From a virus, in IMG/VR virus record IMGVR_UViG_3300050011_000298, positions 1 through 59,098 of that record: a DNA stretch of 59,098 nt. One strand, 5' to 3'. Of this stretch, positions 1 to 59,098 are shown in pieces. A program made the position numbers and the translations under genes. The notes under the pieces were generated by a model. The model ran no database searches. It was not told where the DNA came from and was given only the letters and a program-made list of their open reading frames with translations. Numbering within the stretch: position 1 is the stretch's first letter; each line of letters begins with the position of its first letter.

Positions 1-3000
1 TGTCTGCGGCCTTTTTTGCGCCAGGAGCGACGGGTTCATTTTCCCCATCTTGGAGCACAGGCACTATGGGTATCACCGTCGCCCTCAAATCCGTCGGGAG
101 CGCAACGGTCCTTGTGGGTGTGAGTCCGCCAGTCGGAACTATCATGCGGGTCTATTATCATCTGCCCGCAGGTACTGGTCCAGGTTTCACTGGTCCGACC
201 GAGCCCATTTGGCCCACATCTATTGGCGGCATCGTCAACGACGGCGGAATTCAATGGACAAATTACGGGCCTGTCGAAGTCTGGTATCCGCAAACAAATT
301 ATCCAGTTCCTGTCGTGGTGTTGGATACGAACGGAAATTTGCAGCGCGCGGTTACTGCCACGAGTCCTGTACAGCCGTGGAATGCGGCAACTGGATATAC
401 TGTCGGGCAGATTGTTTCGTTCGGTGGGGGTTTTTGGATTAGCGTGTTTGCGGGAACCAATACAGGTGTTGCGCCGAGCAGTAATTATACGGTCCTTGTT
501 GGGGGGACGACAACAACCCCATATTGGGCTGTGGCGTCAAATCCCGCCGTCACAGGAGCCATCGCTCCAGTATGGAATACAAACGCCAACCCGCTGTTGG
601 GCAGCATCACGACCCAGGACGGCAGCTACACCTGGACCAACCTCGGGCAAGGTTCTCCGCTCGCGAGTTTCGGATATGCGTACGTCTACGCTTTCCGAAC
701 GGTGTACGGACATCTGACAACAGCAAGCCCGTTCAGCAACAATACTGGCGCGATTCTCGGACCACTGAACGGCAGCATTCAGTCGTTTTCCATCACCGCG
801 AATGTCGCGACGTTTTTCGGCAGCAACAACTTTATTCCTGGGAACATCTTTACGGTCGAGGGGTTGACGACAGGCACTTATTTTAACAACCAGATATTTA
901 CTGTCCTGACCGCACAACCGTCCTCCAGCTTTCCGTTGACCTCGACGCAAATCAGCGGCGGTACTACTCTAACCGTCAAAGCCATCAATCTTTTAGTCGC
1001 AGGACAGAGCGTGACATTCAGTAACTTGACGGACCCGAGCGCAACATGGCTGAACGGGTTGACGCTGATTGTGTCGGCGACAGGATTAAGCGGCACGCAG
1101 TTCGAAGTGACAGGGACATCTCCTCCTGCTGGAAACTACGGCCCGACGGCCACGACAGGCACAGTGCTCCTGAACGGAAGCTGGACTGCGACTTTCAACA
1201 ACGGTGGCGTGTTTGTACCGTTGACTTCGGATTCTGGGACTGCGGCTCCGCTTATCTCAACCATCACGGGCCAGGGCACATCTTTGCTAGATGGCCAGGG
1301 ATTTTCGTTGTGCAACTCCGTCGCAACCATCACAGGATTCTCAGTGACCGCGAACGTCCTGACGATTTTCGCCAGCAACAATTTCCAGCCTGGCATCTGG
1401 GTCACCCTCGGAGGTTTGACTACCGCGACGTTTCTGAACGGTCAGCAGTTCCAAGTCATCGCGGTAGATCAGTCGCTCGGAACCCAGAACACATGGTTTC
1501 AAATATTTTTTACGACTTCCGACTCGGTGCAGACGCTCGACGGAGGCACCGCTACATTCAACGCGGTGGAAATATATCGTCTCTCGGATGGCGGCGGCAC
1601 CTATTTGTTTGATGGCGCGGTCACGAACCCAGGCGCAGGAATTCAGTGGACCTTCGACGACTTTGTCATCGATCCTGATCTGGATATTCTTTTGATTGCT
1701 CCACTGTTCCATCAGAACGACCCGCCTCCTGGCGCACCTGGTTCATCCATTCCGCCGCTGGGCAAACCTGTAGGTACTATCAGCGTATACTGGCAGGGAC
1801 GGCTCTGGATGGTTGACGGAAACTATGTGTATTTCGATTCAGGACCAGATTGCACGAACGGTATTCCCGAGGAAGCGTGGGCTCCTGGGAATCGATTCAA
1901 GTTCTCAGGACCTGTGCTGAATCTGCAGCCAACTGCGGACGGCATCGGGATGCTTGTTTTCTTGGCCGACCGCGTGCAAGCAATTCTCGGCGGACCTGAG
2001 ACTATCAGCTTCTACGCTACAGATTTTTTGAGCAACTTCGGCGTTTCCAGTACGAACGCTGTCTTCCGCGACGGCTCGATTATTGGTTTGTTTACCACGC
2101 AGAAGCAGTACTTTGAATTGCTGGGCGCGCAGAAAGAAGATGTCGGGCTACATATTTCGGATTACTTGGCGACGAACGTCAATCCCGCCAAAGCGTATGT
2201 CACACTGCACCGTGACGGAACCGATGTGGGTTTATTCATCAGCAACGGCATAGACCGCATTTTGCGCTACGGGCCCAACGTCCCGTCATGGAGCGTTCCT
2301 GCGTTCCCATTATTCGGAGTAGGCGCGCTGAAATCGGTCGAGACATCGGTTGGAATTTATAGTTTACTGTTAGCGACGCCGACGGGCGGGGTGCGTCCGA
2401 CAAATCCGCAATTAGGGGTTGCAGCTACATACGCCCTTCTGGCGTGGAGCGGAATTACCAACACAGGCAGCACCGTGATTACGGGCGGCAACATCGGTTC
2501 GAGCCCGACCACAACCATTACAGGATTTCCTCCAGGCGTGATTATGTCCCCTGGGATTATCGACAATACCAACGCGGCTGCAGCGCATACGGCAGCGGTC
2601 GCGGCATACGCGCACTACGCTGGGTTGACATTCACCTCGCTCGGGACGGCTGTGAATTTGGCGACAAGCGGGAACGGCGCAAACAGCCATACATATCTTG
2701 CTGGAAATTATAGCTCAACATCCAGCTTCGACATCCCGAACACGTTCGGCGGGATAGTTCTTGATGCGCAAGGAAATGCGAACGCCCAGTTTGTGTTTTT
2801 CGCTGCGTCGACGACCACCCTCGAAGGCGGCTCGACCATCGCACTCATCAACGGCGCGCTTGCAAGCAACGTCATTTGGGTGGTCGGCAGTTCTTTCGTA
2901 TCCGTTGCGCCTTCGACTATGGTGGGGACAATCTTGGCGCAGATTTCTATCACACTGGGCGGCGGCACTTTTAACGGGATCGCATTGGCGGGCCTTGGCG

Positions 3001-3545
3001 GAAGTTCTGGCGCAGTGACAATCTCTACCGCCGAAATTATCTCGACAGGCAACACCCAGGCTCAATTGGACCAAGGGAATTATATCTATGTCCGCGATCT
3101 GACTTCATGGGGAGATGGCAACACCATAATCGGCGCCAACGACGGCACACCGTACGCACTTTGCGAAGTTGTCATCGGCAGCATCACGATGTCGCAACTC
3201 GGCGGAAAATTGTTCCCGTTGCAACATGTGATCGGATACTTCGACGCAGTCGGCACACTCAACCATGGCGGCCCGTCTTATCCCGACATCTGGGTGCTGC
3301 CGAACGAAGTCCAGCCCACCACCGCCGTCCCGTTTGTTTATTTGCCTGAGATTGTGCAAGAGCCCCCGACTGGGCAAAACAATCCGTCGTCCTCTATATT
3401 GGCGTTGAGGTGGAATGTATCAATGGTAAATAGTACACAGATGAGTCAGTATATTCACCACATGCAGTGCCGCGTTCGATTCGAGCCAGAAAACGCGCCG
3501 AATACAATCAAGGCGCTGGCGTTCGGTGAGGACCAATCGGTGTAA
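1..3545 (+). CDS. Large virion protein with inserted DUF3494 (ice-binding-like) domain, 5' partial
   Basis: The reading frame is open from base 3, so the true start lies outside the window; the first in-frame ATG is at 66 (1159 codons from there). Residue numbers count from that ATG. The N-terminal third has two related beta-rich repeats beginning near nt 786 and 1338 (core ITANV..FF.SNNF and VTANV..IF.SNNF). The middle (about residues 500-780) and the C-terminus read like a beta-propeller-type phage structural protein. Between them, residues about 783-995, lies a DUF3494-like domain: it starts LGVAATYALL, continues with GITNTGSTVITGGNIGSSPT and ITGFPPG, and ends with GTILAQISITLGGG. The flanks read across this insertion as one domain. 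Position before other + strand virion genes supports a tail or adsorption role; the exact part is not known. Confidence 0.8.
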   Translation, partial: SAAFFAPGATGSFSPSWSTGTMGITVALKSVGSATVLVGVSPPVGTIMRVYYHLPAGTGPGFTGPTEPIWPTSIGGIVNDGGIQWTNYGPVEVWYPQTNYPVPVVVLDTNGNLQRAVTATSPVQPWNAATGYTVGQIVSFGGGFWISVFAGTNTGVAPSSNYTVLVGGTTTTPYWAVASNPAVTGAIAPVWNTNANPLLGSITTQDGSYTWTNLGQGSPLASFGYAYVYAFRTVYGHLTTASPFSNNTGAILGPLNGSIQSFSITANVATFFGSNNFIPGNIFTVEGLTTGTYFNNQIFTVLTAQPSSSFPLTSTQISGGTTLTVKAINLLVAGQSVTFSNLTDPSATWLNGLTLIVSATGLSGTQFEVTGTSPPAGNYGPTATTGTVLLNGSWTATFNNGGVFVPLTSDSGTAAPLISTITGQGTSLLDGQGFSLCNSVATITGFSVTANVLTIFASNNFQPGIWVTLGGLTTATFLNGQQFQVIAVDQSLGTQNTWFQIFFTTSDSVQTLDGGTATFNAVEIYRLSDGGGTYLFDGAVTNPGAGIQWTFDDFVIDPDLDILLIAPLFHQNDPPPGAPGSSIPPLGKPVGTISVYWQGRLWMVDGNYVYFDSGPDCTNGIPEEAWAPGNRFKFSGPVLNLQPTADGIGMLVFLADRVQAILGGPETISFYATDFLSNFGVSSTNAVFRDGSIIGLFTTQKQYFELLGAQKEDVGLHISDYLATNVNPAKAYVTLHRDGTDVGLFISNGIDRILRYGPNVPSWSVPAFPLFGVGALKSVETSVGIYSLLLATPTGGVRPTNPQLGVAATYALLAWSGITNTGSTVITGGNIGSSPTTTITGFPPGVIMSPGIIDNTNAAAAHTAAVAAYAHYAGLTFTSLGTAVNLATSGNGANSHTYLAGNYSSTSSFDIPNTFGGIVLDAQGNANAQFVFFAASTTTLEGGSTIALINGALASNVIWVVGSSFVSVAPSTMVGTILAQISITLGGGTFNGIALAGLGGSSGAVTISTAEIISTGNTQAQLDQGNYIYVRDLTSWGDGNTIIGANDGTPYALCEVVIGSITMSQLGGKLFPLQHVIGYFDAVGTLNHGGPSYPDIWVLPNEVQPTTAVPFVYLPEIVQEPPTGQNNPSSSILALRWNVSMVNSTQMSQYIHHMQCRVRFEPENAPNTIKALAFGEDQSV

Positions 3546-3549
3546 AGGT

Positions 3550-4032
3550 ATGACCAAAGAATCCGAAATCATTCGCGCAGTTGTCCACCCAGGAGCAAAT
3601 ACAATTTCTCCTGTGATTTGGCCTGCCGACAGGCAGAAATCTCAGCAGATTGAGCAAACCAAGGTAACCGCGCGCCCGCAAGCAGTGTTTGCTCTGCCGA
3701 CCACACAGCCCGCGACTGCGGTCGTTGCTCCGCGCACGACACCTCCCGCTGTGACTAATGTGCGGGTTGTGACGCGGAAAGCCATCGCGGGTCAGAAAAC
3801 GGTCACGATTCAGTTTACGCATCCGAGCAATAGTCCATACTTTCAAGGCGCCTCCGTCTATTTGAAGCGGGCGGGCGGTCAACCGACGCAAGTGGCCTCG
3901 GGGAATAAGTCTCCATTATCGTTTACTGTGCCCGTGAACGTCGCGTCTCATGCAATTCACGTTACGAGCTACGGGCCGAGTGGTGAAGGAAATGTCCTAA
4001 CTGCACCATCCGCGCCAGTTAGGTTAGTATAG
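3550..4032 (+). CDS. Small virion protein with a C-terminal Ig/FN3-like domain
   Basis: Encodes 160 residues. I chose the ATG at 3550 because a GTAAAGG purine stretch precedes it; an upstream in-frame ATG at 3526 overlaps the preceding gene. The N-terminal half is Pro/Thr/Gln-rich. The C-terminal half (from about residue 70, VTNVRVVTRKAI, then TVTIQFTHPS, ending HAIHVTSYGPSGEGN) has the alternating strand pattern of a fibronectin-III/Ig-like domain. It follows the large virion protein by 4 bp and is probably co-transcribed. Its 3' end overlaps the opposite-strand HNH gene by 14 bp. A decoration or tail accessory role is inferred only from position. Confidence 0.7.
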   Translation: MTKESEIIRAVVHPGANTISPVIWPADRQKSQQIEQTKVTARPQAVFALPTTQPATAVVAPRTTPPAVTNVRVVTRKAIAGQKTVTIQFTHPSNSPYFQGASVYLKRAGGQPTQVASGNKSPLSFTVPVNVASHAIHVTSYGPSGEGNVLTAPSAPVRLV

Positions 4033-4594
4033 CGAGGTGAGCACGAAGACTAGAGATTTCGTCACGCTGACGGTCAATTTCATCTTCCATGGCTTGTGGG
4101 TTGCAATGAGGGTGGGTAAAACCGAGCGGTTGGCCTGTTGTGTGACTGTGATGGAGATGGGGCGTTTTACCTACACCAAACTCCCAAGTTAAAGGTTGAC
4201 CGCAGCGTTCGCAGTCGGGTTCAGCCATTATCGTTCGAATAATTGAGTGGGGCGTATCGCAAGGGATAGGTTTATGGTTGCGTTCGCGTGCTTTGCGTCC
4301 AGACGACTTCAAAATATGTGATACGCGGCACCAATAGTTTCGGCTACTCGCACAGGCGAACTGATTAGACTGTCCCAGTCGTTCTGGTAAAACGCCAGAG
4401 CAACCGCATGGAAATGTAAAAGGTTGGCCAGGGTGCTGGGAATTTCGGCGAGGATATCCGTTTCGGATTCTACGATAGTCGCGCCAGCATGATTTGCATT
4501 TGGAACATCGACCATATTTGCCGCGTCGCATAGGAGAGAAATCTGCGAGAGGCTTGGAGATACCACATTTTTTACATACTTTATTCTTTGTCAT
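4019..4594 (-). CDS. HNH endonuclease, endonuclease VII-like, antisense to virion operon
   Basis: A 191-residue protein with an N-terminal zinc ribbon (CKKCG near residue 8, then CSKCKSC), a second CERCG pair, and a C-terminal endonuclease VII-type motif HHSHTTGQPLGFTHPHCNPQ. That motif matches the DHDH..G..RG..C..CN pattern of the recombination endonuclease VII/HNH superfamily. It is the only minus-strand gene in the first 9.7 kb and sits between two virion genes, which is typical of a free-standing homing endonuclease. It has its own sigma-70-like promoter (4609-4637) overlapping the start of the next + gene. Target site unknown. Confidence 0.85.
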   Translation of the reverse strand: MTKNKVCKKCGISKPLADFSPMRRGKYGRCSKCKSCWRDYRRIRNGYPRRNSQHPGQPFTFPCGCSGVLPERLGQSNQFACASSRNYWCRVSHILKSSGRKARERNHKPIPCDTPHSIIRTIMAEPDCERCGQPLTWEFGVGKTPHLHHSHTTGQPLGFTHPHCNPQAMEDEIDRQRDEISSLRAHLAILT

Positions 4595-4608
4595 ATCGCA
4601 CCAAAGAG

Positions 4609-4637
4609 AGTATACTACAGCGCAGGGAGAACGTCAA
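4609..4637 (-). promoter_or_regulatory. Sigma-70-like promoter of the antisense HNH gene
   Basis: On the minus strand: TTGACG (4632-4637), 17-bp spacer, TATACT (4609-4614), ending 15 bp before the HNH start. The -35 touches the ATG of the gene starting at 4637, so the two transcription units are divergent and overlapping. Confidence 0.7.
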
Positions 4638-5068
4638 TGAGCGAATGGACTTATAGGCTGGCAGAAATTTCAGATTCATCTCTTTTCGTTGAGTGGGTGA
4701 AATCCAACCCCCTGGTGGACCCCGCAGACGTGCATCGCGCTATCGGCGGGGGTAATCCTGCCTGCCTCACGCTCGTAGCCTGCTTGGATGGGAATCCTGT
4801 CATGTTTGCACCCGTATACCCAACCTGGCATTTGGCCTGTCTATCGATATCGCCAACCACTTCGGCAGACGAGCGCAAGCAAGCCCTGAAGGGGCTGTTG
4901 GAGTTTGGCTGCGGCCTCGCCGTGCAGCAGAACATCCGAGAAATAAACACACTCACGCGCAGTTCTTATCCGATGAGCCATATTGCCGCGCGCCTAGGCT
5001 TTGAGCGCGATGACAGGGAACTATTCCGCTTCACGATACCCGCAAAGCAGCCCGAGTCATCAAAATAA
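4637..5068 (+). CDS. GNAT-like acetyltransferase-fold protein
   Basis: Encodes 143 residues. The pattern (Y/R-rich N-terminus, then LTLVACLDGNPVMFAPV, a strand-helix unit around ADERKQALKGLLEFGCGLAVQQ, and a C-terminal MSHIAARLGFERD) resembles the GNAT fold seen in several phage virion-associated proteins, where the final GF.. motif is common. The acetyl-CoA pyrophosphate loop (R/Q-x-x-G-x-G/A) is not obvious, so catalytic activity is uncertain. It is followed directly by a GACT-N8-CATAAGT element and then an internal virion protein gene. Substrate unknown. Confidence 0.55.
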   Translation: MSEWTYRLAEISDSSLFVEWVKSNPLVDPADVHRAIGGGNPACLTLVACLDGNPVMFAPVYPTWHLACLSISPTTSADERKQALKGLLEFGCGLAVQQNIREINTLTRSSYPMSHIAARLGFERDDRELFRFTIPAKQPESSK

Positions 5069-5092
5069 GACTATCCTTTCCATAAGTGAGAG
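5066..5092 (+). promoter_or_regulatory. GACT-N8-CATAAGT element, copy 1
   Basis: GACT at 5069-5072 and CATAAGT at 5081-5087, followed by a purine stretch that can act as Shine-Dalgarno for the ATG at 5103. One of twelve same-strand intergenic copies with an invariant 8-bp gap. Likely a phage-specific promoter. Confidence 0.75.
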
Positions 5093-5102
5093 ACCCTTGC
5101 TT

Positions 5103-5816
5103 ATGCGAATTACCACCAAAGCTGTCTATGATATAGAGACAGGACAACTTATCTTTTGGACGGGCTACGATTACGATGGCCCAGTCGCATTTTTTTGTTC
5201 TGGCGGGAAAGTCCAGCAGAATGACCAGGCACTCCAAGATGCAAATCTTGCAGCGAATACGAATTTCTTGAACGACGCGAAGACATCCTTCTCGGAGCAG
5301 CAAGCGATTCAAGCGAAGCAGACCTTGGTCGCGAATAACATGATTACGAATCCGATGGGATATACGCCTGCAGCATTGGCGATTCAGAGGACAGGCGTTA
5401 ATGAAAATTTTGCACGCGCCGCAAAAAATGCAATCGGCAGCGCAGCCGCAGCAGGCGCGCGATACGGCAGCGCGGATATTGGCGGCGGGCCGACGGGCGC
5501 GATGGCGGGGCAGATCGCCACAGAAGCATCTCTGGGAAAAGCAGGCGCTCTTTCCAGTATTGACGCCAACAACGAAGCGTTGAAGCGTGAGAACATGATG
5601 GCAGGGATACAGGAACTGAACCAGGCAGGCGGCGCGGCGCAAGGCGCAGTCGGCGGCAGTACCACAGGCGCAGGGACGACAGGCGGCGATACAGTGAACG
5701 CAGGTTCAGGTGTATTGGCTGCGAAGGAATCAGGCTATCAGGAATTTGGCAGCGTACTCGGTGCCGTCGGCGGCCTCGTCACCGCAGGCGCGGGTATTCC
5801 AGGCGTACACGTATAA
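5103..5816 (+). CDS. Probable internal virion protein
   Basis: Encodes 237 residues. The ATG at 5103 is preceded by GAGAG and lies just after a GACT-N8-CATAAGT element. The N-terminus (VYDIETGQLI, then WTGYDYDGPVAFFCSGG) followed by an Ala/Gly/Gln-rich helical body is a form I associate with podovirus internal virion or ejection proteins. The body has long predicted helices (QALQDANLAANTNFLNDAKT and following) and a flexible Gly/Thr-rich tail, ending in a hydrophobic glycine-rich segment (VLGAVGGLVTAGAGIPGV). It lies first in a four-gene run up to 9688. No enzymatic motif is visible. Confidence 0.6.
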   Translation: MRITTKAVYDIETGQLIFWTGYDYDGPVAFFCSGGKVQQNDQALQDANLAANTNFLNDAKTSFSEQQAIQAKQTLVANNMITNPMGYTPAALAIQRTGVNENFARAAKNAIGSAAAAGARYGSADIGGGPTGAMAGQIATEASLGKAGALSSIDANNEALKRENMMAGIQELNQAGGAAQGAVGGSTTGAGTTGGDTVNAGSGVLAAKESGYQEFGSVLGAVGGLVTAGAGIPGVHV

Positions 5817-5829
5817 AAGGATTTTTATC

Positions 5830-6522
5830 ATGCCCGACACAGTGAACATAAAAAAGGATTATTCTGCTCTCAACGAACGTCTTGCAAAATTGTTCGATGA
5901 GTCGGGCGTGCGCAGAAGTTTTACAGTTCCGTATTTGCAAGGTCAGGAAGCAAAAGATCACATCGATGCGGTAGGTGTGGCGTCCTCACAGAATGGTGGT
6001 TTGGCGGGGAACCTTTTGACATCTCATCATACTGCGGAAGGGAAAGGTTACGGGTCGGGAGATGGATCGACAATCGGCCATCCCGCAGAAAAATTGCGGC
6101 AGACGATGATTCCAAAAGATGACAAAAACGCCCAGGCCGTGATCGATGCCGCTCAGAAGTGTGTGACGGACTTCAAATTCTTGCTGGGCGATGACGACCC
6201 GACTGTGCAGACGGCTCAGGGGCATCTAAATTTGGTCAAGAAAACTTTTGGGTCGGGCATGAGTTTACAGGATTTTGGTGTCCTGATGATTCAAATGATG
6301 AACAAACCTATGCAGGCTATCGCGCAAGCCCATTCTGGGACGAAAAAGGGCGGACATGCCGCTCACCTGCGCGGCCCTGAAGAGGAACAGGCTCAGGAAG
6401 CGCCAGAAACCGCCCAAGGCGGGGCGCAAGGCGACGAACAGGCGCCGACAGACCAATCAGCGGTTCCAGCGGCTCAGGCCGCTCCGCAGGCCGCGCCAGC
6501 GCCAGAACAGGCGCAAGGATAA
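5830..6522 (+). CDS. Hypothetical virion-operon protein with Ala/Gln/Glu/Pro-rich tail
   Basis: Encodes 230 residues. The ATG at 5830 was chosen over an upstream in-frame ATG inside the previous gene because it begins right after that gene ends and has an AAAGGA stretch 7 bp upstream. The first 170 residues look globular and mixed, with SGVRRSFTVPYLQGQEAKDH near the start. The last 60 residues are low-complexity (E, Q, A, P), as in disordered tails of virion proteins. I do not recognise the family. Position between two putative internal virion proteins suggests a packaged or assembly protein. Confidence 0.55.
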   Translation: MPDTVNIKKDYSALNERLAKLFDESGVRRSFTVPYLQGQEAKDHIDAVGVASSQNGGLAGNLLTSHHTAEGKGYGSGDGSTIGHPAEKLRQTMIPKDDKNAQAVIDAAQKCVTDFKFLLGDDDPTVQTAQGHLNLVKKTFGSGMSLQDFGVLMIQMMNKPMQAIAQAHSGTKKGGHAAHLRGPEEEQAQEAPETAQGGAQGDEQAPTDQSAVPAAQAAPQAAPAPEQAQG

Positions 6523-6526
6523 GCAT

Positions 6527-8260
6527 ATGGCTGAAACTCAACCACAAACACCGCCCGCATCCGTGCCAGAAGCAATGGCACCGCCCGATGTCCAGTACAG
6601 GACACCGTCAGATGCCCCAGCGGCTGCTTCGAACCCAGCGGCTGCTTCGAACCCCAACGCGATTAATCCTGCAGGACAGCCTGTAGCGCCCCCCGCACCC
6701 CCGCCACCGCACGCACGCTTGCTGTCGATGGTGCAAGGGCTGGCGGATGGACTTTCCGCCGCTGGTAAGTCTCTATCTACAGGAGGGAAAGAAGGCGGTG
6801 CCGAAGAAGTTCAACAATTGCAAGCCCAGCGGCAACAGATGAAACAGTCCGCCGTCGCTTCTGCGCAAGCGCAAACAGACGCGGAACTCCGCAATAAACT
6901 GACGACCGCACAGACCAACCAAGCGAACATCAACAATCACATACTGACCGCCACAATGCCTGATGAAATTTCCCTGTCGCACATGAAGGTGCCCGAGGCT
7001 CAGACGAAACTGGCTGGCGAACAGCAAGGTCAAGCCATCGCAGGCGCGGATTTCCAAGCGCAACATGGAGGCATGACGCCTACGCAATTTAATTCCGCAT
7101 TGGCTGGAACAACACCCGCTGCGGGTGCAACAGGCGCGAGCGCATTTTTCACGACCAACGCGCAGCAGCAACTCGGGGCTGCTCAGAAGATTTTGGGAGC
7201 ACAGGACCCATACGTTCAAAAATTGCAGAGCGCGCTCGCTGATCCGAAGGCTACACCAAAAGATTTATGGACCGCGACTTCGCAAATTCAAAATCAAGTG
7301 GCTCTGCAAGAGAAGGCGACTACTGCGCAGACTCAAAAGAACGCAGCGGACCCGCTCTACAAATTGGAAACTGACCCGAGCGAAATGACAGGAGATAAGG
7401 CGCCCGCCGCCGTCGCACTTCTCTCGTCAAAATTGACGGACCCAAATCTTTCGGCAGACCAAAAACCGCGCGTGCAAAGATTGTTCGGGATGGCTCAGAA
7501 GGCACAAGCGAACGCGCTGACGTTCGATAAAGCTAAAGAGACCGCGAAACAAACCATCACGGACGGTGACCCGAAGGCTGCGGGCTCATTGCTGCAATCT
7601 GGATTGGTTTCTCCGCAAGAACTTATTTCGTCGCGCAAGCCTGCGTTCGCGCAGCAAGCGTTCGATGAAGCGATTCGGCTCGGCGGCGGAACAAAAGGCG
7701 CGGACGGTAAGTGGACTGGTGGAACATGGTCCGCTACTAAGGCTGAGTCGCAATACGATTACGCCAAGAACCCGAAGACACAGAACACTCTCAACTTGCT
7801 CACAACGATGCAGAATCCTGGTGGCAGCATTGATATCGCGCAGAATATGTTCAAGCAAATTCCAGGCAAGATTGATGAAGGCACATTCAATAAACTCGTA
7901 ACAGGCGCACAGACAGAATTCGGTGGCGTCAGCACCGTAGATTTCAAAGCGGCTATGACTTCCTTGGCCGACGAATACGCGCAAGTTTTGCAGGGCGGCG
8001 CGGCGACAGAAACCACATTGAGCCAAGCCAAGGATTTAATCAAACAGGCTTATACCGCAAGTCAAGGGTCGGGCGCGTTCGACACCATTCGGTTGGATAT
8101 GGCTGCTCGGCAAAAAGGCATGGTCCGTGACAATCCCGCGCTGATGTCGATGTATCCATCTCCCGCAGCGGCTCCAGCAGGTGCGTCCAACGAAGTATGG
8201 GTCGGCGGCAAACTGACAGGGCATGTGGTTGGAAATAAATACGTGGCGCTCGGACAGTAA
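6527..8260 (+). CDS. Large helical virion protein (putative DNA-ejection protein)
   Basis: Encodes 577 residues from the ATG at 6527, 5 bp after the previous stop. The first 60 residues are Pro/Ala-rich and contain a short duplication (AAASNP twice, nt about 6619-6648). The rest is strongly helical and Gln/Ala/Lys-rich, with coiled-coil-like stretches around residues 100-150 (QQLQAQRQQMKQSAVASAQA). No catalytic motif is visible. Long helical Ala/Gln-rich proteins next to other virion genes are typical of podovirus internal core or ejection proteins, but that is inference from composition and place. Confidence 0.6.
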   Translation: MAETQPQTPPASVPEAMAPPDVQYRTPSDAPAAASNPAAASNPNAINPAGQPVAPPAPPPPHARLLSMVQGLADGLSAAGKSLSTGGKEGGAEEVQQLQAQRQQMKQSAVASAQAQTDAELRNKLTTAQTNQANINNHILTATMPDEISLSHMKVPEAQTKLAGEQQGQAIAGADFQAQHGGMTPTQFNSALAGTTPAAGATGASAFFTTNAQQQLGAAQKILGAQDPYVQKLQSALADPKATPKDLWTATSQIQNQVALQEKATTAQTQKNAADPLYKLETDPSEMTGDKAPAAVALLSSKLTDPNLSADQKPRVQRLFGMAQKAQANALTFDKAKETAKQTITDGDPKAAGSLLQSGLVSPQELISSRKPAFAQQAFDEAIRLGGGTKGADGKWTGGTWSATKAESQYDYAKNPKTQNTLNLLTTMQNPGGSIDIAQNMFKQIPGKIDEGTFNKLVTGAQTEFGGVSTVDFKAAMTSLADEYAQVLQGGAATETTLSQAKDLIKQAYTASQGSGAFDTIRLDMAARQKGMVRDNPALMSMYPSPAAAPAGASNEVWVGGKLTGHVVGNKYVALGQ

Positions 8261-8269
8261 GGACTTACC

Positions 8270-9688
8270 ATGGCTGCGACACCAAACGATATTCAAGGAC
8301 TTCCTGAAGGAGCGGTGCTGAAGCCAATCGCTTCGCAGCCCGCTGTCGACCCATCCCAGATTCAAGGATTGCCCGCTGGCGCCGAGTTACGACCGATTGC
8401 AGGCGCACCCGAAGCGCCGCCTGACACCTCAAGCACGTTGAGTAAGGTCGGTGACTTTGCCAAGGGTATAGGCGAAGGCGCTGTCTCAAGCATGGGGGAG
8501 ACGATTCAATCCTTACCGTGGGTCGGGAAGAGAATCCTATCTCCCGAAGCGATGTCTGCAGAACGCGAATATTTTCGACCAGGCTCGGCGGCTGAGAAGC
8601 ATGGACAGACCACAGGCGACATAGCCGAACCCGTGCTGGAGTTTGTGATGGGCGACGAAGCCCTCAAAGGTTTGGCAATCGCGGACAAAATAGGTATCGC
8701 AGGCAAAATAGCTAAAATAGCTCAAGACTCGCCGTACATCGGCAAAATTCTTCAGCACGGCGTTAACGCTGCCCGTACAGGGACAGTCGGAACGACCGAA
8801 GCACTTGCTAAGGGTGCAACTCTGCCCGAGGCTTTGAAGACGGGCGCGGGTGTCGCGGTCGGTGGAGAAGCGTTGAGCGCCGCTGCAGATGCTGTTGCGG
8901 CCCCCGCAGGGTCAACCGAAGGGTTGATGACGCGGCTGACGAATCCATTTCGAAAATTAATTCAGACGCAGACGGCCAGCCCTGCAGCCGCAGGCGAAGC
9001 TGTATCTCAGCCGATAGCGCAGGCAGGGGTAAAGGCGACGGCCCCGACGGTCGGCGCAAGTTTACGGTCAGGTATTGATGTGGAGACTCCGCTCGCCGCC
9101 GCCAAGAAATTATATCAGACGGTTGACGACGCCGCGAAAACGGACTTCAAAGTTTTGTATGACAAAATGGATGCCGCTCAAGACGCGGCACGTATCGCAG
9201 CGCCTGGGTCGCCTGAAGAGGCGGTTGCTCAACGCAATATTAAAGCCACGCAGGATTCTATCGACGAACATAAAGCCATCGCTGCCCGATCAGGCGTGCC
9301 GAATGTCGACAAGACATTGGCGCAAGCGGATGCGAAATTTGCTGAGACACAAGCCAATAAAGATTTTAACAGCAAGTTTTTCGGGAGTCAGGGTGTGATT
9401 TCGGGGAACGTCGCGCACAGTGTTCCTGAAAAGATTGATGTAGATGCCGCGATTAAAACTTTGGAGAATTTCGATAAGCCGAACAAATTCGGAATTTCTC
9501 GCATGCAGCAGACATCCTTGGGTAAGGATGGAGCGTTCAAATTGAAACAAGTTCTCTACGACGCGCAGAAGGCGGGGCAGACTGCTATGGATTCCCGCGC
9601 ACTTCGGAATACCGTATTGAAATTAGTCGGCATTGGTGGCGGCGTAGCAACAACTGCCGCAGGCGCAGCCTATGAACTTACGAAATAA
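8270..9688 (+). CDS. Internal virion / membrane-active structural protein
   Basis: Encodes 472 residues. It starts with two copies of a short motif (IQGLPEGAVLKPIA and IQGLPAGAELRPIA), then a region with amphipathic, Gly/Ala-rich segments (KVGDFAKGIGEGAVSSMG; VAVGGEALSAAADAVAAPAG) and a long Ala/Asp/Lys helical part. The C-terminus is hydrophobic (LVGIGGGVATTAAGAAYELT). These features resemble the pore- or channel-forming internal proteins that podoviruses eject. It is the last gene of the run; the following minus-strand gene is convergent. The gene cut by the right window edge (58059) has a similar style. Confidence 0.6.
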   Translation: MAATPNDIQGLPEGAVLKPIASQPAVDPSQIQGLPAGAELRPIAGAPEAPPDTSSTLSKVGDFAKGIGEGAVSSMGETIQSLPWVGKRILSPEAMSAEREYFRPGSAAEKHGQTTGDIAEPVLEFVMGDEALKGLAIADKIGIAGKIAKIAQDSPYIGKILQHGVNAARTGTVGTTEALAKGATLPEALKTGAGVAVGGEALSAAADAVAAPAGSTEGLMTRLTNPFRKLIQTQTASPAAAGEAVSQPIAQAGVKATAPTVGASLRSGIDVETPLAAAKKLYQTVDDAAKTDFKVLYDKMDAAQDAARIAAPGSPEEAVAQRNIKATQDSIDEHKAIAARSGVPNVDKTLAQADAKFAETQANKDFNSKFFGSQGVISGNVAHSVPEKIDVDAAIKTLENFDKPNKFGISRMQQTSLGKDGAFKLKQVLYDAQKAGQTAMDSRALRNTVLKLVGIGGGVATTAAGAAYELTK

Positions 9689-9739
9689 CGCCGCCTAACA
9701 GATAAACACAAAAAAAGAATCCCGCAATAAATAAGAAAA

Positions 9740-10138
9740 TCATTTGGTCTCCTGTTCTTTTTGTGCGGCGGCTAGCAGCGCCATTTTTTCACGAGATATA
9801 TCTGCCGCAGTCACCTGGGAGGGAATACGCCCAGATTTAGCGGATACCAGTGCTTCTTGCAGCACGTCTGGAAGACCAAGGGCGGCGAGTTGAGAAGCTA
9901 ACTTTTTTGAGTCGGGGGATATAACGAACACGTCCCATAAGTCTGCGCGAAGGGAATCATCAACATCTGGGACAGCACGTAAAACCGCTGTAGCGGTTGC
10001 AACGATGTTCAGGTCTGCGCTCTCTACAGCGGATCGTTTTTGTTGCATCGTTGCGGTTCGATCTTGGCGCTTCAAATTGCTACTTAGAACGCTTGCAAAT
10101 ATAATACATGCAACAAACACCTGCATTGATCGTTTCAT
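9740..10138 (-). CDS. Small exported or membrane-anchored protein, unknown
   Basis: Encodes 132 residues with an N-terminal hydrophobic segment (MQVFVACIIFASVLSS) preceded by KRS, compatible with a signal peptide or anchor. The remainder is soluble-looking and helical. The start at 10138 overlaps the stop of the upstream gene as ATGA, so translation is probably coupled. No family recognised. It is the last gene of a two-gene unit under the GTAC-type promoter at 10330-10374. Confidence 0.6.
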   Translation of the reverse strand: MKRSMQVFVACIIFASVLSSNLKRQDRTATMQQKRSAVESADLNIVATATAVLRAVPDVDDSLRADLWDVFVISPDSKKLASQLAALGLPDVLQEALVSAKSGRIPSQVTAADISREKMALLAAAQKEQETK

Positions 10139-10311
10139 GACTTCCGCCGTAGAACAGAAATCAAGCCCTCGACTTCGGGACCATCGTTTGCGGTATCCGC
10201 ATCGATGAATTCGCGGTCAATGCGAAAGGCTAGGTCGCGCGCGCCGTACTGCATCAGTGCGGCGATAATCATTGTTCGTTCTACTTCGGTAATTTGAATG
10301 CTGCGTTTCAT
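10135..10311 (-). CDS. 58-residue protein of unknown function
   Basis: Starts at ATG 10309-10311 behind GGAGGCACT, a strong Shine-Dalgarno arrangement shared by several minus-strand genes here. The product begins MKRSIQITEVERTMIIAALM and is rich in charged residues, with no cysteine clusters. Its stop overlaps the next start as ATGA. First gene after the GTAC-type promoter. Confidence 0.7.
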   Translation of the reverse strand: MKRSIQITEVERTMIIAALMQYGARDLAFRIDREFIDADTANDGPEVEGLISVLRRKS

Positions 10312-10329
10312 AGTGCCTCCATGTCCACC

Positions 10330-10374
10330 ATATTACAGGTGTTCCATATCCTCGGTCAATGGTACGAAGGTACT
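10330..10374 (-). promoter_or_regulatory. Sigma-70-like promoter with GTAC palindrome (operator), minus strand
   Basis: Minus strand: AGTACCTTCGTACC (10361-10374) abuts TTGACC (-35, 10354-10359), 18-bp spacer, TAATAT (-10, 10330-10335). The same palindrome-plus-promoter layout recurs at 17565-17608, 20366-20409, 23775-23818 and 24300-24343. Confidence 0.75.
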
Positions 10375-10849
10375 AGAGAAGATTTGCGGAGTCTATCTTT
10401 CGCCATTCTCGAAGGATCGGAGCCAGTTCCATCATCCTAGCATATGAGATGTGGGCACCTTTGATGCGATTACAGGCACCACAACAAGGCACCACATTAT
10501 AGCAACGGTGCCCTTGGGAGTTATCCAGGGCGTCGAGACCAGACCCAAAGATGTTTAGTGTCCCTTGACAATAGTGGCAGGTTTGGTCAGCGACAAGAGC
10601 GCGATAAAACTGGAATCTCCACAGCAAATCATCAACAGGGACATTCTCTTTTTTAAGGATATGTCTTAGAACGTAGTGTTTGTTCTTTGGGGCGGAGTTG
10701 ATTGTTTTTTTGGTTTTCTGAGCCCTTGGTTTTTTGCTGTAATCTCTATTATACTCCCGAGTGTGGGGCACAACGCAGGGCGGGCAATACCTTTGGTTGG
10801 GGCCTAATCTAAGAAAACCTGTTTCGCATCGGATGCATCGAATCATCAT
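10373..10849 (-). CDS. HNH endonuclease
   Basis: About 158 residues from ATG 10849, which has AGAGG 8 bp upstream; an in-frame TTG at 10870 is an alternative. Zinc-ribbon pair at the N-terminus (CIRCE..., CPPC) and a classic HNH core: CHYCQGTLNIFGSGLDALDN, then YNVVPCCGACNRIKGAHISY. This is the C..C - (L/I)D - NV.PCC..CN.(A/I)K pattern of phage homing HNH enzymes. It has its own sigma-70-like promoter upstream (10880-10908). Target unknown. Confidence 0.9.
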   Translation of the reverse strand: MMIRCIRCETGFLRLGPNQRYCPPCVVPHTREYNRDYSKKPRAQKTKKTINSAPKNKHYVLRHILKKENVPVDDLLWRFQFYRALVADQTCHYCQGTLNIFGSGLDALDNSQGHRCYNVVPCCGACNRIKGAHISYARMMELAPILREWRKIDSANLL

Positions 10850-10879
10850 AATAACGACCTCTTTTCGCAACCGACCTAT

Positions 10880-10908
10880 ATTGTATCAAAGTCTCGGTAG
10901 TTCGTCAA
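10880..10908 (-). promoter_or_regulatory. Sigma-70-like promoter of HNH gene
   Basis: Minus strand: TTGACG (10903-10908), 17-bp spacer, TACAAT (10880-10885). A GGTAC half-site (10911-10915) lies just upstream. Confidence 0.7.
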
Positions 10909-10922
10909 GAGTACCAAGAGTT

Positions 10923-10950
10923 TAAGACTTCTTTTTCCATAAGTAGAGGC
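10923..10950 (+). promoter_or_regulatory. GACT-N8-CATAAGT element, copy 2
   Basis: GACT 10926-10929, CATAAGT 10938-10944, followed by AGAGG, which serves as ribosome binding site for the ATG at 10959. It drives the only + strand gene cluster inside the minus block. Confidence 0.75.
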
Positions 10951-10958
10951 GGACTGCC

Positions 10959-11156
10959 ATGGAGAGGTCACCAATTTGCCCCAACTGTCTCTCAAAGAAC
11001 GAAGATATCCACGGGATGATCTATTCGGTTGGGCAAGTTGTCGGCGTACGCTGCAGCGATCTTTGGCATAAAGGTTGGATTTCTGACCCCGATAAGTGGG
11101 TTTTGACTGCCTACGACCAGGAATTTTTAGCAGAACAAAAAGTATCTGCAAGGTGA
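10959..11156 (+). CDS. Small zinc-finger-like protein
   Basis: A 65-residue product beginning with a CPNC pair (MERSPICPNCLSKNEDIHGM) and a later single Cys in VRCSDLWHKGW. The Cys/His arrangement suggests one metal site. First gene after a GACT-N8-CATAAGT element; 4 bp separate it from the next gene. Function unknown. Confidence 0.6.
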   Translation: MERSPICPNCLSKNEDIHGMIYSVGQVVGVRCSDLWHKGWISDPDKWVLTAYDQEFLAEQKVSAR

Positions 11157-11160
11157 TTTT

Positions 11161-11571
11161 ATGGCTGACCAAAACGGAAACGGAATAAACATCGGGTTGG
11201 AAGTTCTGGCGGAACGAATCGCCAACCTCGCGAAAAAATTGGACGAACAGGCTGCCTCCCAAAAAGAAGCCGTTGACGCCGCGCTTATTACATCTCAGAC
11301 CGCTATCACAGTCGCTTTGGCGACGCAGGAAAAAACCGTTAACGCGGCTTTCGCTGCTTCAGAAAAGGCGATTTCGAAGGCTGAAGAATCACAAAAAGAA
11401 TACAACAAAGCGATAGGCGCGCTTCAAAATGATGTGGTGAGTCTCAAGGAATCGCGCTCGCAGTCGAGCGGCAATTCGGGCGGAATTCAGGCCATGTATG
11501 GCTACATCTTTGGTTTTGTCGTGGCCGCTGCGGCTATTGCCGGGGTCGTGTTCACCGCGCTTCATAAGTAA
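11161..11571 (+). CDS. Coiled-coil protein with C-terminal membrane anchor
   Basis: Encodes 136 residues: a long helical heptad-type region (residues about 15-100, LEVLAERIANLAKKLDEQAA and following) and one C-terminal transmembrane helix (YIFGFVVAAAAIAGVVFTAL) with a short HK tail. Preceded by AAGGTGA. Single-anchor coiled-coil proteins near another small helical protein are often lysis-related (holin or spanin type), but no specific family is recognised. Confidence 0.6.
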   Translation: MADQNGNGINIGLEVLAERIANLAKKLDEQAASQKEAVDAALITSQTAITVALATQEKTVNAAFAASEKAISKAEESQKEYNKAIGALQNDVVSLKESRSQSSGNSGGIQAMYGYIFGFVVAAAAIAGVVFTALHK

Positions 11572-11580
11572 AGGGGATTT

Positions 11581-11856
11581 ATGGCGAGCGATTTCGAACT
11601 TCAAGTCATGTCAGAATTATCGGAGATTAAAAGTCTCGCAACCTCGGCGGTCACGTCGTCGCAGGCGATGACTGAGCGGCTGTTTCATCCAGATTCTGGG
11701 GTGATTTCTACGTTGCAATCAGACATCACGGAAATTAAAGACGACCGCAAGACGGATGCGCGGTGGGAAAAAATACACAACGTCTTGCATTATTCTCTCA
11801 CTCCGATAGTGGTTGCGGTGCACGCGACGGCGAGACATCTGGGAATAGATATTTAA
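11581..11856 (+). CDS. Small helical protein, possible lysis or membrane accessory
   Basis: Encodes 91 residues behind AAGGGGATTT. Mostly helical (FELQVMSELSEIKSLATSAV), with a C-terminal moderately hydrophobic stretch (HYSLTPIVVAVHATARHLG) that could associate with a membrane. It ends in convergent overlap (59 bp) with the minus-strand HNH-like gene. The three-gene + cluster is bracketed by minus genes on both sides. Confidence 0.55.
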   Translation: MASDFELQVMSELSEIKSLATSAVTSSQAMTERLFHPDSGVISTLQSDITEIKDDRKTDARWEKIHNVLHYSLTPIVVAVHATARHLGIDI

Positions 11857-12283
11857 GTTGTCGGCGAAGTTTTTGAATTTCAAGCCTCAGTTTTGCAACC
11901 ACTTCTTCTTGCTGGTGTTTGGATCGATGTACCCACTGCAGGTTTTCGGGCATAAATCCAATCAATCGATCCACGATGTGAAGTTGGTAGGTTTTGTCGG
12001 GGCGGCGTCCTAAGTTCGCTATTATCCATTCCGCGCCCGCTCCATAGGACCCACCTTTGTCTGGGTTCCATCCAGCATAAAAAGGCATTCCGCGATAATA
12101 CTGATCCCCATTTCGAATCAGATGGTAGTGAGTGCGAACTGAGATATGTTCGGAATGCGCAGCAATCCATGGGCGTGATCGTTCAGGGTTTTTAGCGTGT
12201 CGAGCACGAGATTCACAACTGCCGCAAATCCCTTTCGCGCGCGCGAGTTTAGGACAACTTGGAGTTATACATACCTTTTTCAT
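11798..12283 (-). CDS. HNH-like protein (possible degenerate homing endonuclease)
   Basis: A 161-residue protein with N-terminal cysteines (CITPSCPKLARAKGICGSC) and an HNH-type core around residues 100-125 (YQLHIVDRLIGFMPENLQWV). This resembles the DRIDN..GY.P.NLRW signature of HNH/AP2 proteins, but the second metal-binding CC..CN motif is missing. A long helical tail follows. Its start overlaps the upstream stop as ATGA. Activity is uncertain. Confidence 0.6.
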   Translation of the reverse strand: MKKVCITPSCPKLARAKGICGSCESRARHAKNPERSRPWIAAHSEHISVRTHYHLIRNGDQYYRGMPFYAGWNPDKGGSYGAGAEWIIANLGRRPDKTYQLHIVDRLIGFMPENLQWVHRSKHQQEEVVAKLRLEIQKLRRQLKYLFPDVSPSRAPQPLSE

Positions 12284-13545
12284 GGCCGACTACCCCAAAA
12301 AGTTTGTTTTATTTTAGGCACGTCCAATTGTATCACGCTGGTGGGATCGGCGTCAATTAGGAATTGTCGCCCAGACGGGAAATCTACGCGAACCTGTACA
12401 CCTTTAGCCGTGATTTTTAGGATGGTTCCGTGGTATCCGCTCGCTGGTCCTGTTAAAATTCGAACGAACTGGCCTACACGACACTTCATAATATGTGAAG
12501 GAGTGTGCTCCGCTATCATTTTGAGGATGTCGGCATGAGGCACCTGAACGGCGTGCAAGTACATCCCTTCGTCATCGCAGATGGTAGACATTTCCCCCAT
12601 CCCACGAATCTTCTGCAGCTTGCGCACTATCGCAGGCGTGACGCTTCTTGCAAATAAATAACCAAAAGTGAGTTCGCCCTCGGCGTTCAGCGGAGCGAAA
12701 ATTTGCGCAGGCTTTTTGCCGAATATTTTCTTACCTTGTTCGCGGAGTGTCGGCATAATCTGCTGCATGCGCCCCTCAGATGAAATTTCCAACATCTCCC
12801 ACGGCGTGTCGCCGAGCGATTCGGTGCGGTTGAAGGATAGCAGCGACGAGGTCTCAGATGGCGGTGCATCGAACCGCAAAGTCTTGACACGGCGATTTCG
12901 TGCCATGCAGCGTTTACTCAACCCCGCACCTGTCAGTGACGCCTGGTGTGTCAAATTGTGAAGATAAGACCCTACTGCTGCAGCACGAAGGTCTTTGCTG
13001 GCCGACAAATGAGCGATAGCAGGTCGGAAGATTTTGCGAATGGCGGGTACAGGTGCTCCGAATGATTTGGCGACGACAGCGTAGTTTTGACTGTTGGCAT
13101 ATGCGAGAATCAGGTCCGTCAGTGATCCGTACGGCGTCGATTCTACGCACTCTTTGCGTAGAATGAAGCGGATAACCTCCGCATCTGGATTTGGCCCCAA
13201 GACGATCAAGGACCCAAGGGCTCTTTCAATTATTCGCAATGATTGCCATACGCGGGTCTGAATGAAGCCATGGACGCGCCCGATGAAACTCTGGGACTTT
13301 CCGAGCAACCAATACTCGGCGAATAACTCTTGAAACTCAGGGCGCAGCCGTTCGAGCAACGGCAGCAACTTCTCAGGATAATCCTGCGCGAATGCTTTGA
13401 AGTCGATCATGCTGCTGGATTCTGGTAAAGTTTCAGCGGACAGATTTGGGTTAATTTCTTGGCGATTGAAAGCCTCGAAACTGGCCGCGTCCGCTACATG
13501 AGTCATGTAGGAATCTGCGCCGCGCGTGTCATCACCTTTGGACAT
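12280..13545 (-). CDS. HTH plus NusG-like KOW-domain protein (putative transcription regulator)
   Basis: About 421 residues from ATG 13545. Residues about 70-110 (FQELFAEYWLLGKSQSFIGR and following) look like a helix-turn-helix. Residues about 288-354 resemble an NGN-like fold (FGYLFARSVTPAIVRKLQKI). Residues about 355-405 are a clear KOW motif (VGQFVRILTGPASGYHGTIL). The NGN+KOW order is that of NusG/antitermination factors; joined to an HTH it suggests a phage regulator of RNA polymerase. An alternative start at 13620 overlaps the SprT-like stop as ATGA, but the added 25 residues are Arg/Trp/Cys-rich and look non-coding; a 24-codon frame in another phase also ends here. The start is therefore uncertain. 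Confidence 0.65.
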   Translation of the reverse strand: MSKGDDTRGADSYMTHVADAASFEAFNRQEINPNLSAETLPESSSMIDFKAFAQDYPEKLLPLLERLRPEFQELFAEYWLLGKSQSFIGRVHGFIQTRVWQSLRIIERALGSLIVLGPNPDAEVIRFILRKECVESTPYGSLTDLILAYANSQNYAVVAKSFGAPVPAIRKIFRPAIAHLSASKDLRAAAVGSYLHNLTHQASLTGAGLSKRCMARNRRVKTLRFDAPPSETSSLLSFNRTESLGDTPWEMLEISSEGRMQQIMPTLREQGKKIFGKKPAQIFAPLNAEGELTFGYLFARSVTPAIVRKLQKIRGMGEMSTICDDEGMYLHAVQVPHADILKMIAEHTPSHIMKCRVGQFVRILTGPASGYHGTILKITAKGVQVRVDFPSGRQFLIDADPTSVIQLDVPKIKQTFWGSRP

Positions 13546-13616
13546 CCGCCTGCGCCAGCAGCCCCAACTCCGTCGCCCGAGGCTGCGCGGGGACCTCCAT
13601 CCACATGAGCGACTCT

Positions 13617-13931
13617 TCATAAAGTTCGGTACCCCTTCTTGGTGTTTTTCGCCTGTCGAACATAGAATTGGACGAGAGCAAAGAAGAGTTTCCCGTGCGG
13701 GAGATTCGGTTCAGCCACATGGCACATCTCGTGGATCAGAACTTTGTGCCAGCGTTTCGTCGAGGCGTTGATGAAGATAATAGGTAGGACAAAATCCTCA
13801 TCCCACATTGTGATACCAAAGTTGTTCGGCATCGTATCGTCGTCAATGAATGAAACCATCGCCTTGGGGAGACGGTTCTGCCACAACAATTTATTGAGAC
13901 GGCGATATTCGACGGCTGGGCTTTGGCTCAT
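13617..13931 (-). CDS. SprT-like zinc metalloprotease domain protein
   Basis: A 104-residue protein with the zinc-protease signature HEMCH at residues 67-71 in the context VLIHEMCHVAEPNLPHGKLF. The HExxH is followed by a histidine ten residues or so later, as in SprT/WLM-type proteins. Upstream strands include FGITMWDED and IIFINAST, which match the beta-hairpin before the SprT helix. It is shorter than cellular SprT and has no C-terminal zinc ribbon. Substrate unknown; SprT-like proteins act on DNA-protein crosslinks in cells. It may overlap the next gene's start as ATGA. Confidence 0.75.
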   Translation of the reverse strand: MSQSPAVEYRRLNKLLWQNRLPKAMVSFIDDDTMPNNFGITMWDEDFVLPIIFINASTKRWHKVLIHEMCHVAEPNLPHGKLFFALVQFYVRQAKNTKKGYRTL

Positions 13932-13962
13932 TTCCTGATACTACGCTGGCCGAGGACGGCTG

Positions 13963-14157
13963 TCAACTGTTTTCTGCGAAGTGCCTCTCGATGCCGTCCC
14001 TGTACTGTTTGCGTCGGGCGGGCTCAGCCTTCCCAGACTCTTGCGGGACGGTCTCGACGCGGTCTTGCCAACCCTCGACACGACCAGGAAGTTTCGGCGG
14101 GAACAGGAACGCCAGAACGCGCGCAACTACAGCAGACTGATTAATTTTATAACGCAT
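13963..14157 (-). CDS. Small basic protein, unknown
   Basis: A 64-residue product from ATG 14157 with GAGAGG 5 bp upstream. Begins MRYKINQSAVVARVLAFLFP and is rich in R, E and P. No family recognised. Last member of a tightly packed run of tiny minus-strand genes (14788 down to 13963). Confidence 0.55.
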   Translation of the reverse strand: MRYKINQSAVVARVLAFLFPPKLPGRVEGWQDRVETVPQESGKAEPARRKQYRDGIERHFAENS

Positions 14158-14166
14158 ATTAGCCTC

Positions 14167-14307
14167 TCATTTCGGGATGTGGCGCGCCGCGCGCGCCGTC
14201 TCCAGTACCATCGCTTGAATTCTATAACGCCAGCCCGCATCATCGGGTCCATCCTGCGTTGTCGTCTCGCCAGAGCGGTTGAAAGTCGGTTCCGCAATCG
14301 TTGACAT
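14167..14307 (-). CDS. Tiny 46-residue protein overlapping its neighbour
   Basis: ATG at 14307 behind GAGGGT. The product begins MSTIAEPTFNRSGETTTQDG and ends LETARAARHIPK. It overlaps the gene 14240-14401 in another frame over 68 bp. The clean Shine-Dalgarno and non-degenerate composition favour a real gene. Confidence 0.5.
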   Translation of the reverse strand: MSTIAEPTFNRSGETTTQDGPDDAGWRYRIQAMVLETARAARHIPK

Positions 14308-14401
14308 ACCCTCGCGGCGCCGCGTCTTCCTTCAGTCGTCGACGCAGGTCGATCAACACTGCGGTGAAAAATCGATCAAACCGTTGCTGTTTGGTTTCCA
14401 T
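14240..14401 (-). CDS. Tiny 53-residue charged protein
   Basis: ATG at 14401 with AAAGGA upstream; begins METKQQRFDRFFTAVLIDLR, helical and highly charged. An in-frame ATG at 14443 is possible but lacks a ribosome binding site. Unknown function. Confidence 0.5.
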   Translation of the reverse strand: METKQQRFDRFFTAVLIDLRRRLKEDAAPRGYVNDCGTDFQPLWRDDNAGWTR

Positions 14402-14564
14402 ATGATCCTTTCGTTTTTCCGAATAGCGGAGTGCGTTGTCCACAGACAGGACATCTCAGCGGTGCCTCGGCGGCAAGCAACTCCATCTTCGGTTGTCCGC
14501 TGCAGATGAATCCAACACAATTACGGTGGACGGCTGTCACTTCATGTGCGAATGTTACGGTCAT
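14376..14564 (-). CDS. Small zinc-ribbon protein
   Basis: A 62-residue protein from ATG 14564 with an ideal GGAGGAAATC leader. A cysteine cluster (CVGFICSG, then CPVCGQRTPLFG) indicates one zinc ribbon. It could bind nucleic acid or a protein partner; nothing more specific can be said. Confidence 0.65.
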   Translation of the reverse strand: MTVTFAHEVTAVHRNCVGFICSGQPKMELLAAEAPLRCPVCGQRTPLFGKTKGSYGNQTATV

Positions 14565-14788
14565 GATTTCCTCCGTCGAGCTAGGATTATTCTTGCCCGC
14601 TTAATGTGGCGGCAAGGGGTGCGACGAAACAGGAACGATTCACACGAGCAAGCCCAACTGCGCCCTTGCTTTGTGACGGTATGATTGACACGGCCAGGGC
14701 GGGATACGCTCTGGACGGTGCCGTAAGCGATGACACCCTTGCGGGGTGCATCGGCGGTTTTCAGACTGAGTACTCTTGGGTTTTTCAT
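14561..14788 (-). CDS. SWIM zinc-finger-like small protein
   Basis: A 75-residue protein with the motif CSCESFLFRRTPCRHIKRA. This fits the CxC...CxH pattern of SWIM zinc fingers, which bind DNA or proteins. The N-terminus (GVIAYGTVQSVSRPGRVNHT) could form the strands that usually precede SWIM. Start ATG 14788 overlaps the upstream stop as TAATGA. Function in the phage unknown. Confidence 0.7.
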   Translation of the reverse strand: MKNPRVLSLKTADAPRKGVIAYGTVQSVSRPGRVNHTVTKQGRSWACSCESFLFRRTPCRHIKRARIILARRRKS

Positions 14789-15195
14789 TATCGTCTCACA
14801 ATCGGCTGACGGATAGAACCGTCAGAGTTATTTTCAAAGCGTCCGTAGCGGAAGCGGTCGCGGACCAGAACAGCAGCGTCGAACGTCGGGTCATAGATAT
14901 CGCCCGACATTTTCTTCCTGTCGACATTGCCATAACCTTTGATGCCGAAGATCAGACCAGACTCGATCTCGACCATGAATGCGCCCGACCCGCCGATGTC
15001 CAGCCGCGCGTACTTCGCGCCGAAGTGCCCGTAAACCTGGTCGGCGGGAAAACTGAAGCCCTCGATGCCGTAATGCTTTCCGTTGACGGCAGCCTGCCAC
15101 GCGGCGAGCACCGTTTCGTAGCGGTCGTACTGGGCTTGCGTGACAAAGGCTGGGATGGTTCCCGAAAGTCCGCCTACTTTGGTGTGTTTGGTCAT
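14788..15195 (-). CDS. Hypothetical 135-residue protein
   Basis: I chose ATG 15195 because GGAGA lies 8-9 bp upstream; an in-frame ATG at 15210 overlaps that site. The product (MTKHTKVGGLSGTIPAFVTQ; later GSGAFMVEIESGLIFGIKGY) is mixed alpha/beta and shows no motif I recognise. The sequence includes a Tyr-rich segment typical of small globular proteins. First gene of the tiny-gene run that extends to 13963; divergent from the tmRNA. Confidence 0.6.
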   Translation of the reverse strand: MTKHTKVGGLSGTIPAFVTQAQYDRYETVLAAWQAAVNGKHYGIEGFSFPADQVYGHFGAKYARLDIGGSGAFMVEIESGLIFGIKGYGNVDRKKMSGDIYDPTFDAAVLVRDRFRYGRFENNSDGSIRQPIVRR

Positions 15196-15216
15196 TTGGT
15201 TGTTCTCCATGCATAC

Positions 15217-15251
15217 ATTCTCTCAAATTCACCCCAGAAACGCAATGGTAC
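15217..15251 (-). promoter_or_regulatory. Sigma-70-like promoter with GTAC half-site, minus strand
   Basis: Minus strand: GTACC half-site (15247-15251), TTGCGT (15240-15245), 17-bp spacer, GAGAAT (15217-15222). The -10 and flanks match the promoter at 24300-24328. Confidence 0.6.
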
Positions 15252-15270
15252 TTTAGTTTAAATTTAGTGC

Positions 15271-15300
15271 TTGACAAGCAGTACGGAGGGTTGGTACTAT
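15271..15300 (+). promoter_or_regulatory. tmRNA promoter with AGTAC-N9-GTACT operator-like repeat
   Basis: TTGACA (15271-15276), 18-bp spacer, TACTAT (15295-15300). Between and overlapping the -10 lie AGTAC (15280-15284) and GTACT (15294-15298) with a 9-bp gap. The same arrangement occurs in the promoter at 24355-24383. Confidence 0.75.
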
Positions 15301-15306
15301 CGGGGT

Positions 15307-15780
15307 GTCACGAAAGTGACTGGTGGAGGACGAAATGGTTCCAGCGAGCGCGCTTGTCGAATGAAGACTATCCCGAGGACTGCAGCCAAGGGATGTGCTC
15401 GGTGTTCGAAAGACGCGCTCGCTGGGGCCGTTCCGCCCCAAAATTACGACCGTAAAACGGCTGGGGCTACTCATTTGGACGGGGCTGCAAAGCCCCCAGG
15501 TCCACCCTGCCGTCCAGCACGGATGTTCGGATGCCCAAAGGGCCGACGATCTAACCACTGGGCGGTACGGTGGGCCTGAATTAGTTTCGACAGATGAGAA
15601 TAGTGACAGTGCTTGTTCGGTTCGTCCTGACAACGACGTAAAACTAGATCAAACCTAAATGCGAAAACTAAACTCGCACAGGTTGTGATGTTCGCCAGTC
15701 GCACAAACGTGGCTTCGGCCCGACGTTTGGCAATGGCAGCATAACCACCGCCCGAGGTCGCCCGAAAGGTGGCCTCGGGA
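15307..15780 (+). ncRNA. ssrA: Circularly permuted (two-piece) tmRNA
   Basis: The gene order is permuted: the acceptor (3') piece comes first, then an intervening segment (about 15508-15571), then the coding (5') piece. GGGCCTG (15572-15578) pairs with CAGGTCC (15497-15503), giving a 7-bp acceptor stem with the G3-U70 wobble and A73 discriminator that identify alanine acceptors; ACC follows. GAATTAGTTTCGACAG is the D-domain signature. Helix P2 pairs AGATGAG (15592-15598) and TAGT (15601-15604) with GCTACTCATTT (15466-15476). GGAC precedes the T arm (15481-15496), as in standard tmRNA. A 12-bp perfect long-range stem joins the segments near 15340 and 15420. The tag frame (15661-15744) begins AKTKLAQVVM and ends SARRLAMAA-stop. 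Oddities: the T loop lacks TTC, and the encoded end is ACCC rather than ACCA. A strong hairpin (15751-15779) ends the gene. Confidence 0.88.
15661..15744 (+). other. Proposed tmRNA tag reading frame (27 codons)
   Basis: Resume codon GCG at 15661 and stop TAA at 15742-15744. The terminal residues RRLAMAA resemble proteolysis tags ending in A-x-A-A. A UUCG-capped hairpin (15704-15729, stems CAAACGT/ACGTTTG and GGC/GCC) lies inside the frame. The length is long compared with bacterial tags but similar to long tags known from some phage tmRNAs. The exact resume codon is an inference. Confidence 0.6.
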
Positions 15781-15790
15781 TTCTAATTTT
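15751..15790 (+). terminator. Hairpin terminator after tmRNA
   Basis: 12-bp stem 15751-15762 / 15768-15779 (two G-U pairs, loop CGAAA) followed by ATTCTAATTTT. The T tract is interrupted, so termination may be partial and allow read-through into the KTSC gene. Confidence 0.6.
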
Positions 15791-15802
15791 CAGGAGGTTT
15801 TT

Positions 15803-16033
15803 ATGCCCGCCCACAGATTTGATGGGTTCACGCCGCTCAGTTCAGACCACCTCGACGGAGTGAAGTACGATACGAATCAGCGGAAGATGACGGTCAGGTT
15901 TACGAACGGTTACCAATATATTGTCCACGGGATTTCGGCAGACTCCTACAATCAGTTCTTGGATGCACCATCGCACGGAACGCACTGGCACGCGCACATC
16001 AAAGACCAGTACCACGTCGAGCGCGTAAAATAA
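15803..16033 (+). CDS. KTSC-domain protein
   Basis: A 76-residue protein behind CAGGAGG. The pattern matches the KTSC domain: a start strand (HLDGVKYD), MTVRFTNGYQYIVHGIS, a helix (SYNQFLDAP), then SHGTHWHAHIKDQYHVERV. This is the NG..Y.Y..V....Y..F..A.S.G..F...IK..Y signature. KTSC was named for a link to lysyl-tRNA synthetase in some proteins, but its function in phages is unknown. It directly follows the tmRNA. Confidence 0.8.
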   Translation: MPAHRFDGFTPLSSDHLDGVKYDTNQRKMTVRFTNGYQYIVHGISADSYNQFLDAPSHGTHWHAHIKDQYHVERVK

Positions 16034-16288
16034 TCAGTCATTCTCGGGTCGCGCGAGTTCCCCGAACACAACACCAAACGATATCGGCTCGGCAAGATCG
16101 GCTGCCGTGAAGCCTGTCACCCAAGGATTGCGTTGGGCGGGCTTGTAGTCTTCCAGGTGCAGCGTCAGATTGAAGAACACCAACTGATCGCCAGGAATCT
16201 TGGAAAGAATCTGCGCCAGCCTGCGACGCATTTCTGCGGCGGTGGTCTCGACTCCATGCGTGCCAATGTTAAATGATACCCTTTTCAT
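16034..16288 (-). CDS. Hypothetical 84-residue protein
   Basis: ATG 16288 behind CGGAGGCACT. Begins MKRVSFNIGTHGVETTAAEM; mixed alpha/beta. No family recognised. The start overlaps the upstream gene's 3' end by 4 bp, so translation is likely coupled. Confidence 0.65.
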   Translation of the reverse strand: MKRVSFNIGTHGVETTAAEMRRRLAQILSKIPGDQLVFFNLTLHLEDYKPAQRNPWVTGFTAADLAEPISFGVVFGELARPEND

Positions 16289-16845
16289 AGTGCCTCCGTT
16301 GGTTCGATTTTGTCCGCTTCCTTGCATTCAACGCGATTCTTTGGCGCGACCGCCAGCTTCGCCTCGTATCGCGCGATTTGTTCCTTAGATGCGCGAATGC
16401 AGGAGCGATAGTACCTGACGTGCCACGCCCAGGTTTTGTGCTGCTTCTCTTTGTACTTGAGACGCTTGGTCTCTTCAATTTCATGCTCCTCCACCAGAGC
16501 ATCCGCCCGACCGAGCGCGCTTAATCGCGTCTCGTAAAGATTCTGTTCGTCGACAGACCAGCAGCCGCTGTTATATCGCGTCTCTATGACGCCGTCGTGC
16601 ATCCGTGTTTCGACTCCAGTAATGTGGACGGGCTCTGCGGTCGCGCGGAAGGCGTACGTCTGAAGTTTCCCTGGCGAGCCCTCGTAGCCTCGCTCGCAGC
16701 AAACGCACTCGATTGAGACTTCGGAGTCATCCCCGAGGATAACGCGCAGCCTGCCGCTTCCTAGACACTCTGGACAGGTAATCCAGGTCTGTTCTTGTCC
16801 TGCCTTCGCAAGCCAGGCGGTGTCGCCGATGTTGAATTTTATCAT
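16285..16845 (-). CDS. DnaJ-type zinc-finger protein, unknown role
   Basis: A 186-residue protein from ATG 16845 (TAGGAGAATCTT upstream). Residues about 24-55 hold a CxxCxGxG-like pair (CPECLGSGRLRV...CVCCERG), similar to the zinc-binding repeats of DnaJ and to many phage zinc proteins. The C-terminal half is a charged helix (EEHEIEETKRLKYKEKQHK). No catalytic motif is present. Likely a protein- or nucleic-acid-binding accessory factor. Confidence 0.6.
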   Translation of the reverse strand: MIKFNIGDTAWLAKAGQEQTWITCPECLGSGRLRVILGDDSEVSIECVCCERGYEGSPGKLQTYAFRATAEPVHITGVETRMHDGVIETRYNSGCWSVDEQNLYETRLSALGRADALVEEHEIEETKRLKYKEKQHKTWAWHVRYYRSCIRASKEQIARYEAKLAVAPKNRVECKEADKIEPTEAL

Positions 16846-16864
16846 AAGATTCTCCTATTCAAAA

Positions 16865-16954
16865 TTAACGTGCAGTAGAACAGCCCGCGCCCATTTCCGT
16901 GTAGAGTGGCGAGATGCCCGCGTACTGTCCACCAATGTTTCCAAAGCTGGGCAT
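16865..16954 (-). CDS. Possible 29-residue peptide
   Basis: ATG 16954, weak purine leader (GAAAAG). Product begins MPSFGNIGGQYAGISPLYTE. It fills the gap between the recombinase and the zinc-finger gene, but coding evidence is thin. Confidence 0.3.
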   Translation of the reverse strand: MPSFGNIGGQYAGISPLYTEMGAGCSTAR

Positions 16955-16981
16955 CTTTTCGATTCAGTAGTCCGCAGTCTA

Positions 16982-17539
16982 TCACGCCAGCACCAAATTG
17001 TCCATCGCTTCCTGCGCGAGTGAACCATCGTTCTCGGCCAAATAAACAAACGCACTTGAAGGTGACCGATGCAGAAGAAACTTGCTGACGGCGCCGATGC
17101 GCTGGGTCGTGTCGAAAACATGCATCGCCGCGCTATGGCGGAAGATATGGCTGTGCGCGTACAGGCTGTTGACGCCCGCTGCCGCGAAGTACTTGACCAG
17201 AGTTTCGTTGTAATATTGGCGCGAGAGGCCGCCGAAAATGCGCGAGAGGCCCTTCGTCTGCGCGAGCGCGACCAGCGGGGTCATGTCGAAGGCGGGGTCC
17301 ACGTCCAGGTGCAGCGTGTAGGTGCCTTCGTTACCGCGCTTCGCAGCGCGGATCAGGATAACGTACTTGCCTTCGCGCTCGAACACGTCTTCGCCGCGCA
17401 CATTCAGCATCTGCGAGACGCGCGCGCCCGTGAAGAACTGAAGCAACATCGCCATATGATGCAGGCTGCTCTTTTCTGTCCGCGCTTCGTACGCTGCTCG
17501 GAAGACTTTCGCAAGGTCCTGTTTGGCTAGGAACTTCAT
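16982..17539 (-). CDS. Tyrosine recombinase/integrase, catalytic domain only
   Basis: A 185-residue protein with the full tyrosine-recombinase signature: TGARVSQ (R40), K67 in AAKRGNEG, H131-x-x-R134 in HSHIFRHSAA, H157 in LLHRSP, and Y166 in SSAFVYLAEN. Family members are usually 300-400 residues; here the arm-binding and most of the core-binding N-terminal domain are missing. It may act on short sites, resolve genome multimers, or depend on partners. No attachment site is evident nearby. It has a dedicated GTAC-type promoter. Confidence 0.85.
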   Translation of the reverse strand: MKFLAKQDLAKVFRAAYEARTEKSSLHHMAMLLQFFTGARVSQMLNVRGEDVFEREGKYVILIRAAKRGNEGTYTLHLDVDPAFDMTPLVALAQTKGLSRIFGGLSRQYYNETLVKYFAAAGVNSLYAHSHIFRHSAAMHVFDTTQRIGAVSKFLLHRSPSSAFVYLAENDGSLAQEAMDNLVLA

Positions 17540-17564
17540 TGTGGTGCCTCCTGTTTACTCATTC

Positions 17565-17608
17565 AGGATATCAAATGCACCTGGGTCGGGCAATGGTACG
17601 AAAGTACT
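17565..17608 (-). promoter_or_regulatory. Sigma-70-like promoter with GTAC palindrome, minus strand
   Basis: Minus strand: AGTACTTTCGTACC (17595-17608), TTGCCC (17588-17593), 17-bp spacer, TATCCT (17565-17570). Drives the recombinase at 17539. Confidence 0.75.
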
Positions 17609-17621
17609 GATTTTGATAGGA

Positions 17622-17711
17622 CTAATGGCGGTCGTTGGGTGTGCAGGCGACCACAATAATCAAAATGCCATGCAACGCGATCAGCGTGTAGACAACGGTC
17701 ATGACGTTCAC
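17622..17711 (-). CDS. 29-residue membrane peptide overlapping the transglycosylase gene
   Basis: GTG start (17709-17711) with an ideal GGAGGAAATC leader that lies inside the 3' end of the transglycosylase gene; start and stop overlap as GTGA. The product MNVMTVVYTLIALHGILIIV continues VACTPNDRH: one hydrophobic helix ending in a lipobox-like VVAC. This could be a tiny holin, a lysis regulator or a very short lipoprotein. Confidence 0.6.
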   Translation of the reverse strand: MNVMTVVYTLIALHGILIIVVACTPNDRH

Positions 17712-18286
17712 GATTTCCTCCCGGCGAGTGCCAGAATTTTGCTGACATACGTGCCGTCATAGGCATCTGACGCGGTGCCTGTTCCGTTGTAATGGCGGAC
17801 ACCCGCCTGCAGCCCGTACTGCTTGATGAATCCTTTGAGAATCAGGGCGCCGACGTGTAGATTCTCACCAGGGTTGAAGAGATTGACTTTCGTGAAGTCG
17901 AACTTCTCTTTCCAAACGCGAGGCATAATTTGCATCCGACCTATCGCGCCGTGATTGCTGACCGCCAGGGGATCGCACGATGACTCGACGGCCATGGTTG
18001 CCGCCAGGACGCGCGGGTCCAGTTCATCCGCGATGGCTTCGGTTGCTACGTCGCTGATGGTCTGGGGGTCGATGTTCTCGCAACCTTGCGAGCGACCGAA
18101 GACGCGCGCCACATCGAGCGCGGCGACATATTGCTTGGTCAGAATTTCGGATTGGATGTCCCGCGTGACTGGGGGCAACGGACGAACGATAGGAGGATTC
18201 TGGCGAGGGGCGTGAAACACAATCGCAGCACCCACTGTCAGAATCACTGCAACCAAAAGTACCAAGGCGACAAATTGGTTTTTCAT
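17708..18286 (-). CDS. Lytic transglycosylase (SLT/GH23-like) with N-terminal signal anchor
   Basis: A 192-residue protein: N-terminal hydrophobic helix (residues 6-24, VALVLLVAVILTVGAAIVF), linker, then a goose-lysozyme/SLT fold. The catalytic Glu is E101 in ATMAVESSCDP, followed by the family motifs GAIGRMQIMP and NPGENLHVGALILKGFI and a late VRHYNGTG. These enzymes cleave the glycan strands of peptidoglycan to 1,6-anhydro products. The signal anchor suggests SAR-type or periplasmic delivery. Shine-Dalgarno TAGGAGAACAAC precedes the ATG. Together with the 29-residue membrane peptide it forms a probable lysis module, although virion association cannot be excluded. Confidence 0.85.
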   Translation of the reverse strand: MKNQFVALVLLVAVILTVGAAIVFHAPRQNPPIVRPLPPVTRDIQSEILTKQYVAALDVARVFGRSQGCENIDPQTISDVATEAIADELDPRVLAATMAVESSCDPLAVSNHGAIGRMQIMPRVWKEKFDFTKVNLFNPGENLHVGALILKGFIKQYGLQAGVRHYNGTGTASDAYDGTYVSKILALAGRKS

Positions 18287-18295
18287 GTTGTTCTC

Positions 18296-18724
18296 CTAGA
18301 GTAGATTGTCGTACCGAGCCAGTTCTTGGTTGGCCCATTTTCTATACAGGCGTATCGACCATTTGCGAAACTCGTCATCAGTCATATCGTTTTTGGCGAT
18401 ATTGCAGTCTGTGCAGCACGGTCGAACATTTTTCATGATGTATCCAATCGTCGGGTCGATCCGATCTAGTCCGTGACCGTTTGCGGGAAGATCGCCGCCG
18501 CAATAGTGGCACGGTTCACAGTAAAGCGTGCGATACTCGTCGAGGGTAATATCGCACTGTCTCCCTCTTGTCTTTGCTGCATTTTTTAAGCACGAGAATC
18601 GATACGTATCTGGATGCTTTGCGTGAGAGCGTTGACGAACGGTTTCGACGGCGTCTGGGTGGTTGTCACGCCACTTTTTTGCACGCCGTCGACCCGCAAT
18701 CCGTTTGTGGAGCGAGAGTTTCAT
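18296..18724 (-). CDS. HNH endonuclease
   Basis: A 142-residue homing-type HNH enzyme: basic N-terminus, CHYCGGDLPANGHGLDRIDP, then NVRPCCTDCNIAKNDMTDDE. All zinc ligands and the catalytic His of the betabetaalpha-metal core (HGLDRID) are present. It lies between the barrel protein and the transglycosylase genes on the same strand. Shares the domain type, not close identity, with the HNH at 10373. Confidence 0.92.
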   Translation of the reverse strand: MKLSLHKRIAGRRRAKKWRDNHPDAVETVRQRSHAKHPDTYRFSCLKNAAKTRGRQCDITLDEYRTLYCEPCHYCGGDLPANGHGLDRIDPTIGYIMKNVRPCCTDCNIAKNDMTDDEFRKWSIRLYRKWANQELARYDNLL

Positions 18725-19438
18725 TTAGAACACATCGTACTCATGATTTTTGTGACGTGGGAATTCTAACAGAAGTGAGGCCGTGACCCCACCACCAAAT
18801 GCAGTGGCTCGGGGGCAAGGTCCGCCATTAGGTCCACCTGTTACTCCGAATGTTGAGTCGCAGATGGGGTTTCCTTGGGTTTTTACCGCGCCAAATACAA
18901 AGTCTTCCGACGTGCGGACGCAGAACGCGCCGACACACCCGAATCGCGCAGTAAACCCGAAGTCTGCGCCTTGTAGATGACTAGATTCCAGTCCTGATGG
19001 ACTGATCCCATTATTAAATTGCCTGATGTAATCGAACGAGAATCGTGCAGGTAATCCGCCGACGACCGCGCGATAGGTGAGCCCGCCGAAAGCATAGTCC
19101 GCATCCTTCGTCACTTTCGTGACGTTGTAGGCAGAGTCTTCGACGCGACCGTTAATTCCCCACGACGGACTGAACCAAATCTGCCCGCCCACCGATGCGA
19201 TGTTTGCACGGCCAGCGCCGAGCGAGACATGCGATTCGATAGGAGAGAAGGTATCCTGCAGGTCCAGTTCATAGTGCTTGGCGAACGGCACTTCGAGCCC
19301 AGCTTGAACGCCGAAGCTGTAGTTGTCGAAGCTATCGCCGCCAGACGCGCCGAGCAGAACGCGGGTCTGTGCGTTCGAGTGCGCGGGGATCAGGAATGCA
19401 ATAAATAAAGCGAGTACAATCAGGATTCTATTTCTCAT
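18725..19438 (-). CDS. Secreted beta-barrel (outer-membrane-like) protein
   Basis: A 237-residue protein from ATG 19438 (GGAGGCAAC leader). Clear signal peptide MRNRILIVLALFIAFLIPAH-SNAQ. The mature part alternates short amphipathic strands and turns (NYSFGVQAGLEVPFAKHYEL, ADYAFGGLTYRAVVGGLPAR) and ends in LLLEFPRHKNHEYDVF, so it looks like a small outer-membrane barrel, although no terminal phenylalanine signature is certain beyond the last F. Two Cys near the C-terminal part could form disulphides. A phage gene for an outer-membrane protein suggests surface alteration, for example superinfection exclusion. Confidence 0.65.
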   Translation of the reverse strand: MRNRILIVLALFIAFLIPAHSNAQTRVLLGASGGDSFDNYSFGVQAGLEVPFAKHYELDLQDTFSPIESHVSLGAGRANIASVGGQIWFSPSWGINGRVEDSAYNVTKVTKDADYAFGGLTYRAVVGGLPARFSFDYIRQFNNGISPSGLESSHLQGADFGFTARFGCVGAFCVRTSEDFVFGAVKTQGNPICDSTFGVTGGPNGGPCPRATAFGGGVTASLLLEFPRHKNHEYDVF

Positions 19439-19482
19439 GTTGCCTCCAAAGGACCGCTTAGCGGCGCGGGGTGCCGACGAAA

Positions 19483-20343
19483 TTAATACTTTTCTGCTTC
19501 GATGCGCGAAATGAAAAAATGAATGCCGCCTCCGCACTCTACCCAACGGTCTTCATTCCAGACGTTGCAAGTGACGGTCTCGCCTTTGCGATAGGTAGTT
19601 TTGTTGTCGTGCGTTGAGATGCCGACTTCGGCCCCAAATACTTGAATTACTTTGACAAATTCGGCTCGGCACTTGCGTCCCGAAGCATTTGATTTGCGGG
19701 CTTTGGCTGGAATCAAAAGTTTGACAATGATATTGTTTCGGCATTTTTTCCAGCCAATGATTGGACCTTCAGGTAAGATGTTCAACTCTGCAGCAGCCCG
19801 TTCGGGGATATTCTCGGCTCCGTACAGGACGGCTCCGTTCAGGTCGGCTCCGTTCAGGTTGGCTCTGTACAGGTTGGCTCCGTTCAGGTTGGCTCCGTTC
19901 AGGTTGGCTCCGTTCAGGTCGGCTCCGTTCAGGTCGGCTCCGTTCAGGACGGCTCTGTACAGGTTGGCTCCGTTCAGGTCGGCTCCGTTCAGGTTGGCTC
20001 TGTACAGGTTGGCTCCGTTCAGGTCGGCTCCGTTCAGGTTGGCTCTGTACAGGTTGGCTCCGTACAGGTTGGCTCCGTACAGGACGGCTCCGTTCAGGTT
20101 GGCTCCGTTCAGGTTGGCTCCGTTCAGGTCGGCTCCGTTCAGGTTGGCTCTGTACAGGTTGGCTCCGTTCAGGTTGGCTCCGTTCAGGTTGGCTCCGTTC
20201 AGGTCGGCTCCGTTCAGGTTGGCTCTGTACAGGTTGGCTCCGTTCAGGTTGGCTCTGGCTTTTACCGCAGCAACAACCAAATCTTTGATGGTATCGACAC
20301 CCGCTGAATATAAGATCAGTCCATAAATTGATTTTAATTCCAT
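19483..20343 (-). CDS. Pentapeptide-repeat protein with DUF5758-like C-terminal domain
   Basis: A 286-residue protein from ATG 20343 (GGAGGCAACGCAA leader). Residues about 32-177 are near-perfect pentapeptide repeats built on NLNGA, NLYRA and DLNGA units, which form a right-handed quadrilateral beta-helix. The C-terminal about 100 residues (IIGWKKCRNNIIVKLLIPAK; then ETVTCNVWNEDRWVECGGGI) match the domain found behind phage pentapeptide repeats (DUF5758). The DNA repeats are almost identical 15-mers, so array length can change by slippage. Pentapeptide proteins include gyrase-protecting DNA mimics, but that role is not shown here. It has its own GTAC-type promoter. Confidence 0.85.
   Translation of the reverse strand: MELKSIYGLILYSAGVDTIKDLVVAAVKARANLNGANLYRANLNGADLNGANLNGANLNGANLYRANLNGADLNGANLNGANLNGAVLYGANLYGANLYRANLNGADLNGANLYRANLNGADLNGANLYRAVLNGADLNGADLNGANLNGANLNGANLYRANLNGADLNGAVLYGAENIPERAAAELNILPEGPIIGWKKCRNNIIVKLLIPAKARKSNASGRKCRAEFVKVIQVFGAEVGISTHDNKTTYRKGETVTCNVWNEDRWVECGGGIHFFISRIEAEKY
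19815..20255. repeat. 15-bp tandem repeat array in pentapeptide gene
   Basis: About 29 tandem copies of a 15-mer with consensus GGCTCCGTTCAGGTT (plus-strand reading), with the variants CTGTACAGG and GGTC/GGAC. Each unit encodes one pentapeptide turn. The nucleotide identity is far higher than protein function requires, so recent expansion is likely. Confidence 0.9.
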
Positions 20344-20365
20344 TTGCGTTGCCTCCATGTAAATC

Positions 20366-20409
20366 ATTATAGGATAGAAGTCTGAAATTAGCAATAGTAC
20401 GAAAGTACT
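20366..20409 (-). promoter_or_regulatory. Sigma-70-like promoter with perfect GTAC palindrome, minus strand
   Basis: Minus strand: AGTACTTTCGTACT (20396-20409, perfect half-sites), TTGCTA (20389-20394), 17-bp spacer, consensus TATAAT (20366-20371). Best member of the GTAC promoter family. Confidence 0.8.
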
Positions 20410-20444
20410 GGGGCCAGGCAAACTGAACCTGACCCCGTACTTGA

Positions 20445-21665
20445 CTAGCGGACGTATATTTCGACGGTTCTGGCGGTGCCCGTACCGGATGTGACATCGA
20501 CTCGCTGAGCGGCGACACCGATGCGGGTCAATTGTTTCTTGACATTCTGTGCCCGCGCCAGCGTAGCCGATGAATCCTCCTGGGGGTTGCGATTGCCAAC
20601 CAACAGGATAGACGATTCGGGGTGAGTCTTCAAAAGTTGCGCGACCGCCGCCAGCATTTTTTCGCAGACGGTAGTGACGCGCAGCGGATTGGTGGATGAA
20701 ATCAGAGCGCAGGTTTGCCCTGAACTGAATGTGCAGATGCCGACGAGTTGTGCTTCTGGCGCAACAGGCACGTCAGGTTCGGGCACAACAACGGGCTCGG
20801 GCACTTCGACGACAGGTGCAGGGACGACCACAACAGGCGCCACGACGACGGGCGCGGTGACAGCGATGATGACAGGCTCAGGCAGGCAATCGGCCAGCGT
20901 AACGCCAGCCTTCTTGACATACTTGTCCGTCAGCAGCACCTTGCACTGAGCGAGACGACTGACGCCATTGAACGCTCGGGCGGTCTCTAGTATCGCGCAG
21001 TTCTCGTCGATCTTCCCGCCACCGAAACTGACACCCAAAGGCGCGGTCTGTGCGCTGCCGCCAAAACCTTTGAAGCATGTTACGGTCGGTAGAATCGGCG
21101 GGGTGATCGCGGACGCGACAGGAATTTTAGGCGCCGCGATGTTCGTCGTCGAATCGTTCGAATTATTTCCGTTGCCGACACCGTTGCCAGAAGCGGAAGA
21201 TGCGTTGTTGTTGGAGGATGTGTTCGATTGGGTTTGCTGTTGACCCTGCGATTGCTTTTGCTTCTGGTCATTGCTGGTGTTGACAGAATTCAGATTCGTG
21301 GAGTTGCCTGAGTTACTGACACCTGCCGTCGAATTTGAATTGCTGGTTGCCGTCCCACCTGTTGCGGTGGCCGAGGCTTTGTTGTTGTTGGTGTTCGCAT
21401 TATTGTTTGCGTTCGTGTTCGCGTTCGAGTTGGTATTGGTGTTGGTGGTCGGGCTGGTCGTCGATGGCGGCGGAAGAATTTCGCATTCAAACGTCAGACC
21501 GCCGTCTACTACTATCTGGCCGAGCCCATCGCCTGTACCTTGCGCTGTGACCGTTCCGTTTGGAACCTGGACACGGATCGCGTTTGGTGTGGTGCAGTTC
21601 CATGCAAATGCGGGAGAGATTGAAGCGAAGAACAGAATTACTCCGAACAGAAATTTCTTACACAT
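20445..21665 (-). CDS. Secreted low-complexity protein with C-terminal OmpA-like domain
   Basis: A 406-residue protein: signal peptide (MCKKFLFGVILFFASISPAF-AWN), an N-terminal globular part, a long Asn/Ser/Thr/Gln-rich linker (about residues 68-170), a Cys-containing region, a Pro/Val-rich segment, and a C-terminal domain of about 100 residues with the OmpA-like pattern (LAAVAQLLKTHPESSILLVG; ARAQNVKKQLTRIGVAAQRV). OmpA-like domains bind peptidoglycan. A phage-encoded cell-wall-anchored surface protein would fit envelope modification, but a virion role is also possible. The start codon lacks a clear Shine-Dalgarno. Confidence 0.7.
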   Translation of the reverse strand: MCKKFLFGVILFFASISPAFAWNCTTPNAIRVQVPNGTVTAQGTGDGLGQIVVDGGLTFECEILPPPSTTSPTTNTNTNSNANTNANNNANTNNNKASATATGGTATSNSNSTAGVSNSGNSTNLNSVNTSNDQKQKQSQGQQQTQSNTSSNNNASSASGNGVGNGNNSNDSTTNIAAPKIPVASAITPPILPTVTCFKGFGGSAQTAPLGVSFGGGKIDENCAILETARAFNGVSRLAQCKVLLTDKYVKKAGVTLADCLPEPVIIAVTAPVVVAPVVVVPAPVVEVPEPVVVPEPDVPVAPEAQLVGICTFSSGQTCALISSTNPLRVTTVCEKMLAAVAQLLKTHPESSILLVGNRNPQEDSSATLARAQNVKKQLTRIGVAAQRVDVTSGTGTARTVEIYVR

Positions 21666-21704
21666 ATAGTTAGCACCGCTCTAGTGGGATTTGACTCCAG
21701 AGTC

Positions 21705-21732
21705 ATAGTACTAAAATCTGCAGGATTGTCAA
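21705..21732 (-). promoter_or_regulatory. Sigma-70-like promoter of the OmpA-like gene
   Basis: Minus strand: TTGACA (21727-21732), 16-bp spacer, TACTAT (21705-21710). An AGTACT palindrome overlaps the -10, as in other GTAC-associated promoters. Confidence 0.6.
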
Positions 21733-21756
21733 GGAAATACCACAAAAAGAAATCGC

Positions 21757-21786
21757 TTGACACGCAGTGCTTGATTTTGGTACTCT
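21757..21786 (+). promoter_or_regulatory. Sigma-70-like promoter, plus strand, divergent
   Basis: TTGACA (21757-21762), 18-bp spacer, TACTCT (21781-21786), with AGTGC-N9-GTACT inside, the same layout as the tmRNA and 24355 promoters. Drives the gene at 21806. Confidence 0.65.
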
Positions 21787-21805
21787 GCGCGTGCAGGAGA
21801 AAATC

Positions 21806-21997
21806 ATGCCAGAACCAGCGATACATGCAGACGCATTCAAATTGTTTTGTGGATTGACAGGACGTGACCGGACAAAATATTCAAACGTCCCGCTGATGTT
21901 GGAATTCGCAGAGTGGTATCATACGGAGATGGTTCGTCTCTTCGCTATTGAGCCGCAATCAAAACCTGTTCCATCTCGGCGCCCGAACTGCTATTGA
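21806..21997 (+). CDS. Hypothetical 63-residue protein
   Basis: ATG 21806 behind AGGAG. Begins MPEPAIHADAFKLFCGLTGR; helical, with one Cys. First gene of the plus accessory block. Unknown function. Confidence 0.6.
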   Translation: MPEPAIHADAFKLFCGLTGRDRTKYSNVPLMLEFAEWYHTEMVRLFAIEPQSKPVPSRRPNCY

Positions 21998-22007
21998 GGA
22001 GAACACT

Positions 22008-22367
22008 ATGAACGATCAATGTAATTTTTGCGGCAGTTTCGAAGATATTCTGCCCTGTTCCCATTGTCTGCGGGATAGCTGCAAGCGGTGCCAATTAAAT
22101 CACGCGCCTTTTTGCGAGCAGGTACAGAAGAGCATTCAGCGCGGCGAAGGTCCGACCGTTGCGAACGCTGGTCTGCCTGAACATCGGGCAGGGCATGTAG
22201 CCCCGCCGTTCACGCCTGCCGACCGTCCGTTTATGGTCAGTTCGCGAATCGTCGAGTCTACGCTGATCCAGATTCCTTCGGCGGCGCCCGTTGAGTGGGA
22301 AACGCAGGTCATTTCGCCGACAGACGTGGGGCTGCTGGCCGTCGAAGATTTGCTAGGCGAAGAGTAA
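22008..22367 (+). CDS. B-box/treble-clef-like zinc protein
   Basis: A 119-residue protein from ATG 22008 (GAGGAG leader). The first 45 residues are a compact Cys/His cluster: CNFCGSFEDILPCSHCLRDS, then CKRCQLNHAPFC, resembling a B-box or cross-brace zinc finger. The remaining part is Pro-rich. It probably mediates protein contacts. It ends where a GACT-N8-CATAAGT element begins. Confidence 0.65.
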   Translation: MNDQCNFCGSFEDILPCSHCLRDSCKRCQLNHAPFCEQVQKSIQRGEGPTVANAGLPEHRAGHVAPPFTPADRPFMVSSRIVESTLIQIPSAAPVEWETQVISPTDVGLLAVEDLLGEE

Positions 22368-22391
22368 GACTTCCTATTCCATAAGTGAGGA
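22365..22391 (+). promoter_or_regulatory. GACT-N8-CATAAGT element, copy 3
   Basis: GACT 22368-22371, CATAAGT 22380-22386, followed by GAGGA used as ribosome binding site for the GTG at 22399. Confidence 0.75.
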
Positions 22392-22398
22392 CACGCGC

Positions 22399-22764
22399 GT
22401 GATTCAACTACCCTTTAGTCAGCGAACCGTTTCCGCCACCTGCGTGTTTGCGTGCGTATTCGTTGCGTCGCCGATGCAAGGTGCGAGGCAGTTCACGTCA
22501 GACGTGCCGACCATCTCGGCGTTACAACTCTATTATGCGCAATTGAATCGCGAATACCATATTCTCCGACACCAGGACGTTGCGAATCAAGCTGTGGTTT
22601 TGGATGCGGTTATCGCGCAAGCAATCACGACAGTCGCCGGGCTCAGTGCGCTGGTTAACAGTATTGTGCAAACGACCAATCCGAACAAGGCGCAGTTGGC
22701 CCTCATGCAAGAAGTCGTAGCGAACGCGTTTATAAGTTTGAAGGCAGTGCAGAGCGATGAATAG
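22399..22764 (+). CDS. Hypothetical protein with N-terminal hydrophobic segment
   Basis: A 121-residue protein with a GTG start, GAGGA upstream. Residues about 10-25 (VSATCVFACVFVASPMQ) are hydrophobic, possibly a signal or anchor. The rest is helical and Ala/Gln-rich (LNREYHILRHQDVANQAVVL). No known family. First gene behind promoter copy 3. Confidence 0.55.
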   Translation: MIQLPFSQRTVSATCVFACVFVASPMQGARQFTSDVPTISALQLYYAQLNREYHILRHQDVANQAVVLDAVIAQAITTVAGLSALVNSIVQTTNPNKAQLALMQEVVANAFISLKAVQSDE

Positions 22765-23038
22765 CACTATTGCCGAACATCTTACGGTGGCTGAGCGGTA
22801 CGCGATTTTGCGTGGCCAATACCCAATTCAACGAGGAGACCCCGATATGACGATTCAATTGACCAATGAGCAAATTGTACGATTACTGCATTTGTGTGGA
22901 GTTATCGCAAAGATTCAACAGGAACTTCCCGCTCCCCCGCCAGGCTTCGAGGTCGATCTGGAAATTGCGAAACATCTTCGGTCGAGCATCGAAGCGAAAA
23001 ATGATGTGCTGGTCGAACTCGGAGCACTACTCGGATGA
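22757..23038 (+). CDS. Hypothetical 93-residue helical protein
   Basis: The ATG at 22757 overlaps the upstream stop by 8 bp. A second ATG at 22847 has a better GAGGAG leader, giving 63 residues (MTIQLTNEQIVRLLHLCGVI). Either could be used. Helical, no motif. Confidence 0.55.
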   Translation: MNSTIAEHLTVAERYAILRGQYPIQRGDPDMTIQLTNEQIVRLLHLCGVIAKIQQELPAPPPGFEVDLEIAKHLRSSIEAKNDVLVELGALLG

Positions 23039-23133
23039 TTATCGTGTGGATACTCTATGCGATCACCCCTCCCGTCATCTCTGTGCCTATAGGGATGCTG
23101 GCGGAATGGATTTGTCGGAAGTTGCGACGGTAG
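23035..23133 (+). CDS. 32-residue membrane peptide
   Basis: Starts with an ATGA overlap at 23035. The product MIIVWILYAITPPVISVPIG, then MLAEWICRKLRR, is one hydrophobic helix with a basic tail. It overlaps the convergent minus-strand gene by 47 bp. Confidence 0.5.
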   Translation: MIIVWILYAITPPVISVPIGMLAEWICRKLRR

Positions 23134-23320
23134 CATCAGCAAGAATACTCACAGCCCAACTCGTTCCAGTCTGAATTTCCCAGGCGTAATTGCGGAAGAG
23201 CAGAGCGGTCACGCTTTCGCCGCGAGCCTCCGCACGGTCGGCGGACGCGAGCCAGTCCTGCACTCTCTTGTCCGTGAATGCTGCGATTCTCTCTTGTGCG
23301 CTGGTCCGTAATTTTTCCAT
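23087..23320 (-). CDS. Hypothetical 77-residue helical protein
   Basis: ATG 23320 with GGAAGGCGGCG upstream. Begins MEKLRTSAQERIAAFTDKRV; charged helical protein. It overlaps the stop of the next upstream gene (TAATG). Confidence 0.55.
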   Translation of the reverse strand: MEKLRTSAQERIAAFTDKRVQDWLASADRAEARGESVTALLFRNYAWEIQTGTSWAVSILADATVATSDKSIPPASL

Positions 23321-23436
23321 TATTGCGCCGCCTTCCGAGGGGATCGAAACGCCGAGAGCATACCCCCCAGCACGAATCCCAGAACGATTGAGCCTCCGAA
23401 CCAAACGCCTGCCGCCAGTAAAAGTGTGCGAATCAT
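23320..23436 (-). CDS. 38-residue membrane peptide
   Basis: ATG 23436 behind CAGGAGGCAACACG. The product MIRTLLLAAGVWFGGSIVLG, then FVLGGMLSAF, is a single glycine-rich hydrophobic helix and a short basic tail. Part of a chain of overlapping small genes (23752 to 23087). Confidence 0.6.
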   Translation of the reverse strand: MIRTLLLAAGVWFGGSIVLGFVLGGMLSAFRSPRKAAQ

Positions 23437-23585
23437 CGTGTTGCCTCCTGAAACATAATGTAATCGATTGCCTCGCGGCGCAGGTCAAAACCGCAAATGT
23501 ATTCATCTCCTAGATAGACGTGCCAGCGCAATACGGTTGTCGCATGATTTCTTTGCCTGACGATGCGGTAGCGGTGGGGGTTCAT
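23433..23585 (-). CDS. Hypothetical 50-residue protein
   Basis: ATG 23585, overlapping the upstream stop as ATGA. Begins MNPHRYRIVRQRNHATTVLR; basic. Unknown. Confidence 0.5.
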   Translation of the reverse strand: MNPHRYRIVRQRNHATTVLRWHVYLGDEYICGFDLRREAIDYIMFQEATR

Positions 23586-23752
23586 GACCGCACCGCGCGG
23601 TCGAAGATTTCGCCCACCCTGGCGTTGTACGCTTGCATGTAGGGGTTGTCGTCAGAGAAGACCACGAACTTAGAATCAGTCGGGATGTTCTCCAGTTCGC
23701 AAGCCTTGTTCCAGAGGGCCTTCAGCGTCAGGTACTTTTCGTTGAGTTCCAT
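23582..23752 (-). CDS. Hypothetical 56-residue protein
   Basis: ATG 23752 with GGAGGCAACACAC leader. Begins MELNEKYLTLKALWNKACEL. Acidic, soluble. First gene behind the GTAC-type promoter at 23775-23818. Confidence 0.6.
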   Translation of the reverse strand: MELNEKYLTLKALWNKACELENIPTDSKFVVFSDDNPYMQAYNARVGEIFDRAVRS

Positions 23753-23774
23753 GTGTGTTGCCTCCATGTCAATC

Positions 23775-23818
23775 ATCTTACCAAATCACTTCGGCACGGG
23801 CAATGGTACGAAGGTACT
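23775..23818 (-). promoter_or_regulatory. Sigma-70-like promoter with GTAC palindrome, minus strand
   Basis: Minus strand: AGTACCTTCGTACC (23805-23818), TTGCCC (23798-23803), 17-bp spacer, TAAGAT (23775-23780). Confidence 0.75.
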
Positions 23819-23824
23819 GTTTTA

Positions 23825-23908
23825 CTAGTACAGGCCGTCTGCGAGTTTCAGCAGCCCGTACCAAACAAGGAGCGCCAGCAATAGATAACTCAATGGCCAC
23901 CAAATCAC
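23825..23908 (-). CDS. 27-residue membrane peptide, GTG start
   Basis: GTG 23908 overlaps the upstream stop as GTGA. The product (M)IWWPLSYLLLALLVWYGLLK is one hydrophobic helix. A third tiny membrane peptide of this cluster. Confidence 0.4.
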   Translation of the reverse strand: MIWWPLSYLLLALLVWYGLLKLADGLY

Positions 23909-24117
23909 GATGCCACGCCAATCTTCGTGAATTCGTTCCCAGGGATTAGAACAGCCTCGAACCCGTCATCATATCGGACGGTCACGGCATGGATTTTGAT
24001 GCTGGCGTTGATGGTGGCCGTACCGAGAACCGTCCCACGGTGTTTGCTGGTATTGTGTTGGACGCGGTCGCCGACCTGGATTTTAATGACCTTTGATGCG
24101 AATAGTTTTTTCAACAT
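23905..24117 (-). CDS. SH3/Tudor-like small protein
   Basis: A 70-residue protein with a beta-barrel pattern: VGDRVQHNTSKHRGTVLGTA, then VTVRYDDGFEAVLIPGNEF. This is the GDRV....RGTV......V.V.YDDG layout of small Tudor/SH3-like domains (compare hypervirulence-type Tudor proteins). Likely a binding module; partner unknown. Confidence 0.6.
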   Translation of the reverse strand: MLKKLFASKVIKIQVGDRVQHNTSKHRGTVLGTATINASIKIHAVTVRYDDGFEAVLIPGNEFTKIGVAS

Positions 24118-24275
24118 TATCGCACCGCCGTGACGGCGAGAATGATATTTTTCAGCGCGAACACGTCACTGCAGAAATTGCTGGCGGCTTCTAGCGTCGC
24201 GAAGTAAACAAACCGCTCACCCCGTCGATTGAAGCCCGTGCTAACTTTGTAACTGGCGTTCTTTTTCGTTGTCAT
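24117..24275 (-). CDS. Hypothetical 52-residue protein
   Basis: ATG 24275 with GAGGAGGCACC leader. Begins MTTKKNASYKVSTGFNRRGE, mixed alpha/beta. First gene behind the promoter at 24300-24343; its stop overlaps the next start (TAATG). Confidence 0.6.
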   Translation of the reverse strand: MTTKKNASYKVSTGFNRRGERFVYFATLEAASNFCSDVFALKNIILAVTAVR

Positions 24276-24299
24276 GGTGCCTCCTCTTTCGATGTATAC

Positions 24300-24343
24300 A
24301 TTCTCTCAAATGCAAGCGGGAGAGACAATAGACCGAAAGTACC
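24300..24343 (-). promoter_or_regulatory. Sigma-70-like promoter with GTAC-type palindrome, minus strand
   Basis: Minus strand: GGTACTTTCGGTC (24331-24343), TTGTCT (24323-24328), 17-bp spacer, GAGAAT (24300-24305). Divergent from the plus promoter at 24355. Confidence 0.7.
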
Positions 24344-24354
24344 AAAGATTGGGC

Positions 24355-24383
24355 TTGACAGTAGTACGAGCATTTGGTACTCT
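24355..24383 (+). promoter_or_regulatory. Sigma-70-like promoter with AGTAC-N9-GTACT, plus strand
   Basis: TTGACA (24355-24360), 17-bp spacer, TACTCT (24378-24383), containing AGTAC-N9-GTACT as in the tmRNA promoter. Drives the HNH gene at 24402. Confidence 0.7.
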
Positions 24384-24401
24384 GGTTCAGGTAGGCAATT
24401 T

Positions 24402-25016
24402 ATGGCGGGCTATACAAAAGCACAAAGACGGGCGCAGCAATCTGCCACAGCAGGGCATCGGTGCGGGAAACTCATGAAGAAAGGGCTCATGACTGAGCGG
24501 CGACCCTGCATGCTTTCAGTTAAGCATGGCGGATATCATTCTCCTGACTTGATGGGCATGCGGTTCCATAACTTGAAAGTTGTTGCTGTGGGGACGCCGC
24601 GCGTGCGGCGCATAGGGAGCCCTTTATTCACATGGACATGTCGCAGTCTTGCAGGACACGTTCATCCAAACATTGAAGTGCATGCGCTTCTGTTTGGGAA
24701 GTCACAAGGAAGGCACGTACCATATGGACTGGGATATCTCAATGCGGGCGGGTATCGTAAAATTCGGTATGATGGTCGCCAAATGTTGGAGCACCGTGTC
24801 GTTATGTCCAAAATCCTCGGGCGGGCGCTTCGTTCGGACGAGCATGTCCATCATGGCCCGAAGGGTCGCGCCTGTAACGACCCCGATAATCTAAGCATTC
24901 GACTTGTAGGCAAACATCCCCAGGGACATAGCGTTGAAGAACTGGCGGATTGGTTGCGTGGTTTGGGATGCATAGTGGAAATCCCAACCCATCTTTTAGA
25001 TTGGAGTGTGTCATGA
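24402..25016 (+). CDS. HNH endonuclease (HNH_3-like)
   Basis: A 204-residue protein. The central part (MRFHNLKVVAVGTPRVRRIG) resembles the strand-rich domain ahead of HNH_3 nucleases. The core is LEHRVVMSKILGRALRSDEH-VHH, then GPKGRACNDPDNLSIRL. This is the EHR.vme..lGR.L...E.VHH.n....DNRpeNL signature. The C-terminal GHSVEELADWLRGLGC is helical. Likely a homing enzyme. The ATGA overlap with the following gene suggests coupling. Confidence 0.88.
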   Translation: MAGYTKAQRRAQQSATAGHRCGKLMKKGLMTERRPCMLSVKHGGYHSPDLMGMRFHNLKVVAVGTPRVRRIGSPLFTWTCRSLAGHVHPNIEVHALLFGKSQGRHVPYGLGYLNAGGYRKIRYDGRQMLEHRVVMSKILGRALRSDEHVHHGPKGRACNDPDNLSIRLVGKHPQGHSVEELADWLRGLGCIVEIPTHLLDWSVS

Positions 25017-25183
25017 CCACCAGAACACCAGAGAGCCGTATGCGCGGAGTTGCGTGGGATTTTGATGGATGCGCTATAGAACTAGGACAGGAGTCTGCGC
25101 ACTACTTTCGAAAAATCACGTACGAACATCTTCCGCCCGCACGCCAATGCGGTGCCGCGACAGCGAAGCGAAAACAGGTATGA
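25013..25183 (+). CDS. Hypothetical 56-residue protein
   Basis: ATG 25013 overlaps the HNH stop as ATGA. Begins MTTRTPESRMRGVAWDFDGC. No family recognised. Confidence 0.45.
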   Translation: MTTRTPESRMRGVAWDFDGCAIELGQESAHYFRKITYEHLPPARQCGAATAKRKQV

Positions 25184-25199
25184 AAACGACACTTGAGAA

Positions 25200-25226
25200 G
25201 TAGACTTTTTAATCCATAAGTAGGTG
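25200..25226 (+). promoter_or_regulatory. GACT-N8-CATAAGT element, copy 4
   Basis: GACT 25203-25206, CATAAGT 25215-25221, upstream of the gene cluster starting at 25249. Confidence 0.75.
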
Positions 25227-25248
25227 ATGTTTCACGGAGATAAGAGCC

Positions 25249-25518
25249 ATGAAGAGCCCAGCACCGTCCATCAAATTGCTGACGAATCGCATCAAGAAAT
25301 TGGAGCATACCATCGTGCTGCTTCAAGAACGCATTCGCGTCCTCGAAGCGCGCCAGCCTTATCTCATTTTGCCCGCGCTGCCGCCCGTGGTCCCCGCGCC
25401 GTTGAATCCGTTCCCTATGCCGTACATCGGCGACACGCCGCCGTACGTCATCACGACCAGCGAAGGGAATTTGTCTATCAACGGCAAGCCTGTGGAACTC
25501 ATGAAGGTACAGTCATGA
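25249..25518 (+). CDS. Short coiled-coil protein with Pro-rich tail
   Basis: An 89-residue protein, CGGAG leader. Residues 8-36 form a leucine-heptad coiled coil (IKLLTNRIKKLEHTIVLLQE). This is followed by a Pro-rich stretch and a short strand segment (YVITTSEGNLSINGKPVEL). Trimerising coiled coil plus strand tail is seen in small fibre-like or attachment proteins, but no family is recognised. Confidence 0.55.
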   Translation: MKSPAPSIKLLTNRIKKLEHTIVLLQERIRVLEARQPYLILPALPPVVPAPLNPFPMPYIGDTPPYVITTSEGNLSINGKPVELMKVQS

Positions 25519-25790
25519 GCAGCAAACTCCCAGAAAGTGTGAACTTGGACACCAACGGTGTAGTGGTAATCAATACAGGCGTCATCCGCGCCTGGATGCA
25601 CCCGTACTCGTTTCGGGATATATACGGCGAGGAAGCGTATCAAGAACTGTTGAAGCGTCCGCGAGTCCAGAGCGAATACACCGAAGAGGAGTTGAACGAA
25701 AATCATGCGTTCGGTTTTTGTCGAGACCAGCGAGATAATGATTTATGCTCAGATTGTGAAGCGATTCAGGCAAGACGGGGGCAATCATGA
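25515..25790 (+). CDS. Hypothetical 91-residue protein
   Basis: ATG 25515 overlaps the preceding stop as ATGA. Begins MSSKLPESVNLDTNGVVVIN; three cysteines near the end (CRDQRDNDLCSDC) could bind a metal. Unknown function. Confidence 0.55.
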   Translation: MSSKLPESVNLDTNGVVVINTGVIRAWMHPYSFRDIYGEEAYQELLKRPRVQSEYTEEELNENHAFGFCRDQRDNDLCSDCEAIQARRGQS

Positions 25791-25969
25791 CCGATGCGCA
25801 GATTCACGGCAGTGAACTGGATAACTGGTGCGTTGTCACGCGCCGCTTTACGGACCTGGAGGACGCGATGGTGAGCGCGCAGGAACTGCTGCATAGGACA
25901 TCCCGCGTGGTGTTGTACCCGGCGCAAACAGGTTGGATGGTGATTGCTCAGTTGTCGATGATGAATTGA
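25787..25969 (+). CDS. Hypothetical 60-residue protein
   Basis: ATGA overlap with the preceding gene. Begins MTDAQIHGSELDNWCVVTRR; ends with a hydrophobic strand (GWMVIAQLSMM). Unknown. Confidence 0.55.
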   Translation: MTDAQIHGSELDNWCVVTRRFTDLEDAMVSAQELLHRTSRVVLYPAQTGWMVIAQLSMMN

Positions 25970-25978
25970 GGAGAGCCA

Positions 25979-26239
25979 ATGAGCACAAACAGAACCAAAA
26001 TCGATTGGGCATATAAGCAGGCGCAGAAACTCATTGTGTTGACGCGGACAGGACCTGCGGACAATGTGCTGACTCGACAGGTAGCGGCTGTCCTGCGCCG
26101 TGCCCACCGTCGTGGAGTAAGAGCGGCCAAGGTTTTCAATTCAAGTCGCACGGCGAGGGCGCGAGTCTTCACAAATGACTGTCCGCACGGACTGACAGAT
26201 TCATATCAGTGCGGCGAGTGCGCCATCGAGCGATACTAA
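25979..26239 (+). CDS. Hypothetical basic protein with C-terminal Cys/His cluster
   Basis: An 86-residue protein, GGAG leader. The basic helical body (AYKQAQKLIVLTRTGPADNV) is followed by CPHGLTDSYQCGECAIERY, a possible zinc site. Similar Cys/His tails occur in the gene at 26828, so the two may be distantly related. Confidence 0.55.
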   Translation: MSTNRTKIDWAYKQAQKLIVLTRTGPADNVLTRQVAAVLRRAHRRGVRAAKVFNSSRTARARVFTNDCPHGLTDSYQCGECAIERY

Positions 26240-26262
26240 ATGGCTCAGGATGGAACACAGAG

Positions 26263-26324
26263 GGGTCGCCAAGCGATTAAACAGCCGCTATATGGGTCGC
26301 CAAGCGATTAAACAGCCGCTATAT
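26263..26324. repeat. 31-bp perfect tandem duplication
   Basis: Two adjacent identical 31-bp units (26263-26293 and 26294-26324), starting GGGTCGCCAAG and ending CCGCTATAT, lie in the short gap before the gene at 26353. The start of a third unit (GGGT) follows. Probably a replication-slippage product. Confidence 0.9.
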
Positions 26325-26352
26325 GGGTACAGAGAGGTCGAGAGGAGCGATT

Positions 26353-26553
26353 ATGATAGGAACTTTAGGACTGATAGCACACATTGCAGGGGCTTTAGTT
26401 GTTGGTACAGTGCTGGGAATCTATCTCGGCATGCAATTGACCGTCACGACGCTGGTACGCCTAGCGAAAAAGCATCAGATGCTGACGGTGTTCAGGCATA
26501 TAGTTGAGTCAGATGCGGCCTATGATTCGCGAATTGCGAAGGCGCTCGAATGA
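26353..26553 (+). CDS. Small membrane protein
   Basis: A 66-residue protein from ATG 26353 (AGAGGAGCGATT leader); the upstream ATG at 26323 lies in the tandem repeat and is less likely. One strongly hydrophobic N-terminal helix (LGLIAHIAGALVVGTVLGIY), then a soluble helical tail. Function unknown. Confidence 0.6.
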   Translation: MIGTLGLIAHIAGALVVGTVLGIYLGMQLTVTTLVRLAKKHQMLTVFRHIVESDAAYDSRIAKALE

Positions 26554-26569
26554 ATCCTGGGGGATTGTG

Positions 26570-26818
26570 ATGGCTGAATCAGACAGGCAGCAGGCGATGG
26601 AGCGGTATCTGGGCGTCATGAAGACCATATTGCAGAACCCTGACGCGATGGCGAACGCGGTGGCACAAGGCGTGACCGTCGACTTCTCTTCCATGCTGAC
26701 TGAGCTATACGATGCGTTCGGTATGCCTCAACCGCTTGCGTCGGTTCACCTTGACCGCTACGAAGAGATGAACGAAGACGACAAACAGATGCTACGCGAT
26801 ATGGGCATCAAGCCATAG
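26570..26818 (+). CDS. Hypothetical 82-residue acidic protein
   Basis: ATG 26570 behind GGGGGA. Begins MAESDRQQAMERYLGVMKTI; all-helical and acidic. No family recognised. Confidence 0.55.
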   Translation: MAESDRQQAMERYLGVMKTILQNPDAMANAVAQGVTVDFSSMLTELYDAFGMPQPLASVHLDRYEEMNEDDKQMLRDMGIKP

Positions 26819-26827
26819 GAGGATGCG

Positions 26828-27052
26828 ATGATAGAGATGTCCAAGCATAGAGTGTGTGAGCACGGACTGACGACACCCTGCGCTGCGAATGTCGGCATAC
26901 ATGTGATATTTACGCCTGCGCCGCCGCTACGTGAAGGTCAACGTCGCTTGCGCTACATCGAGCGCGCCGTTGACACATTGGGCGGTTATCCTGACCGCTG
27001 TGTGCATAGCAGAGCGTTGGATGTGGATTGCGAATCATGTGGGAGGATGTGA
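26828..27052 (+). CDS. Hypothetical Cys-containing protein
   Basis: A 74-residue protein, AGGAGGATGCG leader. CEHGLTTPC at the N-terminus and CVHSRALDVDCESCG at the C-terminus suggest a metal site. It shares its initiation context (GGAGGATG-rich) with the next three genes. Confidence 0.55.
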   Translation: MIEMSKHRVCEHGLTTPCAANVGIHVIFTPAPPLREGQRRLRYIERAVDTLGGYPDRCVHSRALDVDCESCGRM

Positions 27053-27180
27053 TGCACTGTCCAGCATGTTACGCGCAGAAGCGGTACTGTCGCAAGTGCA
27101 ATACAACTCACTGTCTGTGCTCATGGGCTCGATGCCCTAAAACAAAACGGCCAGCGCAACGTGCGGTTCGGTCTCACTAG
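27052..27180 (+). CDS. 42-residue zinc-ribbon-like peptide
   Basis: ATG 27052 with GGGAGGATGTG leader. MHCPACYAQKRYCRKCNTTH then CLCSWARC contains eight Cys/His ligands in 35 residues. The basic tail could bind nucleic acid. Confidence 0.5.
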   Translation: MHCPACYAQKRYCRKCNTTHCLCSWARCPKTKRPAQRAVRSH

Positions 27181-27198
27181 ATCAGGCTCGGGTTACAT

Positions 27199-27232
27199 TC
27201 GTTGCCTGGCTGTCGGCTAAACCACGCAACGC
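27199..27232 (+). other. Strong hairpin between small genes
   Basis: CGTTGC-C-TGG pairs with CCA-C-GCAACG around a 12-nt loop (about 27199-27232), in the 94-bp gap between two small zinc-protein genes. No T tract follows. Possibly an mRNA stability element. Confidence 0.4.
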
Positions 27233-27274
27233 TAAAGGTTGCACGTTCAGGAGCTAAGGCAGAGGGAGGATGTG

Positions 27275-27469
27275 ATGGTAGTCATAGAGCAGTGTGATTG
27301 TGTTTGCGGTTGCCGTGCTCAAGACGCTGATGCGAGTGTGAAGGATACTGGATGTCAAGCGTGCGGTATCGGCAATCACGATATGGTGTTGTATGCTATT
27401 TTGGTTGACCGACCAACAATGCAGCGCGGGAACGATTGGCGGTATCGTGATGATATGGACATCGCTTAG
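27275..27469 (+). CDS. Hypothetical 64-residue Cys-rich protein
   Basis: ATG 27275, GGGAGGATGTG leader. MVVIEQCDCVCGCRAQDADA, later TGCQACGIGNHD: six cysteines in 30 residues suggest zinc binding. Unknown function. Confidence 0.5.
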   Translation: MVVIEQCDCVCGCRAQDADASVKDTGCQACGIGNHDMVLYAILVDRPTMQRGNDWRYRDDMDIA

Positions 27470-27478
27470 GATGATGTG

Positions 27479-27955
27479 ATGGGTCAAGCGCAGGACCAAA
27501 GGATTGCTCTCAATCAACTAAGATACGCGGCTTTGCGGATTAATTCAAGGATTATGTATGAAGACTCAATATCTCTTATTTGCGGCAAAGAGTTGATTGC
27601 CAAGAATGGTGTTCATCGAGGGGTATGTACTCTTCCGCTCTACCATAGTCAGTACGGCGGGGCAGGTGGGGGTAATAGACATTGCAATGGTTCATGTTCG
27701 AAGTGTGGTCGATTTATGGTGGAGAATGGCGGGTCACAGCATTGGAAGTTATGCCTCTTCTGTCTTGCGGCTCGCCGCGCCGCATCTCAAAAGGTGCAAC
27801 GTCTACATCACTGGACTGGTGAGATATATGGATTTGTTCATCGGCGGTGTAATCTTGAATGCGAGAACGACGCATATGACCGTCTGTTCGTAGAGAATCG
27901 CAGGTTGCGAGATGAGTTGCAGGTAGCAACAGCAGGCAATTTATGCATAGCGTGA
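27479..27955 (+). CDS. Endonuclease VII/HNH-like protein
   Basis: A 158-residue protein from ATG 27479. Zinc ligands CSKCGRFM and LCLFCLAA precede a core LHHWTGEIYGFVHRRCNLEC, similar to HHSHTTG...GFTHPHCN in the gene at 4019 and to endonuclease VII. The first catalytic position has HHW rather than DHDH, so activity is uncertain. It ends the accessory cluster before a 575-bp stretch with no recognised gene. Confidence 0.65.
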   Translation: MGQAQDQRIALNQLRYAALRINSRIMYEDSISLICGKELIAKNGVHRGVCTLPLYHSQYGGAGGGNRHCNGSCSKCGRFMVENGGSQHWKLCLFCLAARRAASQKVQRLHHWTGEIYGFVHRRCNLECENDAYDRLFVENRRLRDELQVATAGNLCIA

Positions 27956-28531
27956 GTCAAGCTTTTTCATGCCAAACTCACATTTATTATGTGCGATTTT
28001 GTGGCGCAAAAGACACAAACAGGTGTTGTGTGGTCATTTGACCACGTTTGCTGCGAATAAGCGCGCGAGATTGGTGAGCTCAGCATGTCTCATGCCATCG
28101 CCGACACTCTTTAGTACTGCCGCGAGCAGACACAAATCAAAAATGTCCTTTGTTATGTAGAGGAACATGCCATTCCACCTTTTTGTACTACCTCGCGCCG
28201 CCTGGATGTCCTCATCGCGAGCCGCGTTAAGTGCTGTGCTATCATACACAAGGGGGCAACACGGGCATGCGTGGCGTCCGCTCGGATGTCCTGATTGCAT
28301 CGCGGATCACACAGCACCCATCAACATCAATGGAATCAACGAGATGCGAAATGAGTTCGAGTGTGGACCTCGACGTGTATGGTACTCAACGTGCCTGCGC
28401 TCAGCACGTAGGGGTCCCTTTTCAACTCTTTTTTGGGGTCAAAAGCACCCAAGGGGTCTCTCTACGCTGCAGGGCTTGACACCACGCACGATTATCTTCC
28501 ATTACATCTGCTTACACAGGTAAAAATTTTT
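27956..28531. other. Stretch without a recognised gene
   Basis: Nothing here has a clear ribosome binding site and protein-like sequence together. The best candidate is a minus-strand frame 28034-28300 (88 codons; contains FLYITKDIFDLCLLAAVLKS), which lacks a Shine-Dalgarno. Short direct repeats of GGGGTC occur near 28409-28460. It may be decayed sequence beside the insertion sequence that starts at 28532. Confidence 0.4.
28524..28531. repeat. Left target-site duplication of the IS
   Basis: AAATTTTT, repeated at 30171-30178. Confidence 0.9.
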
Positions 28532-28621
28532 GGGAATTATATAGATAACTCCCACAAGTAAACAAACGACTTTAAGTGCCGTGTTTGCGTTAAATATATT
28601 TGGCTGATTTGCAGAATGTAC

Positions 28622-28650
28622 TTGACTCCCGCAAGGTAGTTAGGTATATT
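28622..28650 (+). promoter_or_regulatory. Sigma-70-like promoter inside the IS
   Basis: TTGACT (28622-28627), 17-bp spacer, TATATT (28645-28650), followed by GGAGGCAACACCG and the ATG at 28671. Confidence 0.75.
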
Positions 28651-28670
28651 GGTTGTAGGAGGCAACACCG

Positions 28671-28895
28671 ATGAAAACGAAATTGGGATTCGAAAACAAA
28701 GAAACGATCTGCACAGAGGAAGCCCGTACCGTCCGTGAACTGATCGACCACTTGGAAGCGTTCTGCAAGCGTGCAGGAACGGACACCGATCTGGTGTACG
28801 TTGAAAACGGCGAGACAGACAACGTGGTGATCCGTCTGATCGAGAACACCCTGACCGATGGCTCCAAGACTTATGATGTGCGGGTGAGCCTATGA
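28671..28895 (+). CDS. IS passenger gene A, unknown
   Basis: A 74-residue protein with an ideal GGAGG leader. Acidic, alpha/beta (TVRELIDHLEAFCKRAGTDT; DNVVIRLIENTL). First gene of the IS operon; its 3' end overlaps the next start as ATGA. Small acidic proteins in transposon operons may regulate transposition or act as anti-defence proteins, but nothing in the sequence decides this. Confidence 0.7.
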   Translation: MKTKLGFENKETICTEEARTVRELIDHLEAFCKRAGTDTDLVYVENGETDNVVIRLIENTLTDGSKTYDVRVSL

Positions 28896-29107
28896 AAACC
28901 TACAAGGTTACCCTATCTGCTGATGCCCTTGTTTCGGGAGAGGTTGATATTAAGGCCAATTCTCCCGAAGAGGCCCGAGCGAAGGTTCTTGCAATGAAGG
29001 AAGAGGACATCGTGTGGGAAGTTTCTACGCTACACGAATCCGTAGCCAACTGCGGCACCGTTGTCTATCTCGATGGCGAAGAAGTTGGCGAAGCGGCGGG
29101 GTACTAA
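28892..29107 (+). CDS. IS passenger gene B, unknown
   Basis: A 71-residue acidic protein starting with an ATGA overlap. Pattern: strand YKVTLSADALVSGEVDIKA, helix SPEEARAKVLAMKEEDI, strands. This resembles small DpnD/PcfM-like or related alpha-beta domains, but identification is not firm. It ends one base before the transposase ATG (TAAATG), so the three are one operon. Confidence 0.65.
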   Translation: MKTYKVTLSADALVSGEVDIKANSPEEARAKVLAMKEEDIVWEVSTLHESVANCGTVVYLDGEEVGEAAGY

Positions 29108-30025
29108 ATGAGCCGCTCAACGATCAGCGCTTTCAAACTCTTTGAGTTGTTCCCTGACGAGCCTTCCGCCCGCAAGTATCTGGAAGGTCGCCTCTGGCCG
29201 AATGGCGTTACCTGTCCTGAATGCAAGTCCAAAGAGCGGATCACGACGCGCAAGGACGGATTCTATCGCTGCAATGCCTGCAAACTGGACTTTACAGTGC
29301 GAACCAAGACTATCTTTGAACGGTCGCATGTTCCCCTGCATAAGTGGCTCTATGCCATGTATCTGCTCGTTACGGCCCGCAAGGGCATCTCTAGCCTGCA
29401 ACTGGGCAAAGAGATAGGTATCACTCAGAAGTCTGCTTGGTTCGTCCTACACAGGCTCCGTGAGGCTTGCGGAACCAAACTGGAGTTGCTTCAAGGTACC
29501 GTAGAAGTAGATGAGACATTCTTTGGTGGCGAAGAAAACAATCGGCATATGTACGACCGCATCCACAAACCGCGAGAGCGCACCGAAAAGACTATCGTAG
29601 TCGGGATGCGCCAACGCGGAGGGAACACCGTCGCCAAGATCGTGCCTAGCACTGGCGGACTGGCCCTTCGCGGTGCGATCCATGAGAATGTCGCACCCGG
29701 TTCCCGTATCTTGTCCGATGACTACGGCAGTTATACCGCCCTTCCGAAAGAGGGATTCCAGCACGATTCAGTAAAGCATGTTGCCGGGGAATACGTTCGC
29801 GGCGACGTTCACACGAACGGGATTGAATCCGTTTGGGCAGTAATGAAGCGCGGGATGCATGGCGTCTACCACCATGCCGATAAGAAGCACATGGGCCGGT
29901 ACGTGAATGAGTTTACATTCCGACTGAATCAAGGCAACGTGGCTCGGCACACAACAGAGCGGCTGGACAGTTTCGTGGACGCCATAGCAGGCAAGCGTTT
30001 GACCTTCGAGGCATTAACCCGATGA
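29108..30025 (+). CDS. tnp: IS1595-family transposase (ISXO2-like)
   Basis: A 305-residue protein. N-terminal zinc ribbon: CPEC (C36, C39) and CNAC (C55, C58). A helix-turn-helix-like part follows (LQLGKEIGITQKSAWFVLHR). The RNase-H fold catalytic triad is D135 in TVEVDETFFGG, D204 in SRILSDDYGSY and E240 in HTNGIESVWAVMKRG. The acidic third residue and the NGIE motif are typical of ISXO2-like/IS1595 transposases. Full length with all residues present, so probably active. It may also mobilise the transposase-less element at 51455. Confidence 0.95.
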   Translation: MSRSTISAFKLFELFPDEPSARKYLEGRLWPNGVTCPECKSKERITTRKDGFYRCNACKLDFTVRTKTIFERSHVPLHKWLYAMYLLVTARKGISSLQLGKEIGITQKSAWFVLHRLREACGTKLELLQGTVEVDETFFGGEENNRHMYDRIHKPRERTEKTIVVGMRQRGGNTVAKIVPSTGGLALRGAIHENVAPGSRILSDDYGSYTALPKEGFQHDSVKHVAGEYVRGDVHTNGIESVWAVMKRGMHGVYHHADKKHMGRYVNEFTFRLNQGNVARHTTERLDSFVDAIAGKRLTFEALTR

Positions 30026-30156
30026 AAATCTTAGACCAGATCACTGATGTCGTGCTCGCCTATCGCCCGAAAATAAAGACAAAGGCTGCAAAGCGTAGAG
30101 CGCGAAGGAACAAGCGTGCGTCGAAGGTTCAGGACAAGCCTAAATCAAGGGAGTGA
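30022..30156 (+). CDS. 44-residue basic peptide at the end of the IS
   Basis: ATG 30022 overlaps the transposase stop as ATGA; the stop codon lies inside the right inverted repeat. Begins MKILDQITDVVLAYRPKIKT, then a Lys/Arg-rich tail. The basic nature fits DNA or RNA binding. Confidence 0.5.
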   Translation: MKILDQITDVVLAYRPKIKTKAAKRRARRNKRASKVQDKPKSRE

Positions 30157-30170
30157 ACTATATAATTCCC

Positions 30171-30178
30171 AAATTTTT
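30171..30178. repeat. Right target-site duplication of the IS
   Basis: AAATTTTT, matching 28524-28531. Confidence 0.9.
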
Positions 30179-30181
30179 TCC

Positions 30182-30210
30182 TTGACTTCCTGCGGGTCCC
30201 ATCCTATACT
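30182..30210 (+). promoter_or_regulatory. Sigma-70-like promoter of HNH gene
   Basis: TTGACT (30182-30187), 17-bp spacer, TATACT (30205-30210). It begins 4 bp after the IS target duplication, so the insertion occurred immediately upstream of this promoter. Confidence 0.75.
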
Positions 30211-30234
30211 GTTTTCAAGGAGATAGAAATAACC

Positions 30235-30645
30235 ATGGCTCGTCAACCTAACAGTTTACTCGGTCATCTCCGCAAATGGCGTAAGGGTGCCGCTGAGCGA
30301 GAGATGAAGGCGAAACTACGCCGCCCTCGTCGGGGTATGACTTCCGAAGAGTTTCAGGCGCGCTACGACGCTCAGCACGGTCTTTGTTTAATCGGCGGAC
30401 ATAAGATGGACCCTATCGGCGCAAAGCACACTGGCAATACTCCATGCCTTGACCACAGCCATAAGACCGGGCTTGACCGAGGTATAATTTGCGGCAATCA
30501 CAATACCGCTCTAGGGATGTTCAATGACTCACCCGAAGACTTGCAGGCAGCCATCATATATCTGAGCCACTATCCGAACACACGCAAGGGTCGGCTTGCC
30601 CACCACCGCATCGTCCAGTATACGCTTCCTGGGATGCTTCGGTAA
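30235..30645 (+). CDS. Recombination endonuclease VII-like HNH enzyme
   Basis: A 136-residue protein. The core CLDHSHKTGLDRGIICGNHN, then TALGMFNDSPEDLQAAIIYL, matches the endonuclease VII family (DHDH..G..RGlLC..CN..LG...D.p..L..A..YL). The zinc ligands are partly altered (CLIGGH; ICGNH), as in the paralogue at 53752. Free-standing endonuclease VII relatives in phages commonly behave as homing or resolvase-like enzymes. It has its own promoter; target unknown. Confidence 0.9.
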   Translation: MARQPNSLLGHLRKWRKGAAEREMKAKLRRPRRGMTSEEFQARYDAQHGLCLIGGHKMDPIGAKHTGNTPCLDHSHKTGLDRGIICGNHNTALGMFNDSPEDLQAAIIYLSHYPNTRKGRLAHHRIVQYTLPGMLR

Positions 30646-30653
30646 GAATCAGC

Positions 30654-30682
30654 TTGACAAAAGGTAGGGTGTTTGATACATT
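30654..30682 (+). promoter_or_regulatory. Sigma-70-like promoter
   Basis: TTGACA (30654-30659), 17-bp spacer, TACATT (30677-30682), ahead of the membrane-peptide gene at 30717. Confidence 0.65.
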
Positions 30683-30716
30683 TACCTACGAATAGTAAAA
30701 CCCCAAGGCGGTCTAT

Positions 30717-30839
30717 ATGCGGGATACAGTAGGGTTAATCAGTGTCGGCTTTATTCTTTTCGGTGCCGCGATAGATAGCACCTGGCTGATGGCGTTCGGG
30801 ATCGTCCTGATGGTCTGGGCTATCGGTCTCAAGAAGTAA
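30717..30839 (+). CDS. 40-residue membrane peptide
   Basis: ATG 30717 with AAGGCGGT upstream. MRDTVGLISVGFILFGAAID and STWLMAFGIVLMVWAIGLKK form two hydrophobic stretches with a short turn, giving a possible hairpin membrane protein. Function unknown. Confidence 0.6.
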   Translation: MRDTVGLISVGFILFGAAIDSTWLMAFGIVLMVWAIGLKK

Positions 30840-30869
30840 AATCTCAGAACTGGAAATGGGGGACGACCT

Positions 30870-31193
30870 ATGAGCAAAAAGACGGCAGTGATTAGCGGCA
30901 GTACAGCAGCCCTAGCGTTGTTGGCACTAGCAGGGTTCAGTGACTTGGATGGAATGACGAACGGGATGCCTGACTGGCGACCGCCCGAGCCTGAAGCAGA
31001 CCCCATCTACGAGGCTGCAGTCACGGTTCGAACGGTAGCCGTCGCGGACCTTCGCAAAGCAAAGCGTACCCGCAAGCGTCTCGAAGCCTTGTGCGCGGGC
31101 GGTTGGCAGATTGAGTTTGAACCTCGGAAGCATTTCGGATTGCAGGACAGCACGCGCCCCGAACGGCGCCGCGTCAAACTTGGGCGGGCATAA
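30870..31193 (+). CDS. Hypothetical protein with N-terminal membrane segment
   Basis: A 107-residue protein. Residues about 6-22 (AVISGSTAALALLALAGF) form a signal or anchor. The mature part is Pro-rich, then basic and helical (RTVAVADLRKAKRTRKRLEA). The first residue of the next gene overlaps its stop (TAATG). Confidence 0.55.
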   Translation: MSKKTAVISGSTAALALLALAGFSDLDGMTNGMPDWRPPEPEADPIYEAAVTVRTVAVADLRKAKRTRKRLEALCAGGWQIEFEPRKHFGLQDSTRPERRRVKLGRA

Positions 31194-31342
31194 TGTTACG
31201 CGCTCTTTGGGCGGTTGATTTGATGGGCGCCATCGCTGTGATGATCGAATCGTCCATCTACCCCAACAAATTTCTTTGTGTGGTTGGTTGTATTATTTCC
31301 TTGACATGTGTCCTGACATTAGGTAGACTCAGGATCGAATAG
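31193..31342 (+). CDS. 49-residue membrane peptide
   Basis: ATG 31193, overlapping the preceding stop. Begins MLRALWAVDLMGAIAVMIES and contains KFLCVVGCIISLTCVLTLG, so two hydrophobic segments. Its 3' third contains the promoter for the next gene. Confidence 0.5.
   Translation: MLRALWAVDLMGAIAVMIESSIYPNKFLCVVGCIISLTCVLTLGRLRIE
31301..31329 (+). promoter_or_regulatory. Sigma-70-like promoter inside a coding region
   Basis: TTGACA (31301-31306), 17-bp spacer, TAGACT (31324-31329), 21 bp before the ATG at 31350. Confidence 0.7.
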
Positions 31343-31349
31343 GAGCCTT

Positions 31350-31529
31350 ATGAACCTTGAGCGCGCAGTCTACCGAGACGAAACCGCCAGATGGTATCAG
31401 GCAGGGTTCGAGTTCAAAACCCCAGGCGTCGTCGCCAGCAGCTATCCCGAAGCGTTCCAATTGTTGTACGGGCATTCGATGCCCATCCCGCCGCCAGTCC
31501 GCGCCACCCGCCGCCCCGATATCTCTTGA
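31350..31529 (+). CDS. Hypothetical 59-residue protein
   Basis: ATG 31350 with AGGAG leader. Begins MNLERAVYRDETARWYQAGF; ends in a Pro/Arg-rich tail. Unknown. Confidence 0.6.
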   Translation: MNLERAVYRDETARWYQAGFEFKTPGVVASSYPEAFQLLYGHSMPIPPPVRATRRPDIS

Positions 31530-31554
31530 CAGATGATAAGAAATGCTGTAGCAT
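31526..31554 (+). promoter_or_regulatory. Sigma-70-like promoter
   Basis: TTGACA (31526-31531, overlapping the previous stop codon), 17-bp spacer, TAGCAT (31549-31554), ahead of the secreted-protein gene at 31604. Confidence 0.7.
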
Positions 31555-31603
31555 AGTTTTTGTATCAGGTTGTAGAGACTAAAATTCAAACTAAGGAATG
31601 CAC

Positions 31604-32116
31604 ATGAAAATCAAAGGAATGTTTTTGCTGTCAATTTTTTCGCTCCTGGCTTTCGTTGGCATCGCCAGCGCGCGCCCGACCAATCTGAGCACGCCGTACT
31701 CGAACTCCGAGTTCTCGGCGAGGTTCAACGGTTCGGTGACGCTGAACCCCAAGACGCAAGACAAGAGCACGGAAGTCATCTATGAGTCGAACGACGGCCA
31801 GGTTTATCAAGGCGTTGTCGTACGGCATGTGAGTTACGACTTGGCGGTGACCCCAGCCAATGCGGACTGGTATGCGGACAACGACTCAATGCCTACAGGC
31901 GATGTTACGTCGAATCGCTCCAGCGGAACGTACCAGGGCCGCTTCTACACTTACCTCTACCACACCTATACGTTCGAAGGTGTCGAATACACGAAACGGG
32001 TTCGCAACATCGTTGTGAACGCCCGCGAAGTTATTTTCATTTGGCAGATCGGGCCGACTGACCTGAACGACCGCGATCAATGGGTCGCGTTTGAGGACAC
32101 ACTGAATATTCAGTAG
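31604..32116 (+). CDS. Secreted small protein, unknown
   Basis: A 170-residue protein. I chose ATG 31604 because AAGGA lies 6 bp upstream; an in-frame ATG at 31598 is too close to it. A clear signal peptide (MKIKGMFLLSIFSLLAFVGI-ASA) is followed by a beta-rich mature part (EVIYESNDGQVYQGVVVRHV; FYTYLYHTYTFEGVEYTKRV). No catalytic motif. It has its own promoter and a structured 3' region. It probably acts in the periplasm or at the cell surface. Confidence 0.65.
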   Translation: MKIKGMFLLSIFSLLAFVGIASARPTNLSTPYSNSEFSARFNGSVTLNPKTQDKSTEVIYESNDGQVYQGVVVRHVSYDLAVTPANADWYADNDSMPTGDVTSNRSSGTYQGRFYTYLYHTYTFEGVEYTKRVRNIVVNAREVIFIWQIGPTDLNDRDQWVAFEDTLNIQ

Positions 32117-32169
32117 TGCGTCAGTCGAGCGCCTGGGGGTTTAGTTCCTCGGGCGCCCTATCAGACGCA
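32117..32169 (+). other. Structured region after secreted-protein gene
   Basis: TGCGTC (32117-32122) pairs with GACGCA (32164-32169), enclosing a GC-rich inner hairpin. No T tract follows, so it may protect the mRNA 3' end rather than terminate. Confidence 0.4.
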
Positions 32170-32195
32170 CACAGTGCTGAAGACTTATTACAGAA

Positions 32196-32222
32196 GTTGA
32201 CTTTCCATTTCATAAGTAGAGA
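32196..32222 (+). promoter_or_regulatory. GACT-N8-CATAAGT element, copy 5
   Basis: GACT 32199-32202, CATAAGT 32211-32217, upstream of the small-gene run starting at 32252. Confidence 0.75.
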
Positions 32223-32251
32223 GCCCTCGACAGGGTTTTCTGGAGCAAGCA

Positions 32252-32440
32252 ATGAGCGTCCTGACCCTCAACATCAAAAGCATGTTGGATTATATCTGCG
32301 GCAATCGCTCCAGCATGAGCGACCTACTGCGTGCAGATGTCCTGCCTGAGAACACCACCCACACATGGACAGGCGCAGGTTGCCTTAACCCTGTAGAGTT
32401 AGCTCTGAAAGCGCGAGCGGAGAAGCCGCTGAAGAAATGA
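32252..32440 (+). CDS. Hypothetical 62-residue protein
   Basis: ATG 32252, CTGGAG leader. Begins MSVLTLNIKSMLDYICGNRS. First gene after promoter copy 5; its stop overlaps the next start. Unknown. Confidence 0.55.
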   Translation: MSVLTLNIKSMLDYICGNRSSMSDLLRADVLPENTTHTWTGAGCLNPVELALKARAEKPLKK

Positions 32441-32646
32441 GCAACGCACTCCAGTGGCGGGGTCCGCTGTGTTTGAGCAAGCGGTTTGATTCGGACGCCG
32501 TCGTGACGAATCTTGAGGTGGAGTTTTCAGGCAGGCAAGTGTACTGGGAGAAACAAGTTCTGATTGACGCCATCGAACCGTGGCTGGAAAGTGTCGAGGA
32601 GAAATCATGCGGCAACCTACAATGTCCGTGTTCGTCGCGGGGATAG
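32437..32646 (+). CDS. Hypothetical 69-residue protein
   Basis: ATGA overlap start. Begins MSNALQWRGPLCLSKRFDSD; acidic. It ends with three cysteines (CGNLQCPCSSRG), but its 3' part overlaps the next gene, so this tail may be incidental. Confidence 0.5.
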   Translation: MSNALQWRGPLCLSKRFDSDAVVTNLEVEFSGRQVYWEKQVLIDAIEPWLESVEEKSCGNLQCPCSSRG

Positions 32647-32780
32647 AATACAACGTCCGTGAATGCGGCGAAATCCTGAAGGCCGACATGGACGGATACT
32701 ACGGGTGGACTTCGGTTTGGGCGCCTGATGTCGATGGAATCAAACGACGCATCAAGCAAGTCAGGAGTGGCGGACAATGA
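32607..32780 (+). CDS. Hypothetical 57-residue protein
   Basis: ATG 32607 with GAGGAG leader, overlapping the previous gene by 40 bp in another frame. Begins MRQPTMSVFVAGIEYNVREC. Unknown. Confidence 0.5.
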   Translation: MRQPTMSVFVAGIEYNVRECGEILKADMDGYYGWTSVWAPDVDGIKRRIKQVRSGGQ

Positions 32781-33109
32781 AAATCACAAAGTACGGTATC
32801 GTGGTGCTAACTGAAACCCAAGGGATAAAGATCGAGAACTGGCATGTCGAGCGCGAAGACTCCGACCCTTCGGATGCGAGCGATGAACAGATGCTGCTGG
32901 AGACCGTCATCCCATGGGCGCAGCGGAAACTGAACGATGCGATTCTGCAGAGCCTCAAACGCATCGCGCGCGAGAAGAAGATCGCACAGAACCCGACAAG
33001 CACCGCGCCGCTAATCTGCCCAAAGCATCATGAGCAGATGGTGTTACGGGTGAATGCAAAGTTGCTGTGGGAATGGGGATGCCGCTCGTGCGCGGCAGAA
33101 AGCAATTGA
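32777..33109 (+). CDS. Hypothetical 110-residue protein
   Basis: ATGA overlap start. Begins MKITKYGIVVLTETQGIKIE and ends LLWEWGCRSCAAESN with a CxxC and an upstream CPKHHEQM, so possibly one zinc site. Its last 20 codons include a 27-bp sequence repeated in the next gene. Confidence 0.5.
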   Translation: MKITKYGIVVLTETQGIKIENWHVEREDSDPSDASDEQMLLETVIPWAQRKLNDAILQSLKRIAREKKIAQNPTSTAPLICPKHHEQMVLRVNAKLLWEWGCRSCAAESN

Positions 33110-33182
33110 AATATTTTATTCGACTCAACCCAAAAGCGATCAACCCGCTGACGATGCGGGTGAATGCAAAGTTGCTGTGGGA
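33048..33182. repeat. 27-bp direct repeat (33048-33074 and 33156-33182)
   Basis: Identical copies beginning CGGGTGAATGCAAAG occur 108 bp apart, one at the 3' end of one gene and one near the 5' end of the next. Both are read in the same phase sense (VNAKLLWE). A recombination or duplication scar. Confidence 0.85.
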
Positions 33183-33408
33183 AGTTGAGCAGGCCGAGCA
33201 CCTCGGCAGCAACGGACGGCTAGATAGTGAAGCGGTCCTCTGGCATTGCGCGGACGTTCGGATTGACGACATTCATGTCCGCGAGTTTTTTCAGTTACCA
33301 AAGCCAGGCGAGCCGCCATGGCAGATAGAACGGTTTGGAGTTTGTGTTCGAGCGCAGGATAACGCGATAGTGATTTTGACAGGACCATCAGATGCTTCAG
33401 GAAACTAA
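33067..33408 (+). CDS. Hypothetical protein, start uncertain
   Basis: Up to 113 residues from ATG 33067. A shorter form from ATG 33150 (MRVNAKLLWEVEQAEHLGSN, 85 residues) begins at the direct repeat. No ribosome binding site decides between them. Ends VCVRAQDNAIVILTGPSDAS. Unknown function. Confidence 0.5.
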   Translation: MGMGMPLVRGRKQLKYFIRLNPKAINPLTMRVNAKLLWEVEQAEHLGSNGRLDSEAVLWHCADVRIDDIHVREFFQLPKPGEPPWQIERFGVCVRAQDNAIVILTGPSDASGN

Positions 33409-33664
33409 ATTACAGACCGTCGTGCAGCAGTTGATGACAGGCGACGTAGCGTCGACATTTTTCAACGTGTTTCAAGGCCGATGCACGTTTGCGGCAATCT
33501 GTTTTTCGATTGCAGGCGTCTACGGTTGGCTGCACGGAAGAGACCTGACATCGTTTGCTTTGTTTGTAACTGCGGTGCAGGGCTTGCTGGTTCTCCATTC
33601 TTGGAAAGAGGATGTCGCGGAACAGCGAGATGTACGACACGATAAAGAAGGAGCACAAAAATGA
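33392..33664 (+). CDS. Two-helix membrane protein (holin-like)
   Basis: A 90-residue protein. Two hydrophobic helices (FAAICFSIAGVYGWLHG and TSFALFVTAVQGLLVL) are joined by a short loop and followed by a charged tail (HSWKEDVAEQRDVRHDKEGA). This topology suits a small holin, but no peptidoglycan hydrolase is adjacent. The next gene encodes a secreted protease, so a transport or lysis role is possible. Confidence 0.5.
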   Translation: MLQETKLQTVVQQLMTGDVASTFFNVFQGRCTFAAICFSIAGVYGWLHGRDLTSFALFVTAVQGLLVLHSWKEDVAEQRDVRHDKEGAQK

Positions 33665-34629
33665 AACGGTTTCTGATCGCTGCACTGCTTTTTCTTTTGA
33701 CTGGTCTCTCGGTCTCCGCGAACGCTATGAAAGCCCCCCAAGGCTTCCCAGGCAAGCTGTGGACGAGTACGCTTGCGCTGTACGGAACACACAACTTGAA
33801 AACGCAGTTCCTTTGCACCGCCGAGCCGATTGAGAAGATCGCAGGTGGATATCGTTTGCTGAGCGCAGGTCACTGCGTCCAAGATACGCCCGCCGACATG
33901 AAGTTTTCCGTCGCCGAAGAAATCGGCGGGACGCTCTATCCAGTCCAGATGGTTAAAGCGTACGACGGCGACGGTCTCGATTTCTCTATCTTTGATTTGC
34001 AAACGACAAAAAGTTACACGCTGTTTGAACTAGGCGACGAACGTGATTCGCGCGTCGGAGATGGGACCGTTAATCCACACTTTGCGCTCGGTCTCACCAA
34101 GCAACTCAGCTTTGGCGTCATATCATCTATGATGATTTTGAAGTCCGAAGATTGTGACGATGATGGGTGCGTCGGAAAATTTTTGGTCCAAGAGTCCGCA
34201 GGCATGGGCGGGTCGGGGTCTGCGGTCCTGTCAAGCAAGTCCCATAAGGTGATTGGTCTACTGGTCTATGAATTCCGCCAAGGGAATGTCGGGTTTGCTG
34301 TCGAGCCTATTTCGCTATTTGCGAAGTTCATGGCAGGACCCGCGCAACCGCATCCAGGTACGAAGGCGGTATCGGCACAGATTCCAGATGACGTATTCAC
34401 GGCGCAGTTCGGGGAATCGCATTCCTTTACGCTGACGGTCCACGGCGCCAGCCCGAAGTTCATTCAGGCAGGGTATCAATTTCAAGCCAACACCGACGGG
34501 TTTGAATTGTCGGACGACTATTACTACAACGTACCTGTATACATCACCCACGATGCCGAAGGCTATTGGTTGACGAGCACCAAAGACGGGTTCTCGGTTG
34601 ACGTGACCGTTCTGGGGCCAGTGACATGA
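33661..34629 (+). CDS. Secreted trypsin-like serine protease
   Basis: A 322-residue protein. Signal peptide MKRFLIAALLFLLTGLSVSA-NA. Chymotrypsin-fold triad: H71 in LLSAGHCVQD, D107 in DGLDFSIFDL, S185 in AGMGGSGSAVL. The active-site loop is GGSG rather than the usual GDSG. An acidic Cys pair (CDDDGC) could form a disulphide. After residue about 225 there is an extra C-terminal domain (PHPGTKAVSAQIPDDVFTAQ and following). Secreted proteases are rare in phages; it may act on periplasmic or surface proteins of the host. It overlaps its neighbours by 4 bp on each side. Confidence 0.85.
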   Translation: MKRFLIAALLFLLTGLSVSANAMKAPQGFPGKLWTSTLALYGTHNLKTQFLCTAEPIEKIAGGYRLLSAGHCVQDTPADMKFSVAEEIGGTLYPVQMVKAYDGDGLDFSIFDLQTTKSYTLFELGDERDSRVGDGTVNPHFALGLTKQLSFGVISSMMILKSEDCDDDGCVGKFLVQESAGMGGSGSAVLSSKSHKVIGLLVYEFRQGNVGFAVEPISLFAKFMAGPAQPHPGTKAVSAQIPDDVFTAQFGESHSFTLTVHGASPKFIQAGYQFQANTDGFELSDDYYYNVPVYITHDAEGYWLTSTKDGFSVDVTVLGPVT

Positions 34630-34937
34630 CTCTCTACGATAAGAATCAAACACTTCTTCCTCCTGCTGGATATCTGTTTACTCGGCTGCGTGCGGAGGGT
34701 TCGTTTCTTCGTGTTGAGTATCGGCGTATCGATTCTGAGAATGTTTCGGTCGTAACGATTTATTTGAACGATATGGGACGAGAAGTCGTCAGGTCGGTGG
34801 ACGAAGAGGATTTGGACTTGGAGATTTTTCCTGAGCCCCAGTTTCTTACCAAGAAACATTTGACTCGGTGGAGTCGCTTCAAGTTGTGGTTGTCGCTTTC
34901 AATCTACGGTATACGGGAGACGATATGTCGAAACTGA
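34626..34937 (+). CDS. Hypothetical 103-residue protein
   Basis: ATGA overlap start. Begins MTLYDKNQTLLPPAGYLFTR; alpha/beta, with a basic amphipathic C-terminus (WSRFKLWLSLSIYGIRETIC). Unknown. Confidence 0.5.
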   Translation: MTLYDKNQTLLPPAGYLFTRLRAEGSFLRVEYRRIDSENVSVVTIYLNDMGREVVRSVDEEDLDLEIFPEPQFLTKKHLTRWSRFKLWLSLSIYGIRETICRN

Positions 34938-35230
34938 TAATCAGTCAGAAGATGGAAATGACCTGCGAAGCCTGCGGGGAAAAGAAAGAATGGGAACTCG
35001 TCGGCGCCGACAACAACCCCGCAATCCTGCAGGAGATGCAGGCATGGTTTATAGTCGGACGGAAGATCGTAGACCCACGGACAGGACAACTCACCCAACT
35101 CGGGGGCGATGCGTGCAGCATACCGTGCGTAGCCGTCTTGGCTGTCAAGCTGGCCGTCCCGCCAGAAGAGCCTGCGGAGACCATCGACCTGGCGTCCCTC
35201 CGCGTGTCGAATCTCACGCAACCGAGTTAA
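34925..35230 (+). CDS. Zinc-finger-like 101-residue protein
   Basis: ATG 34925, CGGGAG leader. MSKLIISQKMEMTCEACGEK, later ACSIPCVAVLAVK, so a CxxC...CxxxC site is likely. Last gene before the chaperonin operon. Unknown function. Confidence 0.55.
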   Translation: MSKLIISQKMEMTCEACGEKKEWELVGADNNPAILQEMQAWFIVGRKIVDPRTGQLTQLGGDACSIPCVAVLAVKLAVPPEEPAETIDLASLRVSNLTQPS

Positions 35231-35233
35231 GAA

Positions 35234-35262
35234 TTGACGCGCGGGCCCAGATAAGGTAGAAT
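35234..35262 (+). promoter_or_regulatory. Sigma-70-like promoter of the chaperonin operon
   Basis: TTGACG (35234-35239), 17-bp spacer, TAGAAT (35257-35262). No CIRCE inverted repeat (TTAGCACTC) is present, so control differs from many bacterial groESL operons. Confidence 0.75.
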
Positions 35263-35295
35263 GAAAAAGAAACTTCTATTTGAGCGGAGACCAGT

Positions 35296-36882
35296 ATGTC
35301 AAAGATAGTAAAGCATGGAGCAGATGCACGAGATGCGATTTTGCGCGGTGTGAATTTTCTCGCGGACGCGGTTTGTTTAACGGAAGGTCCGAGAGGCAGG
35401 ACCGCAATTCTCGGGCAACGTGCGTTAGGACAAACTCCTAGAGTGTCAAGGGATGGGGTGTCTGTTTGCAACTATGTGGATTGCGCCGACCCAACAGAGC
35501 AGATGGGGTCTGACCTTGTTCGCGAAGCCAGCCAGAAAACGGATAATATTGTCGGAGACGGCTCCACCGCCACCGTCACTCTCGCTCGCGCAATGATTCA
35601 ATCTGGTTTTGACTTCATCAAGAACGGTGCAAACCCTATAGCCCTAGAGCGCGGGCTGCAGAAAGCAGCACAAGCAATCATCCGCCGCGTGCAAGAAACT
35701 GCGGTGATATGCGAGGGTGAAAAAATTTTTCAAGTGGCGACGGTTGCGGCCCACGGGGATGCGGAGATAGGCCGCCTTGTATCCGACGCGGTTCAGAAAG
35801 CTGGGCCAAACGGTATTGTAACCGCCGAACCATCTTCCACATCTGAAACTTATGTCGAGACAGTAGCTGGAATTGAGTTGTTGAAGTCGAATCTTTTGCA
35901 CGGCGTTTTTATCACGCACCCTGAAACAATGTCGGCTGAACTGGCCGACTGTCGCATCTTGTTATGGGAGGGTGTGATTGCCACGGCGAAGTCACTCGTG
36001 CCGATTTTGAAACAAGTCGCAGAGACAGGCACCCCGCTGATTATCGTTGCGGGCGGCTATGAACAGGAAGCCTTATCGGTGCTCATCAACAACAAGGCGA
36101 AACTTGCCTTGCCGCTGATTGCCGTTCGGATGGAGGCATACGGAGAGCGCAAAAAAGAAGTTATGAGAGACATCGCCGCGTTGACAGGCGGTATAGCTTA
36201 CACCGAAGACATGGGGATGAAGATTGAAAGTATCGTCGTGAATAAACTTGGCTCTGCGCGCAAGGTCATCACGAATATGTCCAAGACCCAGATTATCGAT
36301 GGTAAAGGCAATCAAGCAGAAGTGGCTGGGCGCGTGGCGCATATTCAACAATGCATCGAGGCTGCCGCCCCTGCAGAGCGTAATCCCCTGCGCCAGCGTC
36401 TTGCGGCGCTACTCGGAGGCATTACCGTAATTAAAGTGGGCGACGTAACTCTCACGGCCATGGAAGAAAAGAAAGACCGCGTTGTTGATGCAATGTCTGC
36501 GGCGAAAGCTGCGGTCGAATCTGGAATCGTTCCTGGTGGGGGCACCGCATTAATGCAGGCGTCCACCATCCTCTTGGGGTTGCGTTTTTCAGATGCCGAG
36601 ATGCGCGGGGTAGATGTAGTGCATATCGCATGTCGGGCCGTAGCGAGACAAATTGCCGAGAACGCAGGAATCAGCGGCGACCTTATTGTGGCTCAACTGA
36701 TGGCAACACCAGACCTGGGATATAATGCGGCGTCCGAAGTATTTGAAAATCTCGTTGACGCGGGGATTGTCGACCCTGCACAGGTTGTGATTGAGGCTCT
36801 ACGAAACGCTGCCTCTGTCGCAGGAAGTTTCATCACTATGGGATGCACTGTCGCAGAGGTTCAGGAGAAGCCCAATGTCTAA
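35296..36882 (+). CDS. groEL: GroEL-like chaperonin (60 kDa subunit)
   Basis: A 528-residue Hsp60. Conserved segments: LTEGPRGRTA, SRDGVSV, the ATP-binding NIVGDGSTATVTLA, and the C-terminal nucleotide site AAVESGIVPGGGTALM with the preceding D of RVVDAMSAAK (equivalent of the catalytic Asp). The apical domain is present but diverged, and the protein lacks the GGM-rich tail of bacterial GroEL. Phage GroEL proteins fold phage virion proteins; here groEL, groES and terminase are in one operon with overlapping genes. The order groEL-groES is the reverse of the usual bacterial order, arguing against simple host pick-up. Confidence 0.95.
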   Translation: MSKIVKHGADARDAILRGVNFLADAVCLTEGPRGRTAILGQRALGQTPRVSRDGVSVCNYVDCADPTEQMGSDLVREASQKTDNIVGDGSTATVTLARAMIQSGFDFIKNGANPIALERGLQKAAQAIIRRVQETAVICEGEKIFQVATVAAHGDAEIGRLVSDAVQKAGPNGIVTAEPSSTSETYVETVAGIELLKSNLLHGVFITHPETMSAELADCRILLWEGVIATAKSLVPILKQVAETGTPLIIVAGGYEQEALSVLINNKAKLALPLIAVRMEAYGERKKEVMRDIAALTGGIAYTEDMGMKIESIVVNKLGSARKVITNMSKTQIIDGKGNQAEVAGRVAHIQQCIEAAAPAERNPLRQRLAALLGGITVIKVGDVTLTAMEEKKDRVVDAMSAAKAAVESGIVPGGGTALMQASTILLGLRFSDAEMRGVDVVHIACRAVARQIAENAGISGDLIVAQLMATPDLGYNAASEVFENLVDAGIVDPAQVVIEALRNAASVAGSFITMGCTVAEVQEKPNV

Positions 36883-37153
36883 AAATTATATCGAGCCAGC
36901 AACAGACCACGTACTTGTCATCGACGCGCCGCACGACACGACCATCGACGGCATTTCTCTGCCCGACAATGTCAAGCAGCAAGAGATGGTTTTCGGGACC
37001 GTCGTATGTGCAGGACCTAATGCGCACAAGACTAAACCCAGAGATAACGTCGGGTACGGACCATACGCTGGAAAGAATGTTGTGATGGAAGGGCTGGAGT
37101 ATCGGCTCATCCGCGAAGGGCAGATTGAGTTCTACATCAGAAAGAGTAACTAA
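36875..37153 (+). CDS. groES: GroES-like co-chaperonin
   Basis: A 92-residue protein from ATG 36875, overlapping groEL by 8 bp. The fold pattern is VLVIDAP, a mobile loop (HDTTIDGISLPDNVKQQ) with the G-I-x-L tripeptide that contacts GroEL, FGTVVCAGPN, then NVGYGPYAGKNVVMEGLEYR and LIREGQIEFYI. The usual roof-loop glycine and VG.GDxV segment is diverged, as in other phage GroES proteins. It acts as the lid of the adjacent GroEL. Its stop overlaps the next start (TAATG). Confidence 0.88.
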   Translation: MSKNYIEPATDHVLVIDAPHDTTIDGISLPDNVKQQEMVFGTVVCAGPNAHKTKPRDNVGYGPYAGKNVVMEGLEYRLIREGQIEFYIRKSN

Positions 37154-37659
37154 TGAGCAACAACAAACGTCTGACACTCGAAGAAGTTAAAGACACGCAG
37201 GAGTACAGCATCCTGACTGGTAAGCAGCAACTGTTCGCGGAAACATATATTGCGAGCGGCATCGGTACAGGGACGTACGATCCTATCGCCGCCACGCTGA
37301 TGGCGTACACGTGCAAGTCGAAGGAGAACGCGCGTGTCATGAGCTACTCGCTGATGGCGAACATCCGTATCGTCGCCGTCTTGAATCGGCACTTCAACCG
37401 CGAACCGCTCGAAGCATTTTTGATTCAGGTCGACCGCGCAATTCAAAACAAGAAGCTGAGCGTTGCGCAAATGAACGCCTTGAAGTTGAAGGCCGACATC
37501 CTTGGGTACGGCGCACGACTTCCTGGTACGGACAGGAATGCGACGGACGCCATTCCGCCAGATGTCCTCGCGGCATCCAAGGCCGCAAAGAAAGCTGCCC
37601 GTAAGAAACCCGTGCGCGCCCCGCGCCCTGAACCCGCCGACGTGTTCTTCGACCGATAG
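37153..37659 (+). CDS. terS: Terminase small subunit
   Basis: A 168-residue protein with the terminase small-subunit helix-turn-helix pattern: LTGKQQLFAETYIASG, then DPIAATLMAYTCKSKENARV (the A..AGYS.....A...Leu equivalent). A central oligomerisation helix (VDRAIQNKKLSVAQMNALKL) and a basic C-terminal tail rich in Lys/Ala/Pro follow. It recognises packaging sites and loads DNA on the large subunit, which lies 8 kb downstream here, beyond the fibre genes. Confidence 0.8.
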   Translation: MSNNKRLTLEEVKDTQEYSILTGKQQLFAETYIASGIGTGTYDPIAATLMAYTCKSKENARVMSYSLMANIRIVAVLNRHFNREPLEAFLIQVDRAIQNKKLSVAQMNALKLKADILGYGARLPGTDRNATDAIPPDVLAASKAAKKAARKKPVRAPRPEPADVFFDR

Positions 37660-37663
37660 CATT

Positions 37664-37690
37664 TAAGACTTTCAATTCCATAAGTAGGTG
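37664..37690 (+). promoter_or_regulatory. GACT-N8-CATAAGT element, copy 6
   Basis: GACT 37667-37670, CATAAGT 37679-37685, followed by AGGTGG, which can serve as ribosome binding site for a TTG start at 37700. Confidence 0.75.
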
Positions 37691-37699
37691 GACACCTTT

Positions 37700-38008
37700 T
37701 TGATTTCGGGCACCGAGACCCTCGGACAGCCTCGCATGGGCTCTATCCTTGACGAGACGGGTACGCCTGCGTCTGGATACGATACCAAAGGCCCCTATTC
37801 TTGTGAGTGTTGCGTCCACAAGACAGCGATGGACGAGCCCTTCTGCATTCATCCCAAGGTCGTCGGCGATGAACGCCTACAAGACCTCCTGGTGCATATC
37901 AACGGACGGCCTGCGGTGAAGATCGATATGGAGCACGGCTGTTGCAGGTTTGTTTCCCAAGCGCGCCCTGAATGCGACGAGGATGATGACCATGGCAAAG
38001 ATGAGTAA
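37700..38008 (+). CDS. Hypothetical Cys-rich protein
   Basis: About 102 residues from TTG 37700 (AGGTGG leader); GTG 37688 is an alternative. A central CECCVHKTAMDEPFCIHPKV and a later CCRF suggest a metal site, similar to small rubredoxin-like or zinc proteins of phages. First gene after promoter copy 6 and before the fibre genes. Function unknown. Confidence 0.55.
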   Translation: MISGTETLGQPRMGSILDETGTPASGYDTKGPYSCECCVHKTAMDEPFCIHPKVVGDERLQDLLVHINGRPAVKIDMEHGCCRFVSQARPECDEDDDHGKDE

Positions 38009-38153
38009 GGACGCCGCGTTTCACGAAGTGTTCCACAACAAACCGAGTACGGTCGACACCAGCAAGTCCGCCAAGGGTCAACAGAAGCAGATGATCGCAA
38101 TCGCATTAAGCAAGGCAGGAATGTCGAAGCCAGGGAAGAACGTGAAGAAATAA
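37992..38153 (+). CDS. Small DUF6496-like protein
   Basis: A 53-residue protein from ATG 37992. The motif FHEVFHNKPSTVDTSKSAKG, then QQKQMIAIALSKAG, matches a short domain common in phage structural operons (DUF6496-type). Role unknown. It overlaps the previous gene by 17 bp and ends one base before the next ATG. Confidence 0.65.
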   Translation: MAKMSKDAAFHEVFHNKPSTVDTSKSAKGQQKQMIAIALSKAGMSKPGKNVKK

Positions 38154-38154
38154 T

Positions 38155-40107
38155 ATGCCATCAAGTATCATCATCGGAACTGGGGGCGGCGGCGGAACCA
38201 GCAGCGGATCGAATGCTTCCGTTGGTCTGAACGGCGGACCTGGGCCCACTAGCTCAACCCAAATCGGAGACATCGTCGCGGGGGTTTTTACTCCATTCAG
38301 TGCGACGAATCCCATCCCGATTACGGGAACCATTCTCGCCAACAACTTGTCGGTCGGTCCAACAGGATCGCCAGTTCCCCCTGACGCCACCTTCATAGGT
38401 GTGCGTGACGCCAGCGGAAATCTTGTCGGCGCGAGCGCAGCTAATCCTGTCCGCATCGATCCAACGGGAACAACTGTTCAACCTGTCTCGGGCACCATCA
38501 CCGCGAATCAGGGAACATCGCCGTGGGTTGTCAGTCTCGCGTCCACGACAATCACAGGCAACGTCACAGTCGTTCAACCCACTGGTACGAACTTGCATGT
38601 GGTAATCGATTCAGGCTCAACCATCACCGCAACGGTCAGCGGCAACAGGTCGAACAATACTGCGGTCCCTGGCGCCACAAACATCGGCGCGCTCGTCGCG
38701 CAGGCTCTCACAACTCCCACTGCGGGATACACGACAGGCAATGAAGTTCTGCTCGTTACCGATTTGCCTGGAAATCTGAACACCGATCTTCAGGCGTACA
38801 ACAACAACGCCGTGGTTGGTGACGGCATTAATGGTTTGATTCCTGTCGGCAACTACGGCACAAGCGTCACCACCGATGCGACGTGGACCTCAGCGACTGG
38901 TCTCAATACTGCAGTCACGCTGGTCTCCAACATCGAAGGCTACAGTTCCATCGCCATCACGCTCAACCAAACAGGCACTCTGACTGCGGGCGCCGTGACG
39001 TTTGAAATCTCAAACGATAACACGAACTGGTATCCAGTCGAAGGCGTTGACCCGAACACAGGCGTCATCGTTCCGTCGACCTACACTCTAGTCATCGGGT
39101 ATTTTATTTTCTTGTTCACTGTGCCTGCACCATATTTCCGTGTCCGACTCAGCACTGCAATCGTTGGATCGGGCACGCTGATAATCGGCCACAACGTAAA
39201 GACGCTACCACAAGTTCACAACATTGCAGGTATCATTTCTGGCACTATCGGCGGCGCGTTAACAAACAACAACGCAGTTCCTGCCGCTACTCTGCTTGGC
39301 GTGCTTCCAGCTATAGCTGAGACTGCGTATAATACCGTCACTTATGTGACGGGAAATCAAGTTCTACCTGTTACGGACTTGCATGGTGCGTTGAACACCG
39401 ACGAGCAAGCGGTAGCGGGCGTTCAACTTGGGGCCACCGCTATTGTTCCGTTTGGAAATATCCCTGCTAACGTGAACGTACCTGCCGTCAATGCAGCGGT
39501 CTTCACAACTTACAACTCTACGCCGCCGACGCTTACGAATGGACAGCCCGCCGTACTACAGTCCGACCCTACTGGCTCGCTGTATGTAGATACGACGGGG
39601 CGTTCAAACACCTTTCGCGGCACCCAGAGTGCGTTCACGCCGTTAGCGGATGCATCCGTTCCGTTTTTCGTCATACAGGGGAGTGCCACTAAGACCATCA
39701 AAATCAGGAACGTCAAAATTACGTGGGCTTGTACGACAGGCAACGCGGCCCCGAACGTCATTCGCGTGCGGCGATACACTGTCATCAGCGGCGGCACACC
39801 CAACGCTATAACGGCGGTGCCTCTGGATACCAATAACGCTGCGGCGACTGCTGTGGTGTCACAGTATACTGTACTGCCGACCACCGCAACGCAATTTAAC
39901 GCTGGTTCGATTTCATCGGAGTACATGCAGTGGATTACGAACTCGGCGGGCTTGGTTGGTCCAGTCGCAGTTCAACTGGAGTTCGGAGTTGATTCCGAGC
40001 AGGCTATCACATTGCGTGGTGTGGCAGATTTTATTGGAATTGAAATTACAGCAGTCGCCGCGCTCGGCGCACTCATGACCGTTCGAATCTCATGGACGGA
40101 GGAGTAA
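38155..40107 (+). CDS. Large fibre/decoration-type virion protein
   Basis: A 650-residue Gly/Thr/Asn/Val-rich protein, starting with IIIGTGGGGGTSSGSN. It contains repeated strand units (SGTITANQGTSPWVVSLAST; VTVVQPTGTNLHVVIDSGST) and two related blocks around residues 165-200 and 385-430 (NNTAVPGATNIGALVAQALT and NNNAVPAATLLGVLPAIAET, each followed by YTTGNEVL / YVTGNQVL..LPVTDL). This is typical of beta-helical or sandwich-rich fibres and capsid decoration proteins. The C-terminal part (FFVIQGSATKTIKIRNVKIT) looks like a sandwich domain. Receptor role not provable. Confidence 0.7.
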   Translation: MPSSIIIGTGGGGGTSSGSNASVGLNGGPGPTSSTQIGDIVAGVFTPFSATNPIPITGTILANNLSVGPTGSPVPPDATFIGVRDASGNLVGASAANPVRIDPTGTTVQPVSGTITANQGTSPWVVSLASTTITGNVTVVQPTGTNLHVVIDSGSTITATVSGNRSNNTAVPGATNIGALVAQALTTPTAGYTTGNEVLLVTDLPGNLNTDLQAYNNNAVVGDGINGLIPVGNYGTSVTTDATWTSATGLNTAVTLVSNIEGYSSIAITLNQTGTLTAGAVTFEISNDNTNWYPVEGVDPNTGVIVPSTYTLVIGYFIFLFTVPAPYFRVRLSTAIVGSGTLIIGHNVKTLPQVHNIAGIISGTIGGALTNNNAVPAATLLGVLPAIAETAYNTVTYVTGNQVLPVTDLHGALNTDEQAVAGVQLGATAIVPFGNIPANVNVPAVNAAVFTTYNSTPPTLTNGQPAVLQSDPTGSLYVDTTGRSNTFRGTQSAFTPLADASVPFFVIQGSATKTIKIRNVKITWACTTGNAAPNVIRVRRYTVISGGTPNAITAVPLDTNNAAATAVVSQYTVLPTTATQFNAGSISSEYMQWITNSAGLVGPVAVQLEFGVDSEQAITLRGVADFIGIEITAVAALGALMTVRISWTEE

Positions 40108-40108
40108 T

Positions 40109-41500
40109 ATGGCTCTTCAACAGGTAGTTCCGATATCGATGCTGATAGAAGGAGATGGCAGTTCAACTGTCTTCATCTTTGCGTTAGGCAATCTCTATCA
40201 AATCTCTTCAGGCTCAGCCGTTCCTTACGGAAATCTTGGAGCCGTGCCCACAGGTATCGTCGTCAGCGGTATTCCTCCTGTGCCTGTCACATCAGTAACA
40301 ATTGATGGGGTTGGAAATATTACCATCACTCTTGCCTCTGCGTTGGGTGCAGGGATTGTTCTGAACTTTGTTTTCAATCTCCTGTTTAATAGCGGGGACG
40401 TTTCTACGTTTCCTGCCGCAACACTAATCAGTGGCACCGTCGGCATTTCAAATTTTCCTGTCAGCCAGGCTGTGACGCTGGCGTCGACAACTATTACGGG
40501 TACGGTCGGCGTGACAGGCGCGTTCTTTCAAGCAACGCAGCCGATTAGTGGGGCAATCTCATTCACCGCGCCGCAGCATGTCATCAACGATGCCAGCGCA
40601 GCCGTCATCGGACATGTTATCAATGACGCTTCTGCGGCAGTCATCGGACATGTTATTTCCGATACGGGATCGGTGGTTGCTGTCTCCAATTTTCCTGCCA
40701 GCCAAGTCGTGACGTTGGCTTCCACCACAATCACAGGCAACGTCGCAGTCACTGGCGCGTTCTTCCAAGCTACCCAGCCAGTTAGCGGTGCGTTCTTCCA
40801 GGCTACGCAGCCAGTTAGTGGGGCATTTTTTCAGGCTGTACAGCCAGTAAGCGGTGCATTTTTTCAGGCAACTCAACCTGTTAGTGGCGCGTTCTTCCAA
40901 GCAACACAGCCAGTTTCGGTAGTAAGTGGAACTCTCACGTCCGTCACCGCCATCACCAATGCGCTGCCAGCGGGAACGAACGTCCTCGGGCACATCATCG
41001 TAGACAGCGGAACAATCACAGCCGTTACGGCAATCATCAACGCATTGCCGACAGGCGCCAATACCATCGGCAAGGTTGACATCCTCGGGAACGCGGGAGC
41101 GACACTGGACGCAGCCATCAACGGCGCCGCGTCAACGAACGCGCTATGGGCTATGCATGCCCCGTCAACAGCGGCAGCCGCAGCAATGGCAACACCAACG
41201 ACTATCGCGGCGCTGACTGTCGCGAACGTCAAAGCCTCGGCTGGAAACGTATACGGGATATCGGTGAACAATACGTCGGGCACGCCGATCTTTCTCCAGT
41301 TCTACAACACCGCAGGTACTCCTGTGCTCGGGACGAGCGTGATTTTCTCGATCCCCTGCGTCATCGGCATCACGAACATCCCGATTGCCCCGTTCGCGAT
41401 AGCAAATTTTGCAACAGGAATTGGTATCGGAGCATCGACATCCGCGCTCAGCACAGGTTCGCCATCAGTGCCTCCTGTTGTAACTATTTTCTTTAAGTAA
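40109..41500 (+). CDS. Fibre-like virion protein with 11-residue tandem repeats
   Basis: A 463-residue protein. Residues about 216-270 are five tandem copies of GAFFQATQPVS; a further GAFFQATQPIS lies earlier, and VINDASAAVIGH is repeated as well. These short beta repeats suggest a triple beta-helix or spiral shaft. The N-terminus (VVPISMLIEGDGSSTVFIFA) probably attaches to the virion. It shares style and strand motifs (SLASTTITGNV) with the preceding gene, so the two may be paralogous modules. Start is 2 bp after the previous stop. Confidence 0.7.
   Translation: MALQQVVPISMLIEGDGSSTVFIFALGNLYQISSGSAVPYGNLGAVPTGIVVSGIPPVPVTSVTIDGVGNITITLASALGAGIVLNFVFNLLFNSGDVSTFPAATLISGTVGISNFPVSQAVTLASTTITGTVGVTGAFFQATQPISGAISFTAPQHVINDASAAVIGHVINDASAAVIGHVISDTGSVVAVSNFPASQVVTLASTTITGNVAVTGAFFQATQPVSGAFFQATQPVSGAFFQAVQPVSGAFFQATQPVSGAFFQATQPVSVVSGTLTSVTAITNALPAGTNVLGHIIVDSGTITAVTAIINALPTGANTIGKVDILGNAGATLDAAINGAASTNALWAMHAPSTAAAAAMATPTTIAALTVANVKASAGNVYGISVNNTSGTPIFLQFYNTAGTPVLGTSVIFSIPCVIGITNIPIAPFAIANFATGIGIGASTSALSTGSPSVPPVVTIFFK
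40754..40918. repeat. 33-bp tandem repeats in fibre gene
   Basis: Five imperfect 33-bp units encoding GAFFQATQPVS (one has AVQ). DNA identity is lower than protein identity, so the array is older than the pentapeptide array. Confidence 0.85.
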
Positions 41501-41507
41501 GAATCCA

Positions 41508-42380
41508 ATGAGCATGGTCCAAGCATTTTCGTATAACTTCTCCATCATTGAGAACCCGCTCAGTGATGGGGGAAAGTTTGCCACCATATCTGATGTTGAT
41601 TTCACTGGCGTACTCAAAGTTGTAAACGCAGCAGGCAACCTCTGTGTTCCTGTCGCGGCCACGTCGCCTTCAGGCGCAGTCTATGTAGGACCCGTTGCCG
41701 CTCCTGGTGGAGTATGGCCCGCAGACCAGTACTCAGAACTAACGATGTCAATTATCGGAGACAACTCAGACATCGTATGGTGTGCGGTGCGTCAAGGTTC
41801 TCCTACCAGTGGAACCCAGTATCTTGTCAACATAACCACCAACCCGCAGACAATAGCTATCTTTGCAATCGTTGCTGGCGTACAACATATCTTGTTGAAT
41901 GTTTCGCAAGCAAATGCGCAAGGCGACGTTTTCAGATTGATGATAGTTGGAAACGTCTTGACTCTTTTCCGAAACGGCGCGCAGGTTCAGACTGTCACCG
42001 ACACCAATAACTTTATTGCAACAGGTTCTCCAGGTTTTGCTCTCTACACTACAAATCCTGCCCTAACTACCGTGGGTACACGGTTGTGGGCTGCGGGGGC
42101 GAACCAGTCCGCTACTCCAACATTTATTGTTGCTGGAGGTGGGCCAACCACTATTACAGTTCAAATCACCTCGACATCAGGGGGAACAATTTATTACACG
42201 ACGGACGGAACAACGCCAACTGAATCATCTAGCTCTATTGCAAGTGGTGGCACAGTTGTGATTAGCAGGTCAGCTACACTCAAGGCGATTGCTTCGGCTA
42301 CGAATTTTCTCGATAGTTTGGTAGGCAGCTTCTTCTCGCCTACGGCTGCCACACTTCAATTCGCAGGATTGCTTTGGTAA
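41508..42380 (+). CDS. Fibre/adhesin-like protein with chitobiase-type C-terminal domain
   Basis: A 290-residue protein. Residues about 1-200 resemble a concanavalin-like sandwich (FSIIENPLSDGGKFATISDV; LFRNGAQVQTVTDTNNFIAT). Residues about 210-265 match the CHB_HEX_C-type domain (GGTIYYTTDGTTPTESSSSI, then GGTVVISRSATLKAIA), a carbohydrate-binding or spacer module. This suggests binding to a cell-surface sugar. It lies 7 bp after the previous gene. Confidence 0.7.
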   Translation: MSMVQAFSYNFSIIENPLSDGGKFATISDVDFTGVLKVVNAAGNLCVPVAATSPSGAVYVGPVAAPGGVWPADQYSELTMSIIGDNSDIVWCAVRQGSPTSGTQYLVNITTNPQTIAIFAIVAGVQHILLNVSQANAQGDVFRLMIVGNVLTLFRNGAQVQTVTDTNNFIATGSPGFALYTTNPALTTVGTRLWAAGANQSATPTFIVAGGGPTTITVQITSTSGGTIYYTTDGTTPTESSSSIASGGTVVISRSATLKAIASATNFLDSLVGSFFSPTAATLQFAGLLW

Positions 42381-42394
42381 TCTCAGGAGAAGAT

Positions 42395-42646
42395 ATGCTT
42401 ATCGAAATTATTCTCGTCGGCACCGCAGTATTGTCCGTGGTGAACTTCATTCGGGGCTTCAAAACAGGTACGCCTGGGCCCCAAGGTCCTGCAGGTCCTG
42501 CGGGCTCGCAAGGCGTGCCAGGACCCCAAGCAGCGCATCAGTTGGGCGCGGAACACGCTCTGTGTGGTGGATGCGGGAGAGTAGTCGCGCACTTCAGCCT
42601 AACCCCGAAAGGGTTACGTTGCGCAAACTGCGCCCCAGCGGAATAA
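42395..42646 (+). CDS. Small protein: membrane helix, collagen-like repeat, zinc ribbon
   Basis: An 83-residue protein from ATG 42395 (CAGGAGAAGAT leader). Order: an N-terminal hydrophobic helix (IEIILVGTAVLSVVNFI), a short collagen-like run (GPQGPAGPAGSQGVPGPQ), then a zinc ribbon (LCGGCGRVVAHF...CANC). An odd fusion for so short a protein. It could be a trimeric membrane- or virion-linked connector. Confidence 0.6.
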   Translation: MLIEIILVGTAVLSVVNFIRGFKTGTPGPQGPAGPAGSQGVPGPQAAHQLGAEHALCGGCGRVVAHFSLTPKGLRCANCAPAE

Positions 42647-42670
42647 GACTATCCTTTCCATAAGTGAGGG
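42644..42670 (+). promoter_or_regulatory. GACT-N8-CATAAGT element, copy 7
   Basis: GACT 42647-42650, CATAAGT 42659-42665; its core 19 bp is identical to copies 1 and 12. GAGGGG follows as ribosome binding site for ATG 42679. Confidence 0.75.
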
Positions 42671-42678
42671 GTACTCTC

Positions 42679-43221
42679 ATGCCTGACGCACTCAGCGACG
42701 CCAAAGCATCTTTGGCTCATGCAAATAAAGCATTTCCGACATCCGTTGCGTCGGCGCAGGCCCCTAAAGCTGCGGTGGCGGCAGCCGCAACTCCCGCGCC
42801 CAGTATTGGGCAGGAACTAGCGGTCAAGAAAATCATGGTGGATAAAGCGCGGTCGGCTCTTCCGAAACTGCATAAGGGCGGTCCAGTGCCCGCTGACGGC
42901 GCATATCAACTGAAGGCAGGAGAACACGTTCTGACGGCGCCTGAAGCCGCCAAGGCGCGCACACACGCCATGCTGGCGAGCGGTATGAAGTCTCTCGCGA
43001 AGCCCGCGCCAGCGCACAAGGGAAACGCATCCATCGGCGCGATTGACCCGATGCCTGCGAAACCGAAGACGACTACGGATACAAATTTGGATACGGGATT
43101 TGGAGTTGGCGGCGCAAACGGTGTCTCGACATCAGGCGCAAAACCAGGCGGAACGATTAAGCCAGAAATCAATGCGACGCCTAAAATGAAACTTCCCGTC
43201 AGCGGCATTTCGAGAACATAA
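42679..43221 (+). CDS. Hypothetical virion-operon protein
   Basis: A 180-residue protein. A central motif LHKGGPVPADGAYQLKAGEH, then VLTAPEAAKARTHAML, is a form I have seen in other phage proteins of unknown function. Ala/Pro/Lys-rich flanks look disordered. It is the first gene behind promoter copy 7 and precedes a structural gene. Possibly a packaged or assembly protein. Confidence 0.6.
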   Translation: MPDALSDAKASLAHANKAFPTSVASAQAPKAAVAAAATPAPSIGQELAVKKIMVDKARSALPKLHKGGPVPADGAYQLKAGEHVLTAPEAAKARTHAMLASGMKSLAKPAPAHKGNASIGAIDPMPAKPKTTTDTNLDTGFGVGGANGVSTSGAKPGGTIKPEINATPKMKLPVSGISRT

Positions 43222-43233
43222 GGGAGATTTACC

Positions 43234-43938
43234 ATGTCAATGATTCGAACGCTCGGAGCCGTCGCAGTTGGTGCCATCCCGCCGACGCCTGCTGTTCTGG
43301 CTGCCGCGTACTACACCAGCGTCAACTTGGCTACGCCAGGAGTGGTCATCGGCGTCGCATCATTTTCAATTTTGAAAGGCATCGCTACCGTTTTCCTCAA
43401 CGCAACGCTGCCAGTGATAGGGTACAATGGCGAAAATGGGTACCTCCCTGTTCAAACATTCTCGCCCGCAAACCCAACTCAGTCCGTGAACTTTCACAAA
43501 GGCAAGCCGTTTGATATTTATGGCGGAATTGCTCCAGGCCCTCGTGGTCGAGGGGAGCAAGTGACATTGTGGGGTTTCGGGACAGCTACATATTTTAACG
43601 GCAAGCGGATTACTGTGCTGGATAACAATCCGGCCACGAATTCATTTCGGTTCTACATCGCGCACGCGGATGTTGCCAATACCGCCGACACAACTGGACT
43701 GACCGCGCCATCGCCCGCTCAGCATTATCGAGTTGTCCGTCTCGAATGCAGTCAGACTCTCGGCACCGACATTATTTATGTCGGTGATTTAAACGTCTCC
43801 AGCACGCAGTATATGGCGGCTCTGTCTTTGGCTGGTCAGTTCTCCATCGAAATTGCGGGTGAGAATGTTCCGCCCGAAGGTATTTGGATAACTGGAACGG
43901 GCCCAACGGATTCTTGTCAGGTGACGCTCATCATGTGA
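43234..43938 (+). CDS. Probable structural protein
   Basis: A 234-residue protein with GGGAG leader. Beta-rich pattern (VGYNGENGYLPVQTF-like segments; SVNFHKGKPFDIYGGIAPGP; QFSIEIAGENVPPEGIWITG), suggesting sandwich folds of a head-decoration or tail component. No similarity I can name. Followed by promoter copy 8. Confidence 0.55.
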   Translation: MSMIRTLGAVAVGAIPPTPAVLAAAYYTSVNLATPGVVIGVASFSILKGIATVFLNATLPVIGYNGENGYLPVQTFSPANPTQSVNFHKGKPFDIYGGIAPGPRGRGEQVTLWGFGTATYFNGKRITVLDNNPATNSFRFYIAHADVANTADTTGLTAPSPAQHYRVVRLECSQTLGTDIIYVGDLNVSSTQYMAALSLAGQFSIEIAGENVPPEGIWITGTGPTDSCQVTLIM

Positions 43939-43946
43939 CCTAGGAA

Positions 43947-43973
43947 ACTGACTTTCTTTTCCATAAGTAGATG
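43947..43973 (+). promoter_or_regulatory. GACT-N8-CATAAGT element, copy 8
   Basis: GACT 43950-43953, CATAAGT 43962-43968, directly upstream of the GIY-YIG gene. Confidence 0.75.
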
Positions 43974-43983
43974 AGAAACTCAG

Positions 43984-44715
43984 ATGTTCATCTACGTCAT
44001 AGTTTGCAGCGAGACCCTGAAGATTTACGTCGGGCAACACAAGGGAACCAATCTGCAGAAATATTTGCAGACCAAGTTCTCAAACGCGAAGAGAAACTCA
44101 GGGACGCGGTCTCACCTTTTTGCGGCAATGAAAAAACACCCTCACGAATCGTGGAGCATTCATCCACTTATCTCAGGCGTTGAAATCAGACAAGAACTGG
44201 ATGAACTAGAAAAGCATTTCATCCGAGCGTTGAACGCACAACATCCCGATGTCGGTTATAACATCTGTGACGGCGGCGAAGGTTTCACGGGACCCCATAC
44301 AGAGAAGTGGCGACAAGAAACACTCACGCGAGTCAATGAGTATTGGGCAAATCCCGATAGTCGGATGCAGCGAAGCCAACAAACTACAGAACGCTGGCAA
44401 AGCGGCGAGCTACGAAAGGCGCACGAGATTTGGCGAGCAGAGAATCCAGAAAAGTTGGCATATTGGACGGATAAAAAACAGTCCGCCGAGTCCAACCAAA
44501 AACGCAGCGAGCAACAGAAAATATCTATGTTAGGGAACACGAACAGGCTTGGGCAAAAGCAGTCGCCTGAAGAAATAGCCAAGCGGGTCGCCAAATTGAA
44601 AGGTGTCCCGTTTTCCGACGAGCGCAAAGCCAAACTGAAAGCGTCGCACCAGACTTGCTCTTGTCCCGCGCATGTGCTGAAGCGTCAACAACAAGACTTC
44701 TTAACCCATAAGTAG
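43984..44715 (+). CDS. GIY-YIG homing endonuclease with NUMOD-type repeats
   Basis: A 243-residue protein. N-terminal GIY-YIG domain: MFIYVIVCSETLKIYVGQHK (Y-V-I...Y-V-G), then a conserved R (AKRNSGTRSHLF), an E in the LDELEKHFIRALNA helix, and VGYNICDGGEGF. A helical linker with repeated NUMOD3-like DNA-binding units follows (QKQSPEEIAKRVAKLKGVPF). It is flanked by promoter copies 8 and 9; copy 9 encodes its last residues and its stop codon is inside CATAAGTAG. Confidence 0.9.
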   Translation: MFIYVIVCSETLKIYVGQHKGTNLQKYLQTKFSNAKRNSGTRSHLFAAMKKHPHESWSIHPLISGVEIRQELDELEKHFIRALNAQHPDVGYNICDGGEGFTGPHTEKWRQETLTRVNEYWANPDSRMQRSQQTTERWQSGELRKAHEIWRAENPEKLAYWTDKKQSAESNQKRSEQQKISMLGNTNRLGQKQSPEEIAKRVAKLKGVPFSDERKAKLKASHQTCSCPAHVLKRQQQDFLTHK

Positions 44716-44718
44716 GGA
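44692..44718 (+). promoter_or_regulatory. GACT-N8-CATAAGT element, copy 9 (inside the end of a gene)
   Basis: GACT 44695-44698, CATAAGT 44707-44713. Unlike the other copies it overlaps coding sequence and supplies the TAG stop of the GIY-YIG gene. Confidence 0.75.
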
Positions 44719-44726
44719 GACATAAA

Positions 44727-45638
44727 GTGGTAATCGGCGGAACAGAGATCGTAACCTCGTGGCTTCGAGGTGGTAGCGGAGGAGGCGGCGTCTCGTCTAT
44801 CAACACGCTCACTGGTGCGATTACGCTCGCAGCGGGAACAGGCATCACGCTGACTCCGTCTGGAAATACAATCACCATCGCATCGTTTGGAACCATCGCG
44901 GGAAGTATCGCGGGTACGCAGGTGGCTTTTGGAGTTGGTGCGAATACCATAGGCGGCACCAATAATTTTACTTACAATTCCGCGACGGGGGATATAACAT
45001 TAACCGCCCCTTCAGGGTCTGAACGACTCACCTTAGTACCTTCTACTGGCACAGGTTTTCAAACTCGACTCTTAGCAAATACTGACGGGTCTTATCAAAT
45101 TCTCCCTGCCGCAGCGGGAATTCCTACTATAACTGGTAATGCTGCAGGTGTGCTCATTTCCGCATCCACCACCGCCGCCACTGAAATTGTACTGTTTGGT
45201 TCCACAAGCGGCTCAGCGGCAGTGGGAGTAGCCGCTGTTGCGGGAAGTCCGAATCGTATCAATCTTCCTATCATAACAGGAACTGTTGGTCAAGTTCTTA
45301 CAACCGATGGCGGAAGTCCACAGCAAACTAGCTGGACAACCCCTAGCGGCGGTGTGTCCTTAATCGCCAACGGCACCGCTGCTCTTGGGACAACATCCAT
45401 TGCCACGCTTTCTTCTGCGGCAGTTGTTACCGTCGCCGCCTCGGGAGTTCTGACTACGGATTCAATTATCTGGGCGTTCAATGCAGCCCCCAGCACAGGT
45501 TATAGCGGTATCGCGACATCAGGACTTTTTGTTCTAGCATATGTATCGGCAGGCAATGTGAATTTCTTAGTAATCAACCCCACCGCTGGCGGTATAGTGC
45601 CGCCCGCAGCCACTTTAAATTGGCGTGTAGTTCGATAA
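44727..45638 (+). CDS. Fibre-like virion protein
   Basis: A 303-residue protein with GTG start and AGGGAG leader. The N-terminus contains a motif common in phage fibre proteins (SSINTLTGAITLAAGTGITL, then TPSGNTITIA). The body is Gly/Thr/Ala-rich with beta-helix-like repeats, and VGQVLTTDGGSPQQTSWTTP is a typical tail-fibre segment. The C-terminus ends in NWRVVR. It precedes TerL by 13 bp. Confidence 0.7.
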   Translation: MVIGGTEIVTSWLRGGSGGGGVSSINTLTGAITLAAGTGITLTPSGNTITIASFGTIAGSIAGTQVAFGVGANTIGGTNNFTYNSATGDITLTAPSGSERLTLVPSTGTGFQTRLLANTDGSYQILPAAAGIPTITGNAAGVLISASTTAATEIVLFGSTSGSAAVGVAAVAGSPNRINLPIITGTVGQVLTTDGGSPQQTSWTTPSGGVSLIANGTAALGTTSIATLSSAAVVTVAASGVLTTDSIIWAFNAAPSTGYSGIATSGLFVLAYVSAGNVNFLVINPTAGGIVPPAATLNWRVVR

Positions 45639-45663
45639 TTCGTAAGGAAGGGTGAGCAGACCC

Positions 45664-47586
45664 GTGGAAGCAGAATTCAAAATCGACCCAATTCTCCTTG
45701 AAAATTACCGCAAGTCTATAGACTTGTCTGTATTCCCTCGGCAGTTTGTGAAGCAGTTTGAATCGATCACAGACGAAGAGCGCACCGAATGGTTCGAGGG
45801 CAGATTTCGCTGCCTGAAGTATCACCTTTATCTTAGCGGGTTCGCGGAAGCCAGGAAAACTGGCGACCCCGACTTGCCGAAAGAATTCGTTCCAATTCTC
45901 GGAATGGATTTTCAGCCCGACCCGCATGCTCGCCTCTTCGCCTGTTTTCTGCAGAAGCGCCCCGGCGAGAATCTTGTCCTGACCGACTTGGACCAGCTTA
46001 CCAAGAAGAGAATGATTCTGTGGCCGCGCGGTCTTTTCAAAACCTCGGCGGTCAGGGTTGACATCATCCAGACGATTCTGAATTATCCTGATGTTCGCAT
46101 ATGCTTTCTGACGGGCAGCGATAAACTCGCGAAGATACAACTAGCAGCCATCAAGAAATTCTTTGAGAGACCTACTGGCCGATTCAAATGGCTCTTTCCC
46201 GAATTTTGTTTGAAGGATGTGCGGAATAAAAAAATCAAGGAATTCGACGATGAGGGTGTTCCCGACCCGCGCGCCTGGACATCTGAACTTTGCAGAATGG
46301 GTAACGCGCATGAGTTCACTGTCCCATGCCGTACGAATGATATTTTGGCTGAGCCGACGTTTGTCATCTCCACCACCCGCACCACTAAGGCAGGTTCCCA
46401 CTACGACCTGATTTATGTGGACGACCTTGTGAACGAAACCAACTACCGAAAAATCGACGCGCTGGAAAAAAGTTACGACAGCTATATCGATATCTGCCCG
46501 ATTCTGGAGCCCTTCGGATTCATGGTGATAACGGGAACCCGCTACTCCTTCGGCGACACCTACGAGCGCATTCAGGAGGACGCTCAAAAGGAAATGAAGG
46601 AGATGGGGCAGACCATCTGGAAGTTTTTCATTCGCGATTGCTGGAGTCACGGCTGTCAAAATTGCGCTCACACCGACGTGTACCACGACTTCGATGTGAA
46701 CATCGTGCAGCCGCCCTGCACTGTGCCAGGCTGCCAGTGCCCTGGGTTCAAAGACCGAGGAAATAAAGACGTACTGTTCACCGCGACTCGTACTCGCACA
46801 GGCCGTGCAATCGGCCATACGTTAAAGTTACTCGCCCAGAAACTGATTGAATCGAGCCCTGAGTTTTTCGCGAACCAGTATGAGAACAAACCCATCGCGA
46901 CGGGCGCGCAGACGTTTGATGAAACTCTGATCGGGCGGCAAACAATGCATTCGATGGAGCAGATTCCGCCATACAGTTCGGGATTCACTTTTGTGGTGGG
47001 GGACCTTGCGTATATAGGGCAAGCGGGAAAAGACTATTCCGTCCTGTTCATCTGCCGTTTGTTCAAAGGACAAATTTTCGTCTACGCCTGCGAATTTGGG
47101 AACTGGGATTCTGGACAGGTCGCAGAAAATATCGTCAACGTCCTGTTGGTCCATCGTCCGAATGTCATCTTCCTTGAGAAGATGAACGGCTGGGAACCTA
47201 TGGAGCGCATTATCGCCGCGCACGCATCCTCCCGAGGAGTCGTAAAGGTTCCAATTCAATGGGAAAAAGGCTCTCAGGCCGCAAACGCCAAGCTGATTCG
47301 TATTGGGGCCGTTAAGGGTCCTCTCTCGGCACGGCGGCTGTGGTTCTTTGCGGGCATGAAAGGGTATGACCAACTCGTCCAGCAACTGTTGAAGTGGCCC
47401 AAGTCAGGAAAACATGACGATTTTGCGGACTGCGCGGGGATGGTTGTAGAGGCTCCGACGGGATATCAGTTGGAGAACCCGCCTGTCGCGGTCTCTGTCG
47501 CCAACTGGTTACGGAAATTGAGCGTGGAGCAGATACCAGAAGACCAGTACTACGATAACGGCGGGGGAACGGGCTTGTGCATGTAA
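45664..47586 (+). CDS. terL: Terminase large subunit
   Basis: About 640 residues. GTG 45664 is preferred (GGAAGGG 11 bp upstream); GTG 45652 is the alternative. ATPase: Walker A variant LWPRGLFKTSAVR near residue 118, coupling loop, and Walker B YDLIYVDDL near 245. A zinc-like CQNCAHTDVYH...CTVPGCQC insertion sits around residues 325-360. Nuclease: VVGDLAYIGQAGKDYSVL near 444, IFLEKMNGWEP near 503 and KHDDFADC near 583, giving the three acidic positions. It cuts and packages DNA through the portal encoded next. Confidence 0.95.
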   Translation: MEAEFKIDPILLENYRKSIDLSVFPRQFVKQFESITDEERTEWFEGRFRCLKYHLYLSGFAEARKTGDPDLPKEFVPILGMDFQPDPHARLFACFLQKRPGENLVLTDLDQLTKKRMILWPRGLFKTSAVRVDIIQTILNYPDVRICFLTGSDKLAKIQLAAIKKFFERPTGRFKWLFPEFCLKDVRNKKIKEFDDEGVPDPRAWTSELCRMGNAHEFTVPCRTNDILAEPTFVISTTRTTKAGSHYDLIYVDDLVNETNYRKIDALEKSYDSYIDICPILEPFGFMVITGTRYSFGDTYERIQEDAQKEMKEMGQTIWKFFIRDCWSHGCQNCAHTDVYHDFDVNIVQPPCTVPGCQCPGFKDRGNKDVLFTATRTRTGRAIGHTLKLLAQKLIESSPEFFANQYENKPIATGAQTFDETLIGRQTMHSMEQIPPYSSGFTFVVGDLAYIGQAGKDYSVLFICRLFKGQIFVYACEFGNWDSGQVAENIVNVLLVHRPNVIFLEKMNGWEPMERIIAAHASSRGVVKVPIQWEKGSQAANAKLIRIGAVKGPLSARRLWFFAGMKGYDQLVQQLLKWPKSGKHDDFADCAGMVVEAPTGYQLENPPVAVSVANWLRKLSVEQIPEDQYYDNGGGTGLCM

Positions 47587-47597
47587 CCCTTGCACTT

Positions 47598-47624
47598 TAA
47601 GACTTCTTTTCTCATAAGTAGAGA
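47598..47624 (+). promoter_or_regulatory. GACT-N8-CATAAGT element, copy 10
   Basis: GACT 47601-47604, CATAAGT 47613-47619, followed by AGAGAG and the portal ATG at 47631. Confidence 0.75.
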
Positions 47625-47630
47625 GCATTT

Positions 47631-49871
47631 ATGCCTGAAGATACTAAAACTGCGCTTACGAAAACGTCGCATTTTCTCGACGAAGGGCAAATTCGCCTCC
47701 TTGATTTGCCTGGAGCGGTGCCGTACGGCGAAACCGCGCTTCCGATAGGGCCGACAGAGGTCGCGTTTCAGGACCAACTGCGATCCGACCTCTCGATGAT
47801 GAAGGAAGCAAACCTCAACCGCGAGGAGTCCGAATCTTTTATCTCTACCCGAGGGCTGATTGGCCGATGGAACACCGCCGAACTGATGCTTCGTGCGTGG
47901 GTGGATCCCGTCAAGTGGAAAGGCAGCGACCAGTATCGTTCTCACCTTGGCGTACCGCTTGTCGCCGAACAATTTTACAGCATTCACAGCGTCGTCAATC
48001 AGACTTTGCTCGGGGGATATCAATCATTCAAGATTGACGCGACTTCTGGCACCCCGATGGAATGCGCCGAAGCACAGCAAGCGATTGTGACCGCGCAATT
48101 AAAGACATGCGGATTCAAAGGCGTCTCCTGCAAGACTGAAATGCGGGAAATTACATACGACGGACTGTTCTATGGGTTCGGCATCGCGCATTATGGATGG
48201 AAGACGCAGAAAAAGAACATCATCAAGAAAGTGCAGAAGTCTCATCCTGAAACCGTCGTCGTCAACGGTATCGCCGTCAGCATTCCTGTTGAGGATGAGG
48301 ATGATGTCGAAGATAAAGTCGTCGGAATTCAAGAAGTCAATATGCCTGTGCTGGAGCATGTGCCAGTTCGTCGCGCGCGCTATGCGCCTGACCTGCGCCG
48401 TGGCGACCCGCGCGTTGCAGAATGGTTCGGGCGCCTGATATATCCAACTGGATATGACTTGGATGCGTTGAGGAACACGGAAGGCTGGAATATTCCGTCG
48501 CGCGCGGACCTCGTGAAGTTGATGGCGCCGCAAATGCAGAGTACGGTATCATCAAACCCGCTGGAAACGCAAAACTCAAACACTGGGAACGTCATCCTCC
48601 AACAATCTACGACCCCACAGAAGGCGATACTGGAAACTCAGACCGAGCGCCTTCAAGCCGACCCGCTCGCGCGCAAATTTGAATGCTTTGACTACTGGAC
48701 AGGCTCGCGGCACTGCATTATTCTTGGAAAAGAGTATCCAATCTTGAACGAAACGCATAATTTTGGCCGCGTTCCGTTTTTGGGGTTCTGTTTCCGCAAC
48801 GCGCCTGACTCCGCGCACGGATACGGCATCGCATATTGGCTGACGGACTTCCAACGCATCTGCCAAGGCGTCATCAACGCCTTTTTGGACGATCTGAACC
48901 TTAATTTGATGGGAACATACACGTCGCCCGCTGGCGCGAACAACTCAGCGCAGAATCAGTGGATTTTCCCAGGAAAAATCTTCAAATCCGACCCGCAAGG
49001 CGACATTAAACCGCTCACGCGCAACTCTGTCGCCGCGCAAGAGCCTTTGGCGATCATCGCGCAGATGAAAGCATGGGCATCGTCGATTACTGGCGCAGGA
49101 CCAAGCACAATGGGTGGCGGTTCGGGCCCTGCAGGCGCAATGCGCACACCCGACGGCGCAGCGGCGGTCACGGGCGGCGAAAATGTGAAATTACAGGACC
49201 TGATCGATGTTATTTCCGAACAGGTGTTCGTTCCGTTCATTGAATTCTGTATTGAGCAAAATCAGAAGCTGAAGCCGTCGCAGATTCGTATGTTGCTGTC
49301 CGATGCGCTTGGCAGCGCGTTCAAAGCGACTCCGCTGAGCATCATCAACGGCACATATCGTGTCGATATCTCCGCAGGCACCAAACTTGCGGCGCGCGAA
49401 GTCCTAAATAAATACATGGGCATCCTGCAGACATTCTTGAGTTCGCCTGGGACGGTAGAGAACCTCGCTGTCCAGGCGATGAAGCTGGACTACAACGCAA
49501 TGTTCTCCGCGCTGTACGATTCCTTCGGCGTGCCATACAAGGAAAAGGTTATCGTTCCGATGGATGATTCCGACAAACAACGCCTGGCGGCGAACACCAA
49601 GGCCGCGCAAGCGCAAGGAAAGATTGCAGGCATTCAGGCGCAGGGCGAAGTGAAGAAAGATGTGGACAACAACCAGAGCGAGAATCGTATGCTTATCGAA
49701 ACAGGTAAGCACACGCTGAACACAGCGGCGGGCGCAGCAGACCACCAGAACAATTTGGAGTTGCAAGAGAAAGCTGCCGCCGCTAAAGCGCAAGAGGCTA
49801 CGCCCCAAGCCAAAGGCTTGAGTCGCGCGGCGACGGGCGCGTTCGCAACGATGGATAGAACAGCATTCTAA
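47631..49871 (+). CDS. Portal protein
   Basis: A 746-residue protein, in the size range of large podovirus-type portals. It lies directly behind TerL. Typical portal features: an N-terminal helical part, RSHLGVPLVAEQFYSIHSVV early on, an insertion domain, a long stem-like helix region, EPLAIIAQMKAWASSITGAG in the wing/crown part, and a helical, Gln/Ala-rich C-terminus (AQAQGKIAGIQAQGEVKKDV) as expected for a barrel. Family assignment is by context and overall pattern. Confidence 0.85.
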   Translation: MPEDTKTALTKTSHFLDEGQIRLLDLPGAVPYGETALPIGPTEVAFQDQLRSDLSMMKEANLNREESESFISTRGLIGRWNTAELMLRAWVDPVKWKGSDQYRSHLGVPLVAEQFYSIHSVVNQTLLGGYQSFKIDATSGTPMECAEAQQAIVTAQLKTCGFKGVSCKTEMREITYDGLFYGFGIAHYGWKTQKKNIIKKVQKSHPETVVVNGIAVSIPVEDEDDVEDKVVGIQEVNMPVLEHVPVRRARYAPDLRRGDPRVAEWFGRLIYPTGYDLDALRNTEGWNIPSRADLVKLMAPQMQSTVSSNPLETQNSNTGNVILQQSTTPQKAILETQTERLQADPLARKFECFDYWTGSRHCIILGKEYPILNETHNFGRVPFLGFCFRNAPDSAHGYGIAYWLTDFQRICQGVINAFLDDLNLNLMGTYTSPAGANNSAQNQWIFPGKIFKSDPQGDIKPLTRNSVAAQEPLAIIAQMKAWASSITGAGPSTMGGGSGPAGAMRTPDGAAAVTGGENVKLQDLIDVISEQVFVPFIEFCIEQNQKLKPSQIRMLLSDALGSAFKATPLSIINGTYRVDISAGTKLAAREVLNKYMGILQTFLSSPGTVENLAVQAMKLDYNAMFSALYDSFGVPYKEKVIVPMDDSDKQRLAANTKAAQAQGKIAGIQAQGEVKKDVDNNQSENRMLIETGKHTLNTAAGAADHQNNLELQEKAAAAKAQEATPQAKGLSRAATGAFATMDRTAF

Positions 49872-49889
49872 TTTTGAACGGAGCATAAA

Positions 49890-50285
49890 ATGAGCGCAAC
49901 ATTTGAGCCAATATCCACACCTGCAATTGAACGCGCGCAGCGTTTGATGAGCGTCAGGGCGAACCAAGGTTTTCGGGATATCATTCAAATCTCCCTTGAA
50001 ATTGTAAACTCTCTGACCGCCATTGCGACAGATTATCCAGGCTGGGATAAAGACCAGTTGATGGTGTTGAATGTGCGCGCGAAAACGGCCAAAGAGCATC
50101 ATGAACTTCTCTTCGCCAGAATCCAAGACGCGATTCGCACAGGCGTACAGGAACAAGCCGCGCATACCAATCTAACCGACAAGTCCGTTACGGAAGTTCT
50201 TGAGACTGGGGATTTCGTCCGTCAAGAAGTCCTGACGCGGTTCAGTGAGATGGATTTTGATGGGCGCCTCCCTGGGACGTACTGA
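49890..50285 (+). CDS. Hypothetical head-operon protein
   Basis: A 131-residue all-helical protein (FEPISTPAIERAQRLMSVRA; VLNVRAKTAKEHHELLFARI). GAACGGAG leader. Lies between portal and scaffold genes, as do small head-completion proteins, but no motif is recognised. Confidence 0.6.
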   Translation: MSATFEPISTPAIERAQRLMSVRANQGFRDIIQISLEIVNSLTAIATDYPGWDKDQLMVLNVRAKTAKEHHELLFARIQDAIRTGVQEQAAHTNLTDKSVTEVLETGDFVRQEVLTRFSEMDFDGRLPGTY

Positions 50286-50303
50286 TGAAATCTTATTACA
50301 GTT

Positions 50304-50330
50304 TTAGACTTTCTAATTCATAAGTAGAGG
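50304..50330 (+). promoter_or_regulatory. GACT-N8-CATAAGT element, copy 11
   Basis: GACT 50307-50310, CATAAGT 50319-50325, with AGAGGAG (ribosome binding site) overlapping the 3' end and ATG at 50340. Confidence 0.75.
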
Positions 50331-50339
50331 AGTATTCCA

Positions 50340-51449
50340 ATGAGCACGAACGACGAAATTCTCGTATTACCTGAAGTCGCCATGACCGACGAGTTGGCTG
50401 CTGCTATTCAAGCGGCAGTGAGCAGCGCCGACGTTCGGGGGCTGTTGCTGGCAGAGGCCGAGAAGCAGTTGGCCATCCGCACCGAACATGACCAAGCGCA
50501 AGCTGACGCTACGCAGGCTGCAGCGGACAAGGTTGCTGCTGATGCCGCTGCGGCTGCCGAAATCGCAAGAGCCAATCAGACGTTCACGCGAGATGAAGTC
50601 ATCGGCGGAAAAACCTTTCACTTCGAATCATCCACCGAAGGTGAACTTGACCGTCAAATTCTCAACGCCTACAAGGTGGCCTATAATGTTCAGCAGCCCG
50701 TCGCGCCCGTCGCCGTAGTCGACCCAGCCATTGCGATCCAAGCGGCTGAAGCGGCAGCGATTGCCCGAACGGAACTGGAACGGAAGTTTCGAGGTGGCGA
50801 AGTTACCGCCGCCGATTACATTGAGCAAACTGGCGCGCTGGATGAATATCTCGTGAAGCGAGGGATTAACCCTACCGCGTTGAAAGAGATCGTGGACGAA
50901 AATGCCACAACCAAAGCACTCGCAGTTTCGCACCGCTCGTGGGAGGTCGCGTCAGAAACTTTCCGCAATACAGTAGGCGCCGACTGGCCAGGCGGCGAGC
51001 GAAATCGCGAACTGCTTGGCGATAAACTCGCGGCGTTGGGTCTCATTGATGCGGAAGATAAAGTCGCGGCGATGGGGCAAGCATGGGCGGCCATGAAGAA
51101 ATCGCATTCTTATTTTCCGCACGGCGATGCGGATGCTCCGACTCCAGTGGCTGCTGCTGCTGTGGCTGACCCCGTTGTAGCGGCTGCTGCAGTGGCGCAG
51201 CCTGCGGTAGAAGCTGTTCGCGCTGCGGCGGCTGCAAAAGTTCGCTCGATGTCATCTTCACTTTTCGGCCAAAGTTCTGGCACCAGCAGCGCGCCTGTAG
51301 TGAATCCAGCGGTTGTCGCGGCCAGTAAACTGGTTCCCGACAACGCAACTCCTGCAGAGATTTTGCAGGCATGGAAAGATACTCAGGTCGCCAACGGCGT
51401 TGACCCCAACGCTGCGTTCACTAATCAGTTCCGCGCAAAAGCAATGTAA
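50340..51449 (+). CDS. Putative capsid scaffolding protein
   Basis: A 369-residue Ala/Glu/Gln-rich protein with long helices (RTEHDQAQADATQAAADKVA) and Pro/Ala-rich disordered stretches (APTPVAAAAVADPVVAAAAV). The C-terminus, DNATPAEILQAWKDTQVANG, is a compact helix-turn. Position between portal and major capsid genes and acidic helical composition are typical of scaffolding proteins. A 577-bp mobile element has inserted right after it; its TAA stop lies in the target duplication. Confidence 0.7.
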   Translation: MSTNDEILVLPEVAMTDELAAAIQAAVSSADVRGLLLAEAEKQLAIRTEHDQAQADATQAAADKVAADAAAAAEIARANQTFTRDEVIGGKTFHFESSTEGELDRQILNAYKVAYNVQQPVAPVAVVDPAIAIQAAEAAAIARTELERKFRGGEVTAADYIEQTGALDEYLVKRGINPTALKEIVDENATTKALAVSHRSWEVASETFRNTVGADWPGGERNRELLGDKLAALGLIDAEDKVAAMGQAWAAMKKSHSYFPHGDADAPTPVAAAAVADPVVAAAAVAQPAVEAVRAAAAAKVRSMSSSLFGQSSGTSSAPVVNPAVVAASKLVPDNATPAEILQAWKDTQVANGVDPNAAFTNQFRAKAM

Positions 51450-51454
51450 GAATT
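51447..51454. repeat. Left target-site duplication of the cassette
   Basis: TAAGAATT, repeated at 52032-52039; contains the TAA stop of the scaffold gene. Confidence 0.88.
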
Positions 51455-51542
51455 GGGTATTATATAGATGACTCCCCTGCGGTAAGTGCTAGAAAACACA
51501 GGGGTGTTTAACAAAGTGAAGATATTTACAGGAGGATTAAAT

Positions 51543-51785
51543 ATGGAAACTTTTGAACAATGGTGGGATCGGGCGGGAGAAAGAATGAACCCCGATGGTG
51601 CCAAAGGGCTTGCGGAATGCGCCTTTAATTCTGCCTTAAATCAATCTCGGAACTATATCGCAGACGAAGAAACGATGCCAGAGAAAATCACGTTTGCGAA
51701 TGGTCGCGTGGTTTGGATCGCTGACAATAAGACTATAGGCGTTCACCACGGTGTGTTTCTTGAGGTAGGACAACTTCCCGAATGA
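51543..51785 (+). CDS. Cassette gene 1, unknown
   Basis: An 80-residue protein from ATG 51543 behind CAGGAGGATTAAAT. METFEQWWDRAGERMNPDGA, then ITFANGRVVWIADNKTIGVH: acidic N-terminal helix and a C-terminal beta-hairpin. Lower GC than neighbours and an excellent ribosome binding site point to foreign origin. Not related in sequence to the passenger genes of the full IS as far as I can see. Confidence 0.65.
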   Translation: METFEQWWDRAGERMNPDGAKGLAECAFNSALNQSRNYIADEETMPEKITFANGRVVWIADNKTIGVHHGVFLEVGQLPE

Positions 51786-51802
51786 TTTGAAAGGAGATAC
51801 AG

Positions 51803-52009
51803 ATGGTTTTAGGCGGAAAAGTCTGGAATACACTCGACCGTGACGACAGGAAGGCGCTGCTCGTGGCGACATATCCGAATCGCTCGCAGAGCATTGTCAA
51901 ACTCGAATCAAAACGCCAATGGAATGACCTACTCCAGTCAACGCAAAAAGATTTGTTGGATGTTGATTGGTCTATGGTTTTAGATCGCGATGTCCGCCCC
52001 GATGATTGA
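51803..52009 (+). CDS. Cassette gene 2, unknown
   Basis: A 68-residue protein, AAAGGAG leader. MVLGGKVWNTLDRDDRKALL, then VKLESKRQWNDLLQSTQKDL. Helical, charged, no motif recognised. Its stop lies 1 bp before the right inverted repeat. Confidence 0.65.
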   Translation: MVLGGKVWNTLDRDDRKALLVATYPNRSQSIVKLESKRQWNDLLQSTQKDLLDVDWSMVLDRDVRPDD

Positions 52010-52031
52010 GGGAGTCAACTATATAATCCCC

Positions 52032-52039
52032 TAAGAATT
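52032..52039. repeat. Right target-site duplication of the cassette
   Basis: TAAGAATT, matching 51447-51454. Confidence 0.88.
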
Positions 52040-52042
52040 CAC

Positions 52043-52071
52043 TTGACGTTATCAAGGACGTGCTGTATTAT
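52043..52071 (+). promoter_or_regulatory. Sigma-70-like promoter of HNH gene
   Basis: TTGACG (52043-52048), 17-bp spacer, TATTAT (52066-52071). It starts 4 bp after the cassette's target duplication, the same arrangement as at 30182. Confidence 0.75.
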
Positions 52072-52112
52072 CAAGTCGTGGGTCTTGATCGGACTCATGT
52101 TAGCCGGGCACC

Positions 52113-52135
52113 GAGAGCGGCCTCGAACCGCTCTC
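52113..52135 (+). other. Hairpin in the HNH leader
   Basis: GAGAGCGG / CCGCTCTC, loop CCTCGAA, between the promoter and the HNH start at 52170. It may attenuate or stabilise the transcript. Confidence 0.5.
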
Positions 52136-52169
52136 AGCCCAGGTCTTTCCTTTCTAGGAGGAGACGAAG

Positions 52170-52595
52170 ATGGAACGCCAATTTCGAGTACCCCGAATTC
52201 GAAAATCCACACCAGCACAACTCGCAGGACGAGCACGTTATGCTGCAAAACACCCTGAAAGAATTAAAGCGCGACGCCTCGCAGGTGCTGAAAAACTCAA
52301 GGTTTATTGTAAACAGCGCCGAAATGATATCCGCATTGAAGTTTTAACCCGCTACAGCCCTAACGGGGTTTTATGCTGTGCGTGGGATGGATGTCTCGTA
52401 GATGACATTGATATGCTGGTTTTAGACCATATCGACGATACGGGAGCGGAAGAACGACGAGCCCTAGGTGGCAGAAACGCCCGAGGCTGGAATTTTTACC
52501 TCTACCTTATTCAACGAGAATTTCCTTCAGGATATCAGACCCTTTGCTGCAACCACAACCACAAAAAAGAACTTATCCGCAGTCGCAAATCCTAG
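52170..52595 (+). CDS. HNH endonuclease
   Basis: A 141-residue protein behind TAGGAGGAGACGAAG. The core is CCAWDGCLVDDIDMLVLDHI, a spacer with GAEERRALGGRNARGWNFYL, then FPSGYQTLCCNHNHKKE. This is the LDHI..dG...R.....G...Y..L....fP.gyq.LC.NCN..K signature of phage homing HNH enzymes. It sits immediately before the capsid gene, a common target for homing enzymes. Confidence 0.92.
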   Translation: MERQFRVPRIRKSTPAQLAGRARYAAKHPERIKARRLAGAEKLKVYCKQRRNDIRIEVLTRYSPNGVLCCAWDGCLVDDIDMLVLDHIDDTGAEERRALGGRNARGWNFYLYLIQREFPSGYQTLCCNHNHKKELIRSRKS

Positions 52596-52598
52596 GTT

Positions 52599-52625
52599 TT
52601 AGACTATCCTTTCCATAAGTAGAAG
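52599..52625 (+). promoter_or_regulatory. GACT-N8-CATAAGT element, copy 12 (capsid)
   Basis: GACT 52602-52605, CATAAGT 52614-52620, followed by AGAAGG. The transcript would begin just before the structured capsid leader. Confidence 0.75.
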
Positions 52626-52628
52626 GCA

Positions 52629-52681
52629 CTCCTTGAGCAAGAGACTTCAAAAGTTTCGGGTCGATTACGACCCTCAAGGAG
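52629..52681 (+). promoter_or_regulatory. Structured capsid mRNA leader that sequesters the Shine-Dalgarno
   Basis: Three helices can form: P1 CTCCTTGA (52629-52636) with TCAAGGAG (52674-52681), P2 52641-52647 with 52651-52657, and P3 GGGTCG (52658-52663) with CGACCC (52668-52673). The Shine-Dalgarno AAGGAG (52676-52681) is the 3' strand of P1, so folding should hide it. This suggests translational control of capsid synthesis. Confidence 0.7.
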
Positions 52682-52688
52682 AACGACA

Positions 52689-53684
52689 ATCATACTCCCT
52701 CCAGGTGTTCAGAGTACCACCCTAGCAGGATTTCCTCAGATCGCTTACGAGCGGACTGCGATCATGGAATGGCAGTTCAACACTCCGTTTTTGGAGGAAC
52801 TCTGCGACTTCCGTCCTCTGGCTCGGCGTTCAGGCCGGACGCTTCAGTTCTACGGACAGACTCCGTTCGCTGCCGCGACTTACGATCTGACCGAAGGAAT
52901 TCCTGGTCCGTCGCTCCAACTGAACCAAGTGTTCAGCGATGCATTCGCCGACGAATACGGCGACTGGATCGGCGTCTCGAACGTCGCTCAGCAAATGTTC
53001 CTCGCGGACATTACGTTGGACGCTACCCGCAACCTGTCTTATCGCGGCGCGCTCACAGCCAACCTGATCGCGATTAACGCTTTCGAAGCAGCCTGCGTTG
53101 CGCAGCCCTCGGGCCGCATCGACCTGCTTGACAACGAGTACATGCTTTCCAACACCATCCGCAAGGCCGAGTCCCAGTTGATGGGCAACGCGGTCCCAGG
53201 ACGTGACGGCGGGCTGTACACAAGCGCAATGCATCCGTACGTTGTTTATGATTTCATGTCCGACAACTCAGCCGGGTCGGCTGTTGACACACTGAAGCGT
53301 TCGGAATCGGGCGCCACAGTTTTGAAGACAGACATGACACGTGGCTACTCGGTACTCGAATGGGCGGGCGTTCGCATCATCCGCACCCAGACGACACCGA
53401 CGTATTCCAACTACCCCTCGACCGGGAAGACTGGATACGCGACGTACATCGTGGGACGCGAAGCTGTTCTGGCTTCCGAACTGCTCGGCGTGAAAGTTCC
53501 GCGCAGCCCCAGCTTCAAGGTGAACGTCAAGACGTTCGGCGACGGCGACATCGATCTTTCGAACCCGATGCTCCAGACCCGCGCGATTGTTTCTTACGAC
53601 TGGTTCCTTGGCGTCGTTGCCCGCCCGAACACGAACAATACACCAGGGTTTCGGCGTGTAAGGTCTGAGGTTTCAGCCGTTTAA
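52689..53684 (+). CDS. Major capsid protein, N4-gp56 family, non-canonical start
   Basis: About 331 residues. Family features: TTLAGFPQIAYERTAIMEW, RTLQFYGQTPFAAATYDLTE, YGDWIGVSNVAQQMFLADIT and a C-terminal FGDGDIDLSNPMLQTRAIVS. The first ATG (52764) lies inside the conserved N-terminal region, so it is too late. The frame is open upstream, and AAGGAG (52676-52681) is 7 nt from ATC (52689) and 10 nt from ATA (52692). No ATG, GTG or TTG fits in frame. I place the start at 52689, tentatively. The C-terminus after WFLGVVARP looks unusual and may have changed with insertion of the downstream HNH gene. Confidence 0.8.
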   Translation: MILPPGVQSTTLAGFPQIAYERTAIMEWQFNTPFLEELCDFRPLARRSGRTLQFYGQTPFAAATYDLTEGIPGPSLQLNQVFSDAFADEYGDWIGVSNVAQQMFLADITLDATRNLSYRGALTANLIAINAFEAACVAQPSGRIDLLDNEYMLSNTIRKAESQLMGNAVPGRDGGLYTSAMHPYVVYDFMSDNSAGSAVDTLKRSESGATVLKTDMTRGYSVLEWAGVRIIRTQTTPTYSNYPSTGKTGYATYIVGREAVLASELLGVKVPRSPSFKVNVKTFGDGDIDLSNPMLQTRAIVSYDWFLGVVARPNTNNTPGFRRVRSEVSAV

Positions 53685-53703
53685 GTGCTTTGAAGTTTTT
53701 CGC

Positions 53704-53733
53704 TTGACTTTCGGTCAGGGGTTGTAGCATAAT
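53704..53733 (+). promoter_or_regulatory. Sigma-70-like promoter of HNH gene
   Basis: TTGACT (53704-53709), 18-bp spacer, CATAAT (53728-53733). Confidence 0.65.
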
Positions 53734-53751
53734 AGGTCTTGGAGGGCAATC

Positions 53752-54219
53752 ATGCCTTACAAAGACCCGAACAGCCCAGCAGCCAAAGCGAGTGATAAGC
53801 GGAAACACAAAAAGTATCTGGACACGCACGGCGGATATGCGGCAGTCACAAAAGATTATCTGTCAAGACATCCAGATGCGTTACGAAATGCGTACTACAA
53901 GCACGAGCACGGCATTTCGGTAGTAGATTTTGAAGCGCAGATTGTGAAACAAAACAATCTGTGCCCCATCGGAAATCACCCCTTTGGGCCTCGTGGCAGG
54001 CGCGGCGACTCGCCCTGTCAAGACCACGACCATGAAAGCGGACAGAACAGATTGATTCTCTGCCGCAATCATAATGTCGCGCTCGGGTTGTTCAACGACT
54101 CAGTCGAAGACATGCAACAAGGAATTTTGTACTTGCAATCTTTTGAGAAACACATAGGAGAACTACCGTGCCGAACGCATCTACCATCCGACGCCAAATT
54201 GCTGGAGTTCAGCAACTGA
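53752..54219 (+). CDS. Recombination endonuclease VII-like HNH enzyme
   Basis: A 155-residue protein with TTGGAGGGC leader. The core CQDHDHESGQNRLILCRNHN, then VALGLFNDSVEDMQQGILYL, is paralogous to the gene at 30235 and carries the full DHDH. Its last 52 bp overlap the start of the next virion gene, including that gene's ribosome binding site. It lies between the capsid and an adjacent structural gene with its own promoter, as expected for a homing gene. Confidence 0.9.
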   Translation: MPYKDPNSPAAKASDKRKHKKYLDTHGGYAAVTKDYLSRHPDALRNAYYKHEHGISVVDFEAQIVKQNNLCPIGNHPFGPRGRRGDSPCQDHDHESGQNRLILCRNHNVALGLFNDSVEDMQQGILYLQSFEKHIGELPCRTHLPSDAKLLEFSN

Positions 54220-54782
54220 CGATTGCCTCGATTCTCGGGACCGTCGTCACCACAACTGAGACAGTCTTTCAGTTGAACAACAACGGCCTGACTCTGACTG
54301 GCGGGGGATTCATTCCGTTATCTGCTGGCGTCACTGGCTTGTATCAGGGCACTGGCCAGGTTCTGTGGATTCATGCCACGGGAACGCTGACGGCAACAAC
54401 CGCCAACGTCGCGACGCTGATTCTCAAGCTGTATGAGACTCCCGCCGCCAACCTTCCGTTCCCCGCACCGCCCGCCGAGACTTCGGCAATCGTCATCGCT
54501 GCTTCGAACCTGGTCGGCCTTTCGGTCGCAGGGACGCTCGGCGCAGGCGCGACCAATGGCTCCTTCCAGTTTGACGCCTTTGTCCAGTTGGACAGCCAGG
54601 GCAATTTGGAAGGGTACTACCAGGCAAACGTGTTCGGGACAACCACTCCGCGTACGGCGATTACGCCAATTACTGGACTCGTCGGCGAAGCGGATTTGAA
54701 CTTCCTGTTGACCGCGACGCAGGGCGTCGCCGAAATCGGAAACATCGTGACCCTAGATGAATTTTCTCTGAACTTCGTGTAA
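54168..54782 (+). CDS. Probable capsid-decoration or structural protein
   Basis: A 204-residue protein with GTG start and AGGAG leader inside the HNH gene. Beta-rich (IASILGTVVTTTETVFQLNN; QVLWIHATGTLTATTANVAT; FQFDAFVQLDSQGNLEGYYQ). Jelly-roll-like strand spacing fits a capsid-decoration or head-fibre component. A strong terminator follows. Confidence 0.6.
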   Translation: MPNASTIRRQIAGVQQLTIASILGTVVTTTETVFQLNNNGLTLTGGGFIPLSAGVTGLYQGTGQVLWIHATGTLTATTANVATLILKLYETPAANLPFPAPPAETSAIVIAASNLVGLSVAGTLGAGATNGSFQFDAFVQLDSQGNLEGYYQANVFGTTTPRTAITPITGLVGEADLNFLLTATQGVAEIGNIVTLDEFSLNFV

Positions 54783-54822
54783 AACGAGGCTCGAACAACA
54801 GATTCGGGCGCAAGCCCATAGC

Positions 54823-54858
54823 ACCCTCTGGGACTTGTAAACCCAGAGGGTTTTTTTT
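54823..54858 (+). terminator. Rho-independent terminator
   Basis: Perfect 10-bp stem ACCCTCTGGG / CCCAGAGGGT (54823-54832, 54842-54851) with a T8 tract (54851-54858). The clearest terminator in the window; it closes the capsid operon. Confidence 0.92.
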
Positions 54859-54870
54859 ATAGGAGGCACC

Positions 54871-55086
54871 ATGCCCGCATTATTGCTGTTACCAAATTTC
54901 CCCGTCGCGAATGGCGGCGGACAAGAAGGCTTAGGAAAAGGAATCGATACGGCGACTGGATTTGCAGTCACGCCCGACGGAACGGTAGCGACGCCCGCCG
55001 CGATCCGCGCATTGGTTGAAGCCGCGCTGGTGAATGGTGGAAGTCAACCCATCTTGGCTCTGTGGCGCCAACCGAACCAGAAGTAA
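54871..55086 (+). CDS. Small paralogous protein 1
   Basis: A 71-residue protein (AGGAGGCACC leader). MPALLLLPNFPVANGGGQEG, ending PILALWRQPNQK. Same layout as the next gene: MPAL.LP.FPV...G.EGLGK..DT.T...V.P.G, then VLALW. A tandem duplication. Hydrophobic start, soluble body. Function unknown. Confidence 0.65.
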   Translation: MPALLLLPNFPVANGGGQEGLGKGIDTATGFAVTPDGTVATPAAIRALVEAALVNGGSQPILALWRQPNQK

Positions 55087-55116
55087 GAATTTCGCAAGTC
55101 ATCAAGAGGAGGCAAC

Positions 55117-55341
55117 ATGCCAGCATTAATTCTACCGTTAGGATTCCCCGTTACCCAAGCACCAGGCACCGAAGGTCTCGGCAAAGATGTCGACACCACG
55201 ACGCACCAAACCGTTTCACCGAACGGTCAGAGTTTGAAACCAGCGGCTCTTCAAGCGGAGATTACGACCGTCCTCGATAACGGCGGCGCGAACGTCCTCG
55301 CATTATGGAAGCCGTCATTGAACGCTTCGCCGCAAGTCTAA
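55117..55341 (+). CDS. Small paralogous protein 2
   Basis: A 74-residue protein (GAGGAGGCAAC leader). MPALILPLGFPVTQAPGTEG, later VLALWKPSLNASPQV. Paralogue of the gene at 54871. Virion decoration is possible given the surrounding genes. Confidence 0.65.
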   Translation: MPALILPLGFPVTQAPGTEGLGKDVDTTTHQTVSPNGQSLKPAALQAEITTVLDNGGANVLALWKPSLNASPQV

Positions 55342-55353
55342 ACAGGAGGCATT

Positions 55354-55557
55354 ATGGCCGTCATTACGCCAAATTTCAATCCGAGTACTGCGCTCGCCAC
55401 ACCAGGCTATCCGATGGCCGCTGTGCCGAAGTCGAGTCCGCTGTCGACAATGCCGTCGGCGTCGAATCCGCCTGTGACTCATCTTCCCGCTGGGCAATCC
55501 GCCGAGCGTGATGCGGCGCTGGCGCAAGCTGGGGATCAGTCTAATCGAGTCGTGTAA
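55354..55557 (+). CDS. Hypothetical 67-residue protein
   Basis: ACAGGAGGCATT leader. MAVITPNFNPSTALATPGYP; Pro/Ala/Ser-rich, probably disordered. It ends 6 bp before the tRNA cluster. Confidence 0.6.
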   Translation: MAVITPNFNPSTALATPGYPMAAVPKSSPLSTMPSASNPPVTHLPAGQSAERDAALAQAGDQSNRVV

Positions 55558-55563
55558 GATTTC

Positions 55564-55639
55564 GGGCGTGTAGCTCAATCAGGAGAGCGCCGCATTTGCA
55601 ATGCGGAGGCAGTCAGGGCAGAACTGACCATGTCCACCA
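55564..55639 (+). tRNA. tRNA-Ala (TGC) with unusual T loop
   Basis: Acceptor GGGCGTG / CATGTCC with the alanine G3-U70 wobble, A73 and encoded CCA. Anticodon arm CCGCA-TTTGCAA-TGCGG gives TGC. T stem GTCAG/CTGAC is intact, but the loop is GGCAGAA instead of TTCRANY. D arm GCTC...GAGC is regular. Confidence 0.8.
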
Positions 55640-55775
55640 AATTTACGAGCGAGCCCAGCGTCGCACCCACTCCACGTAATTGTGGTAAGATAGTCTGGGT
55701 CGGTAGGCAGCCCCTCGAAGGTCCCACGCGAAACGGGACGCCGTCTCGTAAAAGAAGTAGAAGCCCACGGATGGC

Positions 55776-55854
55776 GCGCGGCAGCAAGAATAGGGTGACA
55801 ATCGTGCGCAGGTTTCATTCCTGCGACGTAGAACTCGGGCTGCCGCGCAGACCA
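55776..55854 (+). ncRNA. Structured RNA element in the tRNA cluster, type unknown
   Basis: A perfect 10-bp stem GCGCGGCAGC (55776-55785) / GCTGCCGCGC (55839-55848) encloses a 6-bp hairpin CGCAGG-TTTCATT-CCTGCG and is followed by AGACCA. It looks tRNA-sized and ends in CCA, but it does not fold as a normal cloverleaf. Could be a degenerate tRNA or another small RNA. The stretch 55640-55862 has no credible coding gene. Confidence 0.45.
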
Positions 55855-55862
55855 TCATCAGT

Positions 55863-55940
55863 AGGGGAATAACGCAGTCTGGCCAGCGTGCTCGCCCTGG
55901 AAGCGAGAAGTCGCAGGTTCGAATCCTGCTTCCCCTACCA
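55863..55940 (+). tRNA. tRNA, anticodon TGG (Pro) by position
   Basis: Acceptor AGGGGAA / TTCCCCT, discriminator A, encoded CCA. D arm ACGC...GCGT. T arm GCAGG-TTCGAAT-CCTGC. The anticodon loop is CCTGGAA on a perfect CTCGC/GCGAG stem, so position 33 is C rather than the near-universal U. If the U were read as position 33, the anticodon would be GGA (Ser), but then the stem would be mispaired. Confidence 0.7.
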
Positions 55941-55948
55941 TTTTCTAA

Positions 55949-56022
55949 GCGAGGCTGGCCTATTGGCAGGGCATCTGGCTTCCACCCAGAACAGCCGAGT
56001 TCGATTCTCGGGTCTCGCTCCA
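55949..56022 (+). tRNA. tRNA-Gly (TCC)
   Basis: Acceptor GCGAGGC / GTCTCGC, discriminator T, encoded CCA. Anticodon arm TCTGG-CTTCCAC-CCAGA; T arm CCGAG-TTCGATT-CTCGG. Regular cloverleaf. Confidence 0.9.
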
Positions 56023-56031
56023 ATTTTCTGC

Positions 56032-56105
56032 AGGCCGTAAGTGTTACGGTAGCACATTCGGCTCCAACCCGAGGGGAGGGTGTTCAATTCACCCATGGCC
56101 TGCCA
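56032..56105 (+). tRNA. tRNA-Trp (CCA)
   Basis: Acceptor AGGCCGT / ATGGCCT, discriminator G, encoded CCA. Anticodon arm TTCGG-CTCCAAC-CCGAG; T arm GGGTG-TTCAATT-CACCC. D stem only 3 bp. Confidence 0.88.
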
Positions 56106-56114
56106 AATTTGTGC

Positions 56115-56143
56115 TTGACAGCGCGTGGCGCGCGCGGTATGAT
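56115..56143 (+). promoter_or_regulatory. Sigma-70-like promoter of tRNA-Thr
   Basis: TTGACA (56115-56120), 17-bp GC-rich spacer, TATGAT (56138-56143), 9 bp before the tRNA. Confidence 0.75.
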
Positions 56144-56151
56144 GTTTTTAT

Positions 56152-56234
56152 GCAGGGTTGGCTCAGCGGCGACAGCACTAGTTTTGTAAACTAGCGGGAA
56201 ACCCACGCAGGTTCGAGTCCTGCACTCTGCTCCA
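56152..56234 (+). tRNA. tRNA-Thr (TGT) with class II-like variable arm
   Basis: Acceptor GCAGGGT / ACTCTGC, discriminator T, encoded CCA. Anticodon arm CTAGT-TTTGTAA-ACTAG gives TGT. T arm GCAGG-TTCGAGT-CCTGC. The variable region is 12 nt and contains GGG-AAA-CCC, a stem normally found only in Leu, Ser and Tyr tRNAs. Confidence 0.8.
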
Positions 56235-56244
56235 CATTGAGGAA

Positions 56245-56862
56245 ATGATGTTTAACTTTGACCCAGCACATCAATGCATCGGCTACCTGTGCCGTCATGG
56301 CGAGTTAATCAATATGCATGTTTGGGATGGCTGGTCGGGGATGGACCTCTCCGCAAAAGGAGAAGAGCAAGCCGAGGCCGCCGCACGTTGGCTTTCTTTC
56401 GAGCGCATCGGTCGAGTAATTGCGTCCGACCTTCCTCGCACCGTTCATACCGCACAATTTCTTATGGATACGGGGTCCGTATGCTGCCCGTTTCTAGGTA
56501 CGGAACCGAATCTTCGTCCATGGATGGTGGCGGGTTTCACGGGCAAGGAAAAAACACCCGAACGGCTTGCAGAATTCCAAAAATATCTCGACGATCCTTC
56601 CTTGATGATTCCTGATGGCGAGAGTCACAATCAATTGGAGCAAAGAATTCAAATCATTTTTTCATATCTCGCTGCCCCATACAACTGCTTGCCGACCGCT
56701 TTCTTCTTGCATAATTCGTCCATCAAAGCTATCATGGGTATTCCGAACGTGAAAGCCGCGTGCCAGCCTGGGGGAATCATAGGCGTATTTTTAGATGAAC
56801 GTGGTGAAATGAGTTTCGAAGTCCTTTTAGGAAAAATCGAAGCGGAAATAGGTATCTCATAA
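56245..56862 (+). CDS. Histidine phosphatase superfamily protein
   Basis: A 205-residue protein. Catalytic motif CRHGE near residue 17, GWSGMDLSAKGEEQAEAAAR (the usual D..Lt..G..qA), SDLPRTVHTAQFL, a PDGESHNQLEQRI helix with the proton-donor Glu, and a late FFLHNSSIKAIM in the place of the second catalytic His. These enzymes act on phosphosugars, nucleotides or phosphoproteins. The usual V-x-H-G-x motif is altered to FLHNS, but His is kept. Substrate unknown. ATG 56248 is an equally possible start. Confidence 0.8.
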   Translation: MMFNFDPAHQCIGYLCRHGELINMHVWDGWSGMDLSAKGEEQAEAAARWLSFERIGRVIASDLPRTVHTAQFLMDTGSVCCPFLGTEPNLRPWMVAGFTGKEKTPERLAEFQKYLDDPSLMIPDGESHNQLEQRIQIIFSYLAAPYNCLPTAFFLHNSSIKAIMGIPNVKAACQPGGIIGVFLDERGEMSFEVLLGKIEAEIGIS

Positions 56863-56865
56863 TCT

Positions 56866-57468
56866 ATGAATTTTTATGCTTATCTGTGGATGCGGGAAGA
56901 TGGAACGCCTTATTATGCTGGAAAAGGCAAGGGTGACCGAGCCTTTCATGTGAGCGGACATGTCGTAAAACCTCCGAAAGATAAATCTCGGATTTTACTT
57001 TTTGACCGCAACTCAGAGCAAGAGGCGTTTGATACTGAGTGTGAATTGATTCGCAATTGGGGGCGCAAGGATTTAGGGACGGGATGCTTGCGGAATATGA
57101 CGAACGGGGGAGACGGCCCTGCAGGGCTTGTGCGAACTCCTGAAATGAACCGTAAACTCAGTGTAGCTAAAAAAGGCAAAAATCTTGGTCAGGTTCCTTG
57201 GAATAAAGGGAAAACGGGATGTTTTTCGGCGGCGGCTTTGCTTCGACTGAGTACGACGCATGCGGGGAAACCGAAGTCAGCGGCGCACAGACTCCATATA
57301 AGTCAGAGTCTGATTGGGATACCCCGCACGTGGGCTGCGGCTCTTTCACTTGCAAAACAGAAATCAACGTCCGTCGCTAAATGGGCAGGAAATCATAAAC
57401 GCTGGCATGCGGGGCGAGGAATTTCAAATCCTAGCTGTGCGCTATGTCTGCAGAAAGAAGTTTCGTAA
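56866..57468 (+). CDS. GIY-YIG homing endonuclease with NUMOD3 motifs
   Basis: A 200-residue protein. N-terminal GIY-YIG: FYAYLWMREDGTPYYAGKGK then GDRAFH, EQEAFDTECELIRNWGRK (catalytic Glu), and LRNMTNGGDGPAGL. NUMOD3-type DNA-binding repeats follow (PEMNRKLSVAKKGKNLGQVP). C-terminal CALCLQK may bind zinc. Located between the tRNA cluster and a virion gene; its stop overlaps the next start (TAATGA). Confidence 0.9.
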   Translation: MNFYAYLWMREDGTPYYAGKGKGDRAFHVSGHVVKPPKDKSRILLFDRNSEQEAFDTECELIRNWGRKDLGTGCLRNMTNGGDGPAGLVRTPEMNRKLSVAKKGKNLGQVPWNKGKTGCFSAAALLRLSTTHAGKPKSAAHRLHISQSLIGIPRTWAAALSLAKQKSTSVAKWAGNHKRWHAGRGISNPSCALCLQKEVS

Positions 57469-58046
57469 TGAGCACAACACCCAATCCGTTTATGGACCAC
57501 GCGGCTCCTGTTCTCGCGGGCGAGCCCACGATTAACGACCAGCAAAAATCCGAGCTATGGGATGCCTTCCATTCCAAATCTCCTGACGAACTGATTCAAC
57601 ACCTCACGCCCTTGGCCGTCCCCGACGAATTCAAGAAGCGGTTGCTGGACGCCAAGCATGCATCCATGCCCGTCAAGCCGCCTGTCGACAAAGTGACCGA
57701 AGCCGTTCAGCGGGTGGCCGCGCTCGATCCCAAGGTCTTGGATGTTGCCGAGGCACACCCGAACATCTTGAAAGCCTTTACCACTGCTGCGATTACCCCT
57801 GAGAAACCCGCTGCGGCGGTCGGTGACGCGACTTCCGCCAGCGGGAAGGGTACGAAGACCCCCGAGGAGCCAAAGACGCCTGCAGCCCCTCTTGCGCCTC
57901 GCGCTGATGGGCAACCACACTTCCCGTCGATTCCTGACGGCCACCATCGAGTTTTGAGCAGCAACGGCGGGGTGTATGACATTCCGCAAGAGAACATCGA
58001 GGCCGCTCGGGCCACCGATCCAAACATGCACATCTTGAACCCGTAA
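57468..58046 (+). CDS. Hypothetical virion-operon protein
   Basis: A 192-residue protein from ATG 57468, overlapping the preceding stop. Helical N-terminus (QQKSELWDAFHSKSPDELIQ), Pro/Ala-rich middle, and a C-terminal segment GGVYDIPQENIEAARATDPN-MHILNP that resembles short tails on phage internal proteins. Probably a virion or assembly protein like the following gene. Confidence 0.6.
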   Translation: MSTTPNPFMDHAAPVLAGEPTINDQQKSELWDAFHSKSPDELIQHLTPLAVPDEFKKRLLDAKHASMPVKPPVDKVTEAVQRVAALDPKVLDVAEAHPNILKAFTTAAITPEKPAAAVGDATSASGKGTKTPEEPKTPAAPLAPRADGQPHFPSIPDGHHRVLSSNGGVYDIPQENIEAARATDPNMHILNP

Positions 58047-58058
58047 TTCGGAGACTTT

Positions 58059-59098
58059 GTGGCAGAAGAGACCCCAGTTACGCCAGTACCGCCGACATCG
58101 GACTCGATTCCGATTACGGACCCGACTGCGTCCGCATCCATCCCGATTGACCTGAACCCCGAATATGACCCTGCCAAAGACACGCGCGCGCCGTTCCTCA
58201 AGGTAAATCCAAACCCGAAGGGTCCGACCGTTGAAGCCGCGCCTGCGCCCACACTTGCGGAGCGTGCCAAGAAAGTTGTCACCGAAGGCATCCCGCGCTA
58301 CTCCTCGCGCACTGTCGAGAATCCGAAATACGGGCAGGAGCAATTCCTGTCACCCGAAGAAGCCCTGACTCCCGAAGAACAGCGCAAGGCGCCCGTTGCC
58401 GCTGGCGCTCTCGAAGCCGCAGGTGGTCTGACATCTCCCGCCACCATCGGGACGGTTGCCGCGACCGCAGGAGTGGGCGAAGCTGGAATCATTCCCAAGG
58501 TCCTGTCGGGATTGTTCGCTGGACAAATCGCCAAATCAGTTTATGACCAGTACCCCGCGCTGAAAGCCGCCGTCGACACCGCCCAGCACGCGAAGACAAA
58601 AGCCGAACACGATGATGCATTCGCCGAAGCGCAACAACTTCTGACGCATATGGGCGCGGACACCGTTATGGGTTTGCTGGCTGCAGCGCATGGGGCGGAC
58701 GGCGCGAAAGAACTTCTGGATAAGACCACAGGCAGCGGAGTACCAGACCAAGCCTCAACTTTCAAATCGCCTGGCGCGGCACCTGCCGCAATCGAGCCTG
58801 AAGAGACCCACCCCGAAATGAATCGGCAGACGGTCAAAGATTTGCAGAATTTGGGATACTCGAACCAGCACATCACCAACTTCAACATCGGCGAGATTCG
58901 CGACATCCTGAAAAACCAGACTCCTGCATCAGAAGCTAAAATCCCTACAACAGATAAAGCTAATGCGCCCGACCCCGACAAGTTCGCCGAAGCTGGCGGC
59001 AAACTGGTTTCACAGCCTGCGCCTGTTTTAACATCTGCGGCAACCCCTCCTAATCTATACACCAAAGACGGAGCGCAAACTTTGGCGGACCATGTTGG
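58059..59098 (+). CDS. Large internal virion protein, 3' partial
   Basis: GTG start (58059) 12 bp after the previous stop, frame open to the window edge (346 codons and more). Pro/Ala-rich N-terminus, KVNPNPKGPTVEAAPAPTLA, a hydrophobic Gly/Ala stretch (ATIGTVAATAGVGEAGIIPK), and helical parts. It is similar in style to the gene at 8270. Likely an ejected internal protein. The rest lies outside the window. Confidence 0.65.
   Translation, partial: MAEETPVTPVPPTSDSIPITDPTASASIPIDLNPEYDPAKDTRAPFLKVNPNPKGPTVEAAPAPTLAERAKKVVTEGIPRYSSRTVENPKYGQEQFLSPEEALTPEEQRKAPVAAGALEAAGGLTSPATIGTVAATAGVGEAGIIPKVLSGLFAGQIAKSVYDQYPALKAAVDTAQHAKTKAEHDDAFAEAQQLLTHMGADTVMGLLAAAHGADGAKELLDKTTGSGVPDQASTFKSPGAAPAAIEPEETHPEMNRQTVKDLQNLGYSNQHITNFNIGEIRDILKNQTPASEAKIPTTDKANAPDPDKFAEAGGKLVSQPAPVLTSAATPPNLYTKDGAQTLADHV

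Follow-up and report, generated by a model that had tools for sequence, protein, structure and literature searches.

A circularly permuted tmRNA gene with a lineage-specific long tag in uncultured tailed phages

Analysis of a 59,098-base virus record from IMG/VR (hereafter the window; records of its class have no end repeats and are often fragments) points to a circularly permuted ssrA gene that is autonomous and functional and has been passed down within a single lineage of uncultured tailed phages, a reading to which we give a probability of roughly 0.82. The locus appears autonomous and functional because it combines a promoter, a structured leader, both tmRNA pieces, a terminator, compensatory changes in its helices and a tag frame under selection. 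ARAGORN called a permuted tmRNA (tmRNA*) at 15416-15835, with the tag AKTKLAQVVMFASRTNVASARRLAMAA followed by a stop, and the Rfam model tmRNA_permuted (RF04321) matched 15448-15744 at 76.5 bits (gathering score 47, E 6.3e-13); six relatives scored 57-81 bits against the same model. The window reached 39.3 bits with the beta_tmRNA model (RF01850), below its gathering score of 84, and did not match the standard-form tmRNA model RF00023. An earlier note on this DNA had proposed a permuted two-piece tmRNA with a long tag frame and had named these programs as a check; both returned permuted calls (RF04321 above its gathering score, beta_tmRNA below), and together with the relatives and the covariation described below they strongly support the proposal. 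The parts lie in permuted order, with the T arm and acceptor 3' strand preceding the acceptor 5' strand and the tag frame at the end, and direct reading bore out the proposed succession of GGAC, T arm and acceptor strand. On sequence grounds we therefore regard it as confirmed that the window holds a genuine two-piece tmRNA gene of an uncultured phage. The note knew of no well-described phage example, which was wrong: the cultured marine methylophage Melnitz carries a two-piece tmRNA, and 53 of 133 unique phage tmRNA structures are two-piece (PMC9004378). A further study listed 79 phage tmRNAs and described RF04321 (PMC11915505), and dozens of further permuted phage tmRNAs in IMG/VR came to light in our pattern scan and model searches. 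Given these published and newly scanned cases, the tmRNA of this lineage is not the first phage two-piece tmRNA; the new part is its lineage-specific tag. The two pieces and the sequence between them comprise the following features.

15448-15507, + strand: core of the acceptor piece (direct reading, Rfam match, covariation)
15448-15452, 15460-15463 and 15470-15476, + strand: helix arms of the acceptor piece
15477-15480, + strand: GGAC
15481-15485 with 15492-15496, + strand: T stem, loop TGCAAA
15497-15503, + strand: acceptor 3' strand CAGGTCC
15504, + strand: A73
15505-15507, + strand: CCC
15507-15571, + strand: intervening sequence (folding; similar fold in all seven sequences)
15572-15660, + strand: 5' part of the coding piece (Rfam match, covariation)
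15572-15578, + strand: acceptor 5' strand GGGCCTG, pairing with CAGGTCC at 15497-15503 and including G3-U70
Coding piece, 3' of the acceptor 5' strand, + strand: D-loop-like GTTTCGAC
15592-15598, 15607-15610 and 15618-15622, + strand: helix arms of the coding piece
Coding piece, after the helix arms and before the tag frame, + strand: hairpin CGTC-CTGACAAC-GACG (PK1 region)

The acceptor stem GGGCCTG/CAGGTCC, with G3-U70 and A73, lies where it had first been placed, and G3-U70 and A73, the features of alanine identity, were invariant in the seven sequences. Helix P2 is formed by CTCATTT (15470-15476) and AGATGAG (15592-15598); the helix itself stands, at slightly less than the extent originally drawn (15592-15604 with 15466-15476). 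Two further helices join the pieces (15460-15463 with 15607-15610, and 15448-15452 with 15618-15622). Covariation was assessed in the window and six relatives over 29 pairs in five helices, namely the acceptor stem, the T stem and the three coding-acceptor helices. Paired cells made up 96.5 % over the seven sequences and both sides had changed in 18 of the 29 pairs. None of 500 shuffles was as high on paired cells and both-side changes, and the covariation score was 0.662 against 0.249 in shuffles; shuffle counts ignore relatedness, for which a slid control allows, and there, with partners moved by one to three columns, paired cells did not exceed 49.5 %. Four of the helices (acceptor, T stem, P2 and outer) were taken from the Rfam model and the earlier note; the fifth, which joins columns 13-17 to 99-103 in alignment A2, was chosen by eye from the same sequences, so that its share of the result leans towards fitting. 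Compensatory changes in the acceptor and P2 helices, whose absence among relatives was to have counted against the proposal, were thus present. In the second stem of PK1 the letters hardly varied among the sequences. A chance resemblance or tRNA artefact has next to no probability: we found no point in its favour, independent programs and the relatives speak against it, and the compensatory changes exclude it.

The encoded 3' end is ACCC (15504-15507), and the T loop of the window, TGCAAA, has six bases and no TTC, not the canonical seven-base loop with TTC at positions 54-56. Both peculiarities had been noticed before and are real, but altered charging, raised at that point as a possibility, does not follow from them: the gene is retained in relatives whose encoded end is ACCA and whose T loops are normal, and other tmRNAs of phages deviate likewise. 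Five of the six relatives have normal T loops and L168 has the six-base TTCGAT, which also occurs in the phage tmRNAs L232 and L235; L221 and L222 have GGCGGTA and GGCAGTA, so phage tmRNAs appear to tolerate departures in this loop. A gene-encoded CCC should be no obstacle either, as the permuted tmRNA of Hodgkinia is processed and receives its CCA by addition (PMC6581868). Ahead of TTTCGAC the window departs from its six relatives once more, with AG where they have GG; together with TGCAAA, this could make this one copy less active.

The mature ends predicted earlier, 15506 and 15572, agree at the level of sequence with the encoded 3' end and the acceptor 5' strand, and the intervening sequence (15507-15571) is presumably cut out of the mature RNA. 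In the predicted precursor fold, its long hairpin prolongs the acceptor stem through pairing of ACC (15504-15506) with GGT (15569-15571). This continuation was found in the full window fold and in five relatives folded alone, with one mismatch in L167, and by eye in L168; it looks general and is readable in other phage permuted tmRNAs too. Elsewhere in the window, a tRNA-Ala missed by ARAGORN (55564-55636, anticodon TGC, acceptor GGGCGTG/CATGTCC with G3-U70) has the T loop GGCAGAA, which like that of the window tmRNA is without TTC. The same tRNA-Ala has the T loop ATCATAA in the relative G007, whose tmRNA T loop has six bases, and a near-normal T loop in G009 and G019.

The tmRNA pieces are set in what appears to be a transcription unit of their own, with these parts.

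15271-15300, + strand: sigma-70-type promoter, TTGACA, 18 bases, then TACTAT preceded by TG
15307-15320, + strand: 5' hairpin GTCAC-GAAA-GTGAC, close to where transcription probably starts (reading and folding)
15322-15329, + strand: leader box GGTGGAGG, in all seven sequences, with one base changed in L168
15332-15434, + strand: leader helical domain, in which GAAATGGTTCCAGCGAGCGCG pairs with CGCGCTCGCTGGGGCCGTTCC
15751-15785, + strand: intrinsic terminator (stem of 12 pairs, T-rich tail), 6 bases past the tag stop

The promoter matched at 10 of 12 positions, and the scanned region held two sites against a shuffle mean of 0.4. By eye, TTGACA was also present upstream in L167, L168 and L169, which have other short hairpins at the position of the 5' hairpin. 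With the promoter at 15271 and the terminator at 15751-15785, the region marked in the earlier note therefore spans one transcription unit. The leader box GGTGGAGG is complementary to TCCACC of the acceptor end, where it may have a role. The inner arms of the leader helix were wholly different in L168, L170 and L171 and still paired, and the domain was missing or replaced in L166, L167 and L169; it is evidently optional, as these three have other or shorter leaders. A pseudoknot-like pairing within the leader (15370-15401) was found in the window only and is hence not claimed, and a match to the leader pattern on contig L178, which has no tmRNA there, was taken as a chance match in other sequence.

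A search with the terminase returned 45 related contigs, six of which, each of 74-98 kb, carried a permuted tmRNA. The non-carriers were mostly short fragments, with three records of 59-100 kb that lack the tmRNA; related contigs without the gene may be fragments. A KTSC-domain gene followed the tmRNA in all six relatives, and in the window a KTSC-domain protein (15803-16033) lies directly 3' of it. The gene at 14788-15210 and the recombinase gene at 16982-17539 were retained in several relatives, and the tmRNA locus looks like a stable, inherited one. The recombinase (- strand) is a tyrosine recombinase of 185 residues with the catalytic domain only, in which R, K, HxxR, H and Y are present. 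As ssrA genes are common attachment sites (PMC11915505), and as this enzyme is encoded about 1.2 kb from the tmRNA and conserved in several relatives, it might use the host ssrA as its attachment site, with the phage merely carrying a copy. We consider this very unlikely: the gene is complete and divergent in sequence, has its own promoter and terminator, and its exact core pattern is absent from the genomes of 84,980 bacterial and archaeal species, a search that yielded no host or donor. An attachment site normally bears just the 3' fragment of the gene, and a recombinase reduced to its catalytic domain also fits this explanation poorly. The preferred reading, an ssrA gene of the phage's own, is carried further by the tag frame.

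15661-15744, + strand: tag frame, resume codon GCG, 27 codons AKTKLAQVVMFASRTNVASARRLAMAA, stop TAA
15670-15693, + strand: tag core KLAQVVMF, constrained at the amino-acid level (pN/pS 0.25)
15694-15737, + strand: in-frame RNA hairpin, centre CAAACGT (15704-15710) with ACGTTTG (15723-15729)

Direct reading and ARAGORN both found the frame as originally described, ending in AMAA and a stop, and it has a resume codon and a hydrophobic xAA end ahead of the stop. Tags of the lineage have 24-27 residues and comprise a [KT][LM]A[QK]VxxF block, a variable middle and a C-terminal ALAA or AMAA; those of the six relatives are AKNKLAQVVMFAKRAVVVPARQYAMAA, AMPKKLAQVVMFAQRPAAFVPQALAA, VKPTKLAKVLMFARPAAFVPQALAA, AKRKLAQVIAFPGVFAVASARPQALAA, VKQTLAKVIEFVVPVRSRELAMAA and AKTKMAKVLAFPAMRTVAPARQFALAA. 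An eighth tag of the same kind, AKLASKVRAFVNGAFVPQFAACAA, is present in L234, where ARAGORN took another frame. For the eight-codon core, pooled pS was 0.73 and pN 0.18, with third positions varying in seven of eight codons; for the last five codons the values were 0.76 and 0.19, with variation in all five third positions. With pS close to saturation and the sequence pairs dependent on one another, these pN/pS ratios are a guide. Judged by these substitutions, both ends of the tag are conserved at the amino-acid level and the frame is under selection in seven sequences. This bears on the suggestion that the phage RNA is a decoy or inhibitor, competing for SmpB or AlaRS with the tmRNA of the host and so blunting host rescue, for which the tmRNA-like RNA of phage DS6A, an inhibitor of endogenous tmRNA when expressed in E. 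coli, is a precedent (PMC11915505). DS6A RNA has no tag frame, whereas here frame and stop are intact and selected, which a decoy would not need, and we regard such a role as very improbable. DNA and tag queries alike were without a match in the annotated phage collection, and in the open-access literature, outside which most subscription papers lie, tags of this type were the subject of no paper that we found. Little was found on the tags of phage permuted tmRNAs, though such tmRNAs are known, and the present lineage offers a defined, testable case for phage retargeting of stalled proteins.

The stretch 3' of the tag core had a predicted hairpin in every relative. In six of seven sequences the natural letters folded better than synonymous recodings of the same peptide; individual p-values (0.0005 to 0.6) are modest, and the combined p of 5e-5 is optimistic because the sequences are related. 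The L234 tag gave p 0.005 and three other long-tag phage families 0.002 to 0.034, and the long tag of L160 gave no hairpin signal (p 0.4). Long tags of marine phage families also bear in-frame hairpins. Support is thus good, not overwhelming, for a tag middle that encodes peptide and RNA hairpin together. Distinct ARAGORN tags at the examined loci had lengths of 9-14 and 24-30 residues, plus a misread 20. Tag length itself is not new, since recorded tags have 8-35 residues, and in ordinary tmRNA helix 5 opens during translation of the tag (PMC3968760). The long tag is most simply explained by a helix-5-like helix that sits entirely inside the frame; peptide-constrained ends and an RNA-constrained middle would give a simple reason for phage tags of 24-30 against 9-14 residues.

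The steps of tmRNA action, namely processing by RNase P and tRNase Z, alanylation, SmpB binding and release at the tag stop, are established (PMC3985003, PMC3968760), and the phage RNA may be expected to follow them. The intervening hairpin would be excised by RNase P and tRNase Z of the host, or by different nucleases, to leave two paired RNAs, a host enzyme would complete the 3' end to CCA where just CCC is encoded, and the host alanyl-tRNA synthetase would charge the RNA via G3-U70. No SmpB was found on the 12 phage contigs searched, so host SmpB is presumably used. With it and EF-Tu, the charged RNA would, in the course of infection, enter ribosomes that have stalled on broken mRNA; alanine would be added first and the 27-residue tag after it, and the ribosome would be released at the stop codon. 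The length of the tag would follow from its hairpin, the probable counterpart of helix 5 in ordinary tmRNA, lying wholly within the frame. Most likely, the terminal ALAA/AMAA acts as a degradation signal of the ClpXP type. The probable contact of the conserved first block is an adaptor, a protease or the ribosome, and the phage may benefit from ribosome recycling during mRNA degradation.

The first half of the tag, basic and hydrophobic, is conserved at the amino-acid level across the lineage and, unlike most other phage tags found here, does not start with AND(E/N). This conservation lends some weight to the different fate for tagged proteins raised in the earlier note: KLAQVVMF might serve as an address that directs stalled nascent chains to a particular protease, adaptor or phage structure. 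A precedent is the long tag of Mesoplasma, which Lon recognises in place of ClpXP (PMC9382460). We hold such a special fate to be possible but unlikely: the ALAA/AMAA end suits ordinary recognition by ClpXP, a search of 12 phage contigs yielded no member of the SspB family, and the block has been linked to no partner. Quite unlikely, in our estimate, is the fuller version, in which the tag has two domains, the ribosome reads it through an RNA hairpin within the frame, and KLAQVVMF gives stalled proteins a non-ClpXP fate via another protease or a phage component.

Set beside known systems, the phage ssrA gene of the window resembles that of Melnitz and its relatives in being phage-encoded, permuted and two-piece. 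Melnitz, a marine myophage, carries a glutamine riboswitch and an ssrA of alphaproteobacterial type (PMC9004378); the window, in contrast, has a betaproteobacterial best clade model (below cut-off), an SU10-type portal and no matched riboswitch. It shares with RF04321 and RF01850 the order of parts, the tRNA-like domain, G3-U70, GGAC-T arm, GTTTCGAC and the PK1-region hairpin, but differs in its extended leader, the hairpin within the tag frame and a terminator 6 bases past the tag stop, which leaves no space there for a second pseudoknot. The L062, L101 and L107 families are likewise phage-borne and permuted, with tags of 24-30 residues and an in-frame RNA hairpin, but their tags begin AND, ANF or ANE and have an unrelated middle; L221 and L222 share a T loop without TTC. 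The Mesoplasma florum tag is also long, with a distinct degradation route via Lon, but is bacterial, unrelated in sequence and ends in NYAFA (PMC9382460). DS6A RNA is also a phage-encoded tmRNA relative, but one without a tag frame (PMC11915505).

A single weak match to the terminase came from the annotated phage collection, and the 463-residue protein at 40109-41500, used as a query, returned mostly distant relatives. One of these, G047, has a permuted tmRNA (L235, at 44026-44283) whose tag is short and unrelated; by eye this tag seems to be ATEKPMVMAAAAGR, where a ClpXP signal could be weakened by GR after the alanines. Neither the SU10-type portal nor the GroEL gene of the phage in the window indicates a host; its GroEL (35296-36882, 528 residues) has at most about 40 % identity to GroELs of the annotated phage collection. 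The window also contains an IS1595-family transposase with a zinc ribbon (29108-30025), an insertion element in a phage, and a 1159-residue protein (66-3545) with an ice-binding-like domain (PF11999, residues 792-991), which is unusual for a phage.
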